43,527 nucleotides of DNA from a virus: IMG/VR virus record IMGVR_UViG_3300024932_000048, positions 1 through 43,527 of that record; one strand, 5' to 3'. This document shows, one piece after another, positions 1-43,527 of the stretch. How positions within the stretch are numbered: the first letter of the stretch is position 1; each line of letters begins with the position of its first letter. Below the pieces are notes generated by a model. That model was not told where the DNA came from and made no database searches. It was given only the letters and a program-made list of their open reading frames with translations. Both the position numbers and the translations under genes were made by a program.

Positions 1-318
1 TCATAGCGATTGCCTAAGTTTAATCTGGCAATCCATTGTCAGCGCAGGATTAGCACCTTCAGACAATTTAATCGAAATCGATATACCGGTTAGCTTCGAC
101 CGGACAGGCGATGACGCCGTAATGTCTGGCGACTCGACCAACTGCCCCAGCATCATGCCAGGCCTAAATATAATCTCTCCGCTATGCTCGGTGACAGCAT
201 GGGCATTGGCATTCATCTCCGCCCGCCCACGCACAATCAGCATATCATCTGATAACAGCGGGGACATAATAGGCTGACCAGTACGATCACCAGCCCCACG
301 GTAAACTTCAATGTCCAT
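1..318 (-). CDS. Phage tail-tip region protein, function unknown
   Basis: A 105-residue protein with a complete stop at the window edge. It is the last visible gene of the leftward tail operon and its start overlaps the stop of the gene at 318-827, indicating translational coupling. It is rich in short beta-type stretches, with no signal peptide or membrane segment. I do not recognise a named family; a small structural component of the tail tip or fibre is inferred only from position. More tail genes may lie beyond the window edge. Confidence 0.6.
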   Translation of the reverse strand: MDIEVYRGAGDRTGQPIMSPLLSDDMLIVRGRAEMNANAHAVTEHSGEIIFRPGMMLGQLVESPDITASSPVRSKLTGISISIKLSEGANPALTMDCQIKLRQSL

Positions 319-827
319 TACTCCGCCACCTCACCGGTAATTAGAACCAGAATGCTAAAGTCCACATTCCCATTAACCGACGTAGGCGACGCCAATGCGC
401 CAATAACGGCGGTAGCAGTGTAGGTAATCGATAGCACACCCACGCCTTTTGTGGGCACCGAGACAGTTTTTCCGTCCGCACCGACGACCGGATGGCCCAG
501 GTCTCTACCAATCCATTTATACGACACTATATCATCCGCCGGAACATTCAGCGTAGCCGTGGTTACATCAGCAAATTGCAGCTCATCGGTATGCTGTACA
601 GCAACAGTCCCGGCGGCGCTTAAACTGCCTGCCGACGAATCAGCGGCAACCAGCGACACATGTGCTGATTTATAGACAAGCAAATAAGCTGTCGCCCCCG
701 GCAAAAACGTGCTTTTGCCGGCATTTAGCCCAGCCGGGCGAGTATCCACCTCGGCCGATAAATGTGCGTTAGCCGCCACTGCGGCTTGCGGATTGGTAAA
801 CTGAACTACGACCGTTGCTGTCGACAT
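318..827 (-). CDS. Phage tail-region protein, probable beta-sandwich, function unknown
   Basis: 169 residues, Ala/Val/Thr rich, with alternating hydrophobic residues suggesting an immunoglobulin- or fibre-like beta domain. It lies between the hub-like gene at 827-1846 and the gene at 1-318, touching or overlapping both by a base, so all three are probably translated from one message. No catalytic motif is visible. A minor tail protein is inferred from context only. Confidence 0.6.
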   Translation of the reverse strand: MSTATVVVQFTNPQAAVAANAHLSAEVDTRPAGLNAGKSTFLPGATAYLLVYKSAHVSLVAADSSAGSLSAAGTVAVQHTDELQFADVTTATLNVPADDIVSYKWIGRDLGHPVVGADGKTVSVPTKGVGVLSITYTATAVIGALASPTSVNGNVDFSILVLITGEVAE

Positions 828-1846
828 TATGATGCCTCTACTAATATAAATTGAACTTCTTCAGCCAACGTCAGGGATACATCCCAATCCGTCGTCTGTA
901 CCGTGTATGTTATCGCCGCCAAACTGTAGCCGCCGTTTGATGCGATAGCGCGTGTACCCTCAACAGAAATTACCCCTAGATCGGCATGCTGCCAAACGTA
1001 ACCGGTCAGCGCCGATGCCGGATATTTCAGCGTAGCTGTGCCGTCGACAATCTCAATCACTTCCGACTCAGTACGAATAACCACACCTTTGCTAACAATA
1101 ACGGTTTCAGCTGCGCCGGTATGCACTAGATTGACAGCTCTTTGCGCCGACAAATACGCCCGGATTAAGGCTTTTGCCGGGTTAGACGGGTCGGCTATCA
1201 CCTCCAGTCGGTCGGCATTGCTAGACTGCGCTGTGGAATTGCTCACCATAACCCGATTGAACCCCCTCGCAGGGGCGTCTATTGACCCGACGGAAACCCA
1301 GTCATTATCTGTGAAGTATTGATCTGGCAGGGTTATGGCGTAATCCGGTACGTTGACAGGATCACGCAATCGGCAATGAATGCCGCCGTCCGGAAAACTC
1401 TCGATCAGCCCTCCAACAGCTTCGACAATCGCCTTTGCCGCCTGTAACGGCGTAACATTCGCCATAGACAGCGCCCCAGCCGGAATCGTCCAAGTGGGCA
1501 GACTCCAGGTCACCGCACTAATTAAAATGGTCTCAACCGCCGTGCGCGCATCAACCGGCCCCGCGTAATGAATTGTAGTTTCCGCCGCCCAAGGCGCATC
1601 CATAAAGCCTAATGGCGACATGGCGCTGAGCGTGTAATCTTCTACGCCTAATGCCCGGTGAATATTGCGACTGTCGACGCGTAATTTATAAACCTCGCCC
1701 AAGACCTCCAGCTCGATTGCGTCGCCCAGCGAGGTACGCGCATAACTATTCCGGTCGGACAAGGTAAAATCAGCCAGCCACACGGATTGACCCTCATCGC
1801 AGCTGACATGAGCGGACGTGTAGCCTGTAGGGATCAGATTAGCCAT
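827..1846 (-). CDS. Putative tail hub / tail-tip protein
   Basis: 339 residues. The middle (about residues 125-175) contains the run PLQAAKAIVEAVGG followed by a beta-rich segment, resembling the domain of phage hub proteins (gp27/gpD-like) that builds the ring at the tail tip; the C-terminal 90 residues look like an added beta domain. It overlaps the lectin-like gene upstream by 8 bp and the next gene by one base. Hub identity is an inference from these weak resemblances and from its place after the tape measure and distal tail genes. Confidence 0.5.
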   Translation of the reverse strand: MANLIPTGYTSAHVSCDEGQSVWLADFTLSDRNSYARTSLGDAIELEVLGEVYKLRVDSRNIHRALGVEDYTLSAMSPLGFMDAPWAAETTIHYAGPVDARTAVETILISAVTWSLPTWTIPAGALSMANVTPLQAAKAIVEAVGGLIESFPDGGIHCRLRDPVNVPDYAITLPDQYFTDNDWVSVGSIDAPARGFNRVMVSNSTAQSSNADRLEVIADPSNPAKALIRAYLSAQRAVNLVHTGAAETVIVSKGVVIRTESEVIEIVDGTATLKYPASALTGYVWQHADLGVISVEGTRAIASNGGYSLAAITYTVQTTDWDVSLTLAEEVQFILVEAS

Positions 1847-3272
1847 GCTGAGTCCTCAAAATAAATGAAGCCGCGGAAACCTGCCCGGCTGAATCAGCCG
1901 GCAGACTGTAGAGGAACTCACAGCGCCCGGATATTTTATGAGTTGCATCCAGATCATAGGCAAACTCGCAGCGGACGTTGACCTCTGCATTTAAGCTGTA
2001 GACAAATTCACAGCGGTCAGACAGCATAGCAAAATCGCCGTAGACAAATTCACAGCGATAAGACAGCGTGGCAAAATCATCATAGGGAAGATCACAACGA
2101 ACTAATACATTTACGGTTGGCAATAAACTATAAGGAACTTCCAGACGGGAATAAATAATATCGCCGTACGTTATGTCGCAGCGGAACTCGACAGTATCTC
2201 CATAAACATAATCAACTCGAGTCTGCATGGCATCCCCATAAGGGAGTTCAATGCGGGCTTTAATAAAGTAGCCGCTAAAACCTGGGCTCAGCCCGAGTAA
2301 GTTCTTTACAGCGCTAGCAGGGGTTTCGGCATTGCCCAAAGCTACTGCCGGAGTTTGCCCGGCTAAATGCTTTTGCTCTACAGTAGCTGTGGCTGCAAAG
2401 CCAGAAGCAATAGCCGGTACTTGCCCGGATAGCGCATGTATCGCCTGGGCAGGAGTCCCCCTGTAGGAATCCACACTAAAACCTGGGGTCAGCCCGAGTA
2501 AGTTCTTTACAGCGCCGGCAGGGGTTCCTCCGGCCCAGCCCAAAGCTACTGCCGGAGTTTGCCCTGATAAGTGCTTTTGCCCGGCGATAGCTGTGGCGGC
2601 AAACGGCGATGCCGCCGAGTAAGGTGCCGTAGGAGGGGGGAACGCCCCCGTGTAAACAGCGACACCTTTAGTGATGCAGACCTCGTCAAGATATCCTGTA
2701 TAGGGGTTCCCACCGGTATCAAAGGCCCCTATAGAGAATTTGTGTGTCGTAGCCCCTGTGTTTACCGCAGATCCTGCGGTCAATGTCGTTGTGCCTACCG
2801 GGACACCGTTCAGGTACGATGTGAGGTTATTGCCATACCTGACGAAGGCGATATGGCTCCACGCATTAGCGGCAGGATTAGGGCTGGATACCGACTTGCT
2901 GGTGCTCCCTATATAGACGTCTGAGGTCGCAGTTGGGCTGATGTAGAAGACCCAGGAGCTACCCGCCGCGGTGGCTAAATCTGCCTGTCCCGCCGCTATA
3001 CACCGGGTACCTGTGGATGTAGTGGGGTATACCCAGGCTTCAACCGTAAAGTCTCCCGCCCCAAATTGTAGCGCCGAGTTTGTGGCGACAGTTAAAAAAT
3101 CCCCTGCACCGTCGAAATACCCCGAAGAACCCCCAAATTTAGACTGGGCGGTTTTAGTGCATGCATTGCCGTTTACCGTTACCGTTAACGGTGTATTTGA
3201 GCTATCTGTGAATACAGTGCCATTATTACTACCATCACAGTGCAGTAATAGGCTGATATCCGAATACGACAT
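1839..3272 (-). CDS. LamG/concanavalin-like tail fibre protein with internal repeats
   Basis: 477 residues in three parts. Residues about 1-220 form a LamG/Laminin_G_3-type lectin domain (FTVEAWVYP, WVFYIS, WSHIAFVRYGNNLTSYLNG, GYLDEVCITKGVA are typical). Residues about 225-340 hold two copies of a roughly 40-residue unit containing GQTPAVALG and AVKNLLGL. The C-terminal 130 residues are a ladder of short units of the form RCEFVYG(D/S), at least seven copies. LamG domains bind glycans, so a receptor- or surface-binding fibre is likely. It overlaps the hub-like gene downstream and abuts the gene at 3272-3739. Confidence 0.7.
   Translation of the reverse strand: MSYSDISLLLHCDGSNNGTVFTDSSNTPLTVTVNGNACTKTAQSKFGGSSGYFDGAGDFLTVATNSALQFGAGDFTVEAWVYPTTSTGTRCIAAGQADLATAAGSSWVFYISPTATSDVYIGSTSKSVSSPNPAANAWSHIAFVRYGNNLTSYLNGVPVGTTTLTAGSAVNTGATTHKFSIGAFDTGGNPYTGYLDEVCITKGVAVYTGAFPPPTAPYSAASPFAATAIAGQKHLSGQTPAVALGWAGGTPAGAVKNLLGLTPGFSVDSYRGTPAQAIHALSGQVPAIASGFAATATVEQKHLAGQTPAVALGNAETPASAVKNLLGLSPGFSGYFIKARIELPYGDAMQTRVDYVYGDTVEFRCDITYGDIIYSRLEVPYSLLPTVNVLVRCDLPYDDFATLSYRCEFVYGDFAMLSDRCEFVYSLNAEVNVRCEFAYDLDATHKISGRCEFLYSLPADSAGQVSAASFILRTQHG
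2277..2604 (-). repeat. Two ~125-bp direct repeats inside the LamG fibre gene
   Basis: Positions 2277-2400 and 2478-2604 are near-identical direct repeats encoding the duplicated AVKNLLGL / GQTPAVALG unit. They differ mainly by scattered substitutions and a few small in-frame indels, so the duplication is old enough to have diverged. Repeats of this kind let fibre genes lengthen or shorten by recombination. Confidence 0.8.
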
Positions 3273-3739
3273 TAGGAGATGTTAAACCAACCGGCAGCGG
3301 GTTTGTATACCACAAACTCAGAGTTTACAGAGGAGCCTTGGCTACTGCCCCCCGAGGTGTTGAGGTCCACATAAAACAGCAATTTACTGGTAGTTGCGCT
3401 AAATGTACCCGCTGTGACCGGCATAACGGCGATAAAGTATTTCGCCGTTATGGATACGTTACTCCCAAAGCTGGCATCGGCCGAACTGTAGCTGCTAGTG
3501 CCAGGCGTAGCCGTATCATCGATTACCAAAGCGGTTGCGGCGATGGGGGCGCCATCACCCGATGTAATCAACCCAGAGGCTATATCCGCCGTCGTACTAT
3601 GCGTAGCACTGGGCGTGTAGGCACTGGTCGCCAAGCAAAACATAATGTTTCCAGCCGACGCATCATTCCAATCCCGGTTGCTTGCATCCGTAATTAGTTT
3701 TAGCAAGCCATTAAAAGATGTAACGGGTCCTATAGCCAT
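3272..3739 (-). CDS. Tail-region structural protein, function unknown
   Basis: 155 residues; begins MAIGPVTSFNGLLKLI, then a Ser/Thr/Ala-rich beta-type body ending in an aromatic tail (KPAAGWFNIS). No signal peptide or catalytic motif. It lies directly upstream of the LamG fibre gene (shared base at 3272) and downstream of the gene at 3766-4785. A distal tail or fibre-base protein is inferred from position only. A perfect 11-bp inverted repeat (3422-3432 with 3442-3452) lies inside the gene. Confidence 0.6.
   Translation of the reverse strand: MAIGPVTSFNGLLKLITDASNRDWNDASAGNIMFCLATSAYTPSATHSTTADIASGLITSGDGAPIAATALVIDDTATPGTSSYSSADASFGSNVSITAKYFIAVMPVTAGTFSATTSKLLFYVDLNTSGGSSQGSSVNSEFVVYKPAAGWFNIS
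3422..3452. repeat. Intragenic 11-bp perfect inverted repeat
   Basis: CATAACGGCGA at 3422-3432 is repeated in inverse orientation at 3442-3452 with a 9-nt loop, inside the coding region of a tail gene. No T-run follows on either strand, so it is not an obvious terminator. Confidence 0.7.
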
Positions 3740-3765
3740 GATATTTTCCTCATTCAGATTAAAAA

Positions 3766-4785
3766 TTACGCGCTCTCGCCCCGAATAGCGACCGCACCGA
3801 TATTACCAGCCAGACTCCCAGATCCCGCAGGAACCCGATTCCGAACTAGAAACGGCAACGCTGCTTGGGTCGTATTAAACGTGACTATGTCACCAGCCGC
3901 AAACGTACCGCTCCAAGCCGCCGCCGAAATCTTGAAATACGGGGTTGACGTAGCAGGATTTACTGCCGCGTAATCGGCCCCTATGCTGCCGGTCCCCGTT
4001 AAGCCCCCGCTTACCGCACCGACTACCGTAAACGTCGTAGCGGACGCAAATGTCAACGTCCATGTTTCATTAATGGATCCTTTACTGGGTACAGTGAGAT
4101 TGCCCACGGTGCCGTGCGCCAGTGTCCCTGCCGCACTAGTCACCACAGCCGCATTAAACGCCCCCACAACTTGCACAATCTCTAGCACCCCGCTGACAAT
4201 TGTCGGCGTAGCCGCTAAATAGCCGTTAGCTAATGGATACCCGGTAAAGGTCAGCGTCGCAGAAGCCCCGGTAATGGATACCGCAGACAACGGCACAAAC
4301 TCCTCAGTACCTGTGCCGCCACCCACGGGAATGTTTGAAATACGCACCAACATACCCGCCCGGAACGGCAACAGCATCTCGTAGTCGGCATGCTCGCAAT
4401 TGACTGTGATGGATTCCGCACCGACGCTGGCATTAGCGGCCAACAGTCCGACGCCGTACAGTAGCGTTTCGTCCTTATCACTCGCCTCCGTGCCTGTAGC
4501 GGTTGCCGCCTGAATCAACAGGTAATCGTCAGCGGGTGTTAGTTTATCCATATAGACCCGCACCGCATTTAAGGCCGTGACCGTATCTGAGTTGGTGTGC
4601 AAGAACACCTTGCGCCAGCGGGTTATCCCATTCATTCTCTCTGCCGCTGTAACATCCGGGAACAGGTTGTTTTTTACTGCCGAGACAATCTGGCTATACG
4701 CCATGCGGCCGCCATTTTGAGCGGCCACCGTGTTTGAGTTGAGTACACCGGGCCGCAGAATGAGATCGGCATTGGCTAACGTCAT
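3766..4785 (-). CDS. Conserved phage tail protein, function unknown
   Basis: 339 residues with an N-terminal segment of the type RWRKVFLHTNSDT and VRVYMDKLTPADD, which I associate with a conserved tail gene of B3/D3112-like transposable siphophages; the remainder is a Thr/Ala/Gly-rich beta-structured body. It is flanked by short gaps (26 bp to the next gene downstream, 13 bp to the one upstream), consistent with one operon. A distal tail or fibre component is inferred; no enzymatic motif is seen. Confidence 0.65.
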   Translation of the reverse strand: MTLANADLILRPGVLNSNTVAAQNGGRMAYSQIVSAVKNNLFPDVTAAERMNGITRWRKVFLHTNSDTVTALNAVRVYMDKLTPADDYLLIQAATATGTEASDKDETLLYGVGLLAANASVGAESITVNCEHADYEMLLPFRAGMLVRISNIPVGGGTGTEEFVPLSAVSITGASATLTFTGYPLANGYLAATPTIVSGVLEIVQVVGAFNAAVVTSAAGTLAHGTVGNLTVPSKGSINETWTLTFASATTFTVVGAVSGGLTGTGSIGADYAAVNPATSTPYFKISAAAWSGTFAAGDIVTFNTTQAALPFLVRNRVPAGSGSLAGNIGAVAIRGESA

Positions 4786-4798
4786 GGTATTGCTCCTT

Positions 4799-5179
4799 TT
4801 AAACAGTCATTAAATTGAGAGTGATACGACATAAATCGTCATCACCAGGGTTAGAGACATCTTTGACCGACTCGGCATCAAACGCTTGCCCTTCATGGTG
4901 CCTGAACATCACTTGATACGACACATCGCGCAGCACTAACGGCATAACCAGCCCAGCCTGATCGGCGGCGGCTTGCAGTCGCAGTACCGTGGTACGGGTG
5001 ACAAAAGCACCGTCCGGCCATGATTTAAGCGTGATTGGCACACCCTGGCTACGGCTGATGGACATGATATGCGGCGTGGCATCCAACGTGGTTTTCAGCT
5101 GCTGAATCACGCGCGAAGCTAATTCGTCTAGCCATTGCAGGTCATTGGGCAGGGGGATAGTGTTTAGGTGTGTAGCCAT
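4799..5179 (-). CDS. Small tail-region protein, function unknown
   Basis: 126 residues, soluble, mixed alpha/beta pattern (LDELASRVIQQLKTTLD helix near residues 14-30, then beta strands). It sits between the 764-residue tail protein and the gene at 3766-4785. Proteins of this size in this place are often tail-tip or chaperone components, but no family is recognised. Confidence 0.6.
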   Translation of the reverse strand: MATHLNTIPLPNDLQWLDELASRVIQQLKTTLDATPHIMSISRSQGVPITLKSWPDGAFVTRTTVLRLQAAADQAGLVMPLVLRDVSYQVMFRHHEGQAFDAESVKDVSNPGDDDLCRITLNLMTV

Positions 5180-5188
5180 AAGAGTTAT

Positions 5189-7483
5189 TTAATAGGATGA
5201 ACCTTGTCCTGCACGAAAAACAAAGTCATCTATAGTCTCCAGAAATTTAATCGGGTTCTTGTTGTACACCCAGTATGAAACCTCTTGGCCTTTTGCAAGG
5301 TCTGAAAAGTTTGCTCTGATAGATAAAGGCTGGTGGATGGCCGTGCTCAGCACCCCTCTTACTAAAATTCCAGGGTAGTTATCTAAGTATCCTGGCGGAT
5401 ATAGAGCTACTACGTCATCTGGGTACGTAAAAACACTTGGAAAAACATGGGTGGATGAACCGCTTATCACGTTAAACTGAAGTATATTTATATCCTCAAC
5501 TATTGGGACATCCAGAGAGACCAGCAGGGATCCGTCATTATTTCTTATATGCACCATACAGGATGCTGGCGCGACAGGGGGTGTAGGCACACTAATAGCA
5601 TCCATCGTTAAGCCTATTAACTTACCCGCATCAATCGGCGTCCCCACCCAAAATAAAAATAATCTCCAATCTGATTGCCCGCTATACGTATCGTGGGCAT
5701 ACATCCTTACAAGGCCAAGTTTATCCGTAAAATCAACGAAATCAATAAAATCAGGCAAAACCGACAGAAAATTACCGGTCGCTTGGTAACCCGGCTGCTC
5801 TGTCACAAAAGTGCCGTAAGGCGTATACACCGCCAGCGGTTTCAGTACATTCTTTATTTTGATAATCGACTGCGAATACTCCACGTAGTTAGACGTAGGG
5901 AAAACCGTCAGAGTCCCCTCTTCAAAGTTACTGACTACAATATCCTCAATAACCGGGACAGTGTAAGTGCCATTCGGGGCGTGAAGTGCGGTCCCGCCTG
6001 ATAGCGTGATCGACTCGGACATATTCGATGTCTCGGTTAAATGCTTTCCGTAAAACTTAGTCCCTATGGCGTTTGATGTCATTCCCGCAAGGGATTCCGG
6101 GCTAAATGGAGCACCGCGCCAGACCAAAAACATGCGTTGGTATCTGAACACTCCTTGTTGTTTATATTTGATTCTGACAATGCCCAGCTTTTCTGAACCA
6201 GAGTGGTACCAAAAAGACTCATGAATACTCAAAAACCCAGGCGGGCCATAGGAGGGCGGAGTGGTGCCTGAAGCCTGTGCAGGCACCCTATATTCAGACG
6301 TGATAATACCATCACGGATCTGTTGTAACTGGTTTGACAACTTGTAGAGTGTCCCGAATGAAAAACTGGTAATGAAGTGATAGACATCAACCTGCCCACT
6401 CACAGCGCATGACACAGCCAACGGGGGGAAATATAGGGTCTCGCTAAAATCGCCCAGACCGCCCGCCGACGTAGCGCTGTAATTCACATGATATACATCA
6501 ACATCGCCATTCGGCAGATGCACTTCGCGATACACATTCATCGACAAATTAGATGAGACCGGGTAAAACGTAGCCGCTAATGCATCAGGGACCGACAACG
6601 TCTCGCCTGCCGGCGCATCCATGTACTGAATGATATTAGCCGTAATACCAACCAGTTCCATCGCTTGAATATGCACCCCATCGCGCATAGTCAATTCAGT
6701 CAGCGCCGACGCCGTGTACGGGTTGGCGCCCTGGAACGACATCACCCAGTTAGCAGGGTAATTGCAGCTAGTGTAGACCGTATCCAGGCGGTAAAACGCT
6801 TTCCAGTCCAACGGTTTTTTTTCGACGAGGGTTACGGCATTAAACGGCACGCTGACTTGAGCAGATAATTCGGCATGGGTCAATGTGCCGGAGACAGCCC
6901 CGCCGCCGGTTAATTGGGTGTTCAGCGATAGGCTAAAATGCGGCTTGGCCGCCTCTTCAACCGCTGCACTATGCACCGCGGACTTAGCCGCCACCTCGGC
7001 GGCGGCTAAGTCCGCGACAGTTTGGGCAGACGTAACGGCGGCGTGCGTCCAGCTCACATAATTTGCATTAACAGGATGAGGGCGGGCTGCGTAAGCATGT
7101 GATGCAGTGACGGCCTCGGCTGTTGCTTTGGTTAACTCTTCATGTGCCGCTGTGGCAGCTTGGTTGGCTGTTTCCAGTTCAGACCAGGCCTTGGCTACGT
7201 CGGCATTGGTCGGCGTAGCAGACCCAACAGCAGCGCCGCCCCGCAGGCATGTATCATAAGCCGATTGCGCGGCGCTAGTGATAGACTCCAGGCGGCGACG
7301 TGCATATTCTTCCGCATACCCGTTAACCACATCCCCCTGGCTCGACCAATAGGCCTGTTGCGCCAGCGTAAACGGTGCAATCCATGCGGTTTGCGGGTCA
7401 GAGTCGTACGCGGCTGTAGCCTCGGCGAAATACTCGCCGAAGTCGCAGTGCTTGAAGCGAATGCTGATAGCTGATTCCGCCAT
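5189..7483 (-). CDS. Large tail protein with Ala-rich N-terminal helix, function unknown
   Basis: 764 residues. Residues about 55-185 are an Ala/Glu/Thr-rich segment likely to form a coiled coil; the rest is beta-rich with two similar modules containing YQRMFLVWRGAPFSPESLAGMT and WRLFLFWVGTPIDAGKLIGLT, each followed by a PIVED(I/N) strand, showing an internal duplication. It overlaps the tape measure stop by one base. Position after the tape measure suggests a tail-tip or central-fibre protein; I cannot assign a family. Confidence 0.6.
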   Translation of the reverse strand: MAESAISIRFKHCDFGEYFAEATAAYDSDPQTAWIAPFTLAQQAYWSSQGDVVNGYAEEYARRRLESITSAAQSAYDTCLRGGAAVGSATPTNADVAKAWSELETANQAATAAHEELTKATAEAVTASHAYAARPHPVNANYVSWTHAAVTSAQTVADLAAAEVAAKSAVHSAAVEEAAKPHFSLSLNTQLTGGGAVSGTLTHAELSAQVSVPFNAVTLVEKKPLDWKAFYRLDTVYTSCNYPANWVMSFQGANPYTASALTELTMRDGVHIQAMELVGITANIIQYMDAPAGETLSVPDALAATFYPVSSNLSMNVYREVHLPNGDVDVYHVNYSATSAGGLGDFSETLYFPPLAVSCAVSGQVDVYHFITSFSFGTLYKLSNQLQQIRDGIITSEYRVPAQASGTTPPSYGPPGFLSIHESFWYHSGSEKLGIVRIKYKQQGVFRYQRMFLVWRGAPFSPESLAGMTSNAIGTKFYGKHLTETSNMSESITLSGGTALHAPNGTYTVPVIEDIVVSNFEEGTLTVFPTSNYVEYSQSIIKIKNVLKPLAVYTPYGTFVTEQPGYQATGNFLSVLPDFIDFVDFTDKLGLVRMYAHDTYSGQSDWRLFLFWVGTPIDAGKLIGLTMDAISVPTPPVAPASCMVHIRNNDGSLLVSLDVPIVEDINILQFNVISGSSTHVFPSVFTYPDDVVALYPPGYLDNYPGILVRGVLSTAIHQPLSIRANFSDLAKGQEVSYWVYNKNPIKFLETIDDFVFRAGQGSSY
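6977..7016. repeat. Intragenic 16-bp perfect inverted repeat
   Basis: CGCGGACTTAGCCGCC at 6977-6992 is inverted at 7001-7016 around an 8-nt loop. It encodes part of the Ala-rich coiled-coil segment of the 764-residue tail protein. The arm sequence is reminiscent of the REP-like element at 12651-12677 (GCGGACTTA core), so it may be a captured repeat. Confidence 0.75.
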
Positions 7484-10400
7484 TATCCAGCCCTGGCTAA
7501 TGAGCGTAACTCAACGGCCAAATCACGCGCCGCGCTGCGGGAGCCTTGCAGCGTTACCGTTTTGCCGGAAAAGTTGAAATTCAAATCAACGACATCGCGC
7601 TGGGGTTCGGGCGACCGGCCGGTCGCCCCTACGGGGGCGTGTGCTTCGCCGATTGGCCCTCCGATGGAATAGCCAGGCGCAACGGGCAACTGCTTGTTGT
7701 TCAGCGCATTCATGAAATTAACGCCGTAATGTTGTACCGCGTCGGTCTTAACGACATACTCGCCATTGCTGGCCATGACCGGTACATCATCGGAGGTGCC
7801 GGTACCGGGGCCGGTGATAGCTCCAATTACGCGACGGAAGGTTTGCGCGGCCACTCGGCCGCCGGTGGCAAGGTGCTGGATCAGCCCGCCGGTCGCATTG
7901 TTTTCTACCTTATTAATATAAACGGTATGGGTGCTGAAGGTGTTCTGCTTAATCTCATTAATACTTTTAAAAACCGCATCAAAGTCCGGATTGACGGTAT
8001 GAGCAGCAGAGGTGGGAGAGGATAATTTAGCGTCAATATCGGCCTTCATCGCCTCTAACGAGGCGACCGCTTCCGTTGTATCCACGCCAACCGGAACCGC
8101 CGTTAAAAACGCGATCGATTTGCGCAATTCTTCCTGAATTTTTGCCAGCTCTTCGTCGCGCATCTTGTCGAACGCGACCACAGCCGGAACAGTGATTTTA
8201 GCGGTGGACAGCTTGGCTTGTAAATCGGCGATTTCTTTATCCGCATTAAGCGGATCGGCCTTGATTTTGACCGTCAATTCTTTAGCTGCCGTCAGTGCGG
8301 CCAGTTTGTCCATTTCATCTTTCGCGGCGGACGCGTCGAGTGATAACTTTACCTGGGCCTTGCTGTTTACATCGGCAATCGTTCTGTCCAGTTCGCCCTT
8401 GAATTCGGCCAGCCCAGACGTAGCACCAGCCAGCGATGCTGCGACGCTCTTTGCTTGCACCAACTGAGCATTGCCCAGTCCTGACAGCGCACTATCGGCC
8501 AGCGCCGCCGACTCCTTGATCTGCTCAATGGATTTAGCAATAGCAGTATTTTCGCTAATCGCCTCTTTACGCTGGGTTTTGCCTTGTGCGTCTTTAGACA
8601 CATTATCGACCGCATGAGCCGTGCTCTCGGCCAGACGTATTGCCTCATCGGCGTATTTCTTAGCGTCGGTAAAATTACCCTCCAGAATAGCTTTTTTGGC
8701 CGCCGCCTGTTTTTCGTCGATCTGTTTTTGCTGGTCGGCATAAGCCTGCACATCGCCCATGCCTTTTTGCTGCAAGGCGCGGACTTTATCCTCAACGCTG
8801 CGAGACAGGTTTTCGCGTTCTTCAGCGGTATGGCGGACGGCATCTAATAGACGATGCTCCTCGTCGATCATGCTATCAACCGAGGACTGATAAGCGTTGA
8901 CCACCGTTTGCAGGCTGCCGATGCGCGCCTCAGCGCCTTGCTGTTCCAGTGCCGAAATATCACCACCCGCCTGGCGTGCTAACTCGATCGCGCGACCATA
9001 GGTTTCATTCCAGGTTTGATCCAGCTGGATTTTGGTATTCAGGGCCGCGGCAGTTTTTTCAAACTCGGAGGCAATGACCGCCTGAGTGGTTTCGGCTATT
9101 TTTTGTTTTTCGCTGGTTGCATTGTAGTCGACCGCATAAAGGCGCTCTTTTAGAGCAACGTCAATCTGAGCGCTTTGCGCGTCGAATGCCGCGGTAATGG
9201 CCTTGGCTGCGGCATCATACGGCTTAACCATTGCCTCGGCGTGAGTAGTCGCCGCACCACGGGCTTTAGTCAATGCCGCATCGACGCCTTCGGCCATTCT
9301 CCCGGCTGATGTTTTTAGCTTGTCAAAAATAGTCGGTACCGGCGTTTTATTTATGCTGTCTACAGCCTCCTTAGTTTCAAAAAAATGATTTTTTAACTGA
9401 GCTATTTCAACGGCAGCCTTTCCCCATCCTTCAATTGACAAAGAATGAGACATAGCTGTAACCAACTCCCACCACATAGCCGTCACACCCGCAATATAAC
9501 CACCCAGCGATTTTACCCAACTAAAATTCCGCTCCGCCCAAGAACCCACCTCCCAAGCTATCAATCCAGCCATCGCCACACGACCAGCACCTGCTGCAAT
9601 AGCAAACGCCGACATCCTTGATGTTGCGGCGGCGGTTCCAGCTGCTGCCGTCGCTTGTGCAGCCGCCAGCTCTTCCGTTGCAGTTGCCTGAGCGATAGTA
9701 GCCGCAGTTGCCGTGGCCGCAACCCGCGCTTGCTGAGCACCTAATGTCGCTAGCTCAGTTAACACGATAGCTCTATGCTGCTCAGCCAGCGTTAATTTTC
9801 GAACGGCTTCTGCATGAATATAGTGCGCAGCGGTCCCTTCCGCCGCCATAGCGGTTGCAGCTATAGTCGCCTCTGTCTGTGCTATTTGCGCATTAATAGC
9901 GGCCAGTCTGACAACAACAGCCTCTCGTGCTACGAGAATTGCCGCCTGCGTTGCTGCCGCCTCCGCTACCTGGGCCTCAGCCGCAGCCACATTGGCTTGT
10001 GCTTGTGCTGCGGTCGCAGCTGCTGCTTCTGCAGCAGCCGTAGTCGTTGCTATAGTTGCAGCCCTGGCCGCGAACATCGCCTCCGTGTAAGTGATCAAGG
10101 CCTGGAGCTTGTTCGCTCCGAATACAGTCAACAGCACTTCGCCCGCATTTACACCAAGATCGATCAAGCCATCTAAATGCTTAGTGACAAACGCAATACT
10201 GTCGGCAATGCCGCGAGTGGCTTCCGAAGCATTTTTTGATTGACCGATATATTTTAAAAACTGATTTTCCAGCTGCTGCCAGGCACCGGAAACCGTCTGC
10301 GGCAATGTGGCATATTCAGCCGCCAACTTGTCTTTTTGCGACAGTAGCGCATTAATCACCCGCTCTGAAGTCAGCTCGCCTGCCTCAGCCATTTTGCGCA

Positions 10401-10974
10401 AGGCAGCAATAGGCACACCCAAACCGTCGGCCAGTGCTTGCGCGAGCCTCGTGCCATTTTCCATAACCGAGTTAAATTCCTCACCACGAAATACGCCACT
10501 GGCTATCGACTGGGTAAACTGCTGAATACCGCCCGCTGATTCGGCAGCCGTAGCGCCGGATATTTTAAAGGCCTGGGTAACCGCTTCTGTTGCGTCGAAT
10601 GCTTGCTTTTGAGTGCCGCCAAGATTTTTTATGCCGATCTGTAGTTTTGTGTACAGAGCAATAACAGTATCGAGCGCTGAACGTGTGCGCTGAGCAATAT
10701 TGAATAGTTCGCCCTGAGCGGTGTTGAACTCCTGCTCAGATGAGGTGGCGAGTTTGATGCGCGCCGTTAAATTGGCGAATTTGTCAGATAGGCCGACTAA
10801 ATTTTCCAGCCCTTCTTTGATAGCGACAAAACTGAATAGCCCGATCATCAACGTCTTAACGCGATCGATCTCTTGGCCAATACCGCCGATGCGTTGACGA
10901 GCGGTATCTATCCCACGGCTGGCTTCGTCTTGCAGCCTTAGTATGATCTTAGCAACGAGTGAAGTGTCAGCCAT
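7483..10974 (-). CDS. Tail tape measure protein
   Basis: 1163 residues, by far the longest gene, as expected for the ruler that sets siphophage tail length. Residues about 20-260 match the tape-measure N-terminal domain (LVGLSDKFANLTARI, GEEFNSVMENGTRLAQALADGLG, GAWQQLENQFLKYIG). An Ala-rich helical stretch (about 300-450) leads to a hydrophobic segment (about 455-500); long coiled coil follows to about 1000, and a Gly-rich tail region with GYSIGGPIGEAHAPVG ends the protein. The gene lies directly after the tube protein gene and before the tail-tip genes, the standard order. Confidence 0.92.
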   Translation of the reverse strand: MADTSLVAKIILRLQDEASRGIDTARQRIGGIGQEIDRVKTLMIGLFSFVAIKEGLENLVGLSDKFANLTARIKLATSSEQEFNTAQGELFNIAQRTRSALDTVIALYTKLQIGIKNLGGTQKQAFDATEAVTQAFKISGATAAESAGGIQQFTQSIASGVFRGEEFNSVMENGTRLAQALADGLGVPIAALRKMAEAGELTSERVINALLSQKDKLAAEYATLPQTVSGAWQQLENQFLKYIGQSKNASEATRGIADSIAFVTKHLDGLIDLGVNAGEVLLTVFGANKLQALITYTEAMFAARAATIATTTAAAEAAAATAAQAQANVAAAEAQVAEAAATQAAILVAREAVVVRLAAINAQIAQTEATIAATAMAAEGTAAHYIHAEAVRKLTLAEQHRAIVLTELATLGAQQARVAATATAATIAQATATEELAAAQATAAAGTAAATSRMSAFAIAAGAGRVAMAGLIAWEVGSWAERNFSWVKSLGGYIAGVTAMWWELVTAMSHSLSIEGWGKAAVEIAQLKNHFFETKEAVDSINKTPVPTIFDKLKTSAGRMAEGVDAALTKARGAATTHAEAMVKPYDAAAKAITAAFDAQSAQIDVALKERLYAVDYNATSEKQKIAETTQAVIASEFEKTAAALNTKIQLDQTWNETYGRAIELARQAGGDISALEQQGAEARIGSLQTVVNAYQSSVDSMIDEEHRLLDAVRHTAEERENLSRSVEDKVRALQQKGMGDVQAYADQQKQIDEKQAAAKKAILEGNFTDAKKYADEAIRLAESTAHAVDNVSKDAQGKTQRKEAISENTAIAKSIEQIKESAALADSALSGLGNAQLVQAKSVAASLAGATSGLAEFKGELDRTIADVNSKAQVKLSLDASAAKDEMDKLAALTAAKELTVKIKADPLNADKEIADLQAKLSTAKITVPAVVAFDKMRDEELAKIQEELRKSIAFLTAVPVGVDTTEAVASLEAMKADIDAKLSSPTSAAHTVNPDFDAVFKSINEIKQNTFSTHTVYINKVENNATGGLIQHLATGGRVAAQTFRRVIGAITGPGTGTSDDVPVMASNGEYVVKTDAVQHYGVNFMNALNNKQLPVAPGYSIGGPIGEAHAPVGATGRSPEPQRDVVDLNFNFSGKTVTLQGSRSAARDLAVELRSLARAG
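7609..7628. repeat. 20-bp perfect palindrome (REP-like) inside the tape measure gene
   Basis: GGGCGACCGG directly followed by its inverse, then CCCCTACGGGGG. It encodes the Gly/Arg/Pro part of the tape measure C-terminus (near residues 1115-1122). This resembles palindromic extragenic elements found in bacterial chromosomes, here read through as protein. Confidence 0.75.
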
Positions 10975-11014
10975 GAAAAAACCTGATATACATGCTTACA
11001 TCCTTGTAACCTGG

Positions 11015-11037
11015 ATACCGGCAATCCCTGCCGGTAT
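11015..11037. terminator. Hairpin / REP-like element between tube and tape measure genes
   Basis: ATACCGGC at 11015-11022 pairs with GCCGGTAT at 11030-11037. It lies in the 96-bp gap between the tube gene stop (11071) and the tape measure start (10974). There is no strong T-run, so it may be a REP element or a partial terminator that lowers tape measure expression relative to the tube protein. Confidence 0.5.
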
Positions 11038-11070
11038 GACGTTAAACGTTCGTACGGCGCGCTCTACAAA

Positions 11071-11835
11071 TTACGCAGACTGCCACTTCTTAATGCGATA
11101 AGGATTATTGCTGCCCGGTTGTGTCACCATAAACCCCGACAAATCCAACTCGGAGAATTTATCCGACATAAAATCAACCGCTGAACTGGGCGTCAGATGC
11201 GCCTCATCAATTTCGATTTCAACGTTTTCGCTGTCCGCCTTATTAACCCCGTCGATCAGGATATAAGCGACAACCTCTGTCGTGGTGGCTGCGACGGTTG
11301 CAAACCCTGAATAAGCCGCATTGGCATAATCAACATGCAATGACTCCGCGTTGGTCATAGACCCTGTTGACAGCGGCTGAATCATACCTAGCGCGTAATT
11401 TACGGTATAGTCCGTGCCTTCAACATAAGTCACCAAATCAGTAGCCGTATCAGTTACCACCACGGATCCGGCGGTAATATTGCGGTTAGCCAATTTTACA
11501 AAACAATCCAGTTTCGCAATGACAACCTCATTAGTCACCGTATGCGCACCGCCGCTTAATACCGACGATTCGCCCATCATAGCTATTGCCATCATTTTTG
11601 AGTTAAATGCCGAGAATTTCAGCTTTAGCTCTGCCGGTTCCTGCGTTGATGCCACAGCGGTTACCTGTCCCTCGGTTGCCCGATCCTTCGAGATTTGCGT
11701 AATCACTTTTGCTTTAGGCGTGACATTAAAATCGATCACCCCCGGCACTTGTTTTAATCCCTGGAATACGCCATTGATTTTAGTGTTGATATAGACGGTG
11801 CCCTTGATCTGTAGTGCGCCAGTTACTTCAGTCAT
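11071..11835 (-). CDS. Major tail tube protein
   Basis: 254 residues; starts MTEVTGALQIKGTVYINTKING and continues as a beta-rich protein with a late acidic segment (SENVEIEIDEAHLTPSS) and a basic end (PYRIKKWQSA). Size, composition and position immediately ahead of the tape measure gene fit the siphovirus tail tube subunit that polymerises into the DNA conduit. The family call is by pattern and synteny. There is no sheath gene anywhere in the operon, supporting a non-contractile tail. Confidence 0.75.
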   Translation of the reverse strand: MTEVTGALQIKGTVYINTKINGVFQGLKQVPGVIDFNVTPKAKVITQISKDRATEGQVTAVASTQEPAELKLKFSAFNSKMMAIAMMGESSVLSGGAHTVTNEVVIAKLDCFVKLANRNITAGSVVVTDTATDLVTYVEGTDYTVNYALGMIQPLSTGSMTNAESLHVDYANAAYSGFATVAATTTEVVAYILIDGVNKADSENVEIEIDEAHLTPSSAVDFMSDKFSELDLSGFMVTQPGSNNPYRIKKWQSA

Positions 11836-11837
11836 AA

Positions 11838-12020
11838 TTATTTAACTCCAGCTGATTTAGGCGTTACAACGCCACGGTTGCGCAACCAGTTAGCTTGCGC
11901 CTCAGTTACGTTGATCTTGTCGCCCTGCTTGCAGGGCTGGCCGCCATGCGTATGTGGCATTAACAGCGTCACCTCAAGGGTGGTCGCAGGTTTTTCGGTT
12001 TTTCCGGGTAGTTCAGCCAT
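11838..12020 (-). CDS. Small Mu-like tail-region protein (gp38-position)
   Basis: 60 residues from the ATG at 12020, chosen because AGGAG lies 7 bases upstream; a longer reading from 12059 lacks such a site. Contains TLLMPHTHGGQPCKQGDKI and ends in an EAQANWLRNRGVV segment, typical of the short proteins found before the sheath or tube gene in Mu-like phages. Function unknown. Confidence 0.6.
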   Translation of the reverse strand: MAELPGKTEKPATTLEVTLLMPHTHGGQPCKQGDKINVTEAQANWLRNRGVVTPKSAGVK

Positions 12021-12055
12021 TGGGCCACTCCTGATGATTAATGGATTGTTGAATT

Positions 12056-12514
12056 TCACAGCGGCAAGGCGCTGCCGGTAGTGATGACTTTCGTTGAAAA
12101 CAGCGCTGGAAGATGTGCAAACCCGTTATCGTCCGTAGCGCGGTAGGGGGCTTTTTGCCGGTGCAACTCGCTGTGATCCGGCGATAATAGGAATCCTTGC
12201 AACGCAACCAACGCGTTCAGAAGAATCAGCCCGGCATCCTGTCTAGCCGCATTACCGGCATCGGCGACATTTTTTGCGGAGACGATGATCAGCCAAAATT
12301 GCTCGCTGCTTTGAACCTTGCCGCGCTGAGACTGGCCGCCTGGAGTAAGGTCGGGCACATCGTCAAAAAAAATCACATTGACCGAGCCGTCCAGGGCATT
12401 TTTAGTTACCCACGCAGGAGACGGCGCAGGGCGGATTTTATTCGCGGCGGCAACCTGCTCATCAACCAGACGCTGAATAATCAGCCCGGATGCAGAGAGA
12501 AAATTACCGAGCAT
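12056..12514 (-). CDS. gp37-like / DUF1834-type tail terminator candidate
   Basis: 152 residues. The fold pattern (N-terminal helix LIIQRLVDEQVAAA, strand FWLIIVSAKN, then DAGLILLNALVALQGF helix and HRQKAPYRAT) matches the Mu gp37/DUF1834 family, thought to cap or terminate the tail tube. It precedes the tube gene as in Mu-like phages. GGAG lies 9 bases upstream of the ATG. The DGR cassette separates it from the gp36-like gene that normally precedes it. Confidence 0.6.
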   Translation of the reverse strand: MLGNFLSASGLIIQRLVDEQVAAANKIRPAPSPAWVTKNALDGSVNVIFFDDVPDLTPGGQSQRGKVQSSEQFWLIIVSAKNVADAGNAARQDAGLILLNALVALQGFLLSPDHSELHRQKAPYRATDDNGFAHLPALFSTKVITTGSALPL

Positions 12515-12620
12515 AGGGCAGCGCTCCGCAGAGGCGCATAGCGTCGCTGCTTAAGTAATATTTATTGAGATTATTATAAAATTTCATGCTGCTAGTGTAT
12601 GGCAGCATAGGGGGGCTGGG

Positions 12621-12677
12621 TATCCGAAGCAGTTCGGAAGACAGAATAATGTAGGAGCGGACTTATCCGCGCCCTAC
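12621..12677. repeat. Two REP-like palindromes in a 185-bp gene-free gap
   Basis: 12621-12640 is TATCCGAAGCAGTTCGGAAG, one of three copies of this element in the window (also 19365-19384 and, inverted, 33894-33913; only the three central bases differ apart from the first). 12651-12677 is a second hairpin, GTAGG/CCTAC enclosing GCGGA/TCCGC. Nothing else is seen between 12515 and 12699. They lie at the end of the DGR-containing segment and may terminate or stabilise transcripts. Confidence 0.7.
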
Positions 12678-12699
12678 AGCGATAGGATGACAGAAGCGG

Positions 12700-13104
12700 C
12701 TAAAGCGCGGCGGCAGACAAAAATAACGCATCCAACTGGTCGGCCGACCAGCCCATTTCGTCCGCAACCTGCAAGACAAGCGCGTTGTCGCGCAGCAATA
12801 CTACTGCGTATTCCCACTCGATCTGGGCTGCTTGTGGCATAGTGGACACTGCATCGGATACCACGTTCAGCAACCCCGCCTGGAGCAATACCAACCGAGC
12901 CTGTCGCATAGTGATCGATCCAGGAACTACCCCCGCCTGGAGTAATGCGACAGCATCTATAATGACCCACGCACCATCCCGCCAAAAACAACCTGAAATA
13001 GCTCGATCATATTCCGGTGGCGGAGTTCCCGCCCTGCCCATCCACGGTTGTGGGCTCTCTGTAATGATATGCTCGCCGGTATCCGGACTAAATAAATCGT
13101 TCAT
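12700..13104 (-). CDS. Phage protein with tail-assembly-like C-terminus, function unknown
   Basis: 134 residues from the ATG at 13104 (GGGG upstream). The C-terminal half, MRQARLVLLQAGLL through IEWEYAVVLLRDN to SADQLDALFLSAAAL, resembles a small conserved domain found at the ends of tail-fibre-associated phage proteins; the N-terminal WRDGAWV segment resembles a tail-fibre assembly motif. It starts 2 bp after the RT stop. It may be a DGR passenger such as a chaperone for the variable protein; this is inference. Confidence 0.55.
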   Translation of the reverse strand: MNDLFSPDTGEHIITESPQPWMGRAGTPPPEYDRAISGCFWRDGAWVIIDAVALLQAGVVPGSITMRQARLVLLQAGLLNVVSDAVSTMPQAAQIEWEYAVVLLRDNALVLQVADEMGWSADQLDALFLSAAAL

Positions 13105-13105
13105 A

Positions 13106-14068
13106 CTAGACCCCAAGCCTGTTCAGAAGATTATATGAATTCGCCCAATTTGCGTGACCGCGCCATGATGCGATGAATTTGTTAAGCGCAGCATCGTTAT
13201 TAGATGCGCGGTATTTTTTAATTTTTCGTTTAGCGGCAATTACTGATCTGCGACGGATTAGCTTATGCGTCGGCCAAATACGGTAACCCAGCCAATCCAG
13301 CCCATGCGACACATGCCCGATACTCCACTTTGAAAACGTCAGACCCATGTTAGCCTCTGAAAACCACTTAAGCCCGAATTGCAATACCGCCAGCGCCTCG
13401 GGGCTATGCGAAAAAATCACCGTGTCATCCATGTAGCGCAGCCAATGCTTAATATGGAGCGTATGAGTAAGATAGCGGTCAAGGATATGCCCATAAACAT
13501 TAGCAAAAAGCTGACTGGTCAGATTTCCGATCGGTAGGCCGCAGCCAGCGGCGGGAAGAAATGCAGCAATAAGCGCCAATGTACTTTGGCAGCTTATCTT
13601 TCTCCTGATCTCGCCATGCAAGACGGCGCGATCAATGTTGGCAAAATATTTTGAATAATCCAGCTTTAACCAGTGAGTAAGGCCCCGACGCATAATAGCT
13701 TGCGCCTCAATTACCGCAGCATGCGTCCCTTTTCCCGCTCTACATGCGTAATTGTTAGGCAAGAACGTCCGATCGAAAATAGGCTCTATCACATTACATA
13801 AGGCATGCTGAGCCACTCGATCCGCAAAAGGCAACGCGGAAATCTCTCGGCGCTTAGGTTCATTAACAAAGAATATGTTTGGCGGTGACGGCCTGTAACT
13901 ACCAGTCCGTAGCGCATCTGAAAGCATACGGAGATTTGCCGCCAAGTGTTGCTTAAACTGCAAATGCCCGGCGCTATATCGCTTGCCTTTTGCCGCCTTT
14001 TGATAAGCTCGATACAGATTCGGCATACTGGCGATTTCCGCGATTAGATTTTTGTATTTTTTACCCAT
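13106..14068 (-). CDS. Diversity-generating retroelement reverse transcriptase
   Basis: 320 residues from the ATG at 14068; the frame is open to 14158 but that extension looks non-family. Group II-like RT domains are visible: catalytic Asp in LKLDYSKYFANID (D137), the DGR-diagnostic motif IGNLTSQ (about 180-186, in place of the QGxxxSP of retrons and introns), and RYMDD (about 211-215). There is no maturase, protease or integrase domain, as in DGR RTs. It copies the TR RNA into adenine-mutagenised cDNA that replaces the VR. It lies 147 nt downstream of the TR, the spacer arrangement of BPP-1 brt, and works with Avd. Confidence 0.95.
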   Translation of the reverse strand: MGKKYKNLIAEIASMPNLYRAYQKAAKGKRYSAGHLQFKQHLAANLRMLSDALRTGSYRPSPPNIFFVNEPKRREISALPFADRVAQHALCNVIEPIFDRTFLPNNYACRAGKGTHAAVIEAQAIMRRGLTHWLKLDYSKYFANIDRAVLHGEIRRKISCQSTLALIAAFLPAAGCGLPIGNLTSQLFANVYGHILDRYLTHTLHIKHWLRYMDDTVIFSHSPEALAVLQFGLKWFSEANMGLTFSKWSIGHVSHGLDWLGYRIWPTHKLIRRRSVIAAKRKIKKYRASNNDAALNKFIASWRGHANWANSYNLLNRLGV

Positions 14069-14214
14069 AAGTTGCAAGTTCGTCTTTCGAAAGTTCCTAC
14101 TCGACGATCTCTTGACCTCGTAATGTATTTGCCGAAGCAGGATGATGAAGCTGACCACAAAACAGCGTGATCGGCGCCGGCGGCCTTAACCGGTCGGCGC
14201 GGAAGATAATCGTC

Positions 14215-14318
14215 GTCACTGGCAGCCCGCAAGCCGATGTTCCAGTTCGAGTTCCACGGATAGTTGTTCCAGTTGGAAGCGCGAGATCCAGAGTTCGAGC
14301 CGTTCGTACGCGTGCCGC
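14215..14318 (-). repeat. DGR template repeat (TR)
   Basis: 104 bp, non-coding, between the avd stop and the RT gene. On the transcribed (minus) strand it carries eight AAC codon-like triplets placed in the reading frame of the VR. It matches the VR at 14737-14840 with 15 mismatches, 14 of them at TR adenines. Of 23 TR adenines 14 differ; of 81 other bases only one does, a C/G change in the 3' part (IMH versus IMH*), which is silent. Confidence 0.96.
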
Positions 14319-14329
14319 TTTTATCTTAA

Positions 14330-14701
14330 TCATCCCTTTACTGCCTTGCTTTTTATCCATGCGCCAAGCATTTTCCCGGTTTCAGCGAGGTGAATCGATG
14401 CCACCTCGTGCTGATGCCGGCTGATGAGCCGCCTGTTTTCGTTAGCAAGGAAACGCAGTAAAAATCTCAGGTGTGCCAATCCGGCATCGGCAAGATACAG
14501 CTTTGATATTTGCGCTGATTTTCCTGCCTGCTGTAAAAAGCTAACCTGATCAAACATTGCACCAATCAATCGATCCCGAATGACGTGGTGCGATCGGCGA
14601 ATATTAAGCGCTATCGGATAGATATAATTTATAAACCCTTCAAACCGCTCAATAATCGCCAGTTGCCGTTGACTGGCAAATTCGTCGCTTAAAAAATCCA
14701 T
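14330..14701 (-). CDS. avd: Avd, DGR accessory variability determinant
   Basis: 123 residues from the ATG at 14701, preceded by GGAAGCGAG; a TTG at 14722 overlapping the target stop is an alternative. The protein is all-helical, with LAFLRF-like run LAHLRFLLRFLANENRRL and the C-terminal ETGKMLGAWIKS typical of the Avd four-helix-bundle family. Avd forms a basic pentamer that binds the RT and TR RNA and is needed for retrohoming. It lies between the variable gene and the TR, as in BPP-1. Confidence 0.92.
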   Translation of the reverse strand: MDFLSDEFASQRQLAIIERFEGFINYIYPIALNIRRSHHVIRDRLIGAMFDQVSFLQQAGKSAQISKLYLADAGLAHLRFLLRFLANENRRLISRHQHEVASIHLAETGKMLGAWIKSKAVKG

Positions 14702-14718
14702 CACTCGCTTCCGCTCGC

Positions 14719-15783
14719 TCAATCAAGTTGCAAGTGGTCACTGGCAGCGCGCAAGCCGAAGGACCAGTCCGAGTACCACGGATAGAAGCCCCAGTAGGAA
14801 GCGCGAGAGCCAGAGCTCGAGCCGCTCGTACGCGCGCCGCCTAACAAGACTCTCGTATTGGTATTATGGTACATCTGTCCGCGCCCGCCATTGACACTCC
14901 CCCACGCAAATCCGGACGCCTGAGTGCCGGTGTCGCTACCCCATATCCAATGGTGGCCCGTCGCCTGCTCAATCCCGTATTTACTCGTGTAGCCAGGGTT
15001 TCGCTGCGTCAGCGGATATGTCGAAGCTGTCGCATCGATTGATTGATTTTCAGTCACTCCAAACGCCGCATCAACAAACTCGCTTTCTCGTAATAAGCGT
15101 TTCCCGGCCGCGCGAGCCAGCTCATTAGCCGCCCACCATGTCATGTTCGTATAATTTAACGTTCCGTTGCCGCCGAACGCGATAGGGATTTTGGGCAAAA
15201 CTGTACCTGACGCTATGTTTGTGCCGGATTTGCTAGTGCCATTTGCGGCTGTATCGGTCGAACATAGATATACATCCACCCATATGTCATTGACAAACGC
15301 CATACCCTTTGGCGACGGACATTTAGGTCTAAACCTTAAGTCCCATATTGAGTAGTGGTTGATGCCTGCAAGCTTGTCAACATCTGATTGAGTCCAAATC
15401 ATGCCGGGGCCGGTTGTTGCGAAGGAGCCACCCGCTACCGTTTCACCGGTCGCAACCAGTCCGTAGTGGAAGCCGCCGATCAAACGACTATTTGATGCTG
15501 AGTATCCAGCAGGGTAGGTAAACGAGGAGTCCGCTCTGATGCTGCCATCCGAGCAGGCATAGACTGCGTAATCGACGCCAGAGGTCAGCGTTGGCATAAG
15601 AACAGCGGTATCTATAGTGATAGATACCAGGGCACTGCCTACGGCGATCCAAGTATCTGCTTTTACATTCAACGCCCCGGCGCCGACCTTTTCAAAAACA
15701 GGGCTAAATGAGTCAGCCTTATCAAACACCAGACGACTATTGGCCTGGCGACCGCTCGCGCTCGTCAATATAGTGATACCCAT
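14719..15783 (-). CDS. DGR-diversified variable protein, C-type-lectin/FGE fold
   Basis: 354 residues. N-terminal about 140 residues are a beta-rich anchoring domain. Residues about 145-354 form a formylglycine-generating-enzyme-like C-type lectin fold: WWAANELARAAGKRLLRESEF, then WIWGSDTG and the terminal SGSRASYWGFYPWYSDW segment. The VR encodes residues 315-349; positions 317, 320, 323, 330, 332, 333, 337, 339, 341 and 342 carry TR-adenine-derived changes, all eight AAC codons having become Ser, Ser, Tyr, Gly, Phe, Tyr, Asp or Ser. A receptor-binding role is likely by analogy with Mtd of BPP-1. It lies 2 bp after the gene at 15785-16132. Confidence 0.93.
   Translation of the reverse strand: MGITILTSASGRQANSRLVFDKADSFSPVFEKVGAGALNVKADTWIAVGSALVSITIDTAVLMPTLTSGVDYAVYACSDGSIRADSSFTYPAGYSASNSRLIGGFHYGLVATGETVAGGSFATTGPGMIWTQSDVDKLAGINHYSIWDLRFRPKCPSPKGMAFVNDIWVDVYLCSTDTAANGTSKSGTNIASGTVLPKIPIAFGGNGTLNYTNMTWWAANELARAAGKRLLRESEFVDAAFGVTENQSIDATASTYPLTQRNPGYTSKYGIEQATGHHWIWGSDTGTQASGFAWGSVNGGRGQMYHNTNTRVLLGGARTSGSSSGSRASYWGFYPWYSDWSFGLRAASDHLQLD
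14737..14840 (-). repeat. DGR variable repeat (VR)
   Basis: 104-bp partner of the TR at the 3' end of the variable gene. On the + strand, mismatches to the TR fall at offsets 13, 24, 26, 27, 33, 39, 50, 51, 53, 54, 60, 73, 80, 89 and 99; all but offset 13 are T in the TR (A in the transcript). The invariant end GGCTTGCGCGCTGCCAGTGA is the candidate initiation-of-mutagenic-homing site. Only six codons and the stop follow it. Confidence 0.96.
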
Positions 15784-15784
15784 C

Positions 15785-16132
15785 CTACGCCCCTAACGTT
15801 ACAGTGACCGCCGCCGACGTACCGGAAATAGCCGTCAATTTGACATACATGTAAGGCCACTCGGCGCTAATGTAGTCGCCCGCGCTGTCAGTTGTCGTGC
15901 CGGACAGAGCCATCGTAAGCAGTAGCGCGCCGCCGCTAGAAAATGAATTGTTTGAGCCGTATACCTCAACTGTCGCCGTCACAACGCCGGTGCCGCTTAC
16001 GACTGACTGAATCGTGCGTCCTCCGGCACCGACAGCAACAAGCCCCCCTGTCTGCGGCGCATTTGCCGCGTCAAGCATCTTGACGACCGTTTTGCGCCGC
16101 TCGGCCTTAATGTCATAATCGGGATGTGTCAT
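15785..16132 (-). CDS. Small Ig-like/decoration-type phage protein
   Basis: 115 residues: an N-terminal charged helix (DIKAERRKTVVKMLDA) followed by about 90 residues of Gly/Ser/Thr/Val-rich beta structure (YGSNNSFSSGG, YMYVKLTAISG) ending in VTVTLGA. No family is assigned. It is 2 bp upstream of the variable gene and 8 bp downstream of the gp36-like gene, so it may be an adaptor or decoration protein that presents the variable protein on the virion; that is inference from adjacency. Confidence 0.55.
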   Translation of the reverse strand: MTHPDYDIKAERRKTVVKMLDAANAPQTGGLVAVGAGGRTIQSVVSGTGVVTATVEVYGSNNSFSSGGALLLTMALSGTTTDSAGDYISAEWPYMYVKLTAISGTSAAVTVTLGA

Positions 16133-16140
16133 GTTTGCTC

Positions 16141-16572
16141 CTAAAAATCTGCCAGTCTCTCACGGGTAAATACCCGGTCAGCGCTGGTTTTAGTAAATTC
16201 AACATCGCCCACACCACTTGCAGCAGTCGTAGCGGGACTACCTAAGTCAAGATCGACCAACCCTTTGACATAGTTATCGAGCTTTTTAATCTCCCGCTCG
16301 AATGCTTCTTTAACCGGTTCCGGCGCTACATCGACGTGCAGCAAAAAACGCGTGATGTTAGCGGCAATGCGTGTCAGATCGGTTGATGATGTTGCAAGAG
16401 GCACTGTCCAACCCTTAGCGCGTAAGCGTTGATTAATCTCGGCATCGGCGGCATCAATAGCCGCATCCAATACGGCGTCATCGACCACGCCGGCGTTTTG
16501 ACGGTCGGTGAGCTGAATTAGCTCAGCGTCACCGAATGCCTTCTTTAAATCTGCATATGAGCAATAGGGCAT
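16141..16572 (-). CDS. Mu gp36-like head-tail connector (DUF1320)
   Basis: 143 residues matching the DUF1320 pattern: YCSYADLKKAFGDAELIQLTDR at the start, DAAIDAADAEINQRLRAKGW with WTVPL, then NITRFLLHVD and REIKKLDNYVKG. The Mu counterpart follows the capsid genes and resembles head-completion or neck adaptors. Here too it follows the capsid and gp35-like genes. Two hairpins lie just ahead of its start. Confidence 0.85.
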   Translation of the reverse strand: MPYCSYADLKKAFGDAELIQLTDRQNAGVVDDAVLDAAIDAADAEINQRLRAKGWTVPLATSSTDLTRIAANITRFLLHVDVAPEPVKEAFEREIKKLDNYVKGLVDLDLGSPATTAASGVGDVEFTKTSADRVFTRERLADF

Positions 16573-16589
16573 TGTTTGATGTCCGGTTG

Positions 16590-16652
16590 CATAAGGTGCG
16601 CACTGCGCACCTTATGAAGAAAATATTTCGGACGGGACATCTTGCCCCGTCC
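16590..16652. terminator. Two adjacent perfect hairpins between gp35- and gp36-like genes
   Basis: CATAAGGTGCGC at 16590-16601 is inverted at 16605-16616 (12 bp, 3-nt loop). GGACGGG at 16630-16636 pairs with CCCGTCC at 16646-16652. Neither is followed by a clear T-run on the minus strand, so they may be REP elements, mRNA-processing sites or leaky terminators separating high capsid expression from the neck and tail genes. Confidence 0.6.
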
Positions 16653-16659
16653 AGCGCAA

Positions 16660-16959
16660 TTATTTCTTTCTGGCTTTTGCTGTGGAATTGTCACCGGCAT
16701 CAAGTTCGTTACCGGTATCGGCTTTGTCACCTGCATCAGGTTCGTTACCGGTATCGACTTTGTCACCGGCATCAGGTTCGTTACCGCTATCGGTTTTATC
16801 AACGCCTACCATACCCGCAACAATAACCCCGGCCGCTAGAAGCTGCTCAAGCTGCTGTTCGGTAAAATCTTCAGCATCCAACTCATCACCGGGCTCATAA
16901 TTAACGCCGTCATGGCATATATTATCCAGCGCCACCCAACCCGCTATTTGGGTGCTCAT
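16660..16959 (-). CDS. Mu gp35-like / FluMu_N-type acidic protein with 12-residue repeats
   Basis: 99 residues. Residues 1-50 (IAGWVALDNICHDG, EDFTEQQLEQLLAAGVI) match the FluMu N-terminal domain pattern found next to Mu-like capsid genes. Residues about 55-90 are three copies of an acidic DK(V/A)DTGNEPDAG unit encoded by a 36-bp tandem repeat, then a basic end. Its start overlaps the capsid stop by 4 bp. Function unknown. Confidence 0.7.
   Translation of the reverse strand: MSTQIAGWVALDNICHDGVNYEPGDELDAEDFTEQQLEQLLAAGVIVAGMVGVDKTDSGNEPDAGDKVDTGNEPDAGDKADTGNELDAGDNSTAKARKK
16691..16798. repeat. Three tandem 36-bp repeats in the gp35-like gene
   Basis: Units at 16691-16726, 16727-16762 and 16763-16798, differing at a few positions, encode the acidic 12-residue repeat. 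The repeat is open in several frames on both strands, so long opposite-strand frames here are shadows. Confidence 0.85.
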
Positions 16960-17927
16960 GACGCCACCGCATTATGGAAGTGATAGCCCGCCTCTTTAGC
17001 GATAATCAACTCGTCCAATTGCTCGACGACTTTAACGACTTGACCGCCCTTGACGCCTGTACCGGATTCCTGCCGCGTACTGGTTTGGCGATTGCCGAAT
17101 TCCGCAGTCAAGGCAAAAAACGGCTCAACGAAACCTTGCACAGACTGTACATTCCGTGAAACGCGCAAAAACGACGCATGATTACCCCACAATGGGACTT
17201 TACTGGCGGCTTGGCCTTTTTTAGCAGCATTGGCAAAGGTCTCGCCGACATGGATTTCATCCAGTTCCAGCAGATCGGCGACCGCTTGTTTGGTCAATAC
17301 GCCTTTAGCGGCCATTCCGCCTGCACCACTGGTACGGTTTAAGGCCATCGCCACCGCTTCAGGATGCATGCGTAAAAACCGCCACACACGCTTGTTAAAA
17401 ACCGCCACATTGGGCCTGACGATCATGCTGTCCAGCACCTCCAAAATCTGCGTAATGGGCGTAGAATTAGTATGATCAGACCATTGGTCGGTGCCGCTTA
17501 ACGTCGTCCGCAATCCCGCCTCATAGCTGTTTAAATCCTGATACAGATTGCTTACACGGCGCTCACGGCCAAGAGAGATCAAGATTGACAAGCCTGTTGT
17601 TGCGATGCTGAGCGGATCGAAGTTCGCACCGGCCGCCCGCGCAACATCAATATCTTTTTGCGGGATAAAATCCTCCAAGCCCCAGTCTTTTGTTCTCGCC
17701 GGTACATCATGTGCACCGAATTCCACCTGATTCGCTGCCGATTTACGGCCGATATGGGTATCAACCTCGGTAAACAGCACATCCGAATCCAGCTGCGTGT
17801 ACATAAACAATTCGGCCGGAACGGGAACCCGAGGGCAAACCTGATCGGCAATCATCCCGGTGGGGGATGTGGCCAGCGCGATCTGACTAAGCCGCGGTTG
17901 TACTTCAAAGGGATAATTAGTAGCCAT
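16956..17927 (-). CDS. Major capsid protein
   Basis: 323 residues, HK97-like by synteny. Shows a gpE/Mu-like capsid pattern: ADQVCPRVPVPAELFMYTQLD near the start, EFGAHDVPARTKDWGLEDFIP, then FNKRVWRFLRMHPEAVAMALN and a C-terminal KVVEQLDELIIAKEAGYHF strand-helix. It lies directly downstream of the decoration and protease/scaffold genes, as expected for a capsid assembled on a scaffold cleaved by the upstream protease. Confidence 0.88.
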   Translation of the reverse strand: MATNYPFEVQPRLSQIALATSPTGMIADQVCPRVPVPAELFMYTQLDSDVLFTEVDTHIGRKSAANQVEFGAHDVPARTKDWGLEDFIPQKDIDVARAAGANFDPLSIATTGLSILISLGRERRVSNLYQDLNSYEAGLRTTLSGTDQWSDHTNSTPITQILEVLDSMIVRPNVAVFNKRVWRFLRMHPEAVAMALNRTSGAGGMAAKGVLTKQAVADLLELDEIHVGETFANAAKKGQAASKVPLWGNHASFLRVSRNVQSVQGFVEPFFALTAEFGNRQTSTRQESGTGVKGGQVVKVVEQLDELIIAKEAGYHFHNAVAS

Positions 17928-17936
17928 GATATGTCC

Positions 17937-18308
17937 TTAACCTTGCATAACACTGGGTGCGATGCGCATCCAGATGACATCGTTTAAAACGCCGGATACG
18001 GTTGCGTACCCAGCAATATGCGTATTAACACCCGCCGCCGGAGCCGCCGTAACCGCCAGCCCGTTAGCATCGGAAGTCAATTTGTCGCCGCGCGTCACCG
18101 TGCCGCCTAAACGCACCTCGACACAATCGTCAACAATAATGTCGGCACGATCGCCCAATACGCCGCCGATATTGCCATTACCGCCGATAATCAAATCAGT
18201 TGGGCCGGCGGCTGGAACAACAACCCCGTCCGCTGCTCCGAATTTAATCAGCTGATACGGATCAGTATCTGCCCCCAGTGCATAATTGATAGATTCGCCT
18301 TCTCTCAT
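17937..18308 (-). CDS. Head decoration protein (DUF2190-like cement)
   Basis: 123 residues; beta-rich with GGNGNIGGVLGDRADIIVDD and RLGGTVTRGDKLTSDANGLAV, the typical pattern of phage capsid cement proteins of the DUF2190 type that stabilise the expanded shell. Start overlaps the protease/scaffold stop by 4 bp (ATGA) and the capsid gene follows after 9 bp. Confidence 0.8.
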   Translation of the reverse strand: MREGESINYALGADTDPYQLIKFGAADGVVVPAAGPTDLIIGGNGNIGGVLGDRADIIVDDCVEVRLGGTVTRGDKLTSDANGLAVTAAPAAGVNTHIAGYATVSGVLNDVIWMRIAPSVMQG

Positions 18309-18823
18309 GACTTCACCTTGTCCACATTGGCAGTAACGGCATCGACCGCATCAGCCGTGCTGATATGGATGCCGAATTCAAGTTGCTTGGCTTGATAAGC
18401 GACGGCCCGTTGCGCAATCGCTTTATCGCTGACCGCCTGGGCTTGCTTGTCATGACCGGCAATCTCGCCGAATTCCACTTGTTTAGGCAGCTTGGCTAAA
18501 AACTCTTTCCGGAACCAGTCCAGTCCGTTGATTTTAGTTTTAGCGTCGCCCTCGCCGAACTCGATCACATCGGCCGGTTTTTCAGCGGCCATAAAAGCCA
18601 CCAAGCCGTCTTTATCGCGCGGCAATATCTTGCCTTCGGTGATCAGTGATTCTACAAAGGCGCTCGTGGCGCTCAATTTTGTAGCAAACTCGATTTGCGC
18701 AAGCTTGGCTTCGCGCTGGCCGAACTCGGCTTCTTTGGCCGTCAGCTGCTCTTGTTGTGCAGCAATGTCTTGCTGCTTTTTATCTAGTTCCGCCTGTTTA
18801 GCGGCGATTTCTTCGGGGGTCAT
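18305..18823 (-). CDS. Nested scaffold protein from an internal start (gpZ-like)
   Basis: An in-frame ATG at 18823 within the protease gene is preceded by GGAG with a 5-base gap (complement at 18829-18832). It would yield a 172-residue protein starting MTPEEIAAKQAELDKKQQD, that is, exactly the coiled-coil scaffold portion without the protease. Mu makes gpZ and lambda makes Nu3 in this way. The start is seen in sequence; use is inferred. Confidence 0.6.
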   Translation of the reverse strand: MTPEEIAAKQAELDKKQQDIAAQQEQLTAKEAEFGQREAKLAQIEFATKLSATSAFVESLITEGKILPRDKDGLVAFMAAEKPADVIEFGEGDAKTKINGLDWFRKEFLAKLPKQVEFGEIAGHDKQAQAVSDKAIAQRAVAYQAKQLEFGIHISTADAVDAVTANVDKVKS

Positions 18824-19330
18824 AGTGGCTCCAGGGTTTGAGGGGGTAGCGGTATCGGCCTGCGCTGCGCTGCCGGTTGTTTCGGATTCGCCGAATTCGA
18901 TAATGATTGCATCGCCGCCATCTGCAAATTCCGGCGCAGCCAGCCCTTGTACGGCAGGCGGGTGCGCACCCAGAAAGCCCACATGACGCAGGTAATACAC
19001 GCCGGGGACGGGGTTGTTAGGACTATCGGGATGGTAAAAAGCGGCGGAGATTTTTGGGAACAACTTATCGTTGACCATTTGCCCGAAGGCCGGATAGACA
19101 TCTTTGGGGATCGCCGACAAAATGCCGTCGGCAAACGCCAACGAGGCTACCCAGCCAAATGCGGGGCTATCGGTCTGGGGATGACCGACCACCAACGGCG
19201 CATCTTTCAGCGCTGGGTCATAGGCCGTTGCGGTCGCAACAACATCGGCTTCGGAAAACGTCAGCGCATCACCACTCATCGTAGTGTGCGTGCCGGGCTT
19301 AAAAATTTGGATGAGGTTATTTTTTTTCAT
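18305..19330 (-). CDS. Mu gpI-like prohead protease with fused scaffold
   Basis: 341 residues from the ATG at 19330 (reading MKKNNLIQIFKPGTH, the usual family start); an ATG at 19351 adds seven residues. Residues about 1-150 are the Mu-like protease domain (APLVVGHPQTDSPAFGWVASL, YYLRHVGFLGAHPPAVQGL). Residues about 175-220 are a Gln/Glu/Lys-rich coiled coil, the scaffold part. It cleaves the scaffold and itself during head maturation. This is the first gene of the leftward late operon; no strong ribosome site is visible. Confidence 0.88.
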   Translation of the reverse strand: MKKNNLIQIFKPGTHTTMSGDALTFSEADVVATATAYDPALKDAPLVVGHPQTDSPAFGWVASLAFADGILSAIPKDVYPAFGQMVNDKLFPKISAAFYHPDSPNNPVPGVYYLRHVGFLGAHPPAVQGLAAPEFADGGDAIIIEFGESETTGSAAQADTATPSNPGATMTPEEIAAKQAELDKKQQDIAAQQEQLTAKEAEFGQREAKLAQIEFATKLSATSAFVESLITEGKILPRDKDGLVAFMAAEKPADVIEFGEGDAKTKINGLDWFRKEFLAKLPKQVEFGEIAGHDKQAQAVSDKAIAQRAVAYQAKQLEFGIHISTADAVDAVTANVDKVKS

Positions 19331-19364
19331 GGCGCTCAGTGTAGCGGCCATGAATGAACGGGGG

Positions 19365-19384
19365 CATCCGAAGTCGTTCGGAAG
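19365..19384. repeat. REP-like palindrome upstream of the late operon
   Basis: CATCCGAAGTCGTTCGGAAG, the second copy of the element at 12621-12640. It lies 14 bp upstream of the protease gene's first ATG, in the stretch 19352-19572 that has no other recognisable gene. Confidence 0.7.
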
Positions 19385-19572
19385 GGGATTTTAGCGGGGG
19401 ACGTGTGACACTATAGCAAAATACAACCTGAGCAACCAACGCAAATAAGGGTTCCGACCATTTATAAACGCGCAGACGGGGCGTTTAATCAATTAACGAT
19501 GCGATACAAGCGTTGAGGTTGATTTGCAGCTGTACGCGGTTTTACTTAGACCCAACCAACCCAGGAGACACC

Positions 19573-19794
19573 ATGACTATCCCATACGTTTCAGAACAAG
19601 TCGCTCATGAAAAAGCTCTGGCGCTGGCTGCCCAACTGGAGGGCTTAGCGATTAGCCAAGCGCTTTACATCCTCCAGGAACTCACCCCGCAGTTAATCAC
19701 CAATAGCCATCGTATTACCAAAGACGCCATTATCGCTGCTGGAGAGCAATTACTTTCTGGCGGCAATACGTGTCGGCGCATAACGCCCTGGTAA
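19573..19794 (+). CDS. Small cassette-type protein, function unknown
   Basis: 73 residues from the ATG at 19573 preceded by AGGAGACACC. Predicted mostly helical (HEKALALAAQLEGLAISQALYILQEL). The stop codon lies within the attC-like site at 19778-19864, the usual arrangement of an integron gene cassette. It is transcribed divergently from the late operon. No family recognised. Confidence 0.6.
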   Translation: MTIPYVSEQVAHEKALALAAQLEGLAISQALYILQELTPQLITNSHRITKDAIIAAGEQLLSGGNTCRRITPW

Positions 19795-19864
19795 AGGGCG
19801 CGCATGAATGAAACCGAACAACGCGCTGAACTTTAGGCGCGTCCCGTTGACCAGAGAGTTATAC
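19778..19864 (+). other. attC-like recombination site 1
   Basis: 87 bp. The 5' arm GCATAACGCCCTGGT... (19778-19803) is imperfectly complementary to the 3' arm ...GACCAGAGAGTTATAC (19836-19864); the arms align with single unpaired bases on one side only, like the extrahelical bases of attC. The R'' box is GCATAAC (the complement of the V. cholerae VCR core GTTATGC) and the R' box is GTTATAC with G^TT at 19858/19859. The terminal loop is 32 nt. No integrase gene is in the window. Confidence 0.65.
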
Positions 19865-19885
19865 CCAATACGCACAGGCAGAACT

Positions 19886-20035
19886 ATGAATAGAATCATC
19901 AACTGGATAAGAACCGGCGACGCAGAGTTAAATTATCCGCTGGACGATTATGATAGAGAACGTCATAAATTCCACTGGATCGCTCTGGTAGTGACTTTAG
20001 CGGCTTGGTTTTTTACTATTTACGCAATTGTATAA
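19886..20035 (+). CDS. Small single-pass membrane protein in an attC-bounded cassette
   Basis: 49 residues from the ATG at 19886. A charged N-terminal half (NWIRTGDAEL, DDYDRERHKFHW) is followed by one membrane segment, IALVVTLAAWFFTIYAIV, at the C-terminus. The stop TAA is part of the R'' box of attC site 2, and the gene starts 27 bp after the crossover point of site 1, so the segment 19859-20143 (285 bp) is a textbook-sized gene cassette. Confidence 0.6.
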   Translation: MNRIINWIRTGDAELNYPLDDYDRERHKFHWIALVVTLAAWFFTIYAIV

Positions 20036-20149
20036 CGCCATGTTCAGGCGACCGCCTGAGGAAAGACCTTAACAGCAAGATGAACTTTGAAACGCACATA
20101 TTTTAAACAGCGCTCGCGTCGGCGGGTCGCCTGCAACTAACTGTTAGGC
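20030..20149 (+). other. attC-like recombination site 2
   Basis: 120 bp. R'' GTATAAC at 20030-20036 and R' GTTAGGC (matches the consensus GTTRRRY) at 20143-20149. Inside, CAGGCGACC-GCC (20045-20056) pairs with GGCGGGTCGCCTG (20121-20133) with one extra base on one side. Loop 64 nt. Total length is within the range known for attC sites. Confidence 0.7.
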
Positions 20150-20155
20150 TTAACA

Positions 20156-20323
20156 ATGTCTCCAGAAGAATTTATTAAAAGAGCAAATAAGGCAAATAAT
20201 AACTTGGAAGAAATTGACCAGCTCTGCTATTTGTGGCTTGAGCAAAAAGCGGCTCAATGGCAAAAGAACGGCAGAATAGCTGTAGATGCGCTTCAAATAT
20301 TTAAACGCCTTACCGAAAATTAA
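20156..20323 (+). CDS. Small soluble protein, third cassette-like gene
   Basis: 55 residues from the ATG at 20156, only 12 bp after the crossover of attC site 2, beginning MSPEEFIKRANKANNN with WLEQKAAQWQKNGR in the middle. The base composition is richer in A than neighbouring phage genes. No clear attC follows; the sequence TAACGCG near 20336 may be the remnant of one, interrupted by REP-like hairpins. Function unknown. Confidence 0.5.
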   Translation: MSPEEFIKRANKANNNLEEIDQLCYLWLEQKAAQWQKNGRIAVDALQIFKRLTEN

Positions 20324-20408
20324 AGCGCAAGCCCCTAACGCGAAATAGGCACACAAACCGGCGTCTATCACAACAAACACACCGTTTTATGCAATAGTTG
20401 AAACGTTT

Positions 20409-20456
20409 GGGACGGGGTTGCAAACCCCGTCCCGCCCAGCCAACGCTGGAGCGTTG
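20409..20456. repeat. Two REP-like hairpins
   Basis: GGGACGGGGTT at 20409-20419 is inverted at 20423-20433 with a 3-nt loop; CAACGCT at 20441-20447 is inverted at 20450-20456. They occupy the gene-free gap 20324-20502 and look like dispersed bacterial repeats. The first is related in sequence to the GGACGGG hairpin at 16630-16652. Confidence 0.7.
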
Positions 20457-20502
20457 CGGGATGCATACGATACAACGATACATATTTTCTTTAGGAGACA
20501 CC

Positions 20503-20679
20503 ATGAACACACTCACCCCACAAGACAAACTCGAACTGGCTACACGAATCAACCAATTGATGGATGATTTCTTTGCCGAAAAACAATGTCGGCCGGATGA
20601 GGATGTATTGCTGCTGGCATTTCATGCCCGCGCTGACATCAGTACCCGACGCTGCCTATTAAGCAACCGGTTCGATTAG
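20503..20679 (+). CDS. Small protein, function unknown
   Basis: 58 residues from the ATG at 20503 with the leader TTTAGGAGACACC, nearly the same leader as the gene at 19573, suggesting related origin of the two small genes. Helical (DKLELATRINQLMDDFFAEKQ). Its last codons overlap the 3' end of the leftward gene 20659-20859, and the final residues look unselected. Confidence 0.45.
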   Translation: MNTLTPQDKLELATRINQLMDDFFAEKQCRPDEDVLLLAFHARADISTRRCLLSNRFD

Positions 20680-20859
20680 CCTCTTGAAAAGCTGATACAA
20701 ATAATTCACCAGCATTTCATAATCCGAGGTCTCCTTGTTAACGCAGGCGGCCTTAGCTTTGTAGGTAAGATCGCCCAACATCGCACTCTTGTTATGCGCC
20801 AGATCAGCGGCCGTCTGCGCCGCCAATTTCAATAGTTCAATTTGCGTTTGTTCGTTCAT
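20659..20859 (-). CDS. Small helical leftward protein, function unknown
   Basis: 66 residues (MNEQTQIELLKLAAQTAADLA...). The ATG at 20859 is chosen over 20865 because GAGAG is 7 bases from it but only 1 base from the other. It lies downstream of the leftward repressor gene and in the same direction, so it may be co-transcribed in the lysogen. No family recognised. Confidence 0.5.
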   Translation of the reverse strand: MNEQTQIELLKLAAQTAADLAHNKSAMLGDLTYKAKAACVNKETSDYEMLVNYLYQLFKRLIEPVA

Positions 20860-20955
20860 TATCATTCTCTCGGTTTGGGTTTGGCGGCAATGACCACTAT
20901 TGAATTAACAAGTGCGCTAGTTAAACGCTTAAGTTAAGTTGCTTAGTGGGGCGTT

Positions 20956-21348
20956 TTAAGCCCTTTTTTTCCTCCCTTGTTGCGTCTCATCCTTGTTGTC
21001 CGCTTTAGCGGCTATAAAGGCCATGCGTTTGATGGCCTCCTGATCCTCCTTGGCGCAATGCTCGACGTTATCCAGTAGCGCGGCTTGGTCGGGTCTGAGC
21101 ACCCGTGCCCCGGGCAAGGTTCCTGAAGAGATACCAGTCAGGATGTATTGCACGTCGGCACCGGCTGCGGCAAATGCGAACAAAACTTCTCCTCCTGGAA
21201 CTGCTATTCCTCTCTCGTATTTACCCCACATTTCCCTGCTAACACCACATAACTCGGCGGCCTCGGCCTGATTTAAGCCAAGATCTTTCCGTGCGGTTTT
21301 TAAGCGTTCAGCAGAATGCGATAAAAAGTTCTCATCAATATTTGACAT
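20956..21348 (-). CDS. Phage repressor, XRE-type (c repressor role)
   Basis: 130 residues with an HTH_3 domain at about residues 12-68 (RLKTARKDLGLNQAEAAELCGVSREMWGKYERG) and a short C-terminal region without a peptidase domain. It is divergent from the Ner-like gene across a 75-bp control region, which is where Mu-like phages keep c. It likely represses the early promoter and hence transposition in the lysogen. The basic C-terminus (GRKKRA) may add DNA contacts. Confidence 0.8.
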   Translation of the reverse strand: MSNIDENFLSHSAERLKTARKDLGLNQAEAAELCGVSREMWGKYERGIAVPGGEVLFAFAAAGADVQYILTGISSGTLPGARVLRPDQAALLDNVEHCAKEDQEAIKRMAFIAAKADNKDETQQGRKKRA

Positions 21349-21367
21349 AGATAACTTAAGTTCTCAT
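21326..21367. promoter_or_regulatory. Candidate c/ner operator region
   Basis: AACTTAAGTT (21353-21362) is a 10-bp palindrome just ahead of the repressor start, and AAGTTCTCAT occurs twice (21326-21335 and 21358-21367), 32 bp or about three helical turns apart. CTTAAGTT recurs beyond the other end of the repressor gene (20929-20936). Binding by the XRE repressor and/or Ner is inferred. Confidence 0.45.
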
Positions 21368-21423
21368 AATTAACACAACACGAACACAAACCAAACGCTG
21401 ACCAACTTTAACCGGAGCGAGTC

Positions 21424-21636
21424 ATGACAACACAAACACAAAAAACACCCGACGAGGTCAAAGCCGACTTTCTGGCCAAGGGCCTCACCATTTCCGGCTG
21501 GGCGCGATCCAACGGCTATAAGCCGCGCGAGGTCTCCCTAGTCCTAAACGGCCAAGTCAAAGGCCGTTACGGCAAAGGCCACGATATAGCCGTGGCCCTG
21601 GGCATTAAACCGCACCCCGACCAAGCCGCCGCTTAA
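21424..21636 (+). CDS. ner: Ner-like DNA-binding protein
   Basis: 70 residues. KADFLAKGLTISGWARSNGYKPREVSLVLNG is the Ner/Nlp-type helix-turn-helix pattern; Ner turns down early and repressor promoters during lytic growth in Mu. It is the first rightward gene after the divergent control region and has CCGGAGCGAGTC upstream. Length agrees with Mu Ner. Confidence 0.82.
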   Translation: MTTQTQKTPDEVKADFLAKGLTISGWARSNGYKPREVSLVLNGQVKGRYGKGHDIAVALGIKPHPDQAAA

Positions 21637-21690
21637 TACGTATCCCTACTTACGTCACTTTACCTAAATAAAACTACTGAGGACACCCCT

Positions 21691-22020
21691 ATGAGCACTA
21701 CCGATCAATCCCTAAAAAACACGCAGCTTTCCCCAGTGGATGCGAAAGCTATCTCCGATGCATTGATGCCTACTTATTTAGTAAACGCAAAGCGCCTGCA
21801 AGCTCTGCGTGACCAGATTGCCAGCCTTCGTCAGGGTGCGAGCTGCCCAGCTGATCCAGGTCTTTTGCCAGGGCTTCAAGGTTTACGTAGTCTTGCGCGG
21901 CCAGATGGTGCGCTAACGCCGTATACGCACTGCTTTGCACCGCCTGCGCCAGCGAAATTCGCGACATTTCGGCAAGCAGTTGTTCGGCTATGTTCGCGAT
22001 TTGTTCATTGGCATTCATAA
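21691..22020 (+). CDS. Early-operon protein, possibly truncated by an opposing gene
   Basis: 109-residue frame with GAGGACACCCCT before its ATG. The first 45 residues (MSTTDQSLKNTQLSPVDAKA, YLVNAKRLQALRDQIASLR) look like genuine protein; the rest is Pro/Leu/Arg-rich and looks unselected, exactly where the leftward gene 21770-22018 lies. Either the gene has been cut short by insertion or the pair truly overlap. Function unknown. Confidence 0.4.
   Translation: MSTTDQSLKNTQLSPVDAKAISDALMPTYLVNAKRLQALRDQIASLRQGASCPADPGLLPGLQGLRSLARPDGALTPYTHCFAPPAPAKFATFRQAVVRLCSRFVHWHS
21770..22018 (-). CDS. Leftward helical protein overlapping an early gene
   Basis: 82 residues from the ATG at 22018 with GAGAGAG upstream. 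Helical throughout (NEQIANIAEQLLAEMSRISLAQA, YVNLEALAKDLDQLGS). Opposes the early operon and lies almost wholly inside the 21691-22020 frame; the protein-like composition favours this strand for most of the overlap. Start MN.E.QI resembles the leftward gene at 20659-20859. Function unknown. Confidence 0.5.
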   Translation of the reverse strand: MNANEQIANIAEQLLAEMSRISLAQAVQSSAYTALAHHLAAQDYVNLEALAKDLDQLGSSHPDEGWQSGHAELAGALRLLNK

Positions 22021-22063
22021 AGCTCTCTCATTTTTTAAAAGTTAATTTACCGAGGATTTAGCC

Positions 22064-22393
22064 ATGCCCCAACAACACAACACCCCAAGCCTGCCCAAAG
22101 TAATGCATGTCCGATTTCTGGAGATTATCGCCAGCGACATCAACGACCTGATCAACCGTAAAGCAGATAAACCGCTGTTAAAAGCCAATCTCCGTGTATT
22201 GCGCGGCCTAATCAGTAGCTTGGCGCTCGCTTACGCCGATCAATACTGCGAGCGTTCTCAGTATTTTTCGCCGCAGCTTGAACAACTCAGATCGCTCTTG
22301 CCCAACGCCATCGATGACCAGGTGGACTGGCTGAGCGCCCTACTTGCCGCGCAGCAATTTGTAGCTCGCGAATTAGACCAGATTAAGGAGTAA
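22064..22393 (+). CDS. Early-operon protein, function unknown
   Basis: 109 residues, all-helical (RFLEIIASDINDLINRKADK, RVLRGLISSLALAYADQY, VDWLSALLAAQQFVARELDQIKE). A GAGG-type site precedes the ATG. Lies in the ner-to-A interval where transposable phages carry variable small genes. No family recognised. Confidence 0.6.
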   Translation: MPQQHNTPSLPKVMHVRFLEIIASDINDLINRKADKPLLKANLRVLRGLISSLALAYADQYCERSQYFSPQLEQLRSLLPNAIDDQVDWLSALLAAQQFVARELDQIKE

Positions 22394-22398
22394 TCAAC

Positions 22399-22554
22399 AT
22401 GCCCCAACCCAGCGCAACCCCATTACAAACTGCCCAAGCCAAGCAATTGGCCGCCCGGCGCAAAATCCAGAATCTACCCCAACAGCCGCCAAGAGCCGCG
22501 CTACCGGATACTATCAACTGGCACGACCACTACCTAAAACGGGTGGCGAAATGA
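22399..22554 (+). CDS. Small basic early protein
   Basis: 51 residues from the ATG at 22399, preceded by AAGGAGTAATCAAC (the stop region of the previous gene supplies the ribosome site). Gln/Pro/Arg-rich (AKQLAARRKIQNLPQQPPRA) ending WHDHYLKRVAK. Its stop overlaps the next start as ATGA, arguing that it is really translated. Function unknown. Confidence 0.5.
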   Translation: MPQPSATPLQTAQAKQLAARRKIQNLPQQPPRAALPDTINWHDHYLKRVAK

Positions 22555-22982
22555 GCACAGCGCATAATGCCTTAGGCTTTTCGCCTGACGATGCCGTTAT
22601 TGGCAATAACGCTAAAGCCAGCCCTGATGTTATGGATATGGTAGAGCGCATGGTTCAAGAGGGCACGCGCAAAAATGGACGCCGGATCACGAGTCACCGG
22701 GAGGCTTTGCGAGTTGTGCAAGACGTTTTTGCCATGACACAACATCCATCTCACGAAATCCCTTGGGTTCACCCTTCGAGTAATCATCAAGCCACTCCTG
22801 TAGCTCACGAATCGCCATCTCTGCATGCTCAGCCGGAAAAGCCTGCATTAGTACACCGACCAGTGCATTTAGCTTCCAGATATAGCCTGAGTCGCTTTCC
22901 TGTACCCGCTCCAGTTCGTCGATTCTATCGAGCAATGGCTGCTGGGCTTTTTCAATTTCGTGCTGTATGGCGGCAAGAATGA
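22551..22982 (+). CDS. Early protein with a segment resembling the transposase N-terminus
   Basis: 143-residue frame coupled (ATGA) to the gene before it. Residues about 30-62, MVQEGTRKNGRRITSHREALRVV, resemble residues 79-100 of the MuA-like transposase here (MEGYRKNNRKITSLKEAIQVL), a DNA-binding part of that protein. The second half looks unselected and overlaps the leftward gene 22687-22992. The true C-terminus is uncertain. Confidence 0.5.
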   Translation: MSTAHNALGFSPDDAVIGNNAKASPDVMDMVERMVQEGTRKNGRRITSHREALRVVQDVFAMTQHPSHEIPWVHPSSNHQATPVAHESPSLHAQPEKPALVHRPVHLASRYSLSRFPVPAPVRRFYRAMAAGLFQFRAVWRQE

Positions 22983-22992
22983 TCGGATTCAT
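22687..22992 (-). CDS. Leftward coiled-coil protein overlapping an early gene
   Basis: 101 residues from the ATG at 22992 with GGGGAAA upstream. Residues 1-35 are a helical coiled coil (AIQHEIEKAQQPLLDRIDELERV); the middle reads HAEMAIRELQEWLDDYSKG. Protein-like composition across its length. It is divergent from the gene at 23104 and convergent with 22551. Function unknown; expression in the lysogen is possible since it runs with the repressor's direction. Confidence 0.55.
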   Translation of the reverse strand: MNPIILAAIQHEIEKAQQPLLDRIDELERVQESDSGYIWKLNALVGVLMQAFPAEHAEMAIRELQEWLDDYSKGEPKGFREMDVVSWQKRLAQLAKPPGDS

Positions 22993-23103
22993 CGTGTTTC
23001 CCCAAGTTGATTTAAGTCGGGGTTATTTTCGCATTGTGCAACGCCGTCGCGATATATGCAAGATTGGTTTTTGTTTGGAAGCCGCTCAGGAGTGCTATCC
23101 CCA

Positions 23104-23580
23104 ATGAGCCAGCGAAATTGGAAACGGACGCAACCCCGCGATTTACGGGACGCGATGGACTTATGCCTGGAATACGCGAAGGTCAAGCATAACCGTTCCG
23201 TTGACACCGTTGCTGACCTGATGAGCTTAGCCAGCAAATGGACGCTGTATAAGTGGATACAGGAAGCCAGCATGCCGGCCCGATCGATAAAAGGCTTTGA
23301 ACACGCCTGCGGCATTGATTACGTCAGCCGCTGGTTGGCGATGAGCGGCAATAAGCTGGTGATCGATATACCCAAAGGTCGCAAAGGCGGGCCGGAGGAC
23401 ATTCAGGCACTGCAATCCGCCAGCCATGACGCGATCGGAGCCCTGATGAAATTTTACGAGGATAAAAGCAACGCCGAGGAAACTTTGGCAGCACTACAAA
23501 CCGCCTTGGAGCGCATGGCTTGGCACAAGGGCAATGTTGAAAAATATAGGCAGCCAGAGCTGCCGTTTGATGAGGAGTAA
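23104..23580 (+). CDS. Conserved early protein of Mu-like phages, function unknown
   Basis: 158 residues from the ATG at 23104 (AGGAG upstream); the frame extends to 23056 but the added residues look non-coding. Contains a probable HTH-like part (HNRSVDTVADLMSLASKWTLYKWIQEASMPA) and a long C-terminal helix (DKSNAEETLAALQTALERMAWHKG). I recall similar proteins between ner and A in transposable phages of Gammaproteobacteria. Stop overlaps the next start (TAATG). Confidence 0.65.
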   Translation: MSQRNWKRTQPRDLRDAMDLCLEYAKVKHNRSVDTVADLMSLASKWTLYKWIQEASMPARSIKGFEHACGIDYVSRWLAMSGNKLVIDIPKGRKGGPEDIQALQSASHDAIGALMKFYEDKSNAEETLAALQTALERMAWHKGNVEKYRQPELPFDEE

Positions 23581-23762
23581 TGGCTATGAATAAAGATGAT
23601 TTGGCATACGCACTCGCTAAACAGCTACCGAGCATGGAGCGGGGCTTTGAGATCGCTACTTCTTACGGCACGTTTACCATTGAAGCCGAGGATTCCGCCC
23701 CGGTCATTAAAGCGCTGACCAAAATACTGGCACGCAAACTGGCCACATTGGCAAAGGCTTAA
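23580..23762 (+). CDS. Small early protein, function unknown
   Basis: 60 residues (second in-frame ATG at 23586 is also possible). One helix, one beta pair (FEIATSYGTFTIEAED), then a C-terminal helix. Translationally coupled upstream and 2 bp from the gene downstream. Confidence 0.6.
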   Translation: MAMNKDDLAYALAKQLPSMERGFEIATSYGTFTIEAEDSAPVIKALTKILARKLATLAKA

Positions 23763-23764
23763 GC

Positions 23765-24064
23765 ATGGCTACGCAAGATATTAAAAGCGCGGTCAAAGTG
23801 TTTGCGGTGCTGGATGTACTGCTACGCAACTTCGCGCACGGGTTCAGCCCTAAAGAATTGATCGAAGCCACCTGCTTTAGCGGCACCGACATTACTCGCT
23901 ATGTCAATACACTGGTACAGGTGGGGTATGCCGAACGCATTCAGGACACAGGCAGAATTAGGCCGAGCGAGCGATTGGCGAGGCAGGCGGTACTGATATT
24001 GAATTCACTTAATGCCGCCGAAAAACAATTGGCGGAACTCAATCAACGTATTAACAGGATGTAA
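23765..24064 (+). CDS. IclR-type winged-helix DNA-binding protein
   Basis: 99 residues. Residues about 5-65 have the IclR/winged-helix pattern (AVKVFAVLDVLLRNFAHGFSPKELIEATCFSGTDITRYVNTLVQVGYAERI), followed by a short C-terminal helix but no effector domain. Probably an early regulator or a DNA-binding accessory to transposition. Stop and next start overlap (TAATG). Confidence 0.65.
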   Translation: MATQDIKSAVKVFAVLDVLLRNFAHGFSPKELIEATCFSGTDITRYVNTLVQVGYAERIQDTGRIRPSERLARQAVLILNSLNAAEKQLAELNQRINRM

Positions 24065-25143
24065 TGATGAGCAATACCACCACGCCCGATAATGCATTAA
24101 CACCTACGCAAGAGGCCAATGTTCAGCAACTGGTTGAAGCCGGTAACCAGATGTCGCTTGCCAATGCCGCAGTTATGCAGAGTTTTGATGTAATCAAGTC
24201 CCTGGGCCGTATTGAGGCCGCTAACTTTTTTACGACCGTCGGAGATAAGTTAATTGCAGAAACGGCCATAAATATCCGTGATGGCAAGCAATACAAGGGG
24301 TTGCCGTACAAAGACGAAAACGGAAATCTCCGACAGGTCGGAGATTTCCCAGAATTTTGTAAAGTTTTCCTGGGTAAATCATACACCAGAACAATGGAGT
24401 TAATTGGTAATCACAATTTATTGGGCGCTGATTTATACGAGCAAGCAGAACGCCTCGGCTTTCGCCAACGCGACTACAACGCGCTCAAGACATTACCAGC
24501 CGATGACCGCCAAATCATCGCCCTGGCAATAGAAGCCGAAGACCTGGACAAAGCCCTAGACCTGATGCAACAACTCGCCGCCAAGCACCAGCGCGAGAAA
24601 GAGGCGGCAGCCAATGAGCTGGCAAAAGCGACAGCATCGCTGGTGGATCTTGACCTTATCGTCAAAAATAAAAACGAATTGCTCAACCAAGCCACGGACA
24701 AACTGGTTTTGCTGGAAGCCGCCAAACGCACAGAAATCTCTGAAGTGTATATGCCGGGGCATGTTCAATTGACCGCCCTGCAAGATTATACGCGGCGTCT
24801 GACATCGATGATTACCGCCACGCTAAACAGCGAAATTATCAAGCTGTATAAAGAATTTGAAGGCCAGCCGCCCAAGCATATCGAACTGGCGGCACGGCAG
24901 TCGGTTGGGCTGATTGTTACCGCCGCTTACGGTGTCGCCGAAAACATGGGTTTTGAACCGATTATGGAGCCTGAACAGGCGGCAGACGAACCCGGCAGGG
25001 CTGAAGCCAAGGCATTTGAAGCGTATATGGCGACACAGTGCAATACGGCAGAGGATTTTGATGATTTTTTTGACGATGCCCCCGCTAAGGTAAAACCGAC
25101 GAAAAGGGCGCAACCTGTCGCCGATACTGACACTGGCGAATAA
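24064..25143 (+). CDS. Large early protein upstream of the transposase, function unknown
   Basis: 359 residues. Residues about 60-170 include GKQYKGLPYKDENGNLRQV and RTMELIGNHNLLG; about 170-245 form a coiled coil (LAAKHQREKEAAANELAKAT); the C-terminal 60 residues are acidic (EDFDDFFDDAP). It ends 2 bp before the transposase start, so co-expression is certain in practice. No enzymatic motif seen; a DNA-binding accessory is possible. Confidence 0.6.
   Translation: MMSNTTTPDNALTPTQEANVQQLVEAGNQMSLANAAVMQSFDVIKSLGRIEAANFFTTVGDKLIAETAINIRDGKQYKGLPYKDENGNLRQVGDFPEFCKVFLGKSYTRTMELIGNHNLLGADLYEQAERLGFRQRDYNALKTLPADDRQIIALAIEAEDLDKALDLMQQLAAKHQREKEAAANELAKATASLVDLDLIVKNKNELLNQATDKLVLLEAAKRTEISEVYMPGHVQLTALQDYTRRLTSMITATLNSEIIKLYKEFEGQPPKHIELAARQSVGLIVTAAYGVAENMGFEPIMEPEQAADEPGRAEAKAFEAYMATQCNTAEDFDDFFDDAPAKVKPTKRAQPVADTDTGE
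24322..24349. repeat. Intragenic 13-bp perfect inverted repeat
   Basis: GGAAATCTCCGAC (24322-24334) inverted at 24337-24349 with a 2-nt centre, inside the gene at 24064-25143. Such a tight perfect stem would form a strong mRNA hairpin just upstream of the transposase gene in the early message, or could be an operator. Confidence 0.75.
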
Positions 25144-25145
25144 CC

Positions 25146-26909
25146 ATGCATCCCGCCTATATACAGCAGTTGGTAGGCATTGCCGACGCGGTGGCGGCGG
25201 CAGCTCACGGCGAGAAAGAAACGATTTATCAACGCGCTTGTCAGCAGCTTAGCACGAGCCGAGGCACGCTACTCAGGCACCTGAAACAAGTCGCCGTCAG
25301 TAAGCCGCGCAAGCGTCGGGCCGATGCCGGAACGGTTACGTTGAGTCAAGCCGATGCTGACATTATTTCGGCCTATTGCATGGAGGGCTACCGTAAAAAC
25401 AACCGCAAGATAACGTCACTAAAAGAGGCGATCCAAGTGCTGAGAGACAACGGGGAAATTATCGCAGCGACGTTGGATACGGCAACGGGTGAACTGGTGC
25501 CGCTGTCCGATTCGGCGATTGCTCACGGCTTGCGCACCTATAACCTGCATCCCGAGCAGCTGCGCCAGGCAACACCGCATACTAATTTGCAATCGCTGTA
25601 CCCTAACCATGTGTGGCAGGTCGATGGCTCTGTGTGCGTGATTTATTACCTGCCCGACGGCGGCAGCGAGCTAGTGGAGCTGGACGACGCTGTGCATTAC
25701 AAAAACAAGCCGCAAAATTTAAAGGCCATTGAGCAATTCCGGGTGATCCGCTATGTGGTCAGCGACCATGCCAGCGGGGTGATCCGCTACCGCTATTACC
25801 CGCACTCAGAGAGCGGCGAGCATACCGTGCGGTTTTTAGCCTGGGCGATGGCCCCCAAGCCCGGCAATGATCCGTTTCACGGTGCGCCAATGATTGTGAT
25901 GGTCGATCCGGGCGCGACTTCAGGCGGCTTGGTGCGGCGGTTCTGCCAACGGATGGGTATTGAGCTGATCGTCAACAAGCGGCGCAATCCACGGGCCAAG
26001 GGCAGTGTGGAAAAGGGCAACCATTTGGTGGAAACATCGTTCGAGCAGGCATTGCGCTTTATGAAAAAACGCCCAGCCGATTTCGATCAGCTTAATGCCC
26101 TGGCGGAAACCTATCAGCTTTGGTGGAACGCGACCAAGGAGCACAGCAGGACTAAACGCACCCGGTTTGCGGTGTGGCTGACCATTACTGCCGAGCAGTT
26201 GCGCATTACCCCCAGTGCCGAGGTGTTGCTGAGTCTGGCAACGGATGAGCCGATTAAGCGCCAGGTACGCGGTGATTTAACCGTATCGTTTAAAAACCGG
26301 ACGTGGAAAGTCGACCACGTCCCTGGCGTGTACGTAAAGAGCGACGTGTTTGTGCATTGGCACCCGTTTATGGTCGATACCGCGATGGCGGTGATCTGGG
26401 GCGAGGATGGGCAGGAGCAGCATATTGCGCTGTATGAAGATAATACCACTGCGCTGGGGTTTAGGCAGAGCGCGGCGGTGATCGGCCAGGAACACAAGGC
26501 CAAGCCGGACACGGTTGCGGACACCAACCGCAAGCGTATTCATCAGCTGTCCGCCGGTACCGACACGCTGGCCGCAACCGAGAAGAAGCGCGACAACAAG
26601 CATTACACGCCGTTTGATGGCCGGATTGATCCGCTGTTGGCGTCTAAGCAGGAACTGCCGACGTTTATGGCTAAGCGCGGCACGGCGCTGGGCATTCAGA
26701 CCCCGACTGTCGAGTTGCTGCGCAAGAATATAGTGCAGTCAGCTGTATGGCTAAAAGGGCGACTGGGCAGCGAATATCAGCCGGAGTTGCTTGCGGATGT
26801 GCAGGCACGGTTTCCCGAAGGAGCGACTGATGAGGATTTAGAAACGATGTTGGCTGATCTGGCGGCGGGTAGAGCTGCGACCGGTCGGGCTAAATTACAG
26901 GTGGTTTAA
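25146..26909 (+). CDS. A: MuA-like DDE transposase
   Basis: 587 residues. An N-terminal helical DNA-binding region (about 1-140, including RKNNRKITSLKEAI) precedes an RNase H-fold catalytic core with D160 (VWQVDGS), D254 (VMVDPGA) and E289 (SVEKGNH), the D-D-35-E triad, and a beta-barrel region (about 375-450). It cuts phage ends and joins them to target DNA, during both integration and replicative growth. It is somewhat shorter than MuA (663), as in B3/D3112-type phages. It is followed by small genes and then the B partner. Confidence 0.95.
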   Translation: MHPAYIQQLVGIADAVAAAAHGEKETIYQRACQQLSTSRGTLLRHLKQVAVSKPRKRRADAGTVTLSQADADIISAYCMEGYRKNNRKITSLKEAIQVLRDNGEIIAATLDTATGELVPLSDSAIAHGLRTYNLHPEQLRQATPHTNLQSLYPNHVWQVDGSVCVIYYLPDGGSELVELDDAVHYKNKPQNLKAIEQFRVIRYVVSDHASGVIRYRYYPHSESGEHTVRFLAWAMAPKPGNDPFHGAPMIVMVDPGATSGGLVRRFCQRMGIELIVNKRRNPRAKGSVEKGNHLVETSFEQALRFMKKRPADFDQLNALAETYQLWWNATKEHSRTKRTRFAVWLTITAEQLRITPSAEVLLSLATDEPIKRQVRGDLTVSFKNRTWKVDHVPGVYVKSDVFVHWHPFMVDTAMAVIWGEDGQEQHIALYEDNTTALGFRQSAAVIGQEHKAKPDTVADTNRKRIHQLSAGTDTLAATEKKRDNKHYTPFDGRIDPLLASKQELPTFMAKRGTALGIQTPTVELLRKNIVQSAVWLKGRLGSEYQPELLADVQARFPEGATDEDLETMLADLAAGRAATGRAKLQVV

Positions 26910-26933
26910 CCGTCATTAAACGAAGATAAAACG

Positions 26934-27110
26934 ATGGACAAAATTGATAAAAACAAAATTGAGCAATACATGCTGAATCATGAAATCAAAAGTGTTGATG
27001 CAATGCTAAGGATGTTTACTGCAATGCAAAAAGCTTTACGGAATATTTCAATCGATATACAAAAATTACAGGAAAACGAGTGTTTGGAAGATGACTATGA
27101 ATGGGATTAG
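26934..27110 (+). CDS. Small AT-rich protein, function unknown
   Basis: 58 residues from the ATG at 26934 (MDKIDKNKIEQYMLNHEIKS... ending DDYEWD), helical with an acidic tail. Base composition is clearly richer in A/T than its neighbours, suggesting recent acquisition. Weak ribosome site (GAAGATAAAACG). A REP-like hairpin follows. Confidence 0.45.
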   Translation: MDKIDKNKIEQYMLNHEIKSVDAMLRMFTAMQKALRNISIDIQKLQENECLEDDYEWD

Positions 27111-27139
27111 TAGCACGTAGGATGTGCTGAACAGAGTGA

Positions 27140-27165
27140 AGCGCATCAATCGCGACCGATGCGCT
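27140..27165. repeat. REP-like inverted repeat
   Basis: AGCGCATC at 27140-27147 is inverted at 27158-27165; the surrounding text GTAGGATGTGCTGAAC...GAAGCGCATCAAT is of a type seen as dispersed repeats in gammaproteobacterial genomes. It occupies the gap between two small early genes. Confidence 0.6.
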
Positions 27166-27193
27166 AACCAATCAATACGAAAGAGATAAGAAC

Positions 27194-27424
27194 ATGGCTG
27201 AAAAGATAAAACCTCTATCGGAACACGCCAGAACGGAGCTGCGGCACATTAAAGCAAATCCGATGCCTCGTAACTCAGTTAATCCGGGCGAAGTAGGTCG
27301 GCTATTACGGGAATCGTTAGTCGAATCGGTGATGATGACTTCCCCGTTTCCTACACATAAAGGACGAGACATCGAGCATTTGAGGATTACCGATGCTGGG
27401 CTAATCGCTTTGACACACAACTAA
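27194..27424 (+). CDS. Small early protein, winged-helix-like, function unknown
   Basis: 76 residues. The C-terminal part (GRDIEHLRITDAGLIAL) looks like the wing and last helix of a winged-helix domain and RTELRHIKANPMPRNSVNPGEVGRLLRE like the preceding helices; such short proteins are common beside transposase B genes. AGAGATAAGAAC precedes the ATG. Function unknown. Confidence 0.6.
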   Translation: MAEKIKPLSEHARTELRHIKANPMPRNSVNPGEVGRLLRESLVESVMMTSPFPTHKGRDIEHLRITDAGLIALTHN

Positions 27425-27457
27425 CAACAACCCCACCTCAACCAAAGAGATAAGGCA

Positions 27458-27670
27458 ATGGCAAAAACAATCATCATCGAAGACCTCGATAAAAAGACAG
27501 AAAGCTTTGAAGTCAAGGTGCTTAAGTTTCAAACACCGGATGAACAGGATGCCGCTGACACGTCGGCAATATTAATCGGCGACCATCTCGCTGCCGCATT
27601 GGCTCATAGCATTTCGAAGATGCAACCAAAGACGACAGCGTTACCCATGCAATCAGCGTCTCGACACTAA
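27458..27670 (+). CDS. Small early protein, function unknown
   Basis: 70 residues (MAKTIIIEDLDKKTESFEVKV...) with an AGAGATAAGGCA leader almost the same as that of the gene before it. Short beta segment followed by a helix (SAILIGDHLAAALAHSIS). It ends 1 bp before the transposition ATPase start, so it belongs to the A-B operon. Confidence 0.6.
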   Translation: MAKTIIIEDLDKKTESFEVKVLKFQTPDEQDAADTSAILIGDHLAAALAHSISKMQPKTTALPMQSASRH

Positions 27671-27671
27671 C

Positions 27672-28832
27672 ATGCTGGCGCTAAAAAACCTACTGCTAAG
27701 CAACGGCATCAGCCAAGCGCAACTGGCCCGCGATCTGATGGTATCGCCCGCTTTGATAGCACAGCTGTTGAATCATGAGAAATGGCCGACCAGCCTCGAT
27801 AAAAATAACCTGAAAGGCGTGATTACCGAAGTGCTGGCCAACCGAGAAATTGCCGTTGACGCGGCAATGTTTGAAGCGGTTGCGGATTCCGAGTCCGCGG
27901 CCTTTGTCACCCCCAACCCAGAGAGTATTGATATGTTACTACGCAAGCAAACCCTAACACCAGCGGCAAGAAAACATTTCGCGTTATTTCGCGATCCTTT
28001 TAATGAAGACGTGAACGATGCCGAGGATGTGTTTACCTCGCCGGACATCCGCTATGTGCGCGAGTATTTGTGGACCACGGCCCGGCATGGCGGCTTTGTC
28101 GCGGTGATCGGGGAAAGCGGTTCCGGCAAGACCACCTTGCGCCGCGATTTAAACGACCGCATTGCCCGCGAGGAAGCGCCGGTGATTGTAATCGAGCCGT
28201 ATGTATTGGGCATGGAAGACAACGATGTGCGCGGCAAAACGCTAAAGGCTTCGGCGATTGCCGACAGCATTATCCTGACCTTGGCTCCGCAGGAGAAGCC
28301 CAGGATGTCGATGGAAGCCAAGAGCCGCCAATTGCATCGCATTCTGAGAGACAGCAAGCGGGCCGGATTCAACCACTGCCTGATTATTGAGGAGGCGCAC
28401 GGGCTGCCTATTGCCACGTTGAAGCACCTGAAGCGCTTTTTCGAGCTGGAGGACGGCTTTAAAAAGCTGCTGTCTATTGTGTTGATCGGCCAGACTGAGC
28501 TGAAAATAAAACTCAGCGAACGCGCGCCCGAGATACGGGAAGTGGTGCAACGCTGCGAGGTGGTCGAGCTGCCGTCCTTGGATGCGCAGTTGGATCAATA
28601 CCTGGCATTTAAATTCCAGCGTATCGGTAAGGCCGTTGATGAGATATTGGACAAAGACGCGCTGGATGGCATCCGCGAGCGGCTGATTTTTTCTAAATCG
28701 ACCAAAAACATGCGGGAATCGGTCAGCCTGATGTATCCGTTGATGATCAACAATCTGGTGACCGCATCGCTGAATATGGCGGCCACGCTGGGCTTACCTA
28801 AGGTGAGTTACGATTTGATTAAGGAGTCTTGA
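27672..28832 (+). CDS. B: MuB-like AAA+ transposition target-selection ATPase
   Basis: 386 residues. An N-terminal helix-turn-helix (about 10-40, SQAQLARDLMVSPALIAQLL) precedes an AAA+ domain with Walker A GESGSGKT (147-154) and Walker B CLIIEEAH (236-243). MuB forms ATP-bound filaments on target DNA, delivers targets to MuA and prevents self-insertion. Length exceeds MuB (312), as in D3112/B3-type B proteins. Directly follows the small gene at 27458. Confidence 0.92.
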   Translation: MLALKNLLLSNGISQAQLARDLMVSPALIAQLLNHEKWPTSLDKNNLKGVITEVLANREIAVDAAMFEAVADSESAAFVTPNPESIDMLLRKQTLTPAARKHFALFRDPFNEDVNDAEDVFTSPDIRYVREYLWTTARHGGFVAVIGESGSGKTTLRRDLNDRIAREEAPVIVIEPYVLGMEDNDVRGKTLKASAIADSIILTLAPQEKPRMSMEAKSRQLHRILRDSKRAGFNHCLIIEEAHGLPIATLKHLKRFFELEDGFKKLLSIVLIGQTELKIKLSERAPEIREVVQRCEVVELPSLDAQLDQYLAFKFQRIGKAVDEILDKDALDGIRERLIFSKSTKNMRESVSLMYPLMINNLVTASLNMAATLGLPKVSYDLIKES

Positions 28833-28833
28833 G

Positions 28834-28992
28834 ATGACCAGAGCGACATTAATTAAAGCCAAGTTCAAAGCCCGGCCAAAGCTTGAGCTGCCGGCCAATA
28901 AACGGTTTTTCAGGCGTCTTGGTAAACGTTTCGCGGCGCATCGACGTCTTTATATCGGACTCCAGGCCCCGCAGTTTGCCTGGATCAAATAG
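28834..28992 (+). CDS. Small very basic protein, function unknown
   Basis: 52 residues from the ATG at 28834 with AAGGAGTCTTGAG upstream. Rich in Arg/Lys (KFKARPK, RFFRRLGKRFAAHRR), likely nucleic-acid binding. It starts 1 bp after the ATPase stop, so translation from the same message is expected. Confidence 0.55.
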   Translation: MTRATLIKAKFKARPKLELPANKRFFRRLGKRFAAHRRLYIGLQAPQFAWIK

Positions 28993-29010
28993 TTTTTACC
29001 GGAGATAACG

Positions 29011-29340
29011 ATGAAAAGCTATGAGCTCATCGGCACACACCACGATCCGGCAGCCGTTGAACAGGTTCGGCGGGTTGTTAACAAACTCGCTTTTCTGGGG
29101 CTGGTCATCATCAATGCGCAACCGGGCCGAACGCCATCCATCCAGGTGCAGCCTAATGCGGCCACGCGCCTGCTGGAGTCGGCCTATACCGGCCAGGGCA
29201 GCAAGGCCGGACAGATGTACCGGTCTTATGCGGCGGTGGTCGATGGGATAAAGATCGTTTGGCATAAGCCGATGCGGGCGCCGGAAGCATCGAAAGTCAT
29301 CCGCTGGCCGGGGCAAGGCTATCGCCGGGCTGCACGTTAA
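29011..29340 (+). CDS. Early/middle phage protein, function unknown
   Basis: 109 residues; alpha/beta pattern (VRRVVNKLAFLGLVIINAQPG) followed by a basic tail (VIRWPGQGYRRAAR). CGGAGATAACG precedes the ATG. Synteny between B and DUF3164 only; family not recognised. Confidence 0.6.
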   Translation: MKSYELIGTHHDPAAVEQVRRVVNKLAFLGLVIINAQPGRTPSIQVQPNAATRLLESAYTGQGSKAGQMYRSYAAVVDGIKIVWHKPMRAPEASKVIRWPGQGYRRAAR

Positions 29341-29372
29341 CCCTACCTACATTTTTTTAACCTGAGGAATAC

Positions 29373-29993
29373 ATGATGTCAGAACAACACGAAATACCTG
29401 TCGGCTATCTAAAAAACAGTCTGGGCCATCTGGTGCCGCTGCAACTGGTCAGCGAGATCGATAAACTCCGCAATGATTTAGTGATGGAGATTATCGGCAA
29501 GGTCGCCGATTTGCGCGAGCTGCTGGGCGGGTTTAAGGCGGATACCTTCGGCGAAATACAGGCGTTTGCCGAATTGTCCGCCGAAAAATACCAGGTCAAG
29601 CTGGGCGGTATCAAGGGCAACGTCACGCTGTGCTCGTTCGACGGACGCTATCAGATCAAGGTGTCTCAGGCGGACATCAAGATATTCGATGAGCGCCTGC
29701 AAGCGGCTAAGAAGCTGGTCGATGACTGTATTCACCGCTGGGCTGAGGGCAGCCGGGTGGAGATTATCGCGTTGGTTGAGCACGCCTTCCAAACCGACCA
29801 GGAAGGCAAAATCAGCCTGGGCCGGATTTATACGCTGTTGCAATACGATATTCAGGATGCGCAATGGCAGTTGGCTATGCAGGCGCTGCGCGATTCCATG
29901 CAGGTGGTCGGCACTAAAGCCTATTTGCGGATTTATGAGCGGAATACTGAGGGCAAGTTTGACCAGTTGGCGCTGGATATTGCGGGGGTATGA
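29373..29993 (+). CDS. DUF3164 protein
   Basis: 206 residues closely matching DUF3164: GYLKNSLGHLVPLQLVSEIDKLR, SAEKYQVKLGGIKGNVTLCSFDGRY, AEGSRVEIIALVEHAFQTD. The family is almost confined to Mu-like and other transposable phages, between B and gemA; its biochemical role is not established. Stop overlaps the next start (ATGA). Confidence 0.88.
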   Translation: MMSEQHEIPVGYLKNSLGHLVPLQLVSEIDKLRNDLVMEIIGKVADLRELLGGFKADTFGEIQAFAELSAEKYQVKLGGIKGNVTLCSFDGRYQIKVSQADIKIFDERLQAAKKLVDDCIHRWAEGSRVEIIALVEHAFQTDQEGKISLGRIYTLLQYDIQDAQWQLAMQALRDSMQVVGTKAYLRIYERNTEGKFDQLALDIAGV

Positions 29994-30409
29994 GCATGAT
30001 CAATCAAAAAAATATAACCCGCCCGGAAATCGCAAAACTGTTGGGCATTTCCGCTCCCTCGCTGTGCAAACTGATCTCGATGAGTGATTTTACTATGCCT
30101 GGCCCCGTGGGTCGGCGCGGACGCGCGTTGGCATACAGCGAACCGGACATTATTGCCTGGATTGCGACTAAGCCCCTGTCCACGGTGCGCTGGCCGCAAT
30201 CGGAAAAAGCAGAGCCTGCGCCGCCATTGGATGCAGGCTGCGTCAGGCTGTTTTTGTCCGGGGGCGTGGGGGTATCAAAAGCGCAATACAACCGCAACCG
30301 GCTGCGCAAAATTGCCGCCAAACACGGCCGGGGTAAAACCCAGCGTGTCGAGGTAACCGGCAACGACGATTATCACGGCACACGCGATGCCTGGGCGGGG
30401 CTGGTGTAA
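29990..30409 (+). CDS. Phage protein with N-terminal helix-turn-helix
   Basis: 139 residues. Residues about 8-60 are an excisionase/MerR-like HTH (ITRPEIAKLLGISAPSLCKLISMSDF, then a wing with PGPVGRRGRALAYSEPDIIAWI). The C-terminal part carries NRNRLRKIAAKHGRG and a small acidic end. Coupled by 4-bp and 1-bp overlaps to its neighbours. Likely a DNA-binding regulator of the middle operon. Confidence 0.65.
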   Translation: MSMINQKNITRPEIAKLLGISAPSLCKLISMSDFTMPGPVGRRGRALAYSEPDIIAWIATKPLSTVRWPQSEKAEPAPPLDAGCVRLFLSGGVGVSKAQYNRNRLRKIAAKHGRGKTQRVEVTGNDDYHGTRDAWAGLV

Positions 30410-30987
30410 TGTCCAATAACTGTTCGGTGTCATGCCCGTACTGCGGCAAGGACGTCGACATCATCCAATCCCTGGAGCTACAGGCGGGCAATGGTTGGGC
30501 GGCGCTGTTGTCAGAATTACCGATTAGCCTGATCGGTGCGCTGTTTCGCTACCTGGAGCTGTTTAAGCCGACTAAACAGGCGCTGCGCATGTCGCGGCGG
30601 CTGGCGCTGACCGAGGAGCTGATGCCGATGATCCGGTCTGGCCAACTGACCCGCAACGGCATTGTTTACGCGATGCCCGCGCAGGCTTGGGAAGCGGAAA
30701 TGATGCGGCTGGTCAGCAATAAACCCGCATCGTTAGTGCTGCCGCTGAAATCCAACGGTTATCTGCTGTCGATCATGGTCGGCCGGGTCGAGAAAAATCT
30801 GGCGGCGGAGGAAGCCAGACAGATCGAGGCGCAGCGCAACCGGGGACAGGTCGGCGTACAACACGGGATGCAATCGGTGGGTGCGGTGGTCGACAAAGCG
30901 GCGGCACCCAAACCGGAACCTAAACAAAAATCCGCCCCGCCGCAAGGCTGGCAGGGCAAAGCAAAGAGGCCATCACATGAATCGTAG
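30409..30987 (+). CDS. Phage protein with N-terminal CxxC zinc-type motif
   Basis: 192 residues; begins SNNCSVSCPYCGKDV (a CxxC, possibly with C5 as a further ligand), then helices (AALLSELPISLIGALFRYLELF; LALTEELMPMIRSGQLTRNGIV) and a disordered Lys/Pro-rich C-terminus. Such proteins precede GemA in many Mu-like prophages. Function unknown. Confidence 0.65.
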   Translation: MSNNCSVSCPYCGKDVDIIQSLELQAGNGWAALLSELPISLIGALFRYLELFKPTKQALRMSRRLALTEELMPMIRSGQLTRNGIVYAMPAQAWEAEMMRLVSNKPASLVLPLKSNGYLLSIMVGRVEKNLAAEEARQIEAQRNRGQVGVQHGMQSVGAVVDKAAAPKPEPKQKSAPPQGWQGKAKRPSHES

Positions 30988-31453
30988 ACACTACACACCG
31001 CGCTCTGAGATAGACAATCGCAAAAACTACTATACTCTGCTGCAAGTCGGCAAAACCGATCTAGGCTGGGGCGACGAGTTCTATTACGGCATCTGGCTGC
31101 CGATGCAGGGCGCTACCCTGAAAAACGGCAAATACTCGGCTTCGACGCTGTCGATCGGCCAGTTGTGCCAGGCGGTCGAGACCATGAAAAAATCCGGCTT
31201 CAAGGTCAAGCACAGCAACGATAAGTCGGCGCGTAAGCTGGCCGGCGATGCGCAATCCCAGAAAATCCGCGCCTTGTGGCTGGACATGCACAACCAGGGC
31301 ATTGTCCGTAATCCGTCCGAAGCCAGTTTGGCGGCCTATGTTAAGCGCTTGACCGGCGTTGAGGCGCTGCAATGGCTAACCACCGGGCAAGCCGGCGGGG
31401 TGATTGAGGCGCTGAAAAAATGGCAAAACCGCGTAAAGCCTGCTGCCGTATAA
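30977..31453 (+). CDS. gemA: GemA-like regulatory protein (Mu gp16, DUF1018)
   Basis: 158 residues from the ATG at 30977, chosen because AAAGAGG is 7 bases upstream and the family starts here. Contains TLSIGQLCQAVETMKKSGFKVK and KIRALWLDMHNQGIVRNPSEASLAAYVKRLTGV, the DUF1018/GemA pattern. In Mu, GemA alters host gene expression and DNA supercoiling state. Immediately precedes Mor, as in Mu (gp16, then mor). Confidence 0.9.
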   Translation: MNRRHYTPRSEIDNRKNYYTLLQVGKTDLGWGDEFYYGIWLPMQGATLKNGKYSASTLSIGQLCQAVETMKKSGFKVKHSNDKSARKLAGDAQSQKIRALWLDMHNQGIVRNPSEASLAAYVKRLTGVEALQWLTTGQAGGVIEALKKWQNRVKPAAV

Positions 31454-31456
31454 GCT

Positions 31457-31858
31457 ATGTCTATCGCTCTGTTTGATTTTGATGATGCATTGATCCCGCG
31501 CCAACTGCGGGAGATTGCGGATAATACCGACCAGCGCACGGCGCTGGTGTTGCTGGAGCTGTATCCCGGCTCGCATGTGTATGTGCCGTCGGAACCGGTC
31601 GAAGGACATCGGCTGTTTGACCGGTTGACGTTGGCCGAGTTTAGCAAGCTGTGCGCGGTGTATGGCAAGTGCGTGTTGAAGATCGCCAGGGCGGATAAGG
31701 CGATACGCGAACAACGCAACCAGCGTATTTTGCAGGATTATTACGTCAACCGGATCAGCCAAGGTGACATCGCGATCAAATACGGCGTCACCGAGCGCAC
31801 CGTGACCACGATTTGTAATACGGTGGCGATTTCGCCGCAGATTGATTTATTCGAGTAA
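31457..31858 (+). CDS. mor: Mor-family transcription activator
   Basis: 133 residues. The C-terminal half is the Mor/C DNA-binding domain (KAIREQRNQRILQDYYVNRISQGDIAIKYGVTERTVTTICN), with an N-terminal dimerisation part (LLELYPGSHVYVPSE). Mor activates the middle promoter that drives late gene activator synthesis. No separate C gene is seen, so Mor may activate late promoters directly here. A strong hairpin follows the gene. Confidence 0.9.
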   Translation: MSIALFDFDDALIPRQLREIADNTDQRTALVLLELYPGSHVYVPSEPVEGHRLFDRLTLAEFSKLCAVYGKCVLKIARADKAIREQRNQRILQDYYVNRISQGDIAIKYGVTERTVTTICNTVAISPQIDLFE

Positions 31859-31864
31859 GTTAAT

Positions 31865-31893
31865 CTAGTTCCCACGCGCCGCGTGGGAACTAG
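31865..31893. terminator. Bidirectional hairpin between mor and the moron gene
   Basis: A 13-bp perfect stem (CTAGTTCCCACGC at 31865-31877, inverse at 31881-31893, 3-nt loop) separates the convergent ends of mor and the leftward gene, whose TAG lies inside it. Short A/T stretches flank it. The GTTCCCACGC/GCGTGGGAAC core is a dispersed repeat type that I associate with methanotroph genomes. Confidence 0.75.
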
Positions 31894-32540
31894 AAATTTA
31901 TTTCTTTTTCGACTCGCTCATCACGGTGGAAGCCTCTCATGATCAATTTATAGTTTGAACGTTGCTTGGCATCGAATACGTAATAAGTTTTATGAGTGAT
32001 TCCGGGCTCTACGTTCACGCTGCCTCCGTATGCATAGTGCATTTGATGCTCGGCATAAACGCGATAAGAAGAGGATTCATATTGCTGACCATCAGCCGTT
32101 AATACCAAGTTTGAATGAATAAATGCGGCTTTGTTGGTTGTATTTGTTGCTTCGAATTCAACCAGTACGAATACACCATTAGTTGGGTAGTGCGGATTGT
32201 CAGAGGCCCCTAACTGACTAAAGGCATGAACACTAAGGATGCTCCATTCAAATCCATCCAGCATAAATCGTTCATGCGGTTGATTAAAAGAGGGACCATT
32301 AGCGGGAAATACTTGACGCCTTTGGAGTCTAACAGATGATCTCGCAGACCCAGTGGAATATTTACCGGCCAGATGACGTGCATTTTCAATGTTAATAATG
32401 CCGTCCTGACGGCCTTTCCCCGTTGATAGACCTAAATCTCTATCTGTTTGGATAGGTGGTATGGAATCCGCGCCAGCCTCCCTTGAATGGCTTAAAGAGA
32501 TGCAAAGCGGCAGAAGCAAGAGGAATAAAGGTATTTTCAT
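31890..32540 (-). CDS. Secreted DUF4352-like protein, probable prophage moron
   Basis: 216 residues. Residues 1-23 are a Sec signal peptide (MKIPLFLLLLPLCISLSHS); no lipobox. Residues about 90-210 fit the DUF4352 immunoglobulin-like pattern (GVFVLVEFEATNTTNKAAFI, LTADGQQYESSS, VEPGITHKTYYVFDA). It is the only leftward gene among rightward phage genes, has a possible -10 (TATATT) and lies between a terminator and a regulatory RNA, all marks of a moron expressed in the lysogen. An envelope or exclusion role is inference. Confidence 0.7.
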   Translation of the reverse strand: MKIPLFLLLLPLCISLSHSREAGADSIPPIQTDRDLGLSTGKGRQDGIINIENARHLAGKYSTGSARSSVRLQRRQVFPANGPSFNQPHERFMLDGFEWSILSVHAFSQLGASDNPHYPTNGVFVLVEFEATNTTNKAAFIHSNLVLTADGQQYESSSYRVYAEHQMHYAYGGSVNVEPGITHKTYYVFDAKQRSNYKLIMRGFHRDERVEKEINF

Positions 32541-32607
32541 AGAAAGAATTAATATAGGCGTTTGGATATGTGTGAAGTCTAAAGCTAAGTAGTAAAAATG
32601 TAAAAAA

Positions 32608-32636
32608 TTGACAACCGCGCACGGTGCGGCTAAAGT
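32608..32636 (+). promoter_or_regulatory. Sigma70-type promoter for the C4 RNA / antirepressor transcript
   Basis: TTGACA at 32608-32613, a 17-bp spacer, and TAAAGT at 32631-32636. The consensus -35 suggests strong constitutive transcription, as needed for a C4 immunity RNA. The rest of 32541-32874 is filled by the C4 RNA and structured leader. Confidence 0.7.
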
Positions 32637-32642
32637 TTACCC

Positions 32643-32730
32643 AGCACTCGCAACAAAAATCGGGCGAGTGTCGGGCTCTCACTCCCGCCGAAGTCAAAAG
32701 GTGCCAGCGCACCTTCAATGCGCTTTTTTT
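32643..32730 (+). ncRNA. c4: C4 antisense RNA (phage P1/P7/P22 family)
   Basis: Begins just after the promoter and ends at a Rho-independent terminator (AGCGCA 32706-32711 with TGCGCT 32719-32724, then a T-run to 32730). Contains CACTCGC/GCGAGTG and CGGG/CCCG stems. Two single-stranded segments, TCTCACT (32677-32683) and GTGCCAGC (32701-32708), are exactly complementary to AGTGAGA (32801-32807) and GCTGGCAC (32756-32763) downstream, in antiparallel order. This is the a/b-site architecture of C4 RNAs that silence antirepressor mRNA. Located directly upstream of an antirepressor gene. Confidence 0.8.
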
Positions 32731-32874
32731 ATGCCTGTCGTTTTTGTAATGATGGGCTGGCACAGGCCGCCCTCGGGCGGGCCGTTTCCTTTTGAGCGGT
32801 AGTGAGATCCTGTGTCAGTCCATCACCCAATCTCGCAGGTGATGGCATCTTTAATTTCAAAAGGAAAAAATATC
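32731..32874 (+). promoter_or_regulatory. Structured antirepressor mRNA leader with C4 target sites a' and b'
   Basis: Holds the C4 targets at 32756-32763 and 32796-32807, a 23-codon leader frame (ATG 32731, stop 32800-32802) that spans both targets, a CCGCCC/GGGCGG hairpin (about 32768-32781), a long-range TGGCACAGG/CCTGTGTCA pairing and a CCATCACC/GGTGATGG hairpin (32820-32845) just before the antirepressor. C4 pairing would block leader translation and expose the message to premature termination, by analogy with P1. Confidence 0.65.
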
Positions 32875-33582
32875 ATGAATACTGCATTACAAACCTTCCA
32901 CTTCCAATCCCATCAATTAACCGTCATTACCGATGAGCACGGCGCATCCTGGTTTATCGCCAAAGAAGTTGCTGAAATATTGGAATATAGCGATGCGCAC
33001 AAGATGTGCGAAAAACTAGATGATGATGAAAAGTCAAACCGCGAAATCGGCGGTTTGGGAACAGCTACAGGTGGACGTGGAATTATCATCATCAACGAGT
33101 CCGGATTATGGTCATCGGTCCTACGAAGCACCAAACCCGAAGCCAAGACGGTTAAAAAATGGCTCACCTCAGAAGTCCTTCCTGCTATCCATAAAACCGG
33201 CAGCTATAACGCCCCCAACACTGAAGCGCAAAAGCTAATGGAGATAAAAGACCAATTACTGGACTCGCAAAAACAATTGCTGGCCTCGCAACAGTACAGC
33301 CATGAGGCTTTCAAGGAAAAAACCAACGCCTATATCGAGCATTTGACCCAGCAAAACAAGCAGCTTAATTTTAGAGCCAATATCAACGCAGAGAGCAATA
33401 AGCGAAACCGCGAGGAATTGGCGCGGGCGGTACGCGCTCAGCGTCCGATTGCCGCCGCCGAGGAGAAGGAAATTGCGGAATGGCACGCGCAGGGCTGGAC
33501 GGTGCATAACTTAGCGATCCATTTTTATCGTAATGCCGGTATTATTCGCCGCTCTATCCGTAATCAAGGAGGTACGGTATGA
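32875..33582 (+). CDS. Phage antirepressor with BRO-N domain
   Basis: 235 residues from the ATG at 32875, chosen for AAAAGGAAAAAA upstream; a GTG at 32812 would start inside the leader. Residues about 1-110 are a BRO-N domain (HQLTVITDEHGASWFIAKEVAEILEYSD, NESGLWSSVLRSTKPEAKTVKKWLTSEVLPAIHKTGSY). A coiled coil and a KilA-C-like basic end with a resolvase-type HTH (EEKEIAEWHAQGWTVHNLAIHFYRN) follow. It is expected to inactivate the prophage repressor when C4 control fails. Stop overlaps the next start. Confidence 0.88.
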   Translation: MNTALQTFHFQSHQLTVITDEHGASWFIAKEVAEILEYSDAHKMCEKLDDDEKSNREIGGLGTATGGRGIIIINESGLWSSVLRSTKPEAKTVKKWLTSEVLPAIHKTGSYNAPNTEAQKLMEIKDQLLDSQKQLLASQQYSHEAFKEKTNAYIEHLTQQNKQLNFRANINAESNKRNREELARAVRAQRPIAAAEEKEIAEWHAQGWTVHNLAIHFYRNAGIIRRSIRNQGGTV

Positions 33583-33839
33583 GCACCGTTATCGATTTCC
33601 CCTCGCTCTATACGCCCGCTGAAACTAAACAGACGGCTCACTCTCACTATTGCATGACCGAAGACCATGAATTTTCCCTCTACGAAACCAAAAACGCCCT
33701 TAAAGGCATTATTCATTTGGTCGATAGCATCAAGCCGGGCAATACGTTGCAAATCAACCCGGAAGAAATATCTGCGTTACTCTCGTTATTAGAAGCGCGG
33801 TTACCTAATTCGAATGATATGGAGTTTATTTCCCGTTAA
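33579..33839 (+). CDS. Small protein in the antirepressor operon, function unknown
   Basis: 86 residues, start overlapping the antirepressor stop (ATGA) with GGAGG 7 bases upstream. Helical C-terminal half (ALKGIIHLVDSIKPG, EEISALLSLLEARL). Contains HSHYCMTEDHEFSLYETKNALKGI. Function unknown; co-translated with the antirepressor. Confidence 0.6.
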   Translation: MSTVIDFPSLYTPAETKQTAHSHYCMTEDHEFSLYETKNALKGIIHLVDSIKPGNTLQINPEEISALLSLLEARLPNSNDMEFISR

Positions 33840-33847
33840 TTTCACTT

Positions 33848-33913
33848 GGAGTTCAAGGCTAGCCTTGAGCTCCATCCGCCGCAAGATTCACTTCTTCCGA
33901 AGCGCTTCGGATA
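33848..33913. terminator. Two hairpins closing the antirepressor operon
   Basis: GGAGTTCAAGGC (33848-33859) pairs with GCCTTGAGCTCC (33862-33873) with one G-T wobble. TCCGAAGCGCTTCGGA (33896-33911) is a perfect palindrome and the third, inverted, copy of the element at 12621 and 19365. No T-run follows, so termination is only probable. The rest of the gap to 33966 shows a GGGG-type ribosome site for the amidase. Confidence 0.6.
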
Positions 33914-33965
33914 CCCGCTAACCCCTTAAATTCATAAACTAGCCCCTTCTTTCAAGGGGAACTTT

Positions 33966-34490
33966 ATGAGTATTCGCCGCGCTGCTGCGCACATCAGATT
34001 TTTAATCATCCATTGTTCCGCATCGCCGAACGGCAAGCCGTTCGCGGCGGGGGATATTGACCTATGGCACAAGCAGCGCGGTTTCAAGCGCGATATGTCG
34101 CTATTTCCCGAGCACAGCCCCCGGCTTAAATATATCGGCTATCACTTGGTCAACCGCGTCAACGGAGTGGCTGAGTGCGGACGCTATGAGCTGGAAACCG
34201 GCGCGCATTGCGCTGGCTATAACGCTAACGGTATCGGCATTTGCATGGTCGGCACCGATGCGTTCAGCCTGGAACAATGGGCGACGCTCAAGGCGCAAGT
34301 CGAAATTTTCAAAAAACGCTACCCCGGTATTACGGTGCTAGGGCATCGCGATACTTCACTCGATACCAATGGCAATGGCCGTGTCGATCCGCAGGAATGG
34401 TTAAAGACGTGCCCTGGGTTTGATGTGGGCGCTTGGCTGGCGGGCGGCATGGCGCCGATGGTTGGGCATATTTTGCCGGGGAGCCACTGA
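33966..34490 (+). CDS. N-acetylmuramoyl-L-alanine amidase endolysin
   Basis: 174 residues, Amidase_2/T7-lysozyme-like, without a signal peptide. Likely zinc ligands are H16 (LIIHCSAS), H127 (LGHRD) and C149 (KTCPGFDV); K148 matches the T7 catalytic Lys. Cleaves the amide bond between MurNAc and L-Ala in peptidoglycan at lysis. First gene of the rightward lysis-head operon; overlaps the holin candidate start (TGATG). Confidence 0.9.
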   Translation: MSIRRAAAHIRFLIIHCSASPNGKPFAAGDIDLWHKQRGFKRDMSLFPEHSPRLKYIGYHLVNRVNGVAECGRYELETGAHCAGYNANGIGICMVGTDAFSLEQWATLKAQVEIFKKRYPGITVLGHRDTSLDTNGNGRVDPQEWLKTCPGFDVGAWLAGGMAPMVGHILPGSH

Positions 34491-34762
34491 TGATGGCGTT
34501 TGTTGTGCTGTTTTGCCGGGCCTTGCGGGCAGGCGAATCGCTTGCCAACGCGGCAACATGGAAACAACGCCAGCTGCGGCTTAATGCGCTATTGCCCATT
34601 ATTTATTTGCTGGCGCACTATCTGCCGATCGATTTATCGGCCGTCGATGTTGACGCTGTCGCGACCGGCATCGGTATGATCGGCGGGGCCTTGGTTAATG
34701 GCTATTTAACGCTGGCCACGACGACAAAGATTGGCTTTGGCGGCTTGCGGGGTGAGTCATGA
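34490..34762 (+). CDS. Holin candidate, two to three membrane segments
   Basis: 90 residues from the ATG at 34490 (ATG 34493 is equally possible, a start pair reminiscent of dual-start holins). Hydrophobic segments at about 2-10, 34-45 (ALLPIIYLLAHYL) and 58-78 (TGIGMIGGALVNGYLTLA). It lies between the endolysin and the spanins, all translationally overlapped. Pore formation is inferred from size, membrane segments and context. Confidence 0.65.
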   Translation: MMAFVVLFCRALRAGESLANAATWKQRQLRLNALLPIIYLLAHYLPIDLSAVDVDAVATGIGMIGGALVNGYLTLATTTKIGFGGLRGES

Positions 34763-35136
34763 TGATTCTATTTGCTGTTTGGCTGGGTGTTGTACTGATC
34801 CTGGTTATTGTTGCGCTCATTTTCCGTGCTATGGCGGAGCAGAATAAGGCTGAGGCGGATCGCCAGCGGCAGCGCGCCGATGATGCCGAAGCTGTCATTA
34901 ATAACCGCCGGCAGTTGGATACGGCGCTGGAAACGCTTCACGAAACCCACCGCGAGGAAACTATCGATGCTACAAACCCGACACATTTGGCTGTTCGTGA
35001 CGATTTTACTAATGCTTGGTCTGGCGCTGAGCGGCTGCACGACGCCGGAACCGATCCGGATCATGCAGCAAGCGCTGCCACTGCCGACTCGACCGGCGCT
35101 GCCGTCCATTTCGTCAACCGACCTGACTTGCGTTAG
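34759..35136 (+). CDS. Inner-membrane spanin (Rz-like)
   Basis: 125 residues. An N-terminal signal anchor (MMILFAVWLGVVLILVIVALIF) leads into a periplasmic coiled coil (EQNKAEADRQRQRADDAEAVINNRRQLDTALETLHE). The Rz1-like lipoprotein gene begins inside it in another frame at 34967, the classic overlapping Rz/Rz1 pair. It fuses inner and outer membranes in the last step of lysis. Confidence 0.82.
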   Translation: MMILFAVWLGVVLILVIVALIFRAMAEQNKAEADRQRQRADDAEAVINNRRQLDTALETLHETHREETIDATNPTHLAVRDDFTNAWSGAERLHDAGTDPDHAASAATADSTGAAVHFVNRPDLR

Positions 35137-35245
35137 CGATGTTGTTTACGAACGCCTGGCTACACGCAATCGGCTGCTGCGGCAGTATGCCGAAGAGCTG
35201 GAAGTCATTATTAAATCAACCAATAAGATAAGAGATCATCCGTGA
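34967..35245 (+). CDS. Outer-membrane spanin lipoprotein (Rz1-like), overlapping Rz
   Basis: 92 residues from the ATG at 34967 (GAGGAAA upstream), in the +1 frame relative to the i-spanin and extending 109 bp past it. Signal sequence ends in a lipobox LALSGC (Cys about residue 23); Pro-rich LPLPTRPALPS follows, typical of Rz1, then a helical C-terminus longer than usual. Stop overlaps the next GTG start. Confidence 0.85.
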   Translation: MLQTRHIWLFVTILLMLGLALSGCTTPEPIRIMQQALPLPTRPALPSISSTDLTCVSDVVYERLATRNRLLRQYAEELEVIIKSTNKIRDHP

Positions 35246-35469
35246 CTGATCATATCGATAGCGCCAACGATTTGGCGCAATTAAATACTGAATCCGCGTT
35301 ATATGTGCATCAGCGCGATAAAGATACAACCAGGCAAATCTGGTTGGGCGGCGTAGTGGTCTGCATAGACTGCGAGATGGCGATTCCGTCGCCACGTTTA
35401 CTTGTTATTCCCGATTGCGCACGCTGTATTGATTGCCAAACGGCCCACGAAATAAGGGCAAGACAATGA
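35242..35469 (+). CDS. DksA/TraR-type zinc-finger protein
   Basis: 75 residues, GTG start overlapping the previous stop. Four cysteines in the TraR/DksA C4 arrangement: VCIDC-(17)-CARC-IDC, with HEIRARQ at the end. Phage members of the family bind the RNA polymerase secondary channel and change initiation; a role in late-stage transcription is inferred. The usual TraR N-terminal helix (DSANDLAQLNTESAL) is present. Confidence 0.8.
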   Translation: MTDHIDSANDLAQLNTESALYVHQRDKDTTRQIWLGGVVVCIDCEMAIPSPRLLVIPDCARCIDCQTAHEIRARQ

Positions 35470-35864
35470 ACGCAATGACGGTGACGTTTGATGTATGGGA
35501 TTTGCTGAAAGCTATCGGTCCGCTACTGACCGCATTTGTAGTGGCGATGTTCACGGTCGGAAAGTTATTGATTGGGCAATTCGATAGGCGACTGAATGAG
35601 CGTTTTGTCGCTCAAGATTTAGCACGCAAAGAATCTCAAAAACATTGGGATACCAAGTTTACCGCGCTGGAGAATGCCGCCGCAGCTGAAGCGAATGAGT
35701 GGCGGCGTATTGAGCGGGATATTTTACTGATGAAAGCGGACCTGCCTAATCAGTATGTCCGCAGGGATGATTACATTCGCAATCAGAGTGTTATCGAATC
35801 CAAAATCGACGGGCTGGCCGTACGCATTGAAAACGCTATTTTAAAAGGGGAACGTCATGGCTGA
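35466..35864 (+). CDS. Mu gp25-like membrane-anchored coiled-coil protein (DUF2730-like)
   Basis: 132 residues from the ATG at 35466, overlapping the previous stop. One membrane segment (LLKAIGPLLTAFVVAMFTVGKLLIG) precedes a coiled coil (ARKESQKHWDTKFTALENAAAAEANEWRRIERDILLM). Matches the position and architecture of Mu gp25 between lysis and terminase genes. Function unknown. Confidence 0.72.
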   Translation: MNAMTVTFDVWDLLKAIGPLLTAFVVAMFTVGKLLIGQFDRRLNERFVAQDLARKESQKHWDTKFTALENAAAAEANEWRRIERDILLMKADLPNQYVRRDDYIRNQSVIESKIDGLAVRIENAILKGERHG

Positions 35865-36168
35865 TTTAGCCAAAATACGCCGCGAAGCGGTCCGCTGGAT
35901 GATTTTATTAACGCTGAATAATGCCAGTCCGGTGGGTGCGTTTGAAAGCATCGTGCTATCGGTAGTTCAAGCCGAATACCCGGACGCGACGCAGGATGAG
36001 GTGCGCAAGAATCTGGATTATCTGGAGAAGCGGAATTTAATCAGTGTTCATAAGCACCCTGATGGCCGCTGGTTTTGCGAGCTGGAGCGCTACGGCATGG
36101 ATGTGGTTGAGTATACCGTCGATGTGGAGCCGGGTATTGCACGGCCGGTGAAGTATTTCAATGCCTAA
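35857..36168 (+). CDS. Mu gp26-like winged-helix protein
   Basis: 103 residues: REAVRWMILLTLNNASPVGAFE, then YLEKRNLISVHKHPDGRWFCELERYGMDVVEYT, the ArsR-like winged-helix pattern of FluMu gp26 proteins. It is directly before the small terminase and overlaps both neighbours. Role in packaging or late regulation is not established. Confidence 0.78.
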   Translation: MADLAKIRREAVRWMILLTLNNASPVGAFESIVLSVVQAEYPDATQDEVRKNLDYLEKRNLISVHKHPDGRWFCELERYGMDVVEYTVDVEPGIARPVKYFNA

Positions 36169-36709
36169 GCCATCCGCAATTGACGGACTGACGCCAGAGC
36201 AACGTACTCAGTTTGAATCCGAGCTGATCAAGCGCAACTTTAAGGATTACACGGGCCTGGTCGAGTTTCTGGCCACCCGTGGGCTGGAGATTTCGCGCAG
36301 TTCCGCCTATCGGCACGGTTCTAAATTGCAGCGCCGGTTACAGAACGTACGCAACTCGACCGAGGCGGCGCGGCTGATTGCCGAAGCAGCCCCTGATGAT
36401 GCGGATTTGCGATCAGCGGCGGTGATATCGCTGGTGCAATCCGAGCTGTTTGATGTGATGGTGACGTTGCAGGATCTGGATGAGGCGGAACCGTTTGAAC
36501 GGGTTGGGCTGCTGAAAGAATGCGCACGGTCGGTGCTGGATATGACAAAGGCCAGTGTGTTGCAAAAACAATGGGCTGAAAAAGCCAAGGCCAAGCTGCA
36601 AGCTGCGGCGGCAGAGGCTGAGCCTATCGCTAAAAAGGCCGGGTTGTCCGACTCCGATTGGGCTGCGATCCGGGCCAAGTTCCTGGGCGTTGAAGTCGAG
36701 GCCGGGTAA
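36161..36709 (+). CDS. Terminase small subunit (Mu gp27, DUF3486)
   Basis: 182 residues. N-terminal HTH-bearing half (IDGLTPEQRTQFESELIKRNF, YTGLVEFLATRGLEISRSSAYRHG) matches DUF3486; the helical rest would oligomerise. It recognises phage ends for headful packaging. Translationally linked (TAATG) to a tiny membrane-type ORF and then the large subunit. Confidence 0.88.
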   Translation: MPKPSAIDGLTPEQRTQFESELIKRNFKDYTGLVEFLATRGLEISRSSAYRHGSKLQRRLQNVRNSTEAARLIAEAAPDDADLRSAAVISLVQSELFDVMVTLQDLDEAEPFERVGLLKECARSVLDMTKASVLQKQWAEKAKAKLQAAAAEAEPIAKKAGLSDSDWAAIRAKFLGVEVEAG

Positions 36710-36795
36710 TGGTCTTTTCTCAATTAGATGCGTTATTGGCAATAATGTTTGCGCTGTTAATTACGTTGGCCAGCTTACCTAGAAGCGGAAAATGA
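36709..36795 (+). CDS. Tiny membrane-type peptide between terminase genes
   Basis: 28 residues, one hydrophobic helix (LDALLAIMFALLITLASL) and a short basic end. Start overlaps the small terminase stop (TAATG) and the stop overlaps the large terminase start (ATGA), so ribosomes would pass through it. It may simply couple translation, or encode a real micro-membrane protein. Sequence-seen; function unknown. Confidence 0.5.
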   Translation: MVFSQLDALLAIMFALLITLASLPRSGK

Positions 36796-38477
36796 GCGAA
36801 GTAGAACCGGTCACTGTAGAGCCTATCGAGGTTTCGGCAGGTGAAAAAAAAGACCTGCTCGATTTGGTTGATGAGCAGCAAGCGTTACGCGCTACGCGTA
36901 AGTTGCCGCCCGAGCAAGTCCCTAAAATTCTGCTGCCTTATCAAATCCGCTGGCACCTGGATCAATCTAATGTCCGCATCGCGGAAAAGTCGCGCCGAAT
37001 TGGTTGGTCATGGGGCTGTATCGCGGCTGAAGGCGCGTTGGAAGCGGCGGCCGAGCGCGGCATGAACCAGTATTACATGGGCTATAACATGGGTATGGCC
37101 GCTGAGAATATCGGCGATGCGCTGACCTTTGCCCGCGCGTATGGAATGGTTTGTTCTGCAATCGATATTAGCCGCGAGCGCGAAGTAAGGCGCGAGGTAA
37201 AAAATGAAGTGATCAGCGAAACGCGGCAAGATATTACCCGGTTTCGGCTGACGTTCGCCAGCGGCCATATTTATGAGGCGCTATCGTCGTCGCCATGGAA
37301 CTGGCGAGGCCGTCAAGGTCATGCATTGATTGATGAGGCGGCGTTTCACCGCAATTTGCGCGAGGTGATTAAGGGTGCGCTGGCGTTTTTGATGTGGGGT
37401 GGCCGGGTCGATATTATCTCTACGCATAATTCCGAAGAGAATGATTTTTTCGATTTAATACGCGAGGTTAAGGCTGGCAAGCTACCGACATGGAGCTTGC
37501 ATCATATCGATTTTGACAAAGCGATTGCAGAGGGATTTTACAAGCGTATCTGTCTGGTGACGGGCCGTGAATGGACTAGGCAAGCTGAGCAAAAATGGCG
37601 GGATGAACAATATGCGAGCTATCCCAGCCAGGAAGATGCTAATGAGGAGTTGGGCTGTATCGCTAAGCGCGGTTCCGGCGCTTATTTTACGCGAATGCTG
37701 CTTGAGCAATGCATGATTGATGATGTGCCGGTGATTTGCTGGTCTAAGCCGGCCGAGTTTGTCACTGATGAGAATCGGCTGACAGAAACGGCGCAGTGGA
37801 TTACGGATAACCTGAAGCCGGTTATCGATAATATGACGATGCACAAGACGGTCTATGGTCAGGACTTCGGTCGATCTGGCGATTTGTCGGTGATAGATAT
37901 ATTGCAAAAACGCGACCCTGCCCGCTGGACGATGGCGTTCAAGCTGGAACTGCACAATATTCCTTTTGACGTGCAAGCCGTAATTCGCGATTACGTTTTA
38001 GATAATGTACCGATGCTGCATCATGCGGCGTTCGATGCACGCGGCAACGGCCAGTCTCACGCAGAGGCCGCGTTGCAGTTGAAAGGCAAAGCCCGGGTAT
38101 CGTGCCTGATGGCGACTGCTGCGATGTATATGGAATTTTTCCCGAAATATCATCAATGTCTTGAGCAGCGCTCGTTTTTGATTGCTCGGGATGAAGACGC
38201 TATCGCGGATCATCGCCGGGTGGTGCTGGTTAAAGGCAATCCGACGATGGATAACGGCCATGATAAAGGCAAAAACGGTTTAAAACGGCATGGCGATAGT
38301 GCTATTTCCGGGTTGATGTCGTATATCGCCACGCTGGCCGAGGGCGGGCCTATTGAGTTTGAGGCTACCGGCGTTAAGCGCAGCTATTTTGTCGAGCTGG
38401 GGCAGGTTAAGGATTTGGTTAATGTCGAGCGCGGTACGGTGCGCGGAATGAATGATTTTGATGGGTTTGTGTGGTGA
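36792..38477 (+). CDS. Terminase large subunit (Mu gp28-like)
   Basis: 561 residues. ATPase part: EKSRRIGWSWG (about 65-75) takes the Walker A place and HALIDEAA (about 177-184) is Walker B. Nuclease part begins near YGQDFGRSGDLSVIDIL (about 353-369) and continues through HAAFDARGNGQSHAEAAL. It drives DNA into the prohead and cuts about 43 kb headfuls into flanking host DNA in Mu-like phages. Follows the small subunit. Confidence 0.92.
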   Translation: MSEVEPVTVEPIEVSAGEKKDLLDLVDEQQALRATRKLPPEQVPKILLPYQIRWHLDQSNVRIAEKSRRIGWSWGCIAAEGALEAAAERGMNQYYMGYNMGMAAENIGDALTFARAYGMVCSAIDISREREVRREVKNEVISETRQDITRFRLTFASGHIYEALSSSPWNWRGRQGHALIDEAAFHRNLREVIKGALAFLMWGGRVDIISTHNSEENDFFDLIREVKAGKLPTWSLHHIDFDKAIAEGFYKRICLVTGREWTRQAEQKWRDEQYASYPSQEDANEELGCIAKRGSGAYFTRMLLEQCMIDDVPVICWSKPAEFVTDENRLTETAQWITDNLKPVIDNMTMHKTVYGQDFGRSGDLSVIDILQKRDPARWTMAFKLELHNIPFDVQAVIRDYVLDNVPMLHHAAFDARGNGQSHAEAALQLKGKARVSCLMATAAMYMEFFPKYHQCLEQRSFLIARDEDAIADHRRVVLVKGNPTMDNGHDKGKNGLKRHGDSAISGLMSYIATLAEGGPIEFEATGVKRSYFVELGQVKDLVNVERGTVRGMNDFDGFVW

Positions 38478-38629
38478 AAGTAGGCGTTCTATTTAACCGG
38501 TATGGCGTCTGGATCGGCGCGCATCACTCGACATACAACAAGCGGCTTTGTATTAATGTGCTGCCGATGCTGACGGTGTGGATTGTGTTTGAAGGCGGCG
38601 TTTTGCCTAAATCTAATGTTAAAAATTAA
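38474..38629 (+). CDS. Small protein between terminase and portal, function unknown
   Basis: 51 residues from the GTG at 38474 that overlaps the terminase stop (GTGA). Sequence VKVGVLFNRYGVWIGAHHS then KRLCINVLPMLTVWIVFEGG; beta-type with aromatic residues. Position and size fit a conserved short gene of some B3-like phages. Function unknown. Confidence 0.5.
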   Translation: MKVGVLFNRYGVWIGAHHSTYNKRLCINVLPMLTVWIVFEGGVLPKSNVKN

Positions 38630-38632
38630 GCT

Positions 38633-40168
38633 ATGAATATCATCGATTCAAGAACCGGAAAGCCTTTTGCCGCCAGTCAGCCTATTTTTGATGAGGTGGC
38701 CACTACTGAAAACGGCCGGGACATCACTCTAGGCTATGTCGATAGTCTGCCTTTATTGCCGACAACTGACCCGATCCAGAAGCAGCGCGGCTTCGATCTG
38801 CGCGTTTACGCCGAAACTCGCCGTGACGATCAGGTACAAACGGCCTTGCAACAGCGCAAATTGGCGTTAACCGGTAAGGAGTGGAATGTGCTGGCCGGTG
38901 GCAGTAAGCGTCAGGATAAGGCGGCGGCAGATTTTATTACCGAGCAGCTGGGCAATATCAACTTTGATCGGGCTAATGAGAAGATGCTGGGGACAGGGTT
39001 GTTTTACGGCCATGCGATGGCGGAATGTTTGTGGGCCAGGGACGGGGCGAATATTGCCTTGGCTGATATTAAGGTCAAGAATGTCAGGCGGTTCGGTTTT
39101 GCGCCTAATGGCGATTTGCGTCTGCTGACGTCGGAGAATCCGATGGGCGAGGCGGTTCCCGATCGCAAGTTTTGGGCTTTTTCAACCGGCGGGGATGATG
39201 ACGATTCGCCGTATGGCCTGGGTTTGGCCCACTGGCTGTATTGGCCAACGTTTTTTAAGCGCAACGGTATTAAATTCTGGTTGATCTTTTTGGAAAAATT
39301 CGGCATGCCGACCGCTGTAGGCAAATATCCGCCGGGGTCTTTGCAAGCCGAAAAAGAAAAGTTGTTACATGCGTTGGCGGCTATCCAAACGGACAGCGGG
39401 GTCATTATTCCTGACGGCATGACCATTGATCTGTTGGAGGCGGCGCGTTCCGGTTCTGCTGATTATACGGCGCTGTATGACCGTATGGATGCGGCAATCA
39501 GCAAGGTGATTTTAGGCCATGCCAGTACGACGGACTCCACGGCCGGCAAGTTGGGCGGGGATAATATGGCCTCGGAAGTGCGCTCGGATATTACGGCGGC
39601 CGATGCGGATTTGATTTGCTCTTCGTTCAATCAATCTGTCGTTAAATGGTTGTGCGAGTGGAATTTTCCGGGGGCGGCGCAGCCTAAGGTGTGGCGTGAA
39701 GTGGAGGAAGCGGAAGACCTGAAGTCAAGAGTGGATAGGGATAAAGTGATTTACGATATGGGCTATAAGCCGACGTTGAAATATGTCACTGAAACGTATG
39801 ATATGGAGGTTGAGGCTGTTAAGCCGCCAGCACAGCCGCCGACCGATTCGCCGTCGGCGGATGCCACGGCTACGCCTGATGCTGCGTTTGCCGAGGCGGA
39901 TAGTATGCAGCCTGGGCCGGATGATGTTGATCCTACGCCGGTTTCGGCGATGACTGATCAGCTCGCGACCGAAGCCGGCGGTGCGTTTAAGACAATGATC
40001 GATCAAATTACTGCACTGGTGGATCAAGCTGATTCGTTAGAGGCATTGAGCGCTAAGCTGCTGGACGGTTATGGTGGCTTGGATAGTGATGAGCTGTCTA
40101 ATGTGATGGCGCTGGGGTTTGCTGCGGCTGAGCTGGCTGGGCGATTTGATGTGAGTGAGGGTGGCTGA
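38633..40168 (+). CDS. Portal protein (Mu gp29, DUF935)
   Basis: 511 residues. Starts with a DUF935 pattern (TLGYVDSLPLLPTTDPI; DLRVYAETRRDDQVQTALQQRKLALTGKEW), continues with FKRNGIKFWLIFLEKFGMPTAVGKY and ILGHASTTDSTAGKLGGDNMASEVRSD, all family hallmarks. Forms the dodecameric DNA gate of the head vertex. C-terminal 110 residues are acidic and Pro-rich. Overlaps the next gene by one base. Confidence 0.93.
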   Translation: MNIIDSRTGKPFAASQPIFDEVATTENGRDITLGYVDSLPLLPTTDPIQKQRGFDLRVYAETRRDDQVQTALQQRKLALTGKEWNVLAGGSKRQDKAAADFITEQLGNINFDRANEKMLGTGLFYGHAMAECLWARDGANIALADIKVKNVRRFGFAPNGDLRLLTSENPMGEAVPDRKFWAFSTGGDDDDSPYGLGLAHWLYWPTFFKRNGIKFWLIFLEKFGMPTAVGKYPPGSLQAEKEKLLHALAAIQTDSGVIIPDGMTIDLLEAARSGSADYTALYDRMDAAISKVILGHASTTDSTAGKLGGDNMASEVRSDITAADADLICSSFNQSVVKWLCEWNFPGAAQPKVWREVEEAEDLKSRVDRDKVIYDMGYKPTLKYVTETYDMEVEAVKPPAQPPTDSPSADATATPDAAFAEADSMQPGPDDVDPTPVSAMTDQLATEAGGAFKTMIDQITALVDQADSLEALSAKLLDGYGGLDSDELSNVMALGFAAAELAGRFDVSEGG

Positions 40169-40767
40169 TGGCTAAATTAGTGTCTGTGCTATTTGCCAGA
40201 ACCGACAGCAACTATAAAAGCATCAACGGCTGTGACGTTTGGGACATTAACCGCGACGCTTTACAGTGGCCGGGCGGAACGCCCGTTGTAGCCCATCCGC
40301 CCTGTCGCGCCTGGGGACAGTTAAGCCATATGGCTAAGCCCCGTAAAAATGAGAAGGAGCTGGCGCTATGGGCGGTTGATAGGGTTCGGGAATTTGGCGG
40401 CGTTCTGGAGCATCCCAAGCAGTCAAAGCTATGGGCGGCCAAGAAATTGCCGTTACCGAATGAGGTTGATGAGTTCGGCGGTTGGACGCTGCCTATCTTT
40501 CAATGTAATTTCGGACATACGGCGGAAAAGCCGACTTTTTTATATATCGTCGGCATTACCCCTGAATCCATGCCGTTGATGCCGGTATCGCCGGGGCCGG
40601 AGGCATGTATTATCGGTTCTCATGGGCGGCGCTCCGATGGTAGCCGCTTGCAACCCGGCGATTACGGCTATCGAAAGTCATGTTTCAGGCCCGATAGGGA
40701 ACATACGCCGCCTAAATTAGCCGAATATCTGGTAGACATAGCCAGGCTGTGTGAGCCATGCCGTTAA
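40168..40767 (+). CDS. Conserved phage protein with PPC motif, inserted between portal and MuF
   Basis: 199 residues. The N-terminal part runs VSVLFARTDSNY, VVAHPPCRAWGQLSHMAKPR and VDRVREFGGVLEHPKQS, resembling motifs of cytosine-C5 methyltransferases (PPC) but lacking the SAM-binding FxGxG and other motifs; the C-terminus has Cys/Arg-rich ends. It is found, as I recall, as a free-standing gene in many phages without known role. It overlaps the portal stop and MuF start, so it is a true operon member. Nucleotide or DNA modification is one possibility. Confidence 0.6.
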   Translation: MAKLVSVLFARTDSNYKSINGCDVWDINRDALQWPGGTPVVAHPPCRAWGQLSHMAKPRKNEKELALWAVDRVREFGGVLEHPKQSKLWAAKKLPLPNEVDEFGGWTLPIFQCNFGHTAEKPTFLYIVGITPESMPLMPVSPGPEACIIGSHGRRSDGSRLQPGDYGYRKSCFRPDREHTPPKLAEYLVDIARLCEPCR

Positions 40768-41930
40768 CTATATCTCCTACCCAGACTGCTTTTAACGCCA
40801 GAGGCGACGGCAGTTTTAAATTGCCGTTCCCGGAACAAATCGATTTTTTTAGGCAGAAGCAAAACCTGCCTACCGAGCGTTACGATGACATTCTAAAAGA
40901 GGCGCATGATCGCGCGTTTGTGGTGGCCGGGGCAATGAAAGCTGATCTGTTGAATGATCTGCGCAAAGCGGTGGACAAAGCCATCGCCGAGGGCAAGACC
41001 ATTGACTGGTTTCGAAAGGAATTCGAGGCGATTGTGCAGAAACACGGCTGGGAAGGTTGGACGGGTAGCGATACTAAGGCCGGACGCGACTGGCGGACTC
41101 GGGTGATTTACAAAACCAATTTGTCGGCCAGTTATGCCGCCGGCCGCTGGCAACAATTACACGATCCCGATCTGCTTAAAGGTCGTCCTTACTGGAAATA
41201 TATTCATAACGATACGGTCCAGCACCCGCGCGAACTCCATGTAGCATGGTCAGGGACGGTGCTGCGCTATGACGATCCGTGGTGGCACACGCATTTTCCT
41301 CCCAATGGCTGGGGCTGCCGTTGCCGGGTTGCGGCGGTTACCGCCGATGAGTATACAGGCGCAAAACCGCTCAGTGGCGATACTTATACTTATATAAATA
41401 AGGATGGCAAGATGCGTACCGTACTCAATAGGGTCGATCCAGATTGGGATTACGCGCCGGGGAAAAGCAATCTTGACAAGTTGATAGGCTTTCGACAGCA
41501 AAAAATGGAAAACCTGCCTTGGCAATTGGCCCGTTCAAATGTGATGGATTTGGTCAACAGCTCTATTTTTGCTCGCTTCTTTAGCGGTGAGCTGCACGGT
41601 GAGTTTCCGGTCGCGGTGCTGCCGGTTGAGGATCAGGCGTTATTGGGTTCGGATACTGCGACGGTGTTGCTGTCGCAGCATTCTTTGTCCACGCACTTGC
41701 TTAGTCACCCTGAAATAGGTTTGGCGGATTATCGTAAGATACAGACCATTTTGGAAGAGGGTGAGGTTTATCGCCAAGGCGATGAGCGTTTGATTTATCT
41801 GGCGCTGGACGGTGTTATCTATCGGGCGGCATTAAAACGCACGATGGACGGACAGAAGAATTATTTTTTGACGCTGTTTATCGATGAGCGTGGCAAACCG
41901 CCGGGCGGGGCTGTAAAAGTTGAACGGTGA
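40758..41930 (+). CDS. MuF-like minor head protein (gp30) with extra C-terminal domain
   Basis: 390 residues. Residues about 40-195 are the Phage_Mu_F domain, ending with the hallmark HPRELHVAWSG ... WWHTHFPPNGWGCRCR (157-190). Residues about 283-380 are an added domain (LLSQHSLSTHLLSHPEIGLADY, IQTILEEGEVYRQGDERLIYLAL) resembling the phage Barnase-EndoU-ColicinE5-RelE (PBECR) nuclease group often fused to MuF. MuF sits at the portal vertex and may be injected. The nuclease call is tentative. Confidence 0.88.
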   Translation: MPLTISPTQTAFNARGDGSFKLPFPEQIDFFRQKQNLPTERYDDILKEAHDRAFVVAGAMKADLLNDLRKAVDKAIAEGKTIDWFRKEFEAIVQKHGWEGWTGSDTKAGRDWRTRVIYKTNLSASYAAGRWQQLHDPDLLKGRPYWKYIHNDTVQHPRELHVAWSGTVLRYDDPWWHTHFPPNGWGCRCRVAAVTADEYTGAKPLSGDTYTYINKDGKMRTVLNRVDPDWDYAPGKSNLDKLIGFRQQKMENLPWQLARSNVMDLVNSSIFARFFSGELHGEFPVAVLPVEDQALLGSDTATVLLSQHSLSTHLLSHPEIGLADYRKIQTILEEGEVYRQGDERLIYLALDGVIYRAALKRTMDGQKNYFLTLFIDERGKPPGGAVKVER

Positions 41931-42009
41931 CTCACCGCGCGGGAGGCACCCGCGCTTGCCCTCATCAATCGCTGCTGCGAAAGGGGTCGGCAGCCGAGCC
42001 GACGGTGAG
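41931..42009 (+). ncRNA. Candidate structured RNA (cloverleaf-like) upstream of gpG gene
   Basis: Closing stem CTCACC (41931-41936) with GGTGAG (42004-42009); inner stems GCGCGGG/CCCGCGC (41937-41943 with 41949-41955), CCC/GGG with CGC/GCG (41959-41985) and GTCGGC/GCCGAC (41986-41991 with 41998-42003). All stems nest without conflict in 79 nt. Not a tRNA (no T-arm consensus) and no T-run follows. Could be a translational control element or a REP-type element. Confidence 0.45.
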
Positions 42010-42032
42010 CGGGTTAAGTATAAATCAATCAT

Positions 42033-42482
42033 GTGGCAATCATGGAAATAATCTACGACGACGCTGAGGTAATCGCTGCTCTGCAACGTCTGCGCGATAG
42101 GGTGGGTAATATTCGCCCGGCGCTGGCCGAGATTGGCGAGATGATGACTGAGTCTACCAAGCGCCGGTTTGGTACGACAACCAGTCCTGATGGGGTGCTT
42201 TGGGCAGCTAATAGTGATGTTACTATTGATCGAAAAGGCCACGCTAGGCCACTAACAGGCGAAACCGGTGAGTTAATGGATAGCATTCATTATCAACTGT
42301 ATGGGCATTATGCTGTGGAGATAGGGAGTAATAAGGATCAAGCGGCTATGATGCAGTTTGGCGGTACGAAAGAGGAGTTCCCGCATTTGTGGGGCGATAT
42401 CCCGGCTCGTCCATATTTAGGTATTTCGGCGGCTGATAAAACAGAGGTGCTCGGTATTATTGAGCGTCATTTGAATTTATGA
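42033..42482 (+). CDS. Virion morphogenesis protein (Mu gpG / phage_tail_S-like)
   Basis: 149 residues from a GTG at 42033; the ATG at 42042 is equally plausible since neither has a clear ribosome site. Family pattern: LQRLRDRVGNIRPALAEIGEMMTESTKRRF, PDGVLWAAN, MDSIHYQLYGHYAVEIGSNKDQAAMMQFGGTK and RPYLGIS. Mu gpG completes tail joining or regulates head size. It is normally followed by the I protease; here it is followed by Com-Dam and I lies at the other end of the window. Confidence 0.85.
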   Translation: MAIMEIIYDDAEVIAALQRLRDRVGNIRPALAEIGEMMTESTKRRFGTTTSPDGVLWAANSDVTIDRKGHARPLTGETGELMDSIHYQLYGHYAVEIGSNKDQAAMMQFGGTKEEFPHLWGDIPARPYLGISAADKTEVLGIIERHLNL

Positions 42483-42488
42483 TTTAAG

Positions 42489-42592
42489 ACGGTGCGACTA
42501 TTAAGGGTGTTACTGCACTATTAATAGCCACCTCTCGCAGAACCAGCCTGCGTTTGGCCTAGGCACCGTGCTGTGTACACAGCGGAGCTAGG
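42489..42592 (+). ncRNA. Candidate structured leader RNA of the com-dam operon
   Basis: In the 131-nt gap before com: ACGGTGC (42489-42495) pairs with GCACCGT (42563-42569); inside are CTATTAA/TTAATAG (42498-42504 with 42521-42527) and CGCAG/CTGCG (42536-42540 with 42548-42552). Next is a 14-bp perfect palindrome GCTGTGTACACAGC (42570-42583), enclosed by CCTAG/CTAGG (42558-42562 with 42588-42592), which competes in part with the first stem. Alternative folding suggests control of com/dam translation, as RNA structure controls mom in Mu. Confidence 0.5.
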
Positions 42593-42613
42593 TTATCACG
42601 CGAGCGTTATAAG

Positions 42614-42769
42614 ATGGAAATTCGTTGCGGGAAATGTAGTAAAAAGTTGGCTGAAGGCGAGTTTATTTGTTTATCGATAAAATGCCCGAGGTGCGGTGCG
42701 ATTAATCATCTGAAGGCCATCGAGCCTCTCATCAGTACGCCTAGAGCGTCAGACAAAGAGGTTTTATAA
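42614..42769 (+). CDS. com: Com-like zinc-finger translational activator
   Basis: 51 residues, too short for most gene callers. Zinc finger C5-x2-C8 and C24-x2-C27 (RCGKCSKKLAEGEF, KCPRCGAINHLKAIEP), matching the Mu Com family. In Mu, Com binds mom mRNA and unmasks its start codon. Here the stop overlaps the start of the Dam gene (TAATG), so coupling or Com binding probably sets dam expression. Confidence 0.9.
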   Translation: MEIRCGKCSKKLAEGEFICLSIKCPRCGAINHLKAIEPLISTPRASDKEVL

Positions 42770-43527
42770 TGGTAAATCCAATGATTCCCTGGGTAGGCGG
42801 TAAAAGGCGTTTGGCCAAACACATTCTGCCAATGTTCCCTGCTCATGAGTGTTATGTTGAGCCGTTTTCTGGCGGCGCGGCGCTATTTTTCATGAAAGAG
42901 CCGGTGCGTGTTGAGGTAATCAATGATATTAACGGTGAGTTGGTTAATCTATATCGTGTTGTGCAAAATCATTTAGAGGAGTTTATCCGGCAGTTTAAGT
43001 GGTCGCTAGTCAGTCGGCAGATGTATAAGTGGCTTAAGCTGGCGCACGTTGAAACGTTGACCGATATCCAAAGGGCGGCAAGGTTTTACTATCTGCAAAA
43101 AATGGCTTTCGGCGGTAAGATCTCGGGGCAGACATTTGGTACGGCTACCACGAGCGCGCCCAGGTTAAATTTGCTGCGGATCGAGGAAGAGTTATCGGCG
43201 GCTCATTTGCGGTTATCTCGTGTGTATATTGAGCATTTGGCGTGGGATGATTGTATTCGTCGGTATGACAGGCCGCACACGCTATTTTATTTAGACCCGC
43301 CGTATTGGGGGACCGAAGGTTATGGCGTTGTTTTTGAATTTGATCAGTATGCCAGGATGGCTGAATTAGCCGGATCAATCAAAGGCAGTATGATTATTTC
43401 GGTTAACGATATCCCTGAGATGCGGCAAGTATTTTCAGGTATGGAAATGTCGGTGGTTGATATTAAATATACTGTAGGCGGTAAGCAGGGCAAATCCGCG
43501 AAGGAATTAATTATCCGCAATTTTTAG
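42769..43527 (+). CDS. dam: DNA adenine methyltransferase, D12 class (Dam-like)
   Basis: 252 residues. WVGGKRRLAKHI (8-19) and EPFSGGAALFF (31-41) form the SAM-binding motif I region; DPPY at 176-179 is catalytic motif IV. Lacks a restriction partner nearby. It replaces Mu mom as the DNA-modification gene behind Com, so it probably protects phage DNA from restriction or alters repressor/transposase site methylation. Ends exactly at the window edge. Confidence 0.93.
   Translation: MVNPMIPWVGGKRRLAKHILPMFPAHECYVEPFSGGAALFFMKEPVRVEVINDINGELVNLYRVVQNHLEEFIRQFKWSLVSRQMYKWLKLAHVETLTDIQRAARFYYLQKMAFGGKISGQTFGTATTSAPRLNLLRIEEELSAAHLRLSRVYIEHLAWDDCIRRYDRPHTLFYLDPPYWGTEGYGVVFEFDQYARMAELAGSIKGSMIISVNDIPEMRQVFSGMEMSVVDIKYTVGGKQGKSAKELIIRNF

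Follow-up and report, generated by a model that had tools for sequence, protein, structure and literature searches.

The question raised by this locus is whether the genes and repeats found in a 43,527-base IMG/VR virus record (the whole stretch of DNA analysed, hereafter the window) form a complete diversity-generating retroelement (DGR) of the type known from Bordetella phage BPP-1, whether such an element has been active in nature, and how its target site is marked. The features on which the analysis is based are the following.

14719..15783, (-): DGR target gene, encoding an Mtd-like tail/receptor-binding protein of 354 aa whose C-terminus comes from the variable repeat (PF21916 1.3e-21; phrog_11262 9.7e-97; PDB 1yu0 Mtd 1.8e-57)
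14734..14840, (-): variable repeat (VR), identified by letter-by-letter comparison and a repeat finder; sister contigs vary there only at TR-adenine positions
14734..14758, (-): IMH region of the VR (G in the TR and C in the VR at 14749 and 14736)
14701..14720, core 14704-14717, (-): putative post-VR target hairpin, GAGCGAGC-GGAA-GCGAGTGA, placed as the BPP-1 hairpin and with outer pairs that covary in relatives
14330..14701, (-): avd (accessory variability determinant), with an ATG at 14701 that gives about 123 aa and the frame open to a TTG at 14722 (PF22296 1.4e-28; phrog_3206 8.4e-27; PDB 4dwl/8ub7_B)
14212..14318, (-): template repeat (TR), identified in the same way as the VR
14074..14200, (-): DGR RNA spacer structure, Rfam RF03022 Phage_DGR (86.8 bits, gathering 50)
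13106..14068, (-): DGR reverse transcriptase (RT), 320 aa, frame open to a GTG at 14158 (phrog_1423 3.8e-114; PDB 8ub7, BPP-1 Brt, 9.6e-101)
12700..13104, (-): small gene after the RT, tail-fibre-assembly-like by position only (phrog_6034 1.2e-15)

The target protein was 37.8% identical in amino acids to BPP-1 Mtd, its PF21916 match corresponds to the second domain of Mtd, and its C-type lectin fold was assigned through the Mtd sequence match (1.8e-57). The AlphaFold model of the target (mean pLDDT 57.9, with values below 40 in the VR region) was too poor at the C-terminus for use. Avd matched the Bbp7/Avd structures, and its translation most likely starts at the ATG at 14701, as in relatives. 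The RT showed 49.5% identity to BPP-1 Brt, and its start is most likely the ATG at 14068, because the N-terminus MGKKYKNL aligns with that of Brt and the DGR RNA ends at 14074. The RF03022 score of the spacer compares with 104.7 bits for BPP-1 itself. The target, avd, TR and RT follow one another in this order on one strand, with the structured DGR RNA between TR and RT, as in the BPP-1 type. The original prediction had described a complete DGR with its parts in BPP-1 order (target, avd, TR, spacer, RT) and with the DGR-type motifs IGNLTSQ and YMDD in the RT; this description was borne out, since RT, Avd, Mtd-like target, RNA and TR/VR were all matched, each part resembles its BPP-1 counterpart also in sequence, and both motifs fall in invariant or nearly invariant alignment columns. 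The element can accordingly be classed, from its sequence, as a complete BPP-1-type DGR and, apart from its hairpin, as a further member of a well-known kind. A homologue of the small gene also comes after the RT in several relatives. Small open frames overlapping the TR, present in the window and in some relatives, were taken as chance occurrences.

Comparison of the two repeats over 107 nt revealed 16 mismatches, 14 of them located at TR adenines (hypergeometric P=1.6e-9); the TR contains 24 adenines over this length. A shorter pair of 104 bp had been predicted (TR 14215-14318 and VR 14737-14840, with 15 mismatches, 14 at TR adenines), and it proved exact when checked letter by letter, as did the 23 TR adenines within it, the alteration of all eight AAC triplets and the single silent G/C change in the IMH region, which is the G-to-C at 14227/14749 (CGG to CGC, Arg). 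The repeat runs 3 nt past this pair, to 14212/14734, which adds a second G-to-C change converting an Asp codon into His. The IMH at the end of the VR differs from the IMH* of the TR at 14749 and 14736, a difference also expected of the BPP-1 type, and the C/G difference adjoining GAC was found again in nearly all relatives. The VR corresponds to codons 316-350 of the 354-codon target, and the eight AAC codons in the TR frame, all altered in the VR (8/8), align with the variable residues 347, 350, 357, 359, 360, 364, 366 and 368 of Mtd (alignment with PDB 1yu0 and the BPP-1 TR). No other adenine-biased repeat pair, second VR or second DGR was found in the whole 43,527-base window.

Natural activity was studied by comparing assembled viral contigs, not reads. 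Comparison with near-isogenic phages, which the original prediction had proposed as a check, placed the VR differences at TR adenines. Contig L034 aligned with window positions 19925-14657 over 5,269 bp with 8 differences, all of them in the VR and at TR adenines (8/8 in both cases). The metagenome of L034 also yielded L006, with a third VR allele whose differences from that of the window all fell on TR adenines (11/11); L006 starts inside the VR and its end could hide errors, yet all its changes hit TR adenines. Altogether, the three window-type alleles varied at 13 sites, every one of them a TR adenine (13/13, P=1.4e-10, ignoring the shared descent of alleles), and contained no stop codon. 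The allele of L034 (V2) was also carried by L005, L007 and L008, with no changes in TR, avd, spacer or RT, and it is present in four metagenomes. In L005, L006, L007 and L008 the TR was identical to that of the window and the VR was changed, as expected from a fixed template. Contigs L032 and L010 had the VR exactly as in the window; L010 is an exception regarding the template, with two TR changes (14300 G>A and 14287 A>C) that point to rare TR drift and a template that is not perfectly fixed.

The same pattern was observed in a second phage group (L017, L019, L020 and L031), whose RTs are 78% identical to that of the window. All 18 variable VR sites in this group were at TR adenines (18/18, P=2e-17, again ignoring the shared descent of alleles). 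Over 1,641 bp, L017 and L031 differed at 9 positions, every one a VR position with A in the TR; between L020 and L031 there were 18 differences over 3,622 bp, and the 13 that fell in the VR were at A (13/13). When sixteen TR/VR pairs from the family were pooled, TR adenines accounted for 171 of the 185 mismatches. The VR alleles also showed a mosaic structure, with V1 and V2 common only in the 5′ half, and V2 and V3, as well as L017 and L020, only in the 3′ half. Because some alleles match in one half only, part of the VR variety appears to come from allele recombination or partial homing.

Two other explanations of the TR/VR differences have to be weighed against recent activity. One is that the differences are old and the element is dead, a reading with which one genome alone would be compatible and to which the unchanged VR of L032 and L010 could be added; it is very improbable in view of alleles that stand 8-11 sites apart at TR adenines within kilobases of identical flank, and of open frames and intact catalytic motifs throughout. 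The other is that the VR alleles of different contigs arose without fresh mutagenic homing, either by the usual recombination between phages that have diverged or as artefacts of assembling the TR/VR repeat. The mosaic alleles (the V1/V2 5′ block and the V2/V3 and L017/L020 3′ blocks) and the tendency of assemblers to break or misjoin at the TR/VR repeat and at the 2.7-kb cassette shared between phages speak for it, but recombination spreads alleles and leaves the adenine rule (13/13 and 18/18 variable sites) unexplained. Moreover, new bases at TR adenines matched neither the TR nor another allele, V2 was recovered from four metagenomes and the pattern was repeated in the second phage group, so we give this explanation very little credit. 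We consider it highly probable that the element is a complete, recently active BPP-1-type DGR. The original prediction had argued for activity from intact frames; the activity stands, on the strength of sister contigs that differ in the VR only at TR adenines, although frames alone are a weak argument for it. These near-clonal contigs would catch a natural phage DGR in action. In a survey that covered over 30,000 DGRs, signs of recent activity were reported for 50-75%, the viral ones ranking highest (PMC8144416).

The phage carrying the element had been predicted to be a Mu-like siphophage, in agreement with its genes. These include a MuA-like transposase (phrog_310, 4e-83), a MuB-like AAA protein (phrog_296, 5.9e-74), Mu head genes (Portal_Mu, 1.6e-108; Phage_Mu_F, 1.6e-14; and gp36) and the long-tail genes of a siphovirus (tape measure, tail terminator and Ig-like major tail protein). 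The Mu-like head module is rearranged, with protease and capsid at 16956-19351 (-) and the Mu portal and F at 38633-41930 (+), far apart. A C4 antisense RNA (RF01695, 71 bits) at 32745-32830 (+) is located where a Bro-N antirepressor-like gene (32812-33582) begins, resembling a P1/P7-like immunity circuit. A second assembly, G007, is identical to the window over 12705-43527 save for 3 bases at its end; the window, G006 and G007 all end at the same base (43527), after a D12 adenine methyltransferase gene, a position that may be the end of the genome or a break shared by the assemblies.

Contigs L005, L007 and L008, from three metagenomes, share window positions 12718-15447 with 8 differences in the VR; beyond the VR, only one further single difference was found in L007 and two in L008 along this stretch. 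L005 continues upstream into a lambda-like portal, a ClpP-type protease-capsid protein and a decoration protein, in contrast with the Mu-type head of the window, and downstream into a different tape measure. One crossover of the cassette was located at about codon 112 of the target, in its N-terminal part, and the other where the small gene behind the RT ends (breakpoint 12705-12717); VR allele V2 occurs on both phage backbones. Across the family the target ranges from 342 to 711 aa, with varied N-terminal parts ahead of a conserved Mtd-like C-terminus. Short reads do not span the shared stretch, so that an individual pairing of junctions may be an assembly artefact; each join was, however, recovered in several assemblies, which makes the linkage of the cassette to two or more contexts on each side, upstream and downstream, robust. 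The occurrence of this 2.7-kb cassette in phages with unrelated head and tail is best read as a recent module swap, in which the diversity of host recognition and the machine that generates it would travel together as one module. Window positions 19925 and 12705 are recurrent mosaic breakpoints, up to which relatives match perfectly and beyond which they diverge. In two relatives, a second and different DGR with its own RT and TR/VR was observed (L011 9928-12826 (-) and L015 11234-13069 (-)); that of L015 also has a bAvd protein and an Rfam RT-15 RNA, and that of L011 an FGE-sulfatase-type target. Both seem to lie within the phage, close to a tyrosine integrase and to SSB and other early genes, and these would therefore be two-DGR phages.

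The hairpin is the only point at which the element would depart from the described BPP-1 kind. Phage DGR hairpins have been described with GC-rich stems of 7-10 bp and GRNA loops, and BPP-1 homes efficiently only with a hairpin or cruciform downstream of its VR (PMC3240598); more recently the hairpin was reported to be widespread among phage DGRs and to matter for homing without being strictly required (PMC12875486). The hairpin of the window has the expected position and a GGAA loop (GNRA, which also fits GRNA), closed by two Watson-Crick G-C pairs, a tandem G.A, a C-G pair and a G.T wobble, which falls short of the described stem. This does not by itself exclude the BPP-1 type, because the hairpin is not strictly required for homing (PMC12875486). 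A reading in which the post-VR hairpin was missing came from looking for an uninterrupted stem, and was abandoned when the alignment of relatives showed the hairpin. In relatives the hairpins lie at a nearly equal distance, mostly 23-25 nt past the IMH GAC. A GA-type hairpin was found at 33 of 81 loci with a TR/VR pair (24 distinct sequences), and most of the other loci had full or nearly full Watson-Crick stems; 0.007 occurrences of the GA-hairpin motif are expected in 87 nt. The first pair outside the tandem G.A was Watson-Crick (C-G, G-C or T-A) in 21 of the 24 sequences against 10.8 in shuffles, and the next pair outward in 19 of 24 against 9.2 (p<1e-5 in both cases, uncorrected for relatedness). 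These data suggest a hairpin class common to many relatives, of which no earlier description was found in the open-access literature. A tree of 63 RTs requires five or more switches of hairpin type, one of them between the near-identical RTs of L068 and L069, which rules out inheritance of the class as one sequence. Coding constraint from avd was likewise discarded as the cause of the GAGCGNNAGCGA letters, the frame relative to the avd start being different in the window and L011.

Tandem G.A pairs are stable in DNA and tandem C.T pairs are not. The opposite strand would carry tandem C.T, and GA stems should therefore be stable on the sense strand only. In a strand- and loop-blind search of 62 distinct family hairpins, internal mismatches were G.A 55 times and C.T never, which suggests that folding takes place on the sense strand. 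Counted by hairpin, mismatches of the kind stable on the sense strand occurred in 30, against 2 with the reverse (p=2.5e-7, uncorrected for base composition and relatedness). Whether the hairpin or the cruciform is the target mark was left undecided in 2011 (PMC3240598), and natural hairpins with G.A and without C.T would favour the sense-strand hairpin and allow a simple test. The sense strand is also the strand to which the cDNA must anneal. In a 2026 study, homing was reported to be best with the cDNA-complementary strand on the lagging-strand template, the stem-loop being suggested to keep an exposed single-stranded target open (PMC12875486), a result that the sense-strand hairpin fits.

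A different view of the post-VR element, as a cruciform or as a regulatory or translational element of avd, has several observations behind it. The hairpin directly precedes the avd start codon, its nearest-neighbour DNA fold in the window reaches only -0.8 kcal/mol, the inner GC and GA letters are nearly constant, as in a protein-binding sequence, and an RNA hairpin would have the same appearance. On the other hand, its position equals that of the experimentally required BPP-1 hairpin, the outer pairs covary well above expectation, the frame relative to avd differs between members, and GA hairpins have been swapped with perfect GC stems in the switches on the RT tree, including that of L068/L069. 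Weighing both sides, we regard the cruciform or avd element as rather unlikely and lean slightly towards a target mark that is a single-stranded hairpin of the sense strand and not a symmetric cruciform, with about 40% of the BPP-1-type DGRs examined, the window included, using an undescribed form with a GNRA loop, two G-C pairs, tandem sheared G.A and additional pairs beyond them. If this is so, the hairpin type could reveal the DNA strand used by a DGR.

The proposed mechanism would begin with a transcript of avd, TR, spacer and RT, reverse-transcribed by the RT with Avd, in the course of which TR adenines would be miscopied. The mutated cDNA would then take the place of the VR in the 3′-terminal part of the Mtd-like target gene, at a site presumably marked by the sense-strand hairpin tolerant of tandem G.A pairs, leaving the TR as it is, and the replacement would alter the C-type-lectin receptor-binding surface of the phage. 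In this scheme the priming of cDNA in the spacer, the role of Avd and the effect of the changes on host choice are carried over by analogy from BPP-1.

DGRs were already known in Mu-like phages (PMC6199706, PMC12135933). The Bacteroides hankyphage (PMC6199706, PMC12135933), BalMu-1 and Chromohalobacter YPCBV-1 (PMC9769972) resemble the window in that a temperate or Mu-like phage carries the DGR and the target is a structural protein of the phage, but their RTs are more distant (37% for BalMu-1 and 37% for YPCBV-1) and their targets are partly of other kinds. Marinomonas phage P12026 and Synechococcus phages S-CBS1 and S-CBS3 carry an Mtd-like tail protein with 36-37% identity to the target of the window, and are absent among the RT matches listed for the phage collection, beyond which there were 119 weaker ones. 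The closest comparison is with the BPP-1 DGR (mtd-avd-TR-brt), which shares with the window the gene order, the RT (49.5%), the Avd fold family, the Mtd-type target (37.8%), the RF03022 DGR RNA, adenine-specific TR/VR differences, variable codons at matching Mtd positions and a hairpin after the IMH. Unlike BPP-1, the window phage is Mu-like with long-tail genes and has the cassette between head-completion and tail-terminator genes; its IMH differs from the TR at 2 positions (5 in BPP-1) and has no clear (GC)14, and its hairpin is short with tandem G.A mismatches, whereas that of BPP-1 has an 8-bp GC stem. Phages frequently carry DGRs, and the novelty of the window element is its hairpin, which belongs to a recurrent class outside the described stem rule.

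Follow-up and report, generated by a model that had tools for sequence, protein, structure and literature searches.

Reversed genes in a probable remnant integron cassette array carried by a Mu-like phage

Do the small open reading frames beside the head protease gene of a phage belong to integron-type gene cassettes, and if so, which way do those cassettes run? The question was raised by a first-pass annotation of IMG/VR record IMGVR_UViG_3300024932_000048, which we analyzed over its whole length (43,527 bp, hereafter the window). The annotation described two attC-like sites at 19778-19864 and 20030-20149, and assigned to them cassettes whose genes are read on the plus strand. We compared this strip with attC models built from known integrons, with related phages, and with possible donor genomes.

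The phage and the setting of the strip

The window contains matches to the Mu portal, Mu F, transposase, head protease, and major head protein and, judged from these, is a Mu-like phage, as had been suggested. The strip lies within a series of small ORFs, of which most are on the plus strand, between the genes for the head protease (18305-19351, minus strand) on its left and a repressor-like protein (20956-21348, minus strand) on its right. Head protease, capsid, and tail genes extend leftward from 19351, and transposase, terminase, portal, and Mu F genes extend rightward from about 21 kb. The late genes are thus arranged in two divergent blocks, and the arrangement from protease to repressor is the same in the related contig L012.

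Several other elements accompany the phage genes. The window carries a complete diversity-generating retroelement (13106-15783, minus strand) consisting of a reverse transcriptase (RVT_1), a template RNA (14074-14200, Rfam Phage_DGR), the accessory protein bAvd (14330-14722), and an Mtd-like target gene (14719-15783). At 32745-33582 on the plus strand, a C4 antisense RNA (Rfam, 71 bits) immediately precedes the gene for a BRO-N protein, a layout that resembles the antirepressor control of P1 but occurs here in a Mu-like phage. A D12-class adenine DNA methyltransferase gene (42769-43527, plus strand) occupies the extreme end of the record. Beside the strip, at 20404-20436, is a REP-like palindrome, GGGACGGGGTTGCAAACCCCGTCCC. 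A Thiodictyon plasmid carries a similar stretch, as does contig L014, where it occurs in both orientations; the 25-bp core of the repeat is absent from all 369 gammaproteobacterial genomes sampled.

Two attC sites

As a yardstick, integron integrases were gathered from 369 Gammaproteobacteria and the adjoining DNA was fetched for 40 of them. Training attC sites were taken from arrays whose successive R boxes match. They were used for an end-anchored weight model, with the sites oriented by their intI gene for the polarity test described below. A second model, a covariance model whose arms covary strongly, was trained on 49 chromosomal-integron attC sites, none of them from the window.

Both models place the two sites exactly where the annotation had put them, about 165 bp apart. 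The R'' and R' core boxes it listed are also present and read, on the plus strand, GCATAAC/GTTATAC in the first site and GTATAAC/GTTAGGC in the second. In the minus-strand reading, attC1 (19778-19864) starts with GTATAACTCTCTGGTCAACGGGACGCGC and ends with GCGCGCCCTTTACCAGGGCGTTATGC; its R'' box is GTATAAC (19864-19858) and its R' box GTTATGC (19784-19778). In the same reading attC2 (20030-20149) starts with GCCTAACAGTTAGTTGCAGGCGACCCGCC and ends with GGCGGTCGCCTGAACATGGCGTTATAC, with R'' GCCTAAC (20149-20143) and R' GTTATAC (20036-20030). The ends of each site are boxes of the RYYYAAC and GTTRRRY type. A box whose variable place is A or T deviates from the strict consensus by one base, which is also the case in known arrays.

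In the plus reading, the weight model gives log-odds of 34 for attC1 and 31 for attC2. No unrelated candidate in the window exceeds 9.8, and 24.3 is the highest value reached in 100 dinucleotide-shuffled windows. The covariance score of attC1 is 31.0 bits, with E 3.7e-5 when the whole window is searched. For attC2 the score is 25.2 bits, with E 0.003 in a search of 153 kb of phage DNA and E 2.7e-5 in one of the 1.4-kb strip. This second site was reported with default filters and not in the filters-off search of the whole window, presumably owing to a length limit of that mode. Nothing else in the same 153 kb reached E 5, and related phage DNA that lacks the strip gave no match. At E 0.05, covariance matches in chromosomal integron regions score 21-61 bits. 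On this model, the attC sites attributed to phages TJE1 and M16-3 fall at about 20-32 bits, the three best matches in TJE1 lying at 22.0-32.5 bits. Both sites in the window have the paired arms, and the extrahelical bases on one arm, of an attC structure.

Palindromes of another kind, such as terminators or REP elements, might give a similar appearance. The folding energies of the sites alone are just modestly better than those of shuffled sequences, and REP-like palindromic DNA lies close by at 20404-20436. However, neither site is terminator-like, and the two model matches share one polarity, have matching cassette ends, and are without counterpart in the remaining phage DNA. The model scores largely refute this explanation, which we regard as very improbable. 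Taken together, the scores on both models, their agreement with the range of TJE1 and M16-3, and the complementary cassette ends described below identify both as genuine attC-type sites, as far as sequence can tell.

Minus-strand orientation of both sites

An attC site is nearly palindromic, and it is unpaired features, extrahelical bases among them, that fix the strand used by IntI (PMC8946536). The annotation had remarked that unpaired bases occur on one arm only. Their placement is correct, but the arm that carries them marks the sites as minus-strand, not plus-strand. In a leave-one-locus-out polarity test, the weight model assigned the right strand to 122 of 123 known sites. It scores attC1 at 39.7 on the minus strand and 27.7 on the plus strand, and attC2 at 36.6 and 17.0, respectively. 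The covariance model agrees, with 31.0 bits on the minus strand versus 15.3 on the plus strand for attC1, and with 25.2 bits versus no match for attC2.

The opposite reading, that of the annotation, is a plus-strand array in which the second and third ORFs of the strip are normally oriented cassette genes and the middle cassette measures 285 bp. The positions of these ORFs relative to the sites are as it described: the first ORF stops at 19792-19794, inside attC1, and the next two occupy 19886-20035 and 20156-20323. Both begin shortly past the boxes and stop within them, like normal cassette genes. However, the preference for the minus strand by 12 and 20 bits, in a test with a single error among the known sites, and the strong preference of the covariance model for that strand at both sites make a plus-strand array quite unlikely. 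We therefore conclude from their structure that both attC sites point to the minus strand. This polarity shifts the cassette limits and leaves the second and third ORFs antisense to their attC sites. The case illustrates that the orientation of a cassette should be taken from the structure of its attC site, not from its ORFs.

Cassette limits

With limits set by minus-strand sites, the middle cassette is 252 bp long (19784-20035), and the length of 285 bp does not hold. This complete cassette (cassette B, minus strand, with attC1 as its attC) extends from TTATAC to the G of GTTATGC, and its ends, GTTATAC and GTATAAC, are exactly complementary. A probable second cassette of 303 bp (cassette A, 20036-20338, minus strand, with attC2 as its attC) lies upstream of it on the minus strand. 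The right-hand start of cassette A, G|TTAGGG (20339-20333, minus strand), matches the expected GTTAGGC at six of seven bases. The start of each cassette is accordingly complementary to its own R'' box at seven of seven positions in cassette B and at six of seven in cassette A. Exact complementarity, as at the ends of cassette B, is also seen in 91 of 106 pairs of neighboring attC sites in chromosomal integron regions. The covariance model found no third attC site near 20340.

The cassette bodies have a GC content of 0.39-0.42, compared with 0.52 for the phage. This composition, together with the absence of the strip from more distant phage relatives, indicates that it is foreign to the phage.

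No match to the integron integrase family (TIGR02249) was found in the window or in four sibling records, which bears out the statement in the annotation that the cassettes have no integrase. There is accordingly no complete integron here, which would have an intI gene with attI. A cluster of at least two attC sites that lacks a nearby integron integrase is known as a CALIN (PMC9024848), and with two attC sites and no such integrase the strip belongs to this class. The strip at 19778-20338 is thus very probably a remnant cassette array carried in the accessory small-ORF region of a Mu-like phage. The cassettes would be passengers, with no integrase of their own. Against this explanation, the ORFs of both cassettes are antisense to attC, which is uncommon; searches found neither a donor integron nor a matching cassette; and the folding energies are modest and a promoter was not recognized.

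Genes in the strip

The first ORF (ORF1, 73 aa, 19573-19794, plus strand) begins behind a leader that belongs to the phage itself, CCCAGGAGACACC, and now ends inside attC1. The same leader precedes a different ORF in L012. The second (ORF2, 49 aa, 19886-20035, plus strand) has a hydrophobic C-terminal segment by hydropathy (residues 32-49), and the third (ORF3, 55 aa, 20156-20323, plus strand) encodes a soluble protein. Each has the best codon score of its six frames (0.18 for ORF2, 0.15 for ORF3). These scores, together with a GC content of 0.40 for ORF2 and 0.38 for ORF3 against 0.52 for the phage, suggest that both ORFs are probably genuine and of foreign origin. Cassette B contains no ORF longer than 15 codons in the sense direction. 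No family match was found for the ORF2 protein, and no credible one for the ORF3 protein, in the libraries searched. Cassette genes are commonly without recognizable relatives.

An ORF usually, though not obligatorily, runs in the direction of its attC site, and in both cassettes here it lies on the opposite strand. The sense ORF is the longer one in 92 of 104 cassettes of known arrays. Four of the 12 exceptions nevertheless have a toxin gene in the sense direction (BrnT, ParE), and another two carry a genuine reversed gene for a PIN-domain toxin. Given these numbers, two consecutive reversed cassettes are not unheard of, yet unusual. The two reversed toxin cassettes, in chromosomal integrons L083 and L078, resemble those of the phage in that the gene is antisense to attC and its stop codon lies 0-7 nt from the cassette start. 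However, they encode recognizable PIN-domain toxins and reside in chromosomal arrays, unlike ORF2 and ORF3, which have no credible family match.

In their cassette orientation, ORF2 and ORF3 would not be read from an integron promoter. These 49- and 55-aa ORFs are in line with a series of rightward small genes (ORF1, ORF2, ORF3, and an ORF at 20503). No promoter was recognized for the ORFs of the strip. Most likely they are read along with the small-gene run of the phage or from promoters of their own.

Relatives, donors and route of entry

Three sibling contigs are identical to the window over 3.2 kb. Two others, L002 and L004, are identical up to position 19925, inside ORF2 and cassette B, and continue into unrelated DNA. 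In L002 the similarity returns at about 20916, at 76% identity. The accessory and immunity region of L002 (5270-6600) is wholly different from window positions 19925-21500, a modular swap of the repressor genes. The end of identity within cassette B indicates that the array either predates the split of L002 and L004 or was inherited on one side, and that ordinary phage mosaicism cut it later. When relatives lacking the strip were compared, as the annotation had proposed, the strip was not matched in L012, L013, or L014, whose proteases are 74-80% identical to that of the window, although L013 and L014 end shortly past that point and are a weaker test.

The annotation supposed that the cassettes came from a chromosomal integron by secondary insertion, but searches for such a source gave no donor in the collections covered. 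The cassette proteins matched only the same phage population among 84,980 genomes, IMG/VR, and PLSDB. The DNA of the strip gave no donor among phages and plasmids, or among 85 genomes of the order with the closest-looking attC arms. For the host, the major head protein found at best 48% identity among the 369 Gammaproteobacteria and 201 genomes of an order with pmoA-type methanotrophs. A methanotroph host, suggested by repeat sequences, was not borne out by this result.

There are two ways in which the array may have entered the phage. One is illegitimate recombination during phage mosaicism that captured a piece of a longer array, to which we give about an even chance. The break in L002 and L004 at 19925 arose by such an event, and this route has been proposed for other phages by Qi et al. 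2023 (PMC9892861). However, the left edge of the strip falls on an R' box, and integrase action would explain this equally well. The other is that a host integron integrase inserted the cassettes at an attG-like site, as a 555-bp insertion between 19783 and 20339. Both candidate ends read G|TT, the joined flanks leave ORF1 open (predicted empty site CGGCGCATAA|CGCGAAATAGG), and cassette insertions into genomes are known (Loot 2024, as cited in PMC12901181). However, a right-flank search did not find the empty site, and it gave no relative that has the flanks but lacks the strip. The right flank (20339-20400) includes a 20-base piece that occurs only in sibling phages carrying the strip. In addition, the right end departs from the expected box at one base of seven, and no relative is known for the basic tail that joining would add to ORF1. 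Integrase-made insertion is thus possible but doubtful, and illegitimate recombination is somewhat more likely, although the choice is not firm.

Comparison with known phage cassettes

The annotation considered phage-borne cassettes rarely described. That description is fair, but a systematic survey of phage CALINs appeared in 2023: among 10,705 phage genomes screened, Qi et al. counted three complete integrons, one In0, and 17 CALINs (PMC9892861). Five of the six attC sites they assayed recombine, and two sites of TJE1 were recombined by IntI1 (PMC9892861). Like the CALINs of phages TJE1, PH101, and P12002L (PMC9892861), the strip combines attC sites and small cassettes with no integrase in a phage genome, and its sites fall within the covariance score range of those of TJE1. 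Unlike them, it resides in a Mu-like phage with a retroelement, the ORFs of its two cassettes run against attC, and the recombination of its sites is predicted. Shewanella phage vB_SspM_M16-3 is likewise a temperate phage with a cassette array and minus-strand attC sites. However, it is P2-like (Peduoviridae) and has an integron integrase and a longer array. A search of article text in an open-access library yielded no clear precedent for attC sites in a Mu-like phage. Phage-borne CALINs are already known, and what is unusual here is the type of phage and the reversed genes.

By analogy with the tested attC sites of other phages, a host integron integrase may act on these sites. The plus strand of the window would be the bottom strand of attC and, when single-stranded, would fold into hairpins that the integrase could cut. 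A cassette could then be excised in trans, or transferred into an integron of the host.

It is also conceivable, though improbable, that a host integrase put the cassettes directly into the transposable phage and that the antisense genes were kept as they join its rightward operon. If this were true, cassettes that would stay silent in an integron would be used by the phage and could be spread by it.

The locus adds a transposable, retroelement-bearing Mu-like phage to the few phages known with integron recombination sites. Phages that bear attC sites are a possible route for cassettes between bacteria, and the reversed genes raise the question of whether phages favor cassettes whose genes align with phage transcription.
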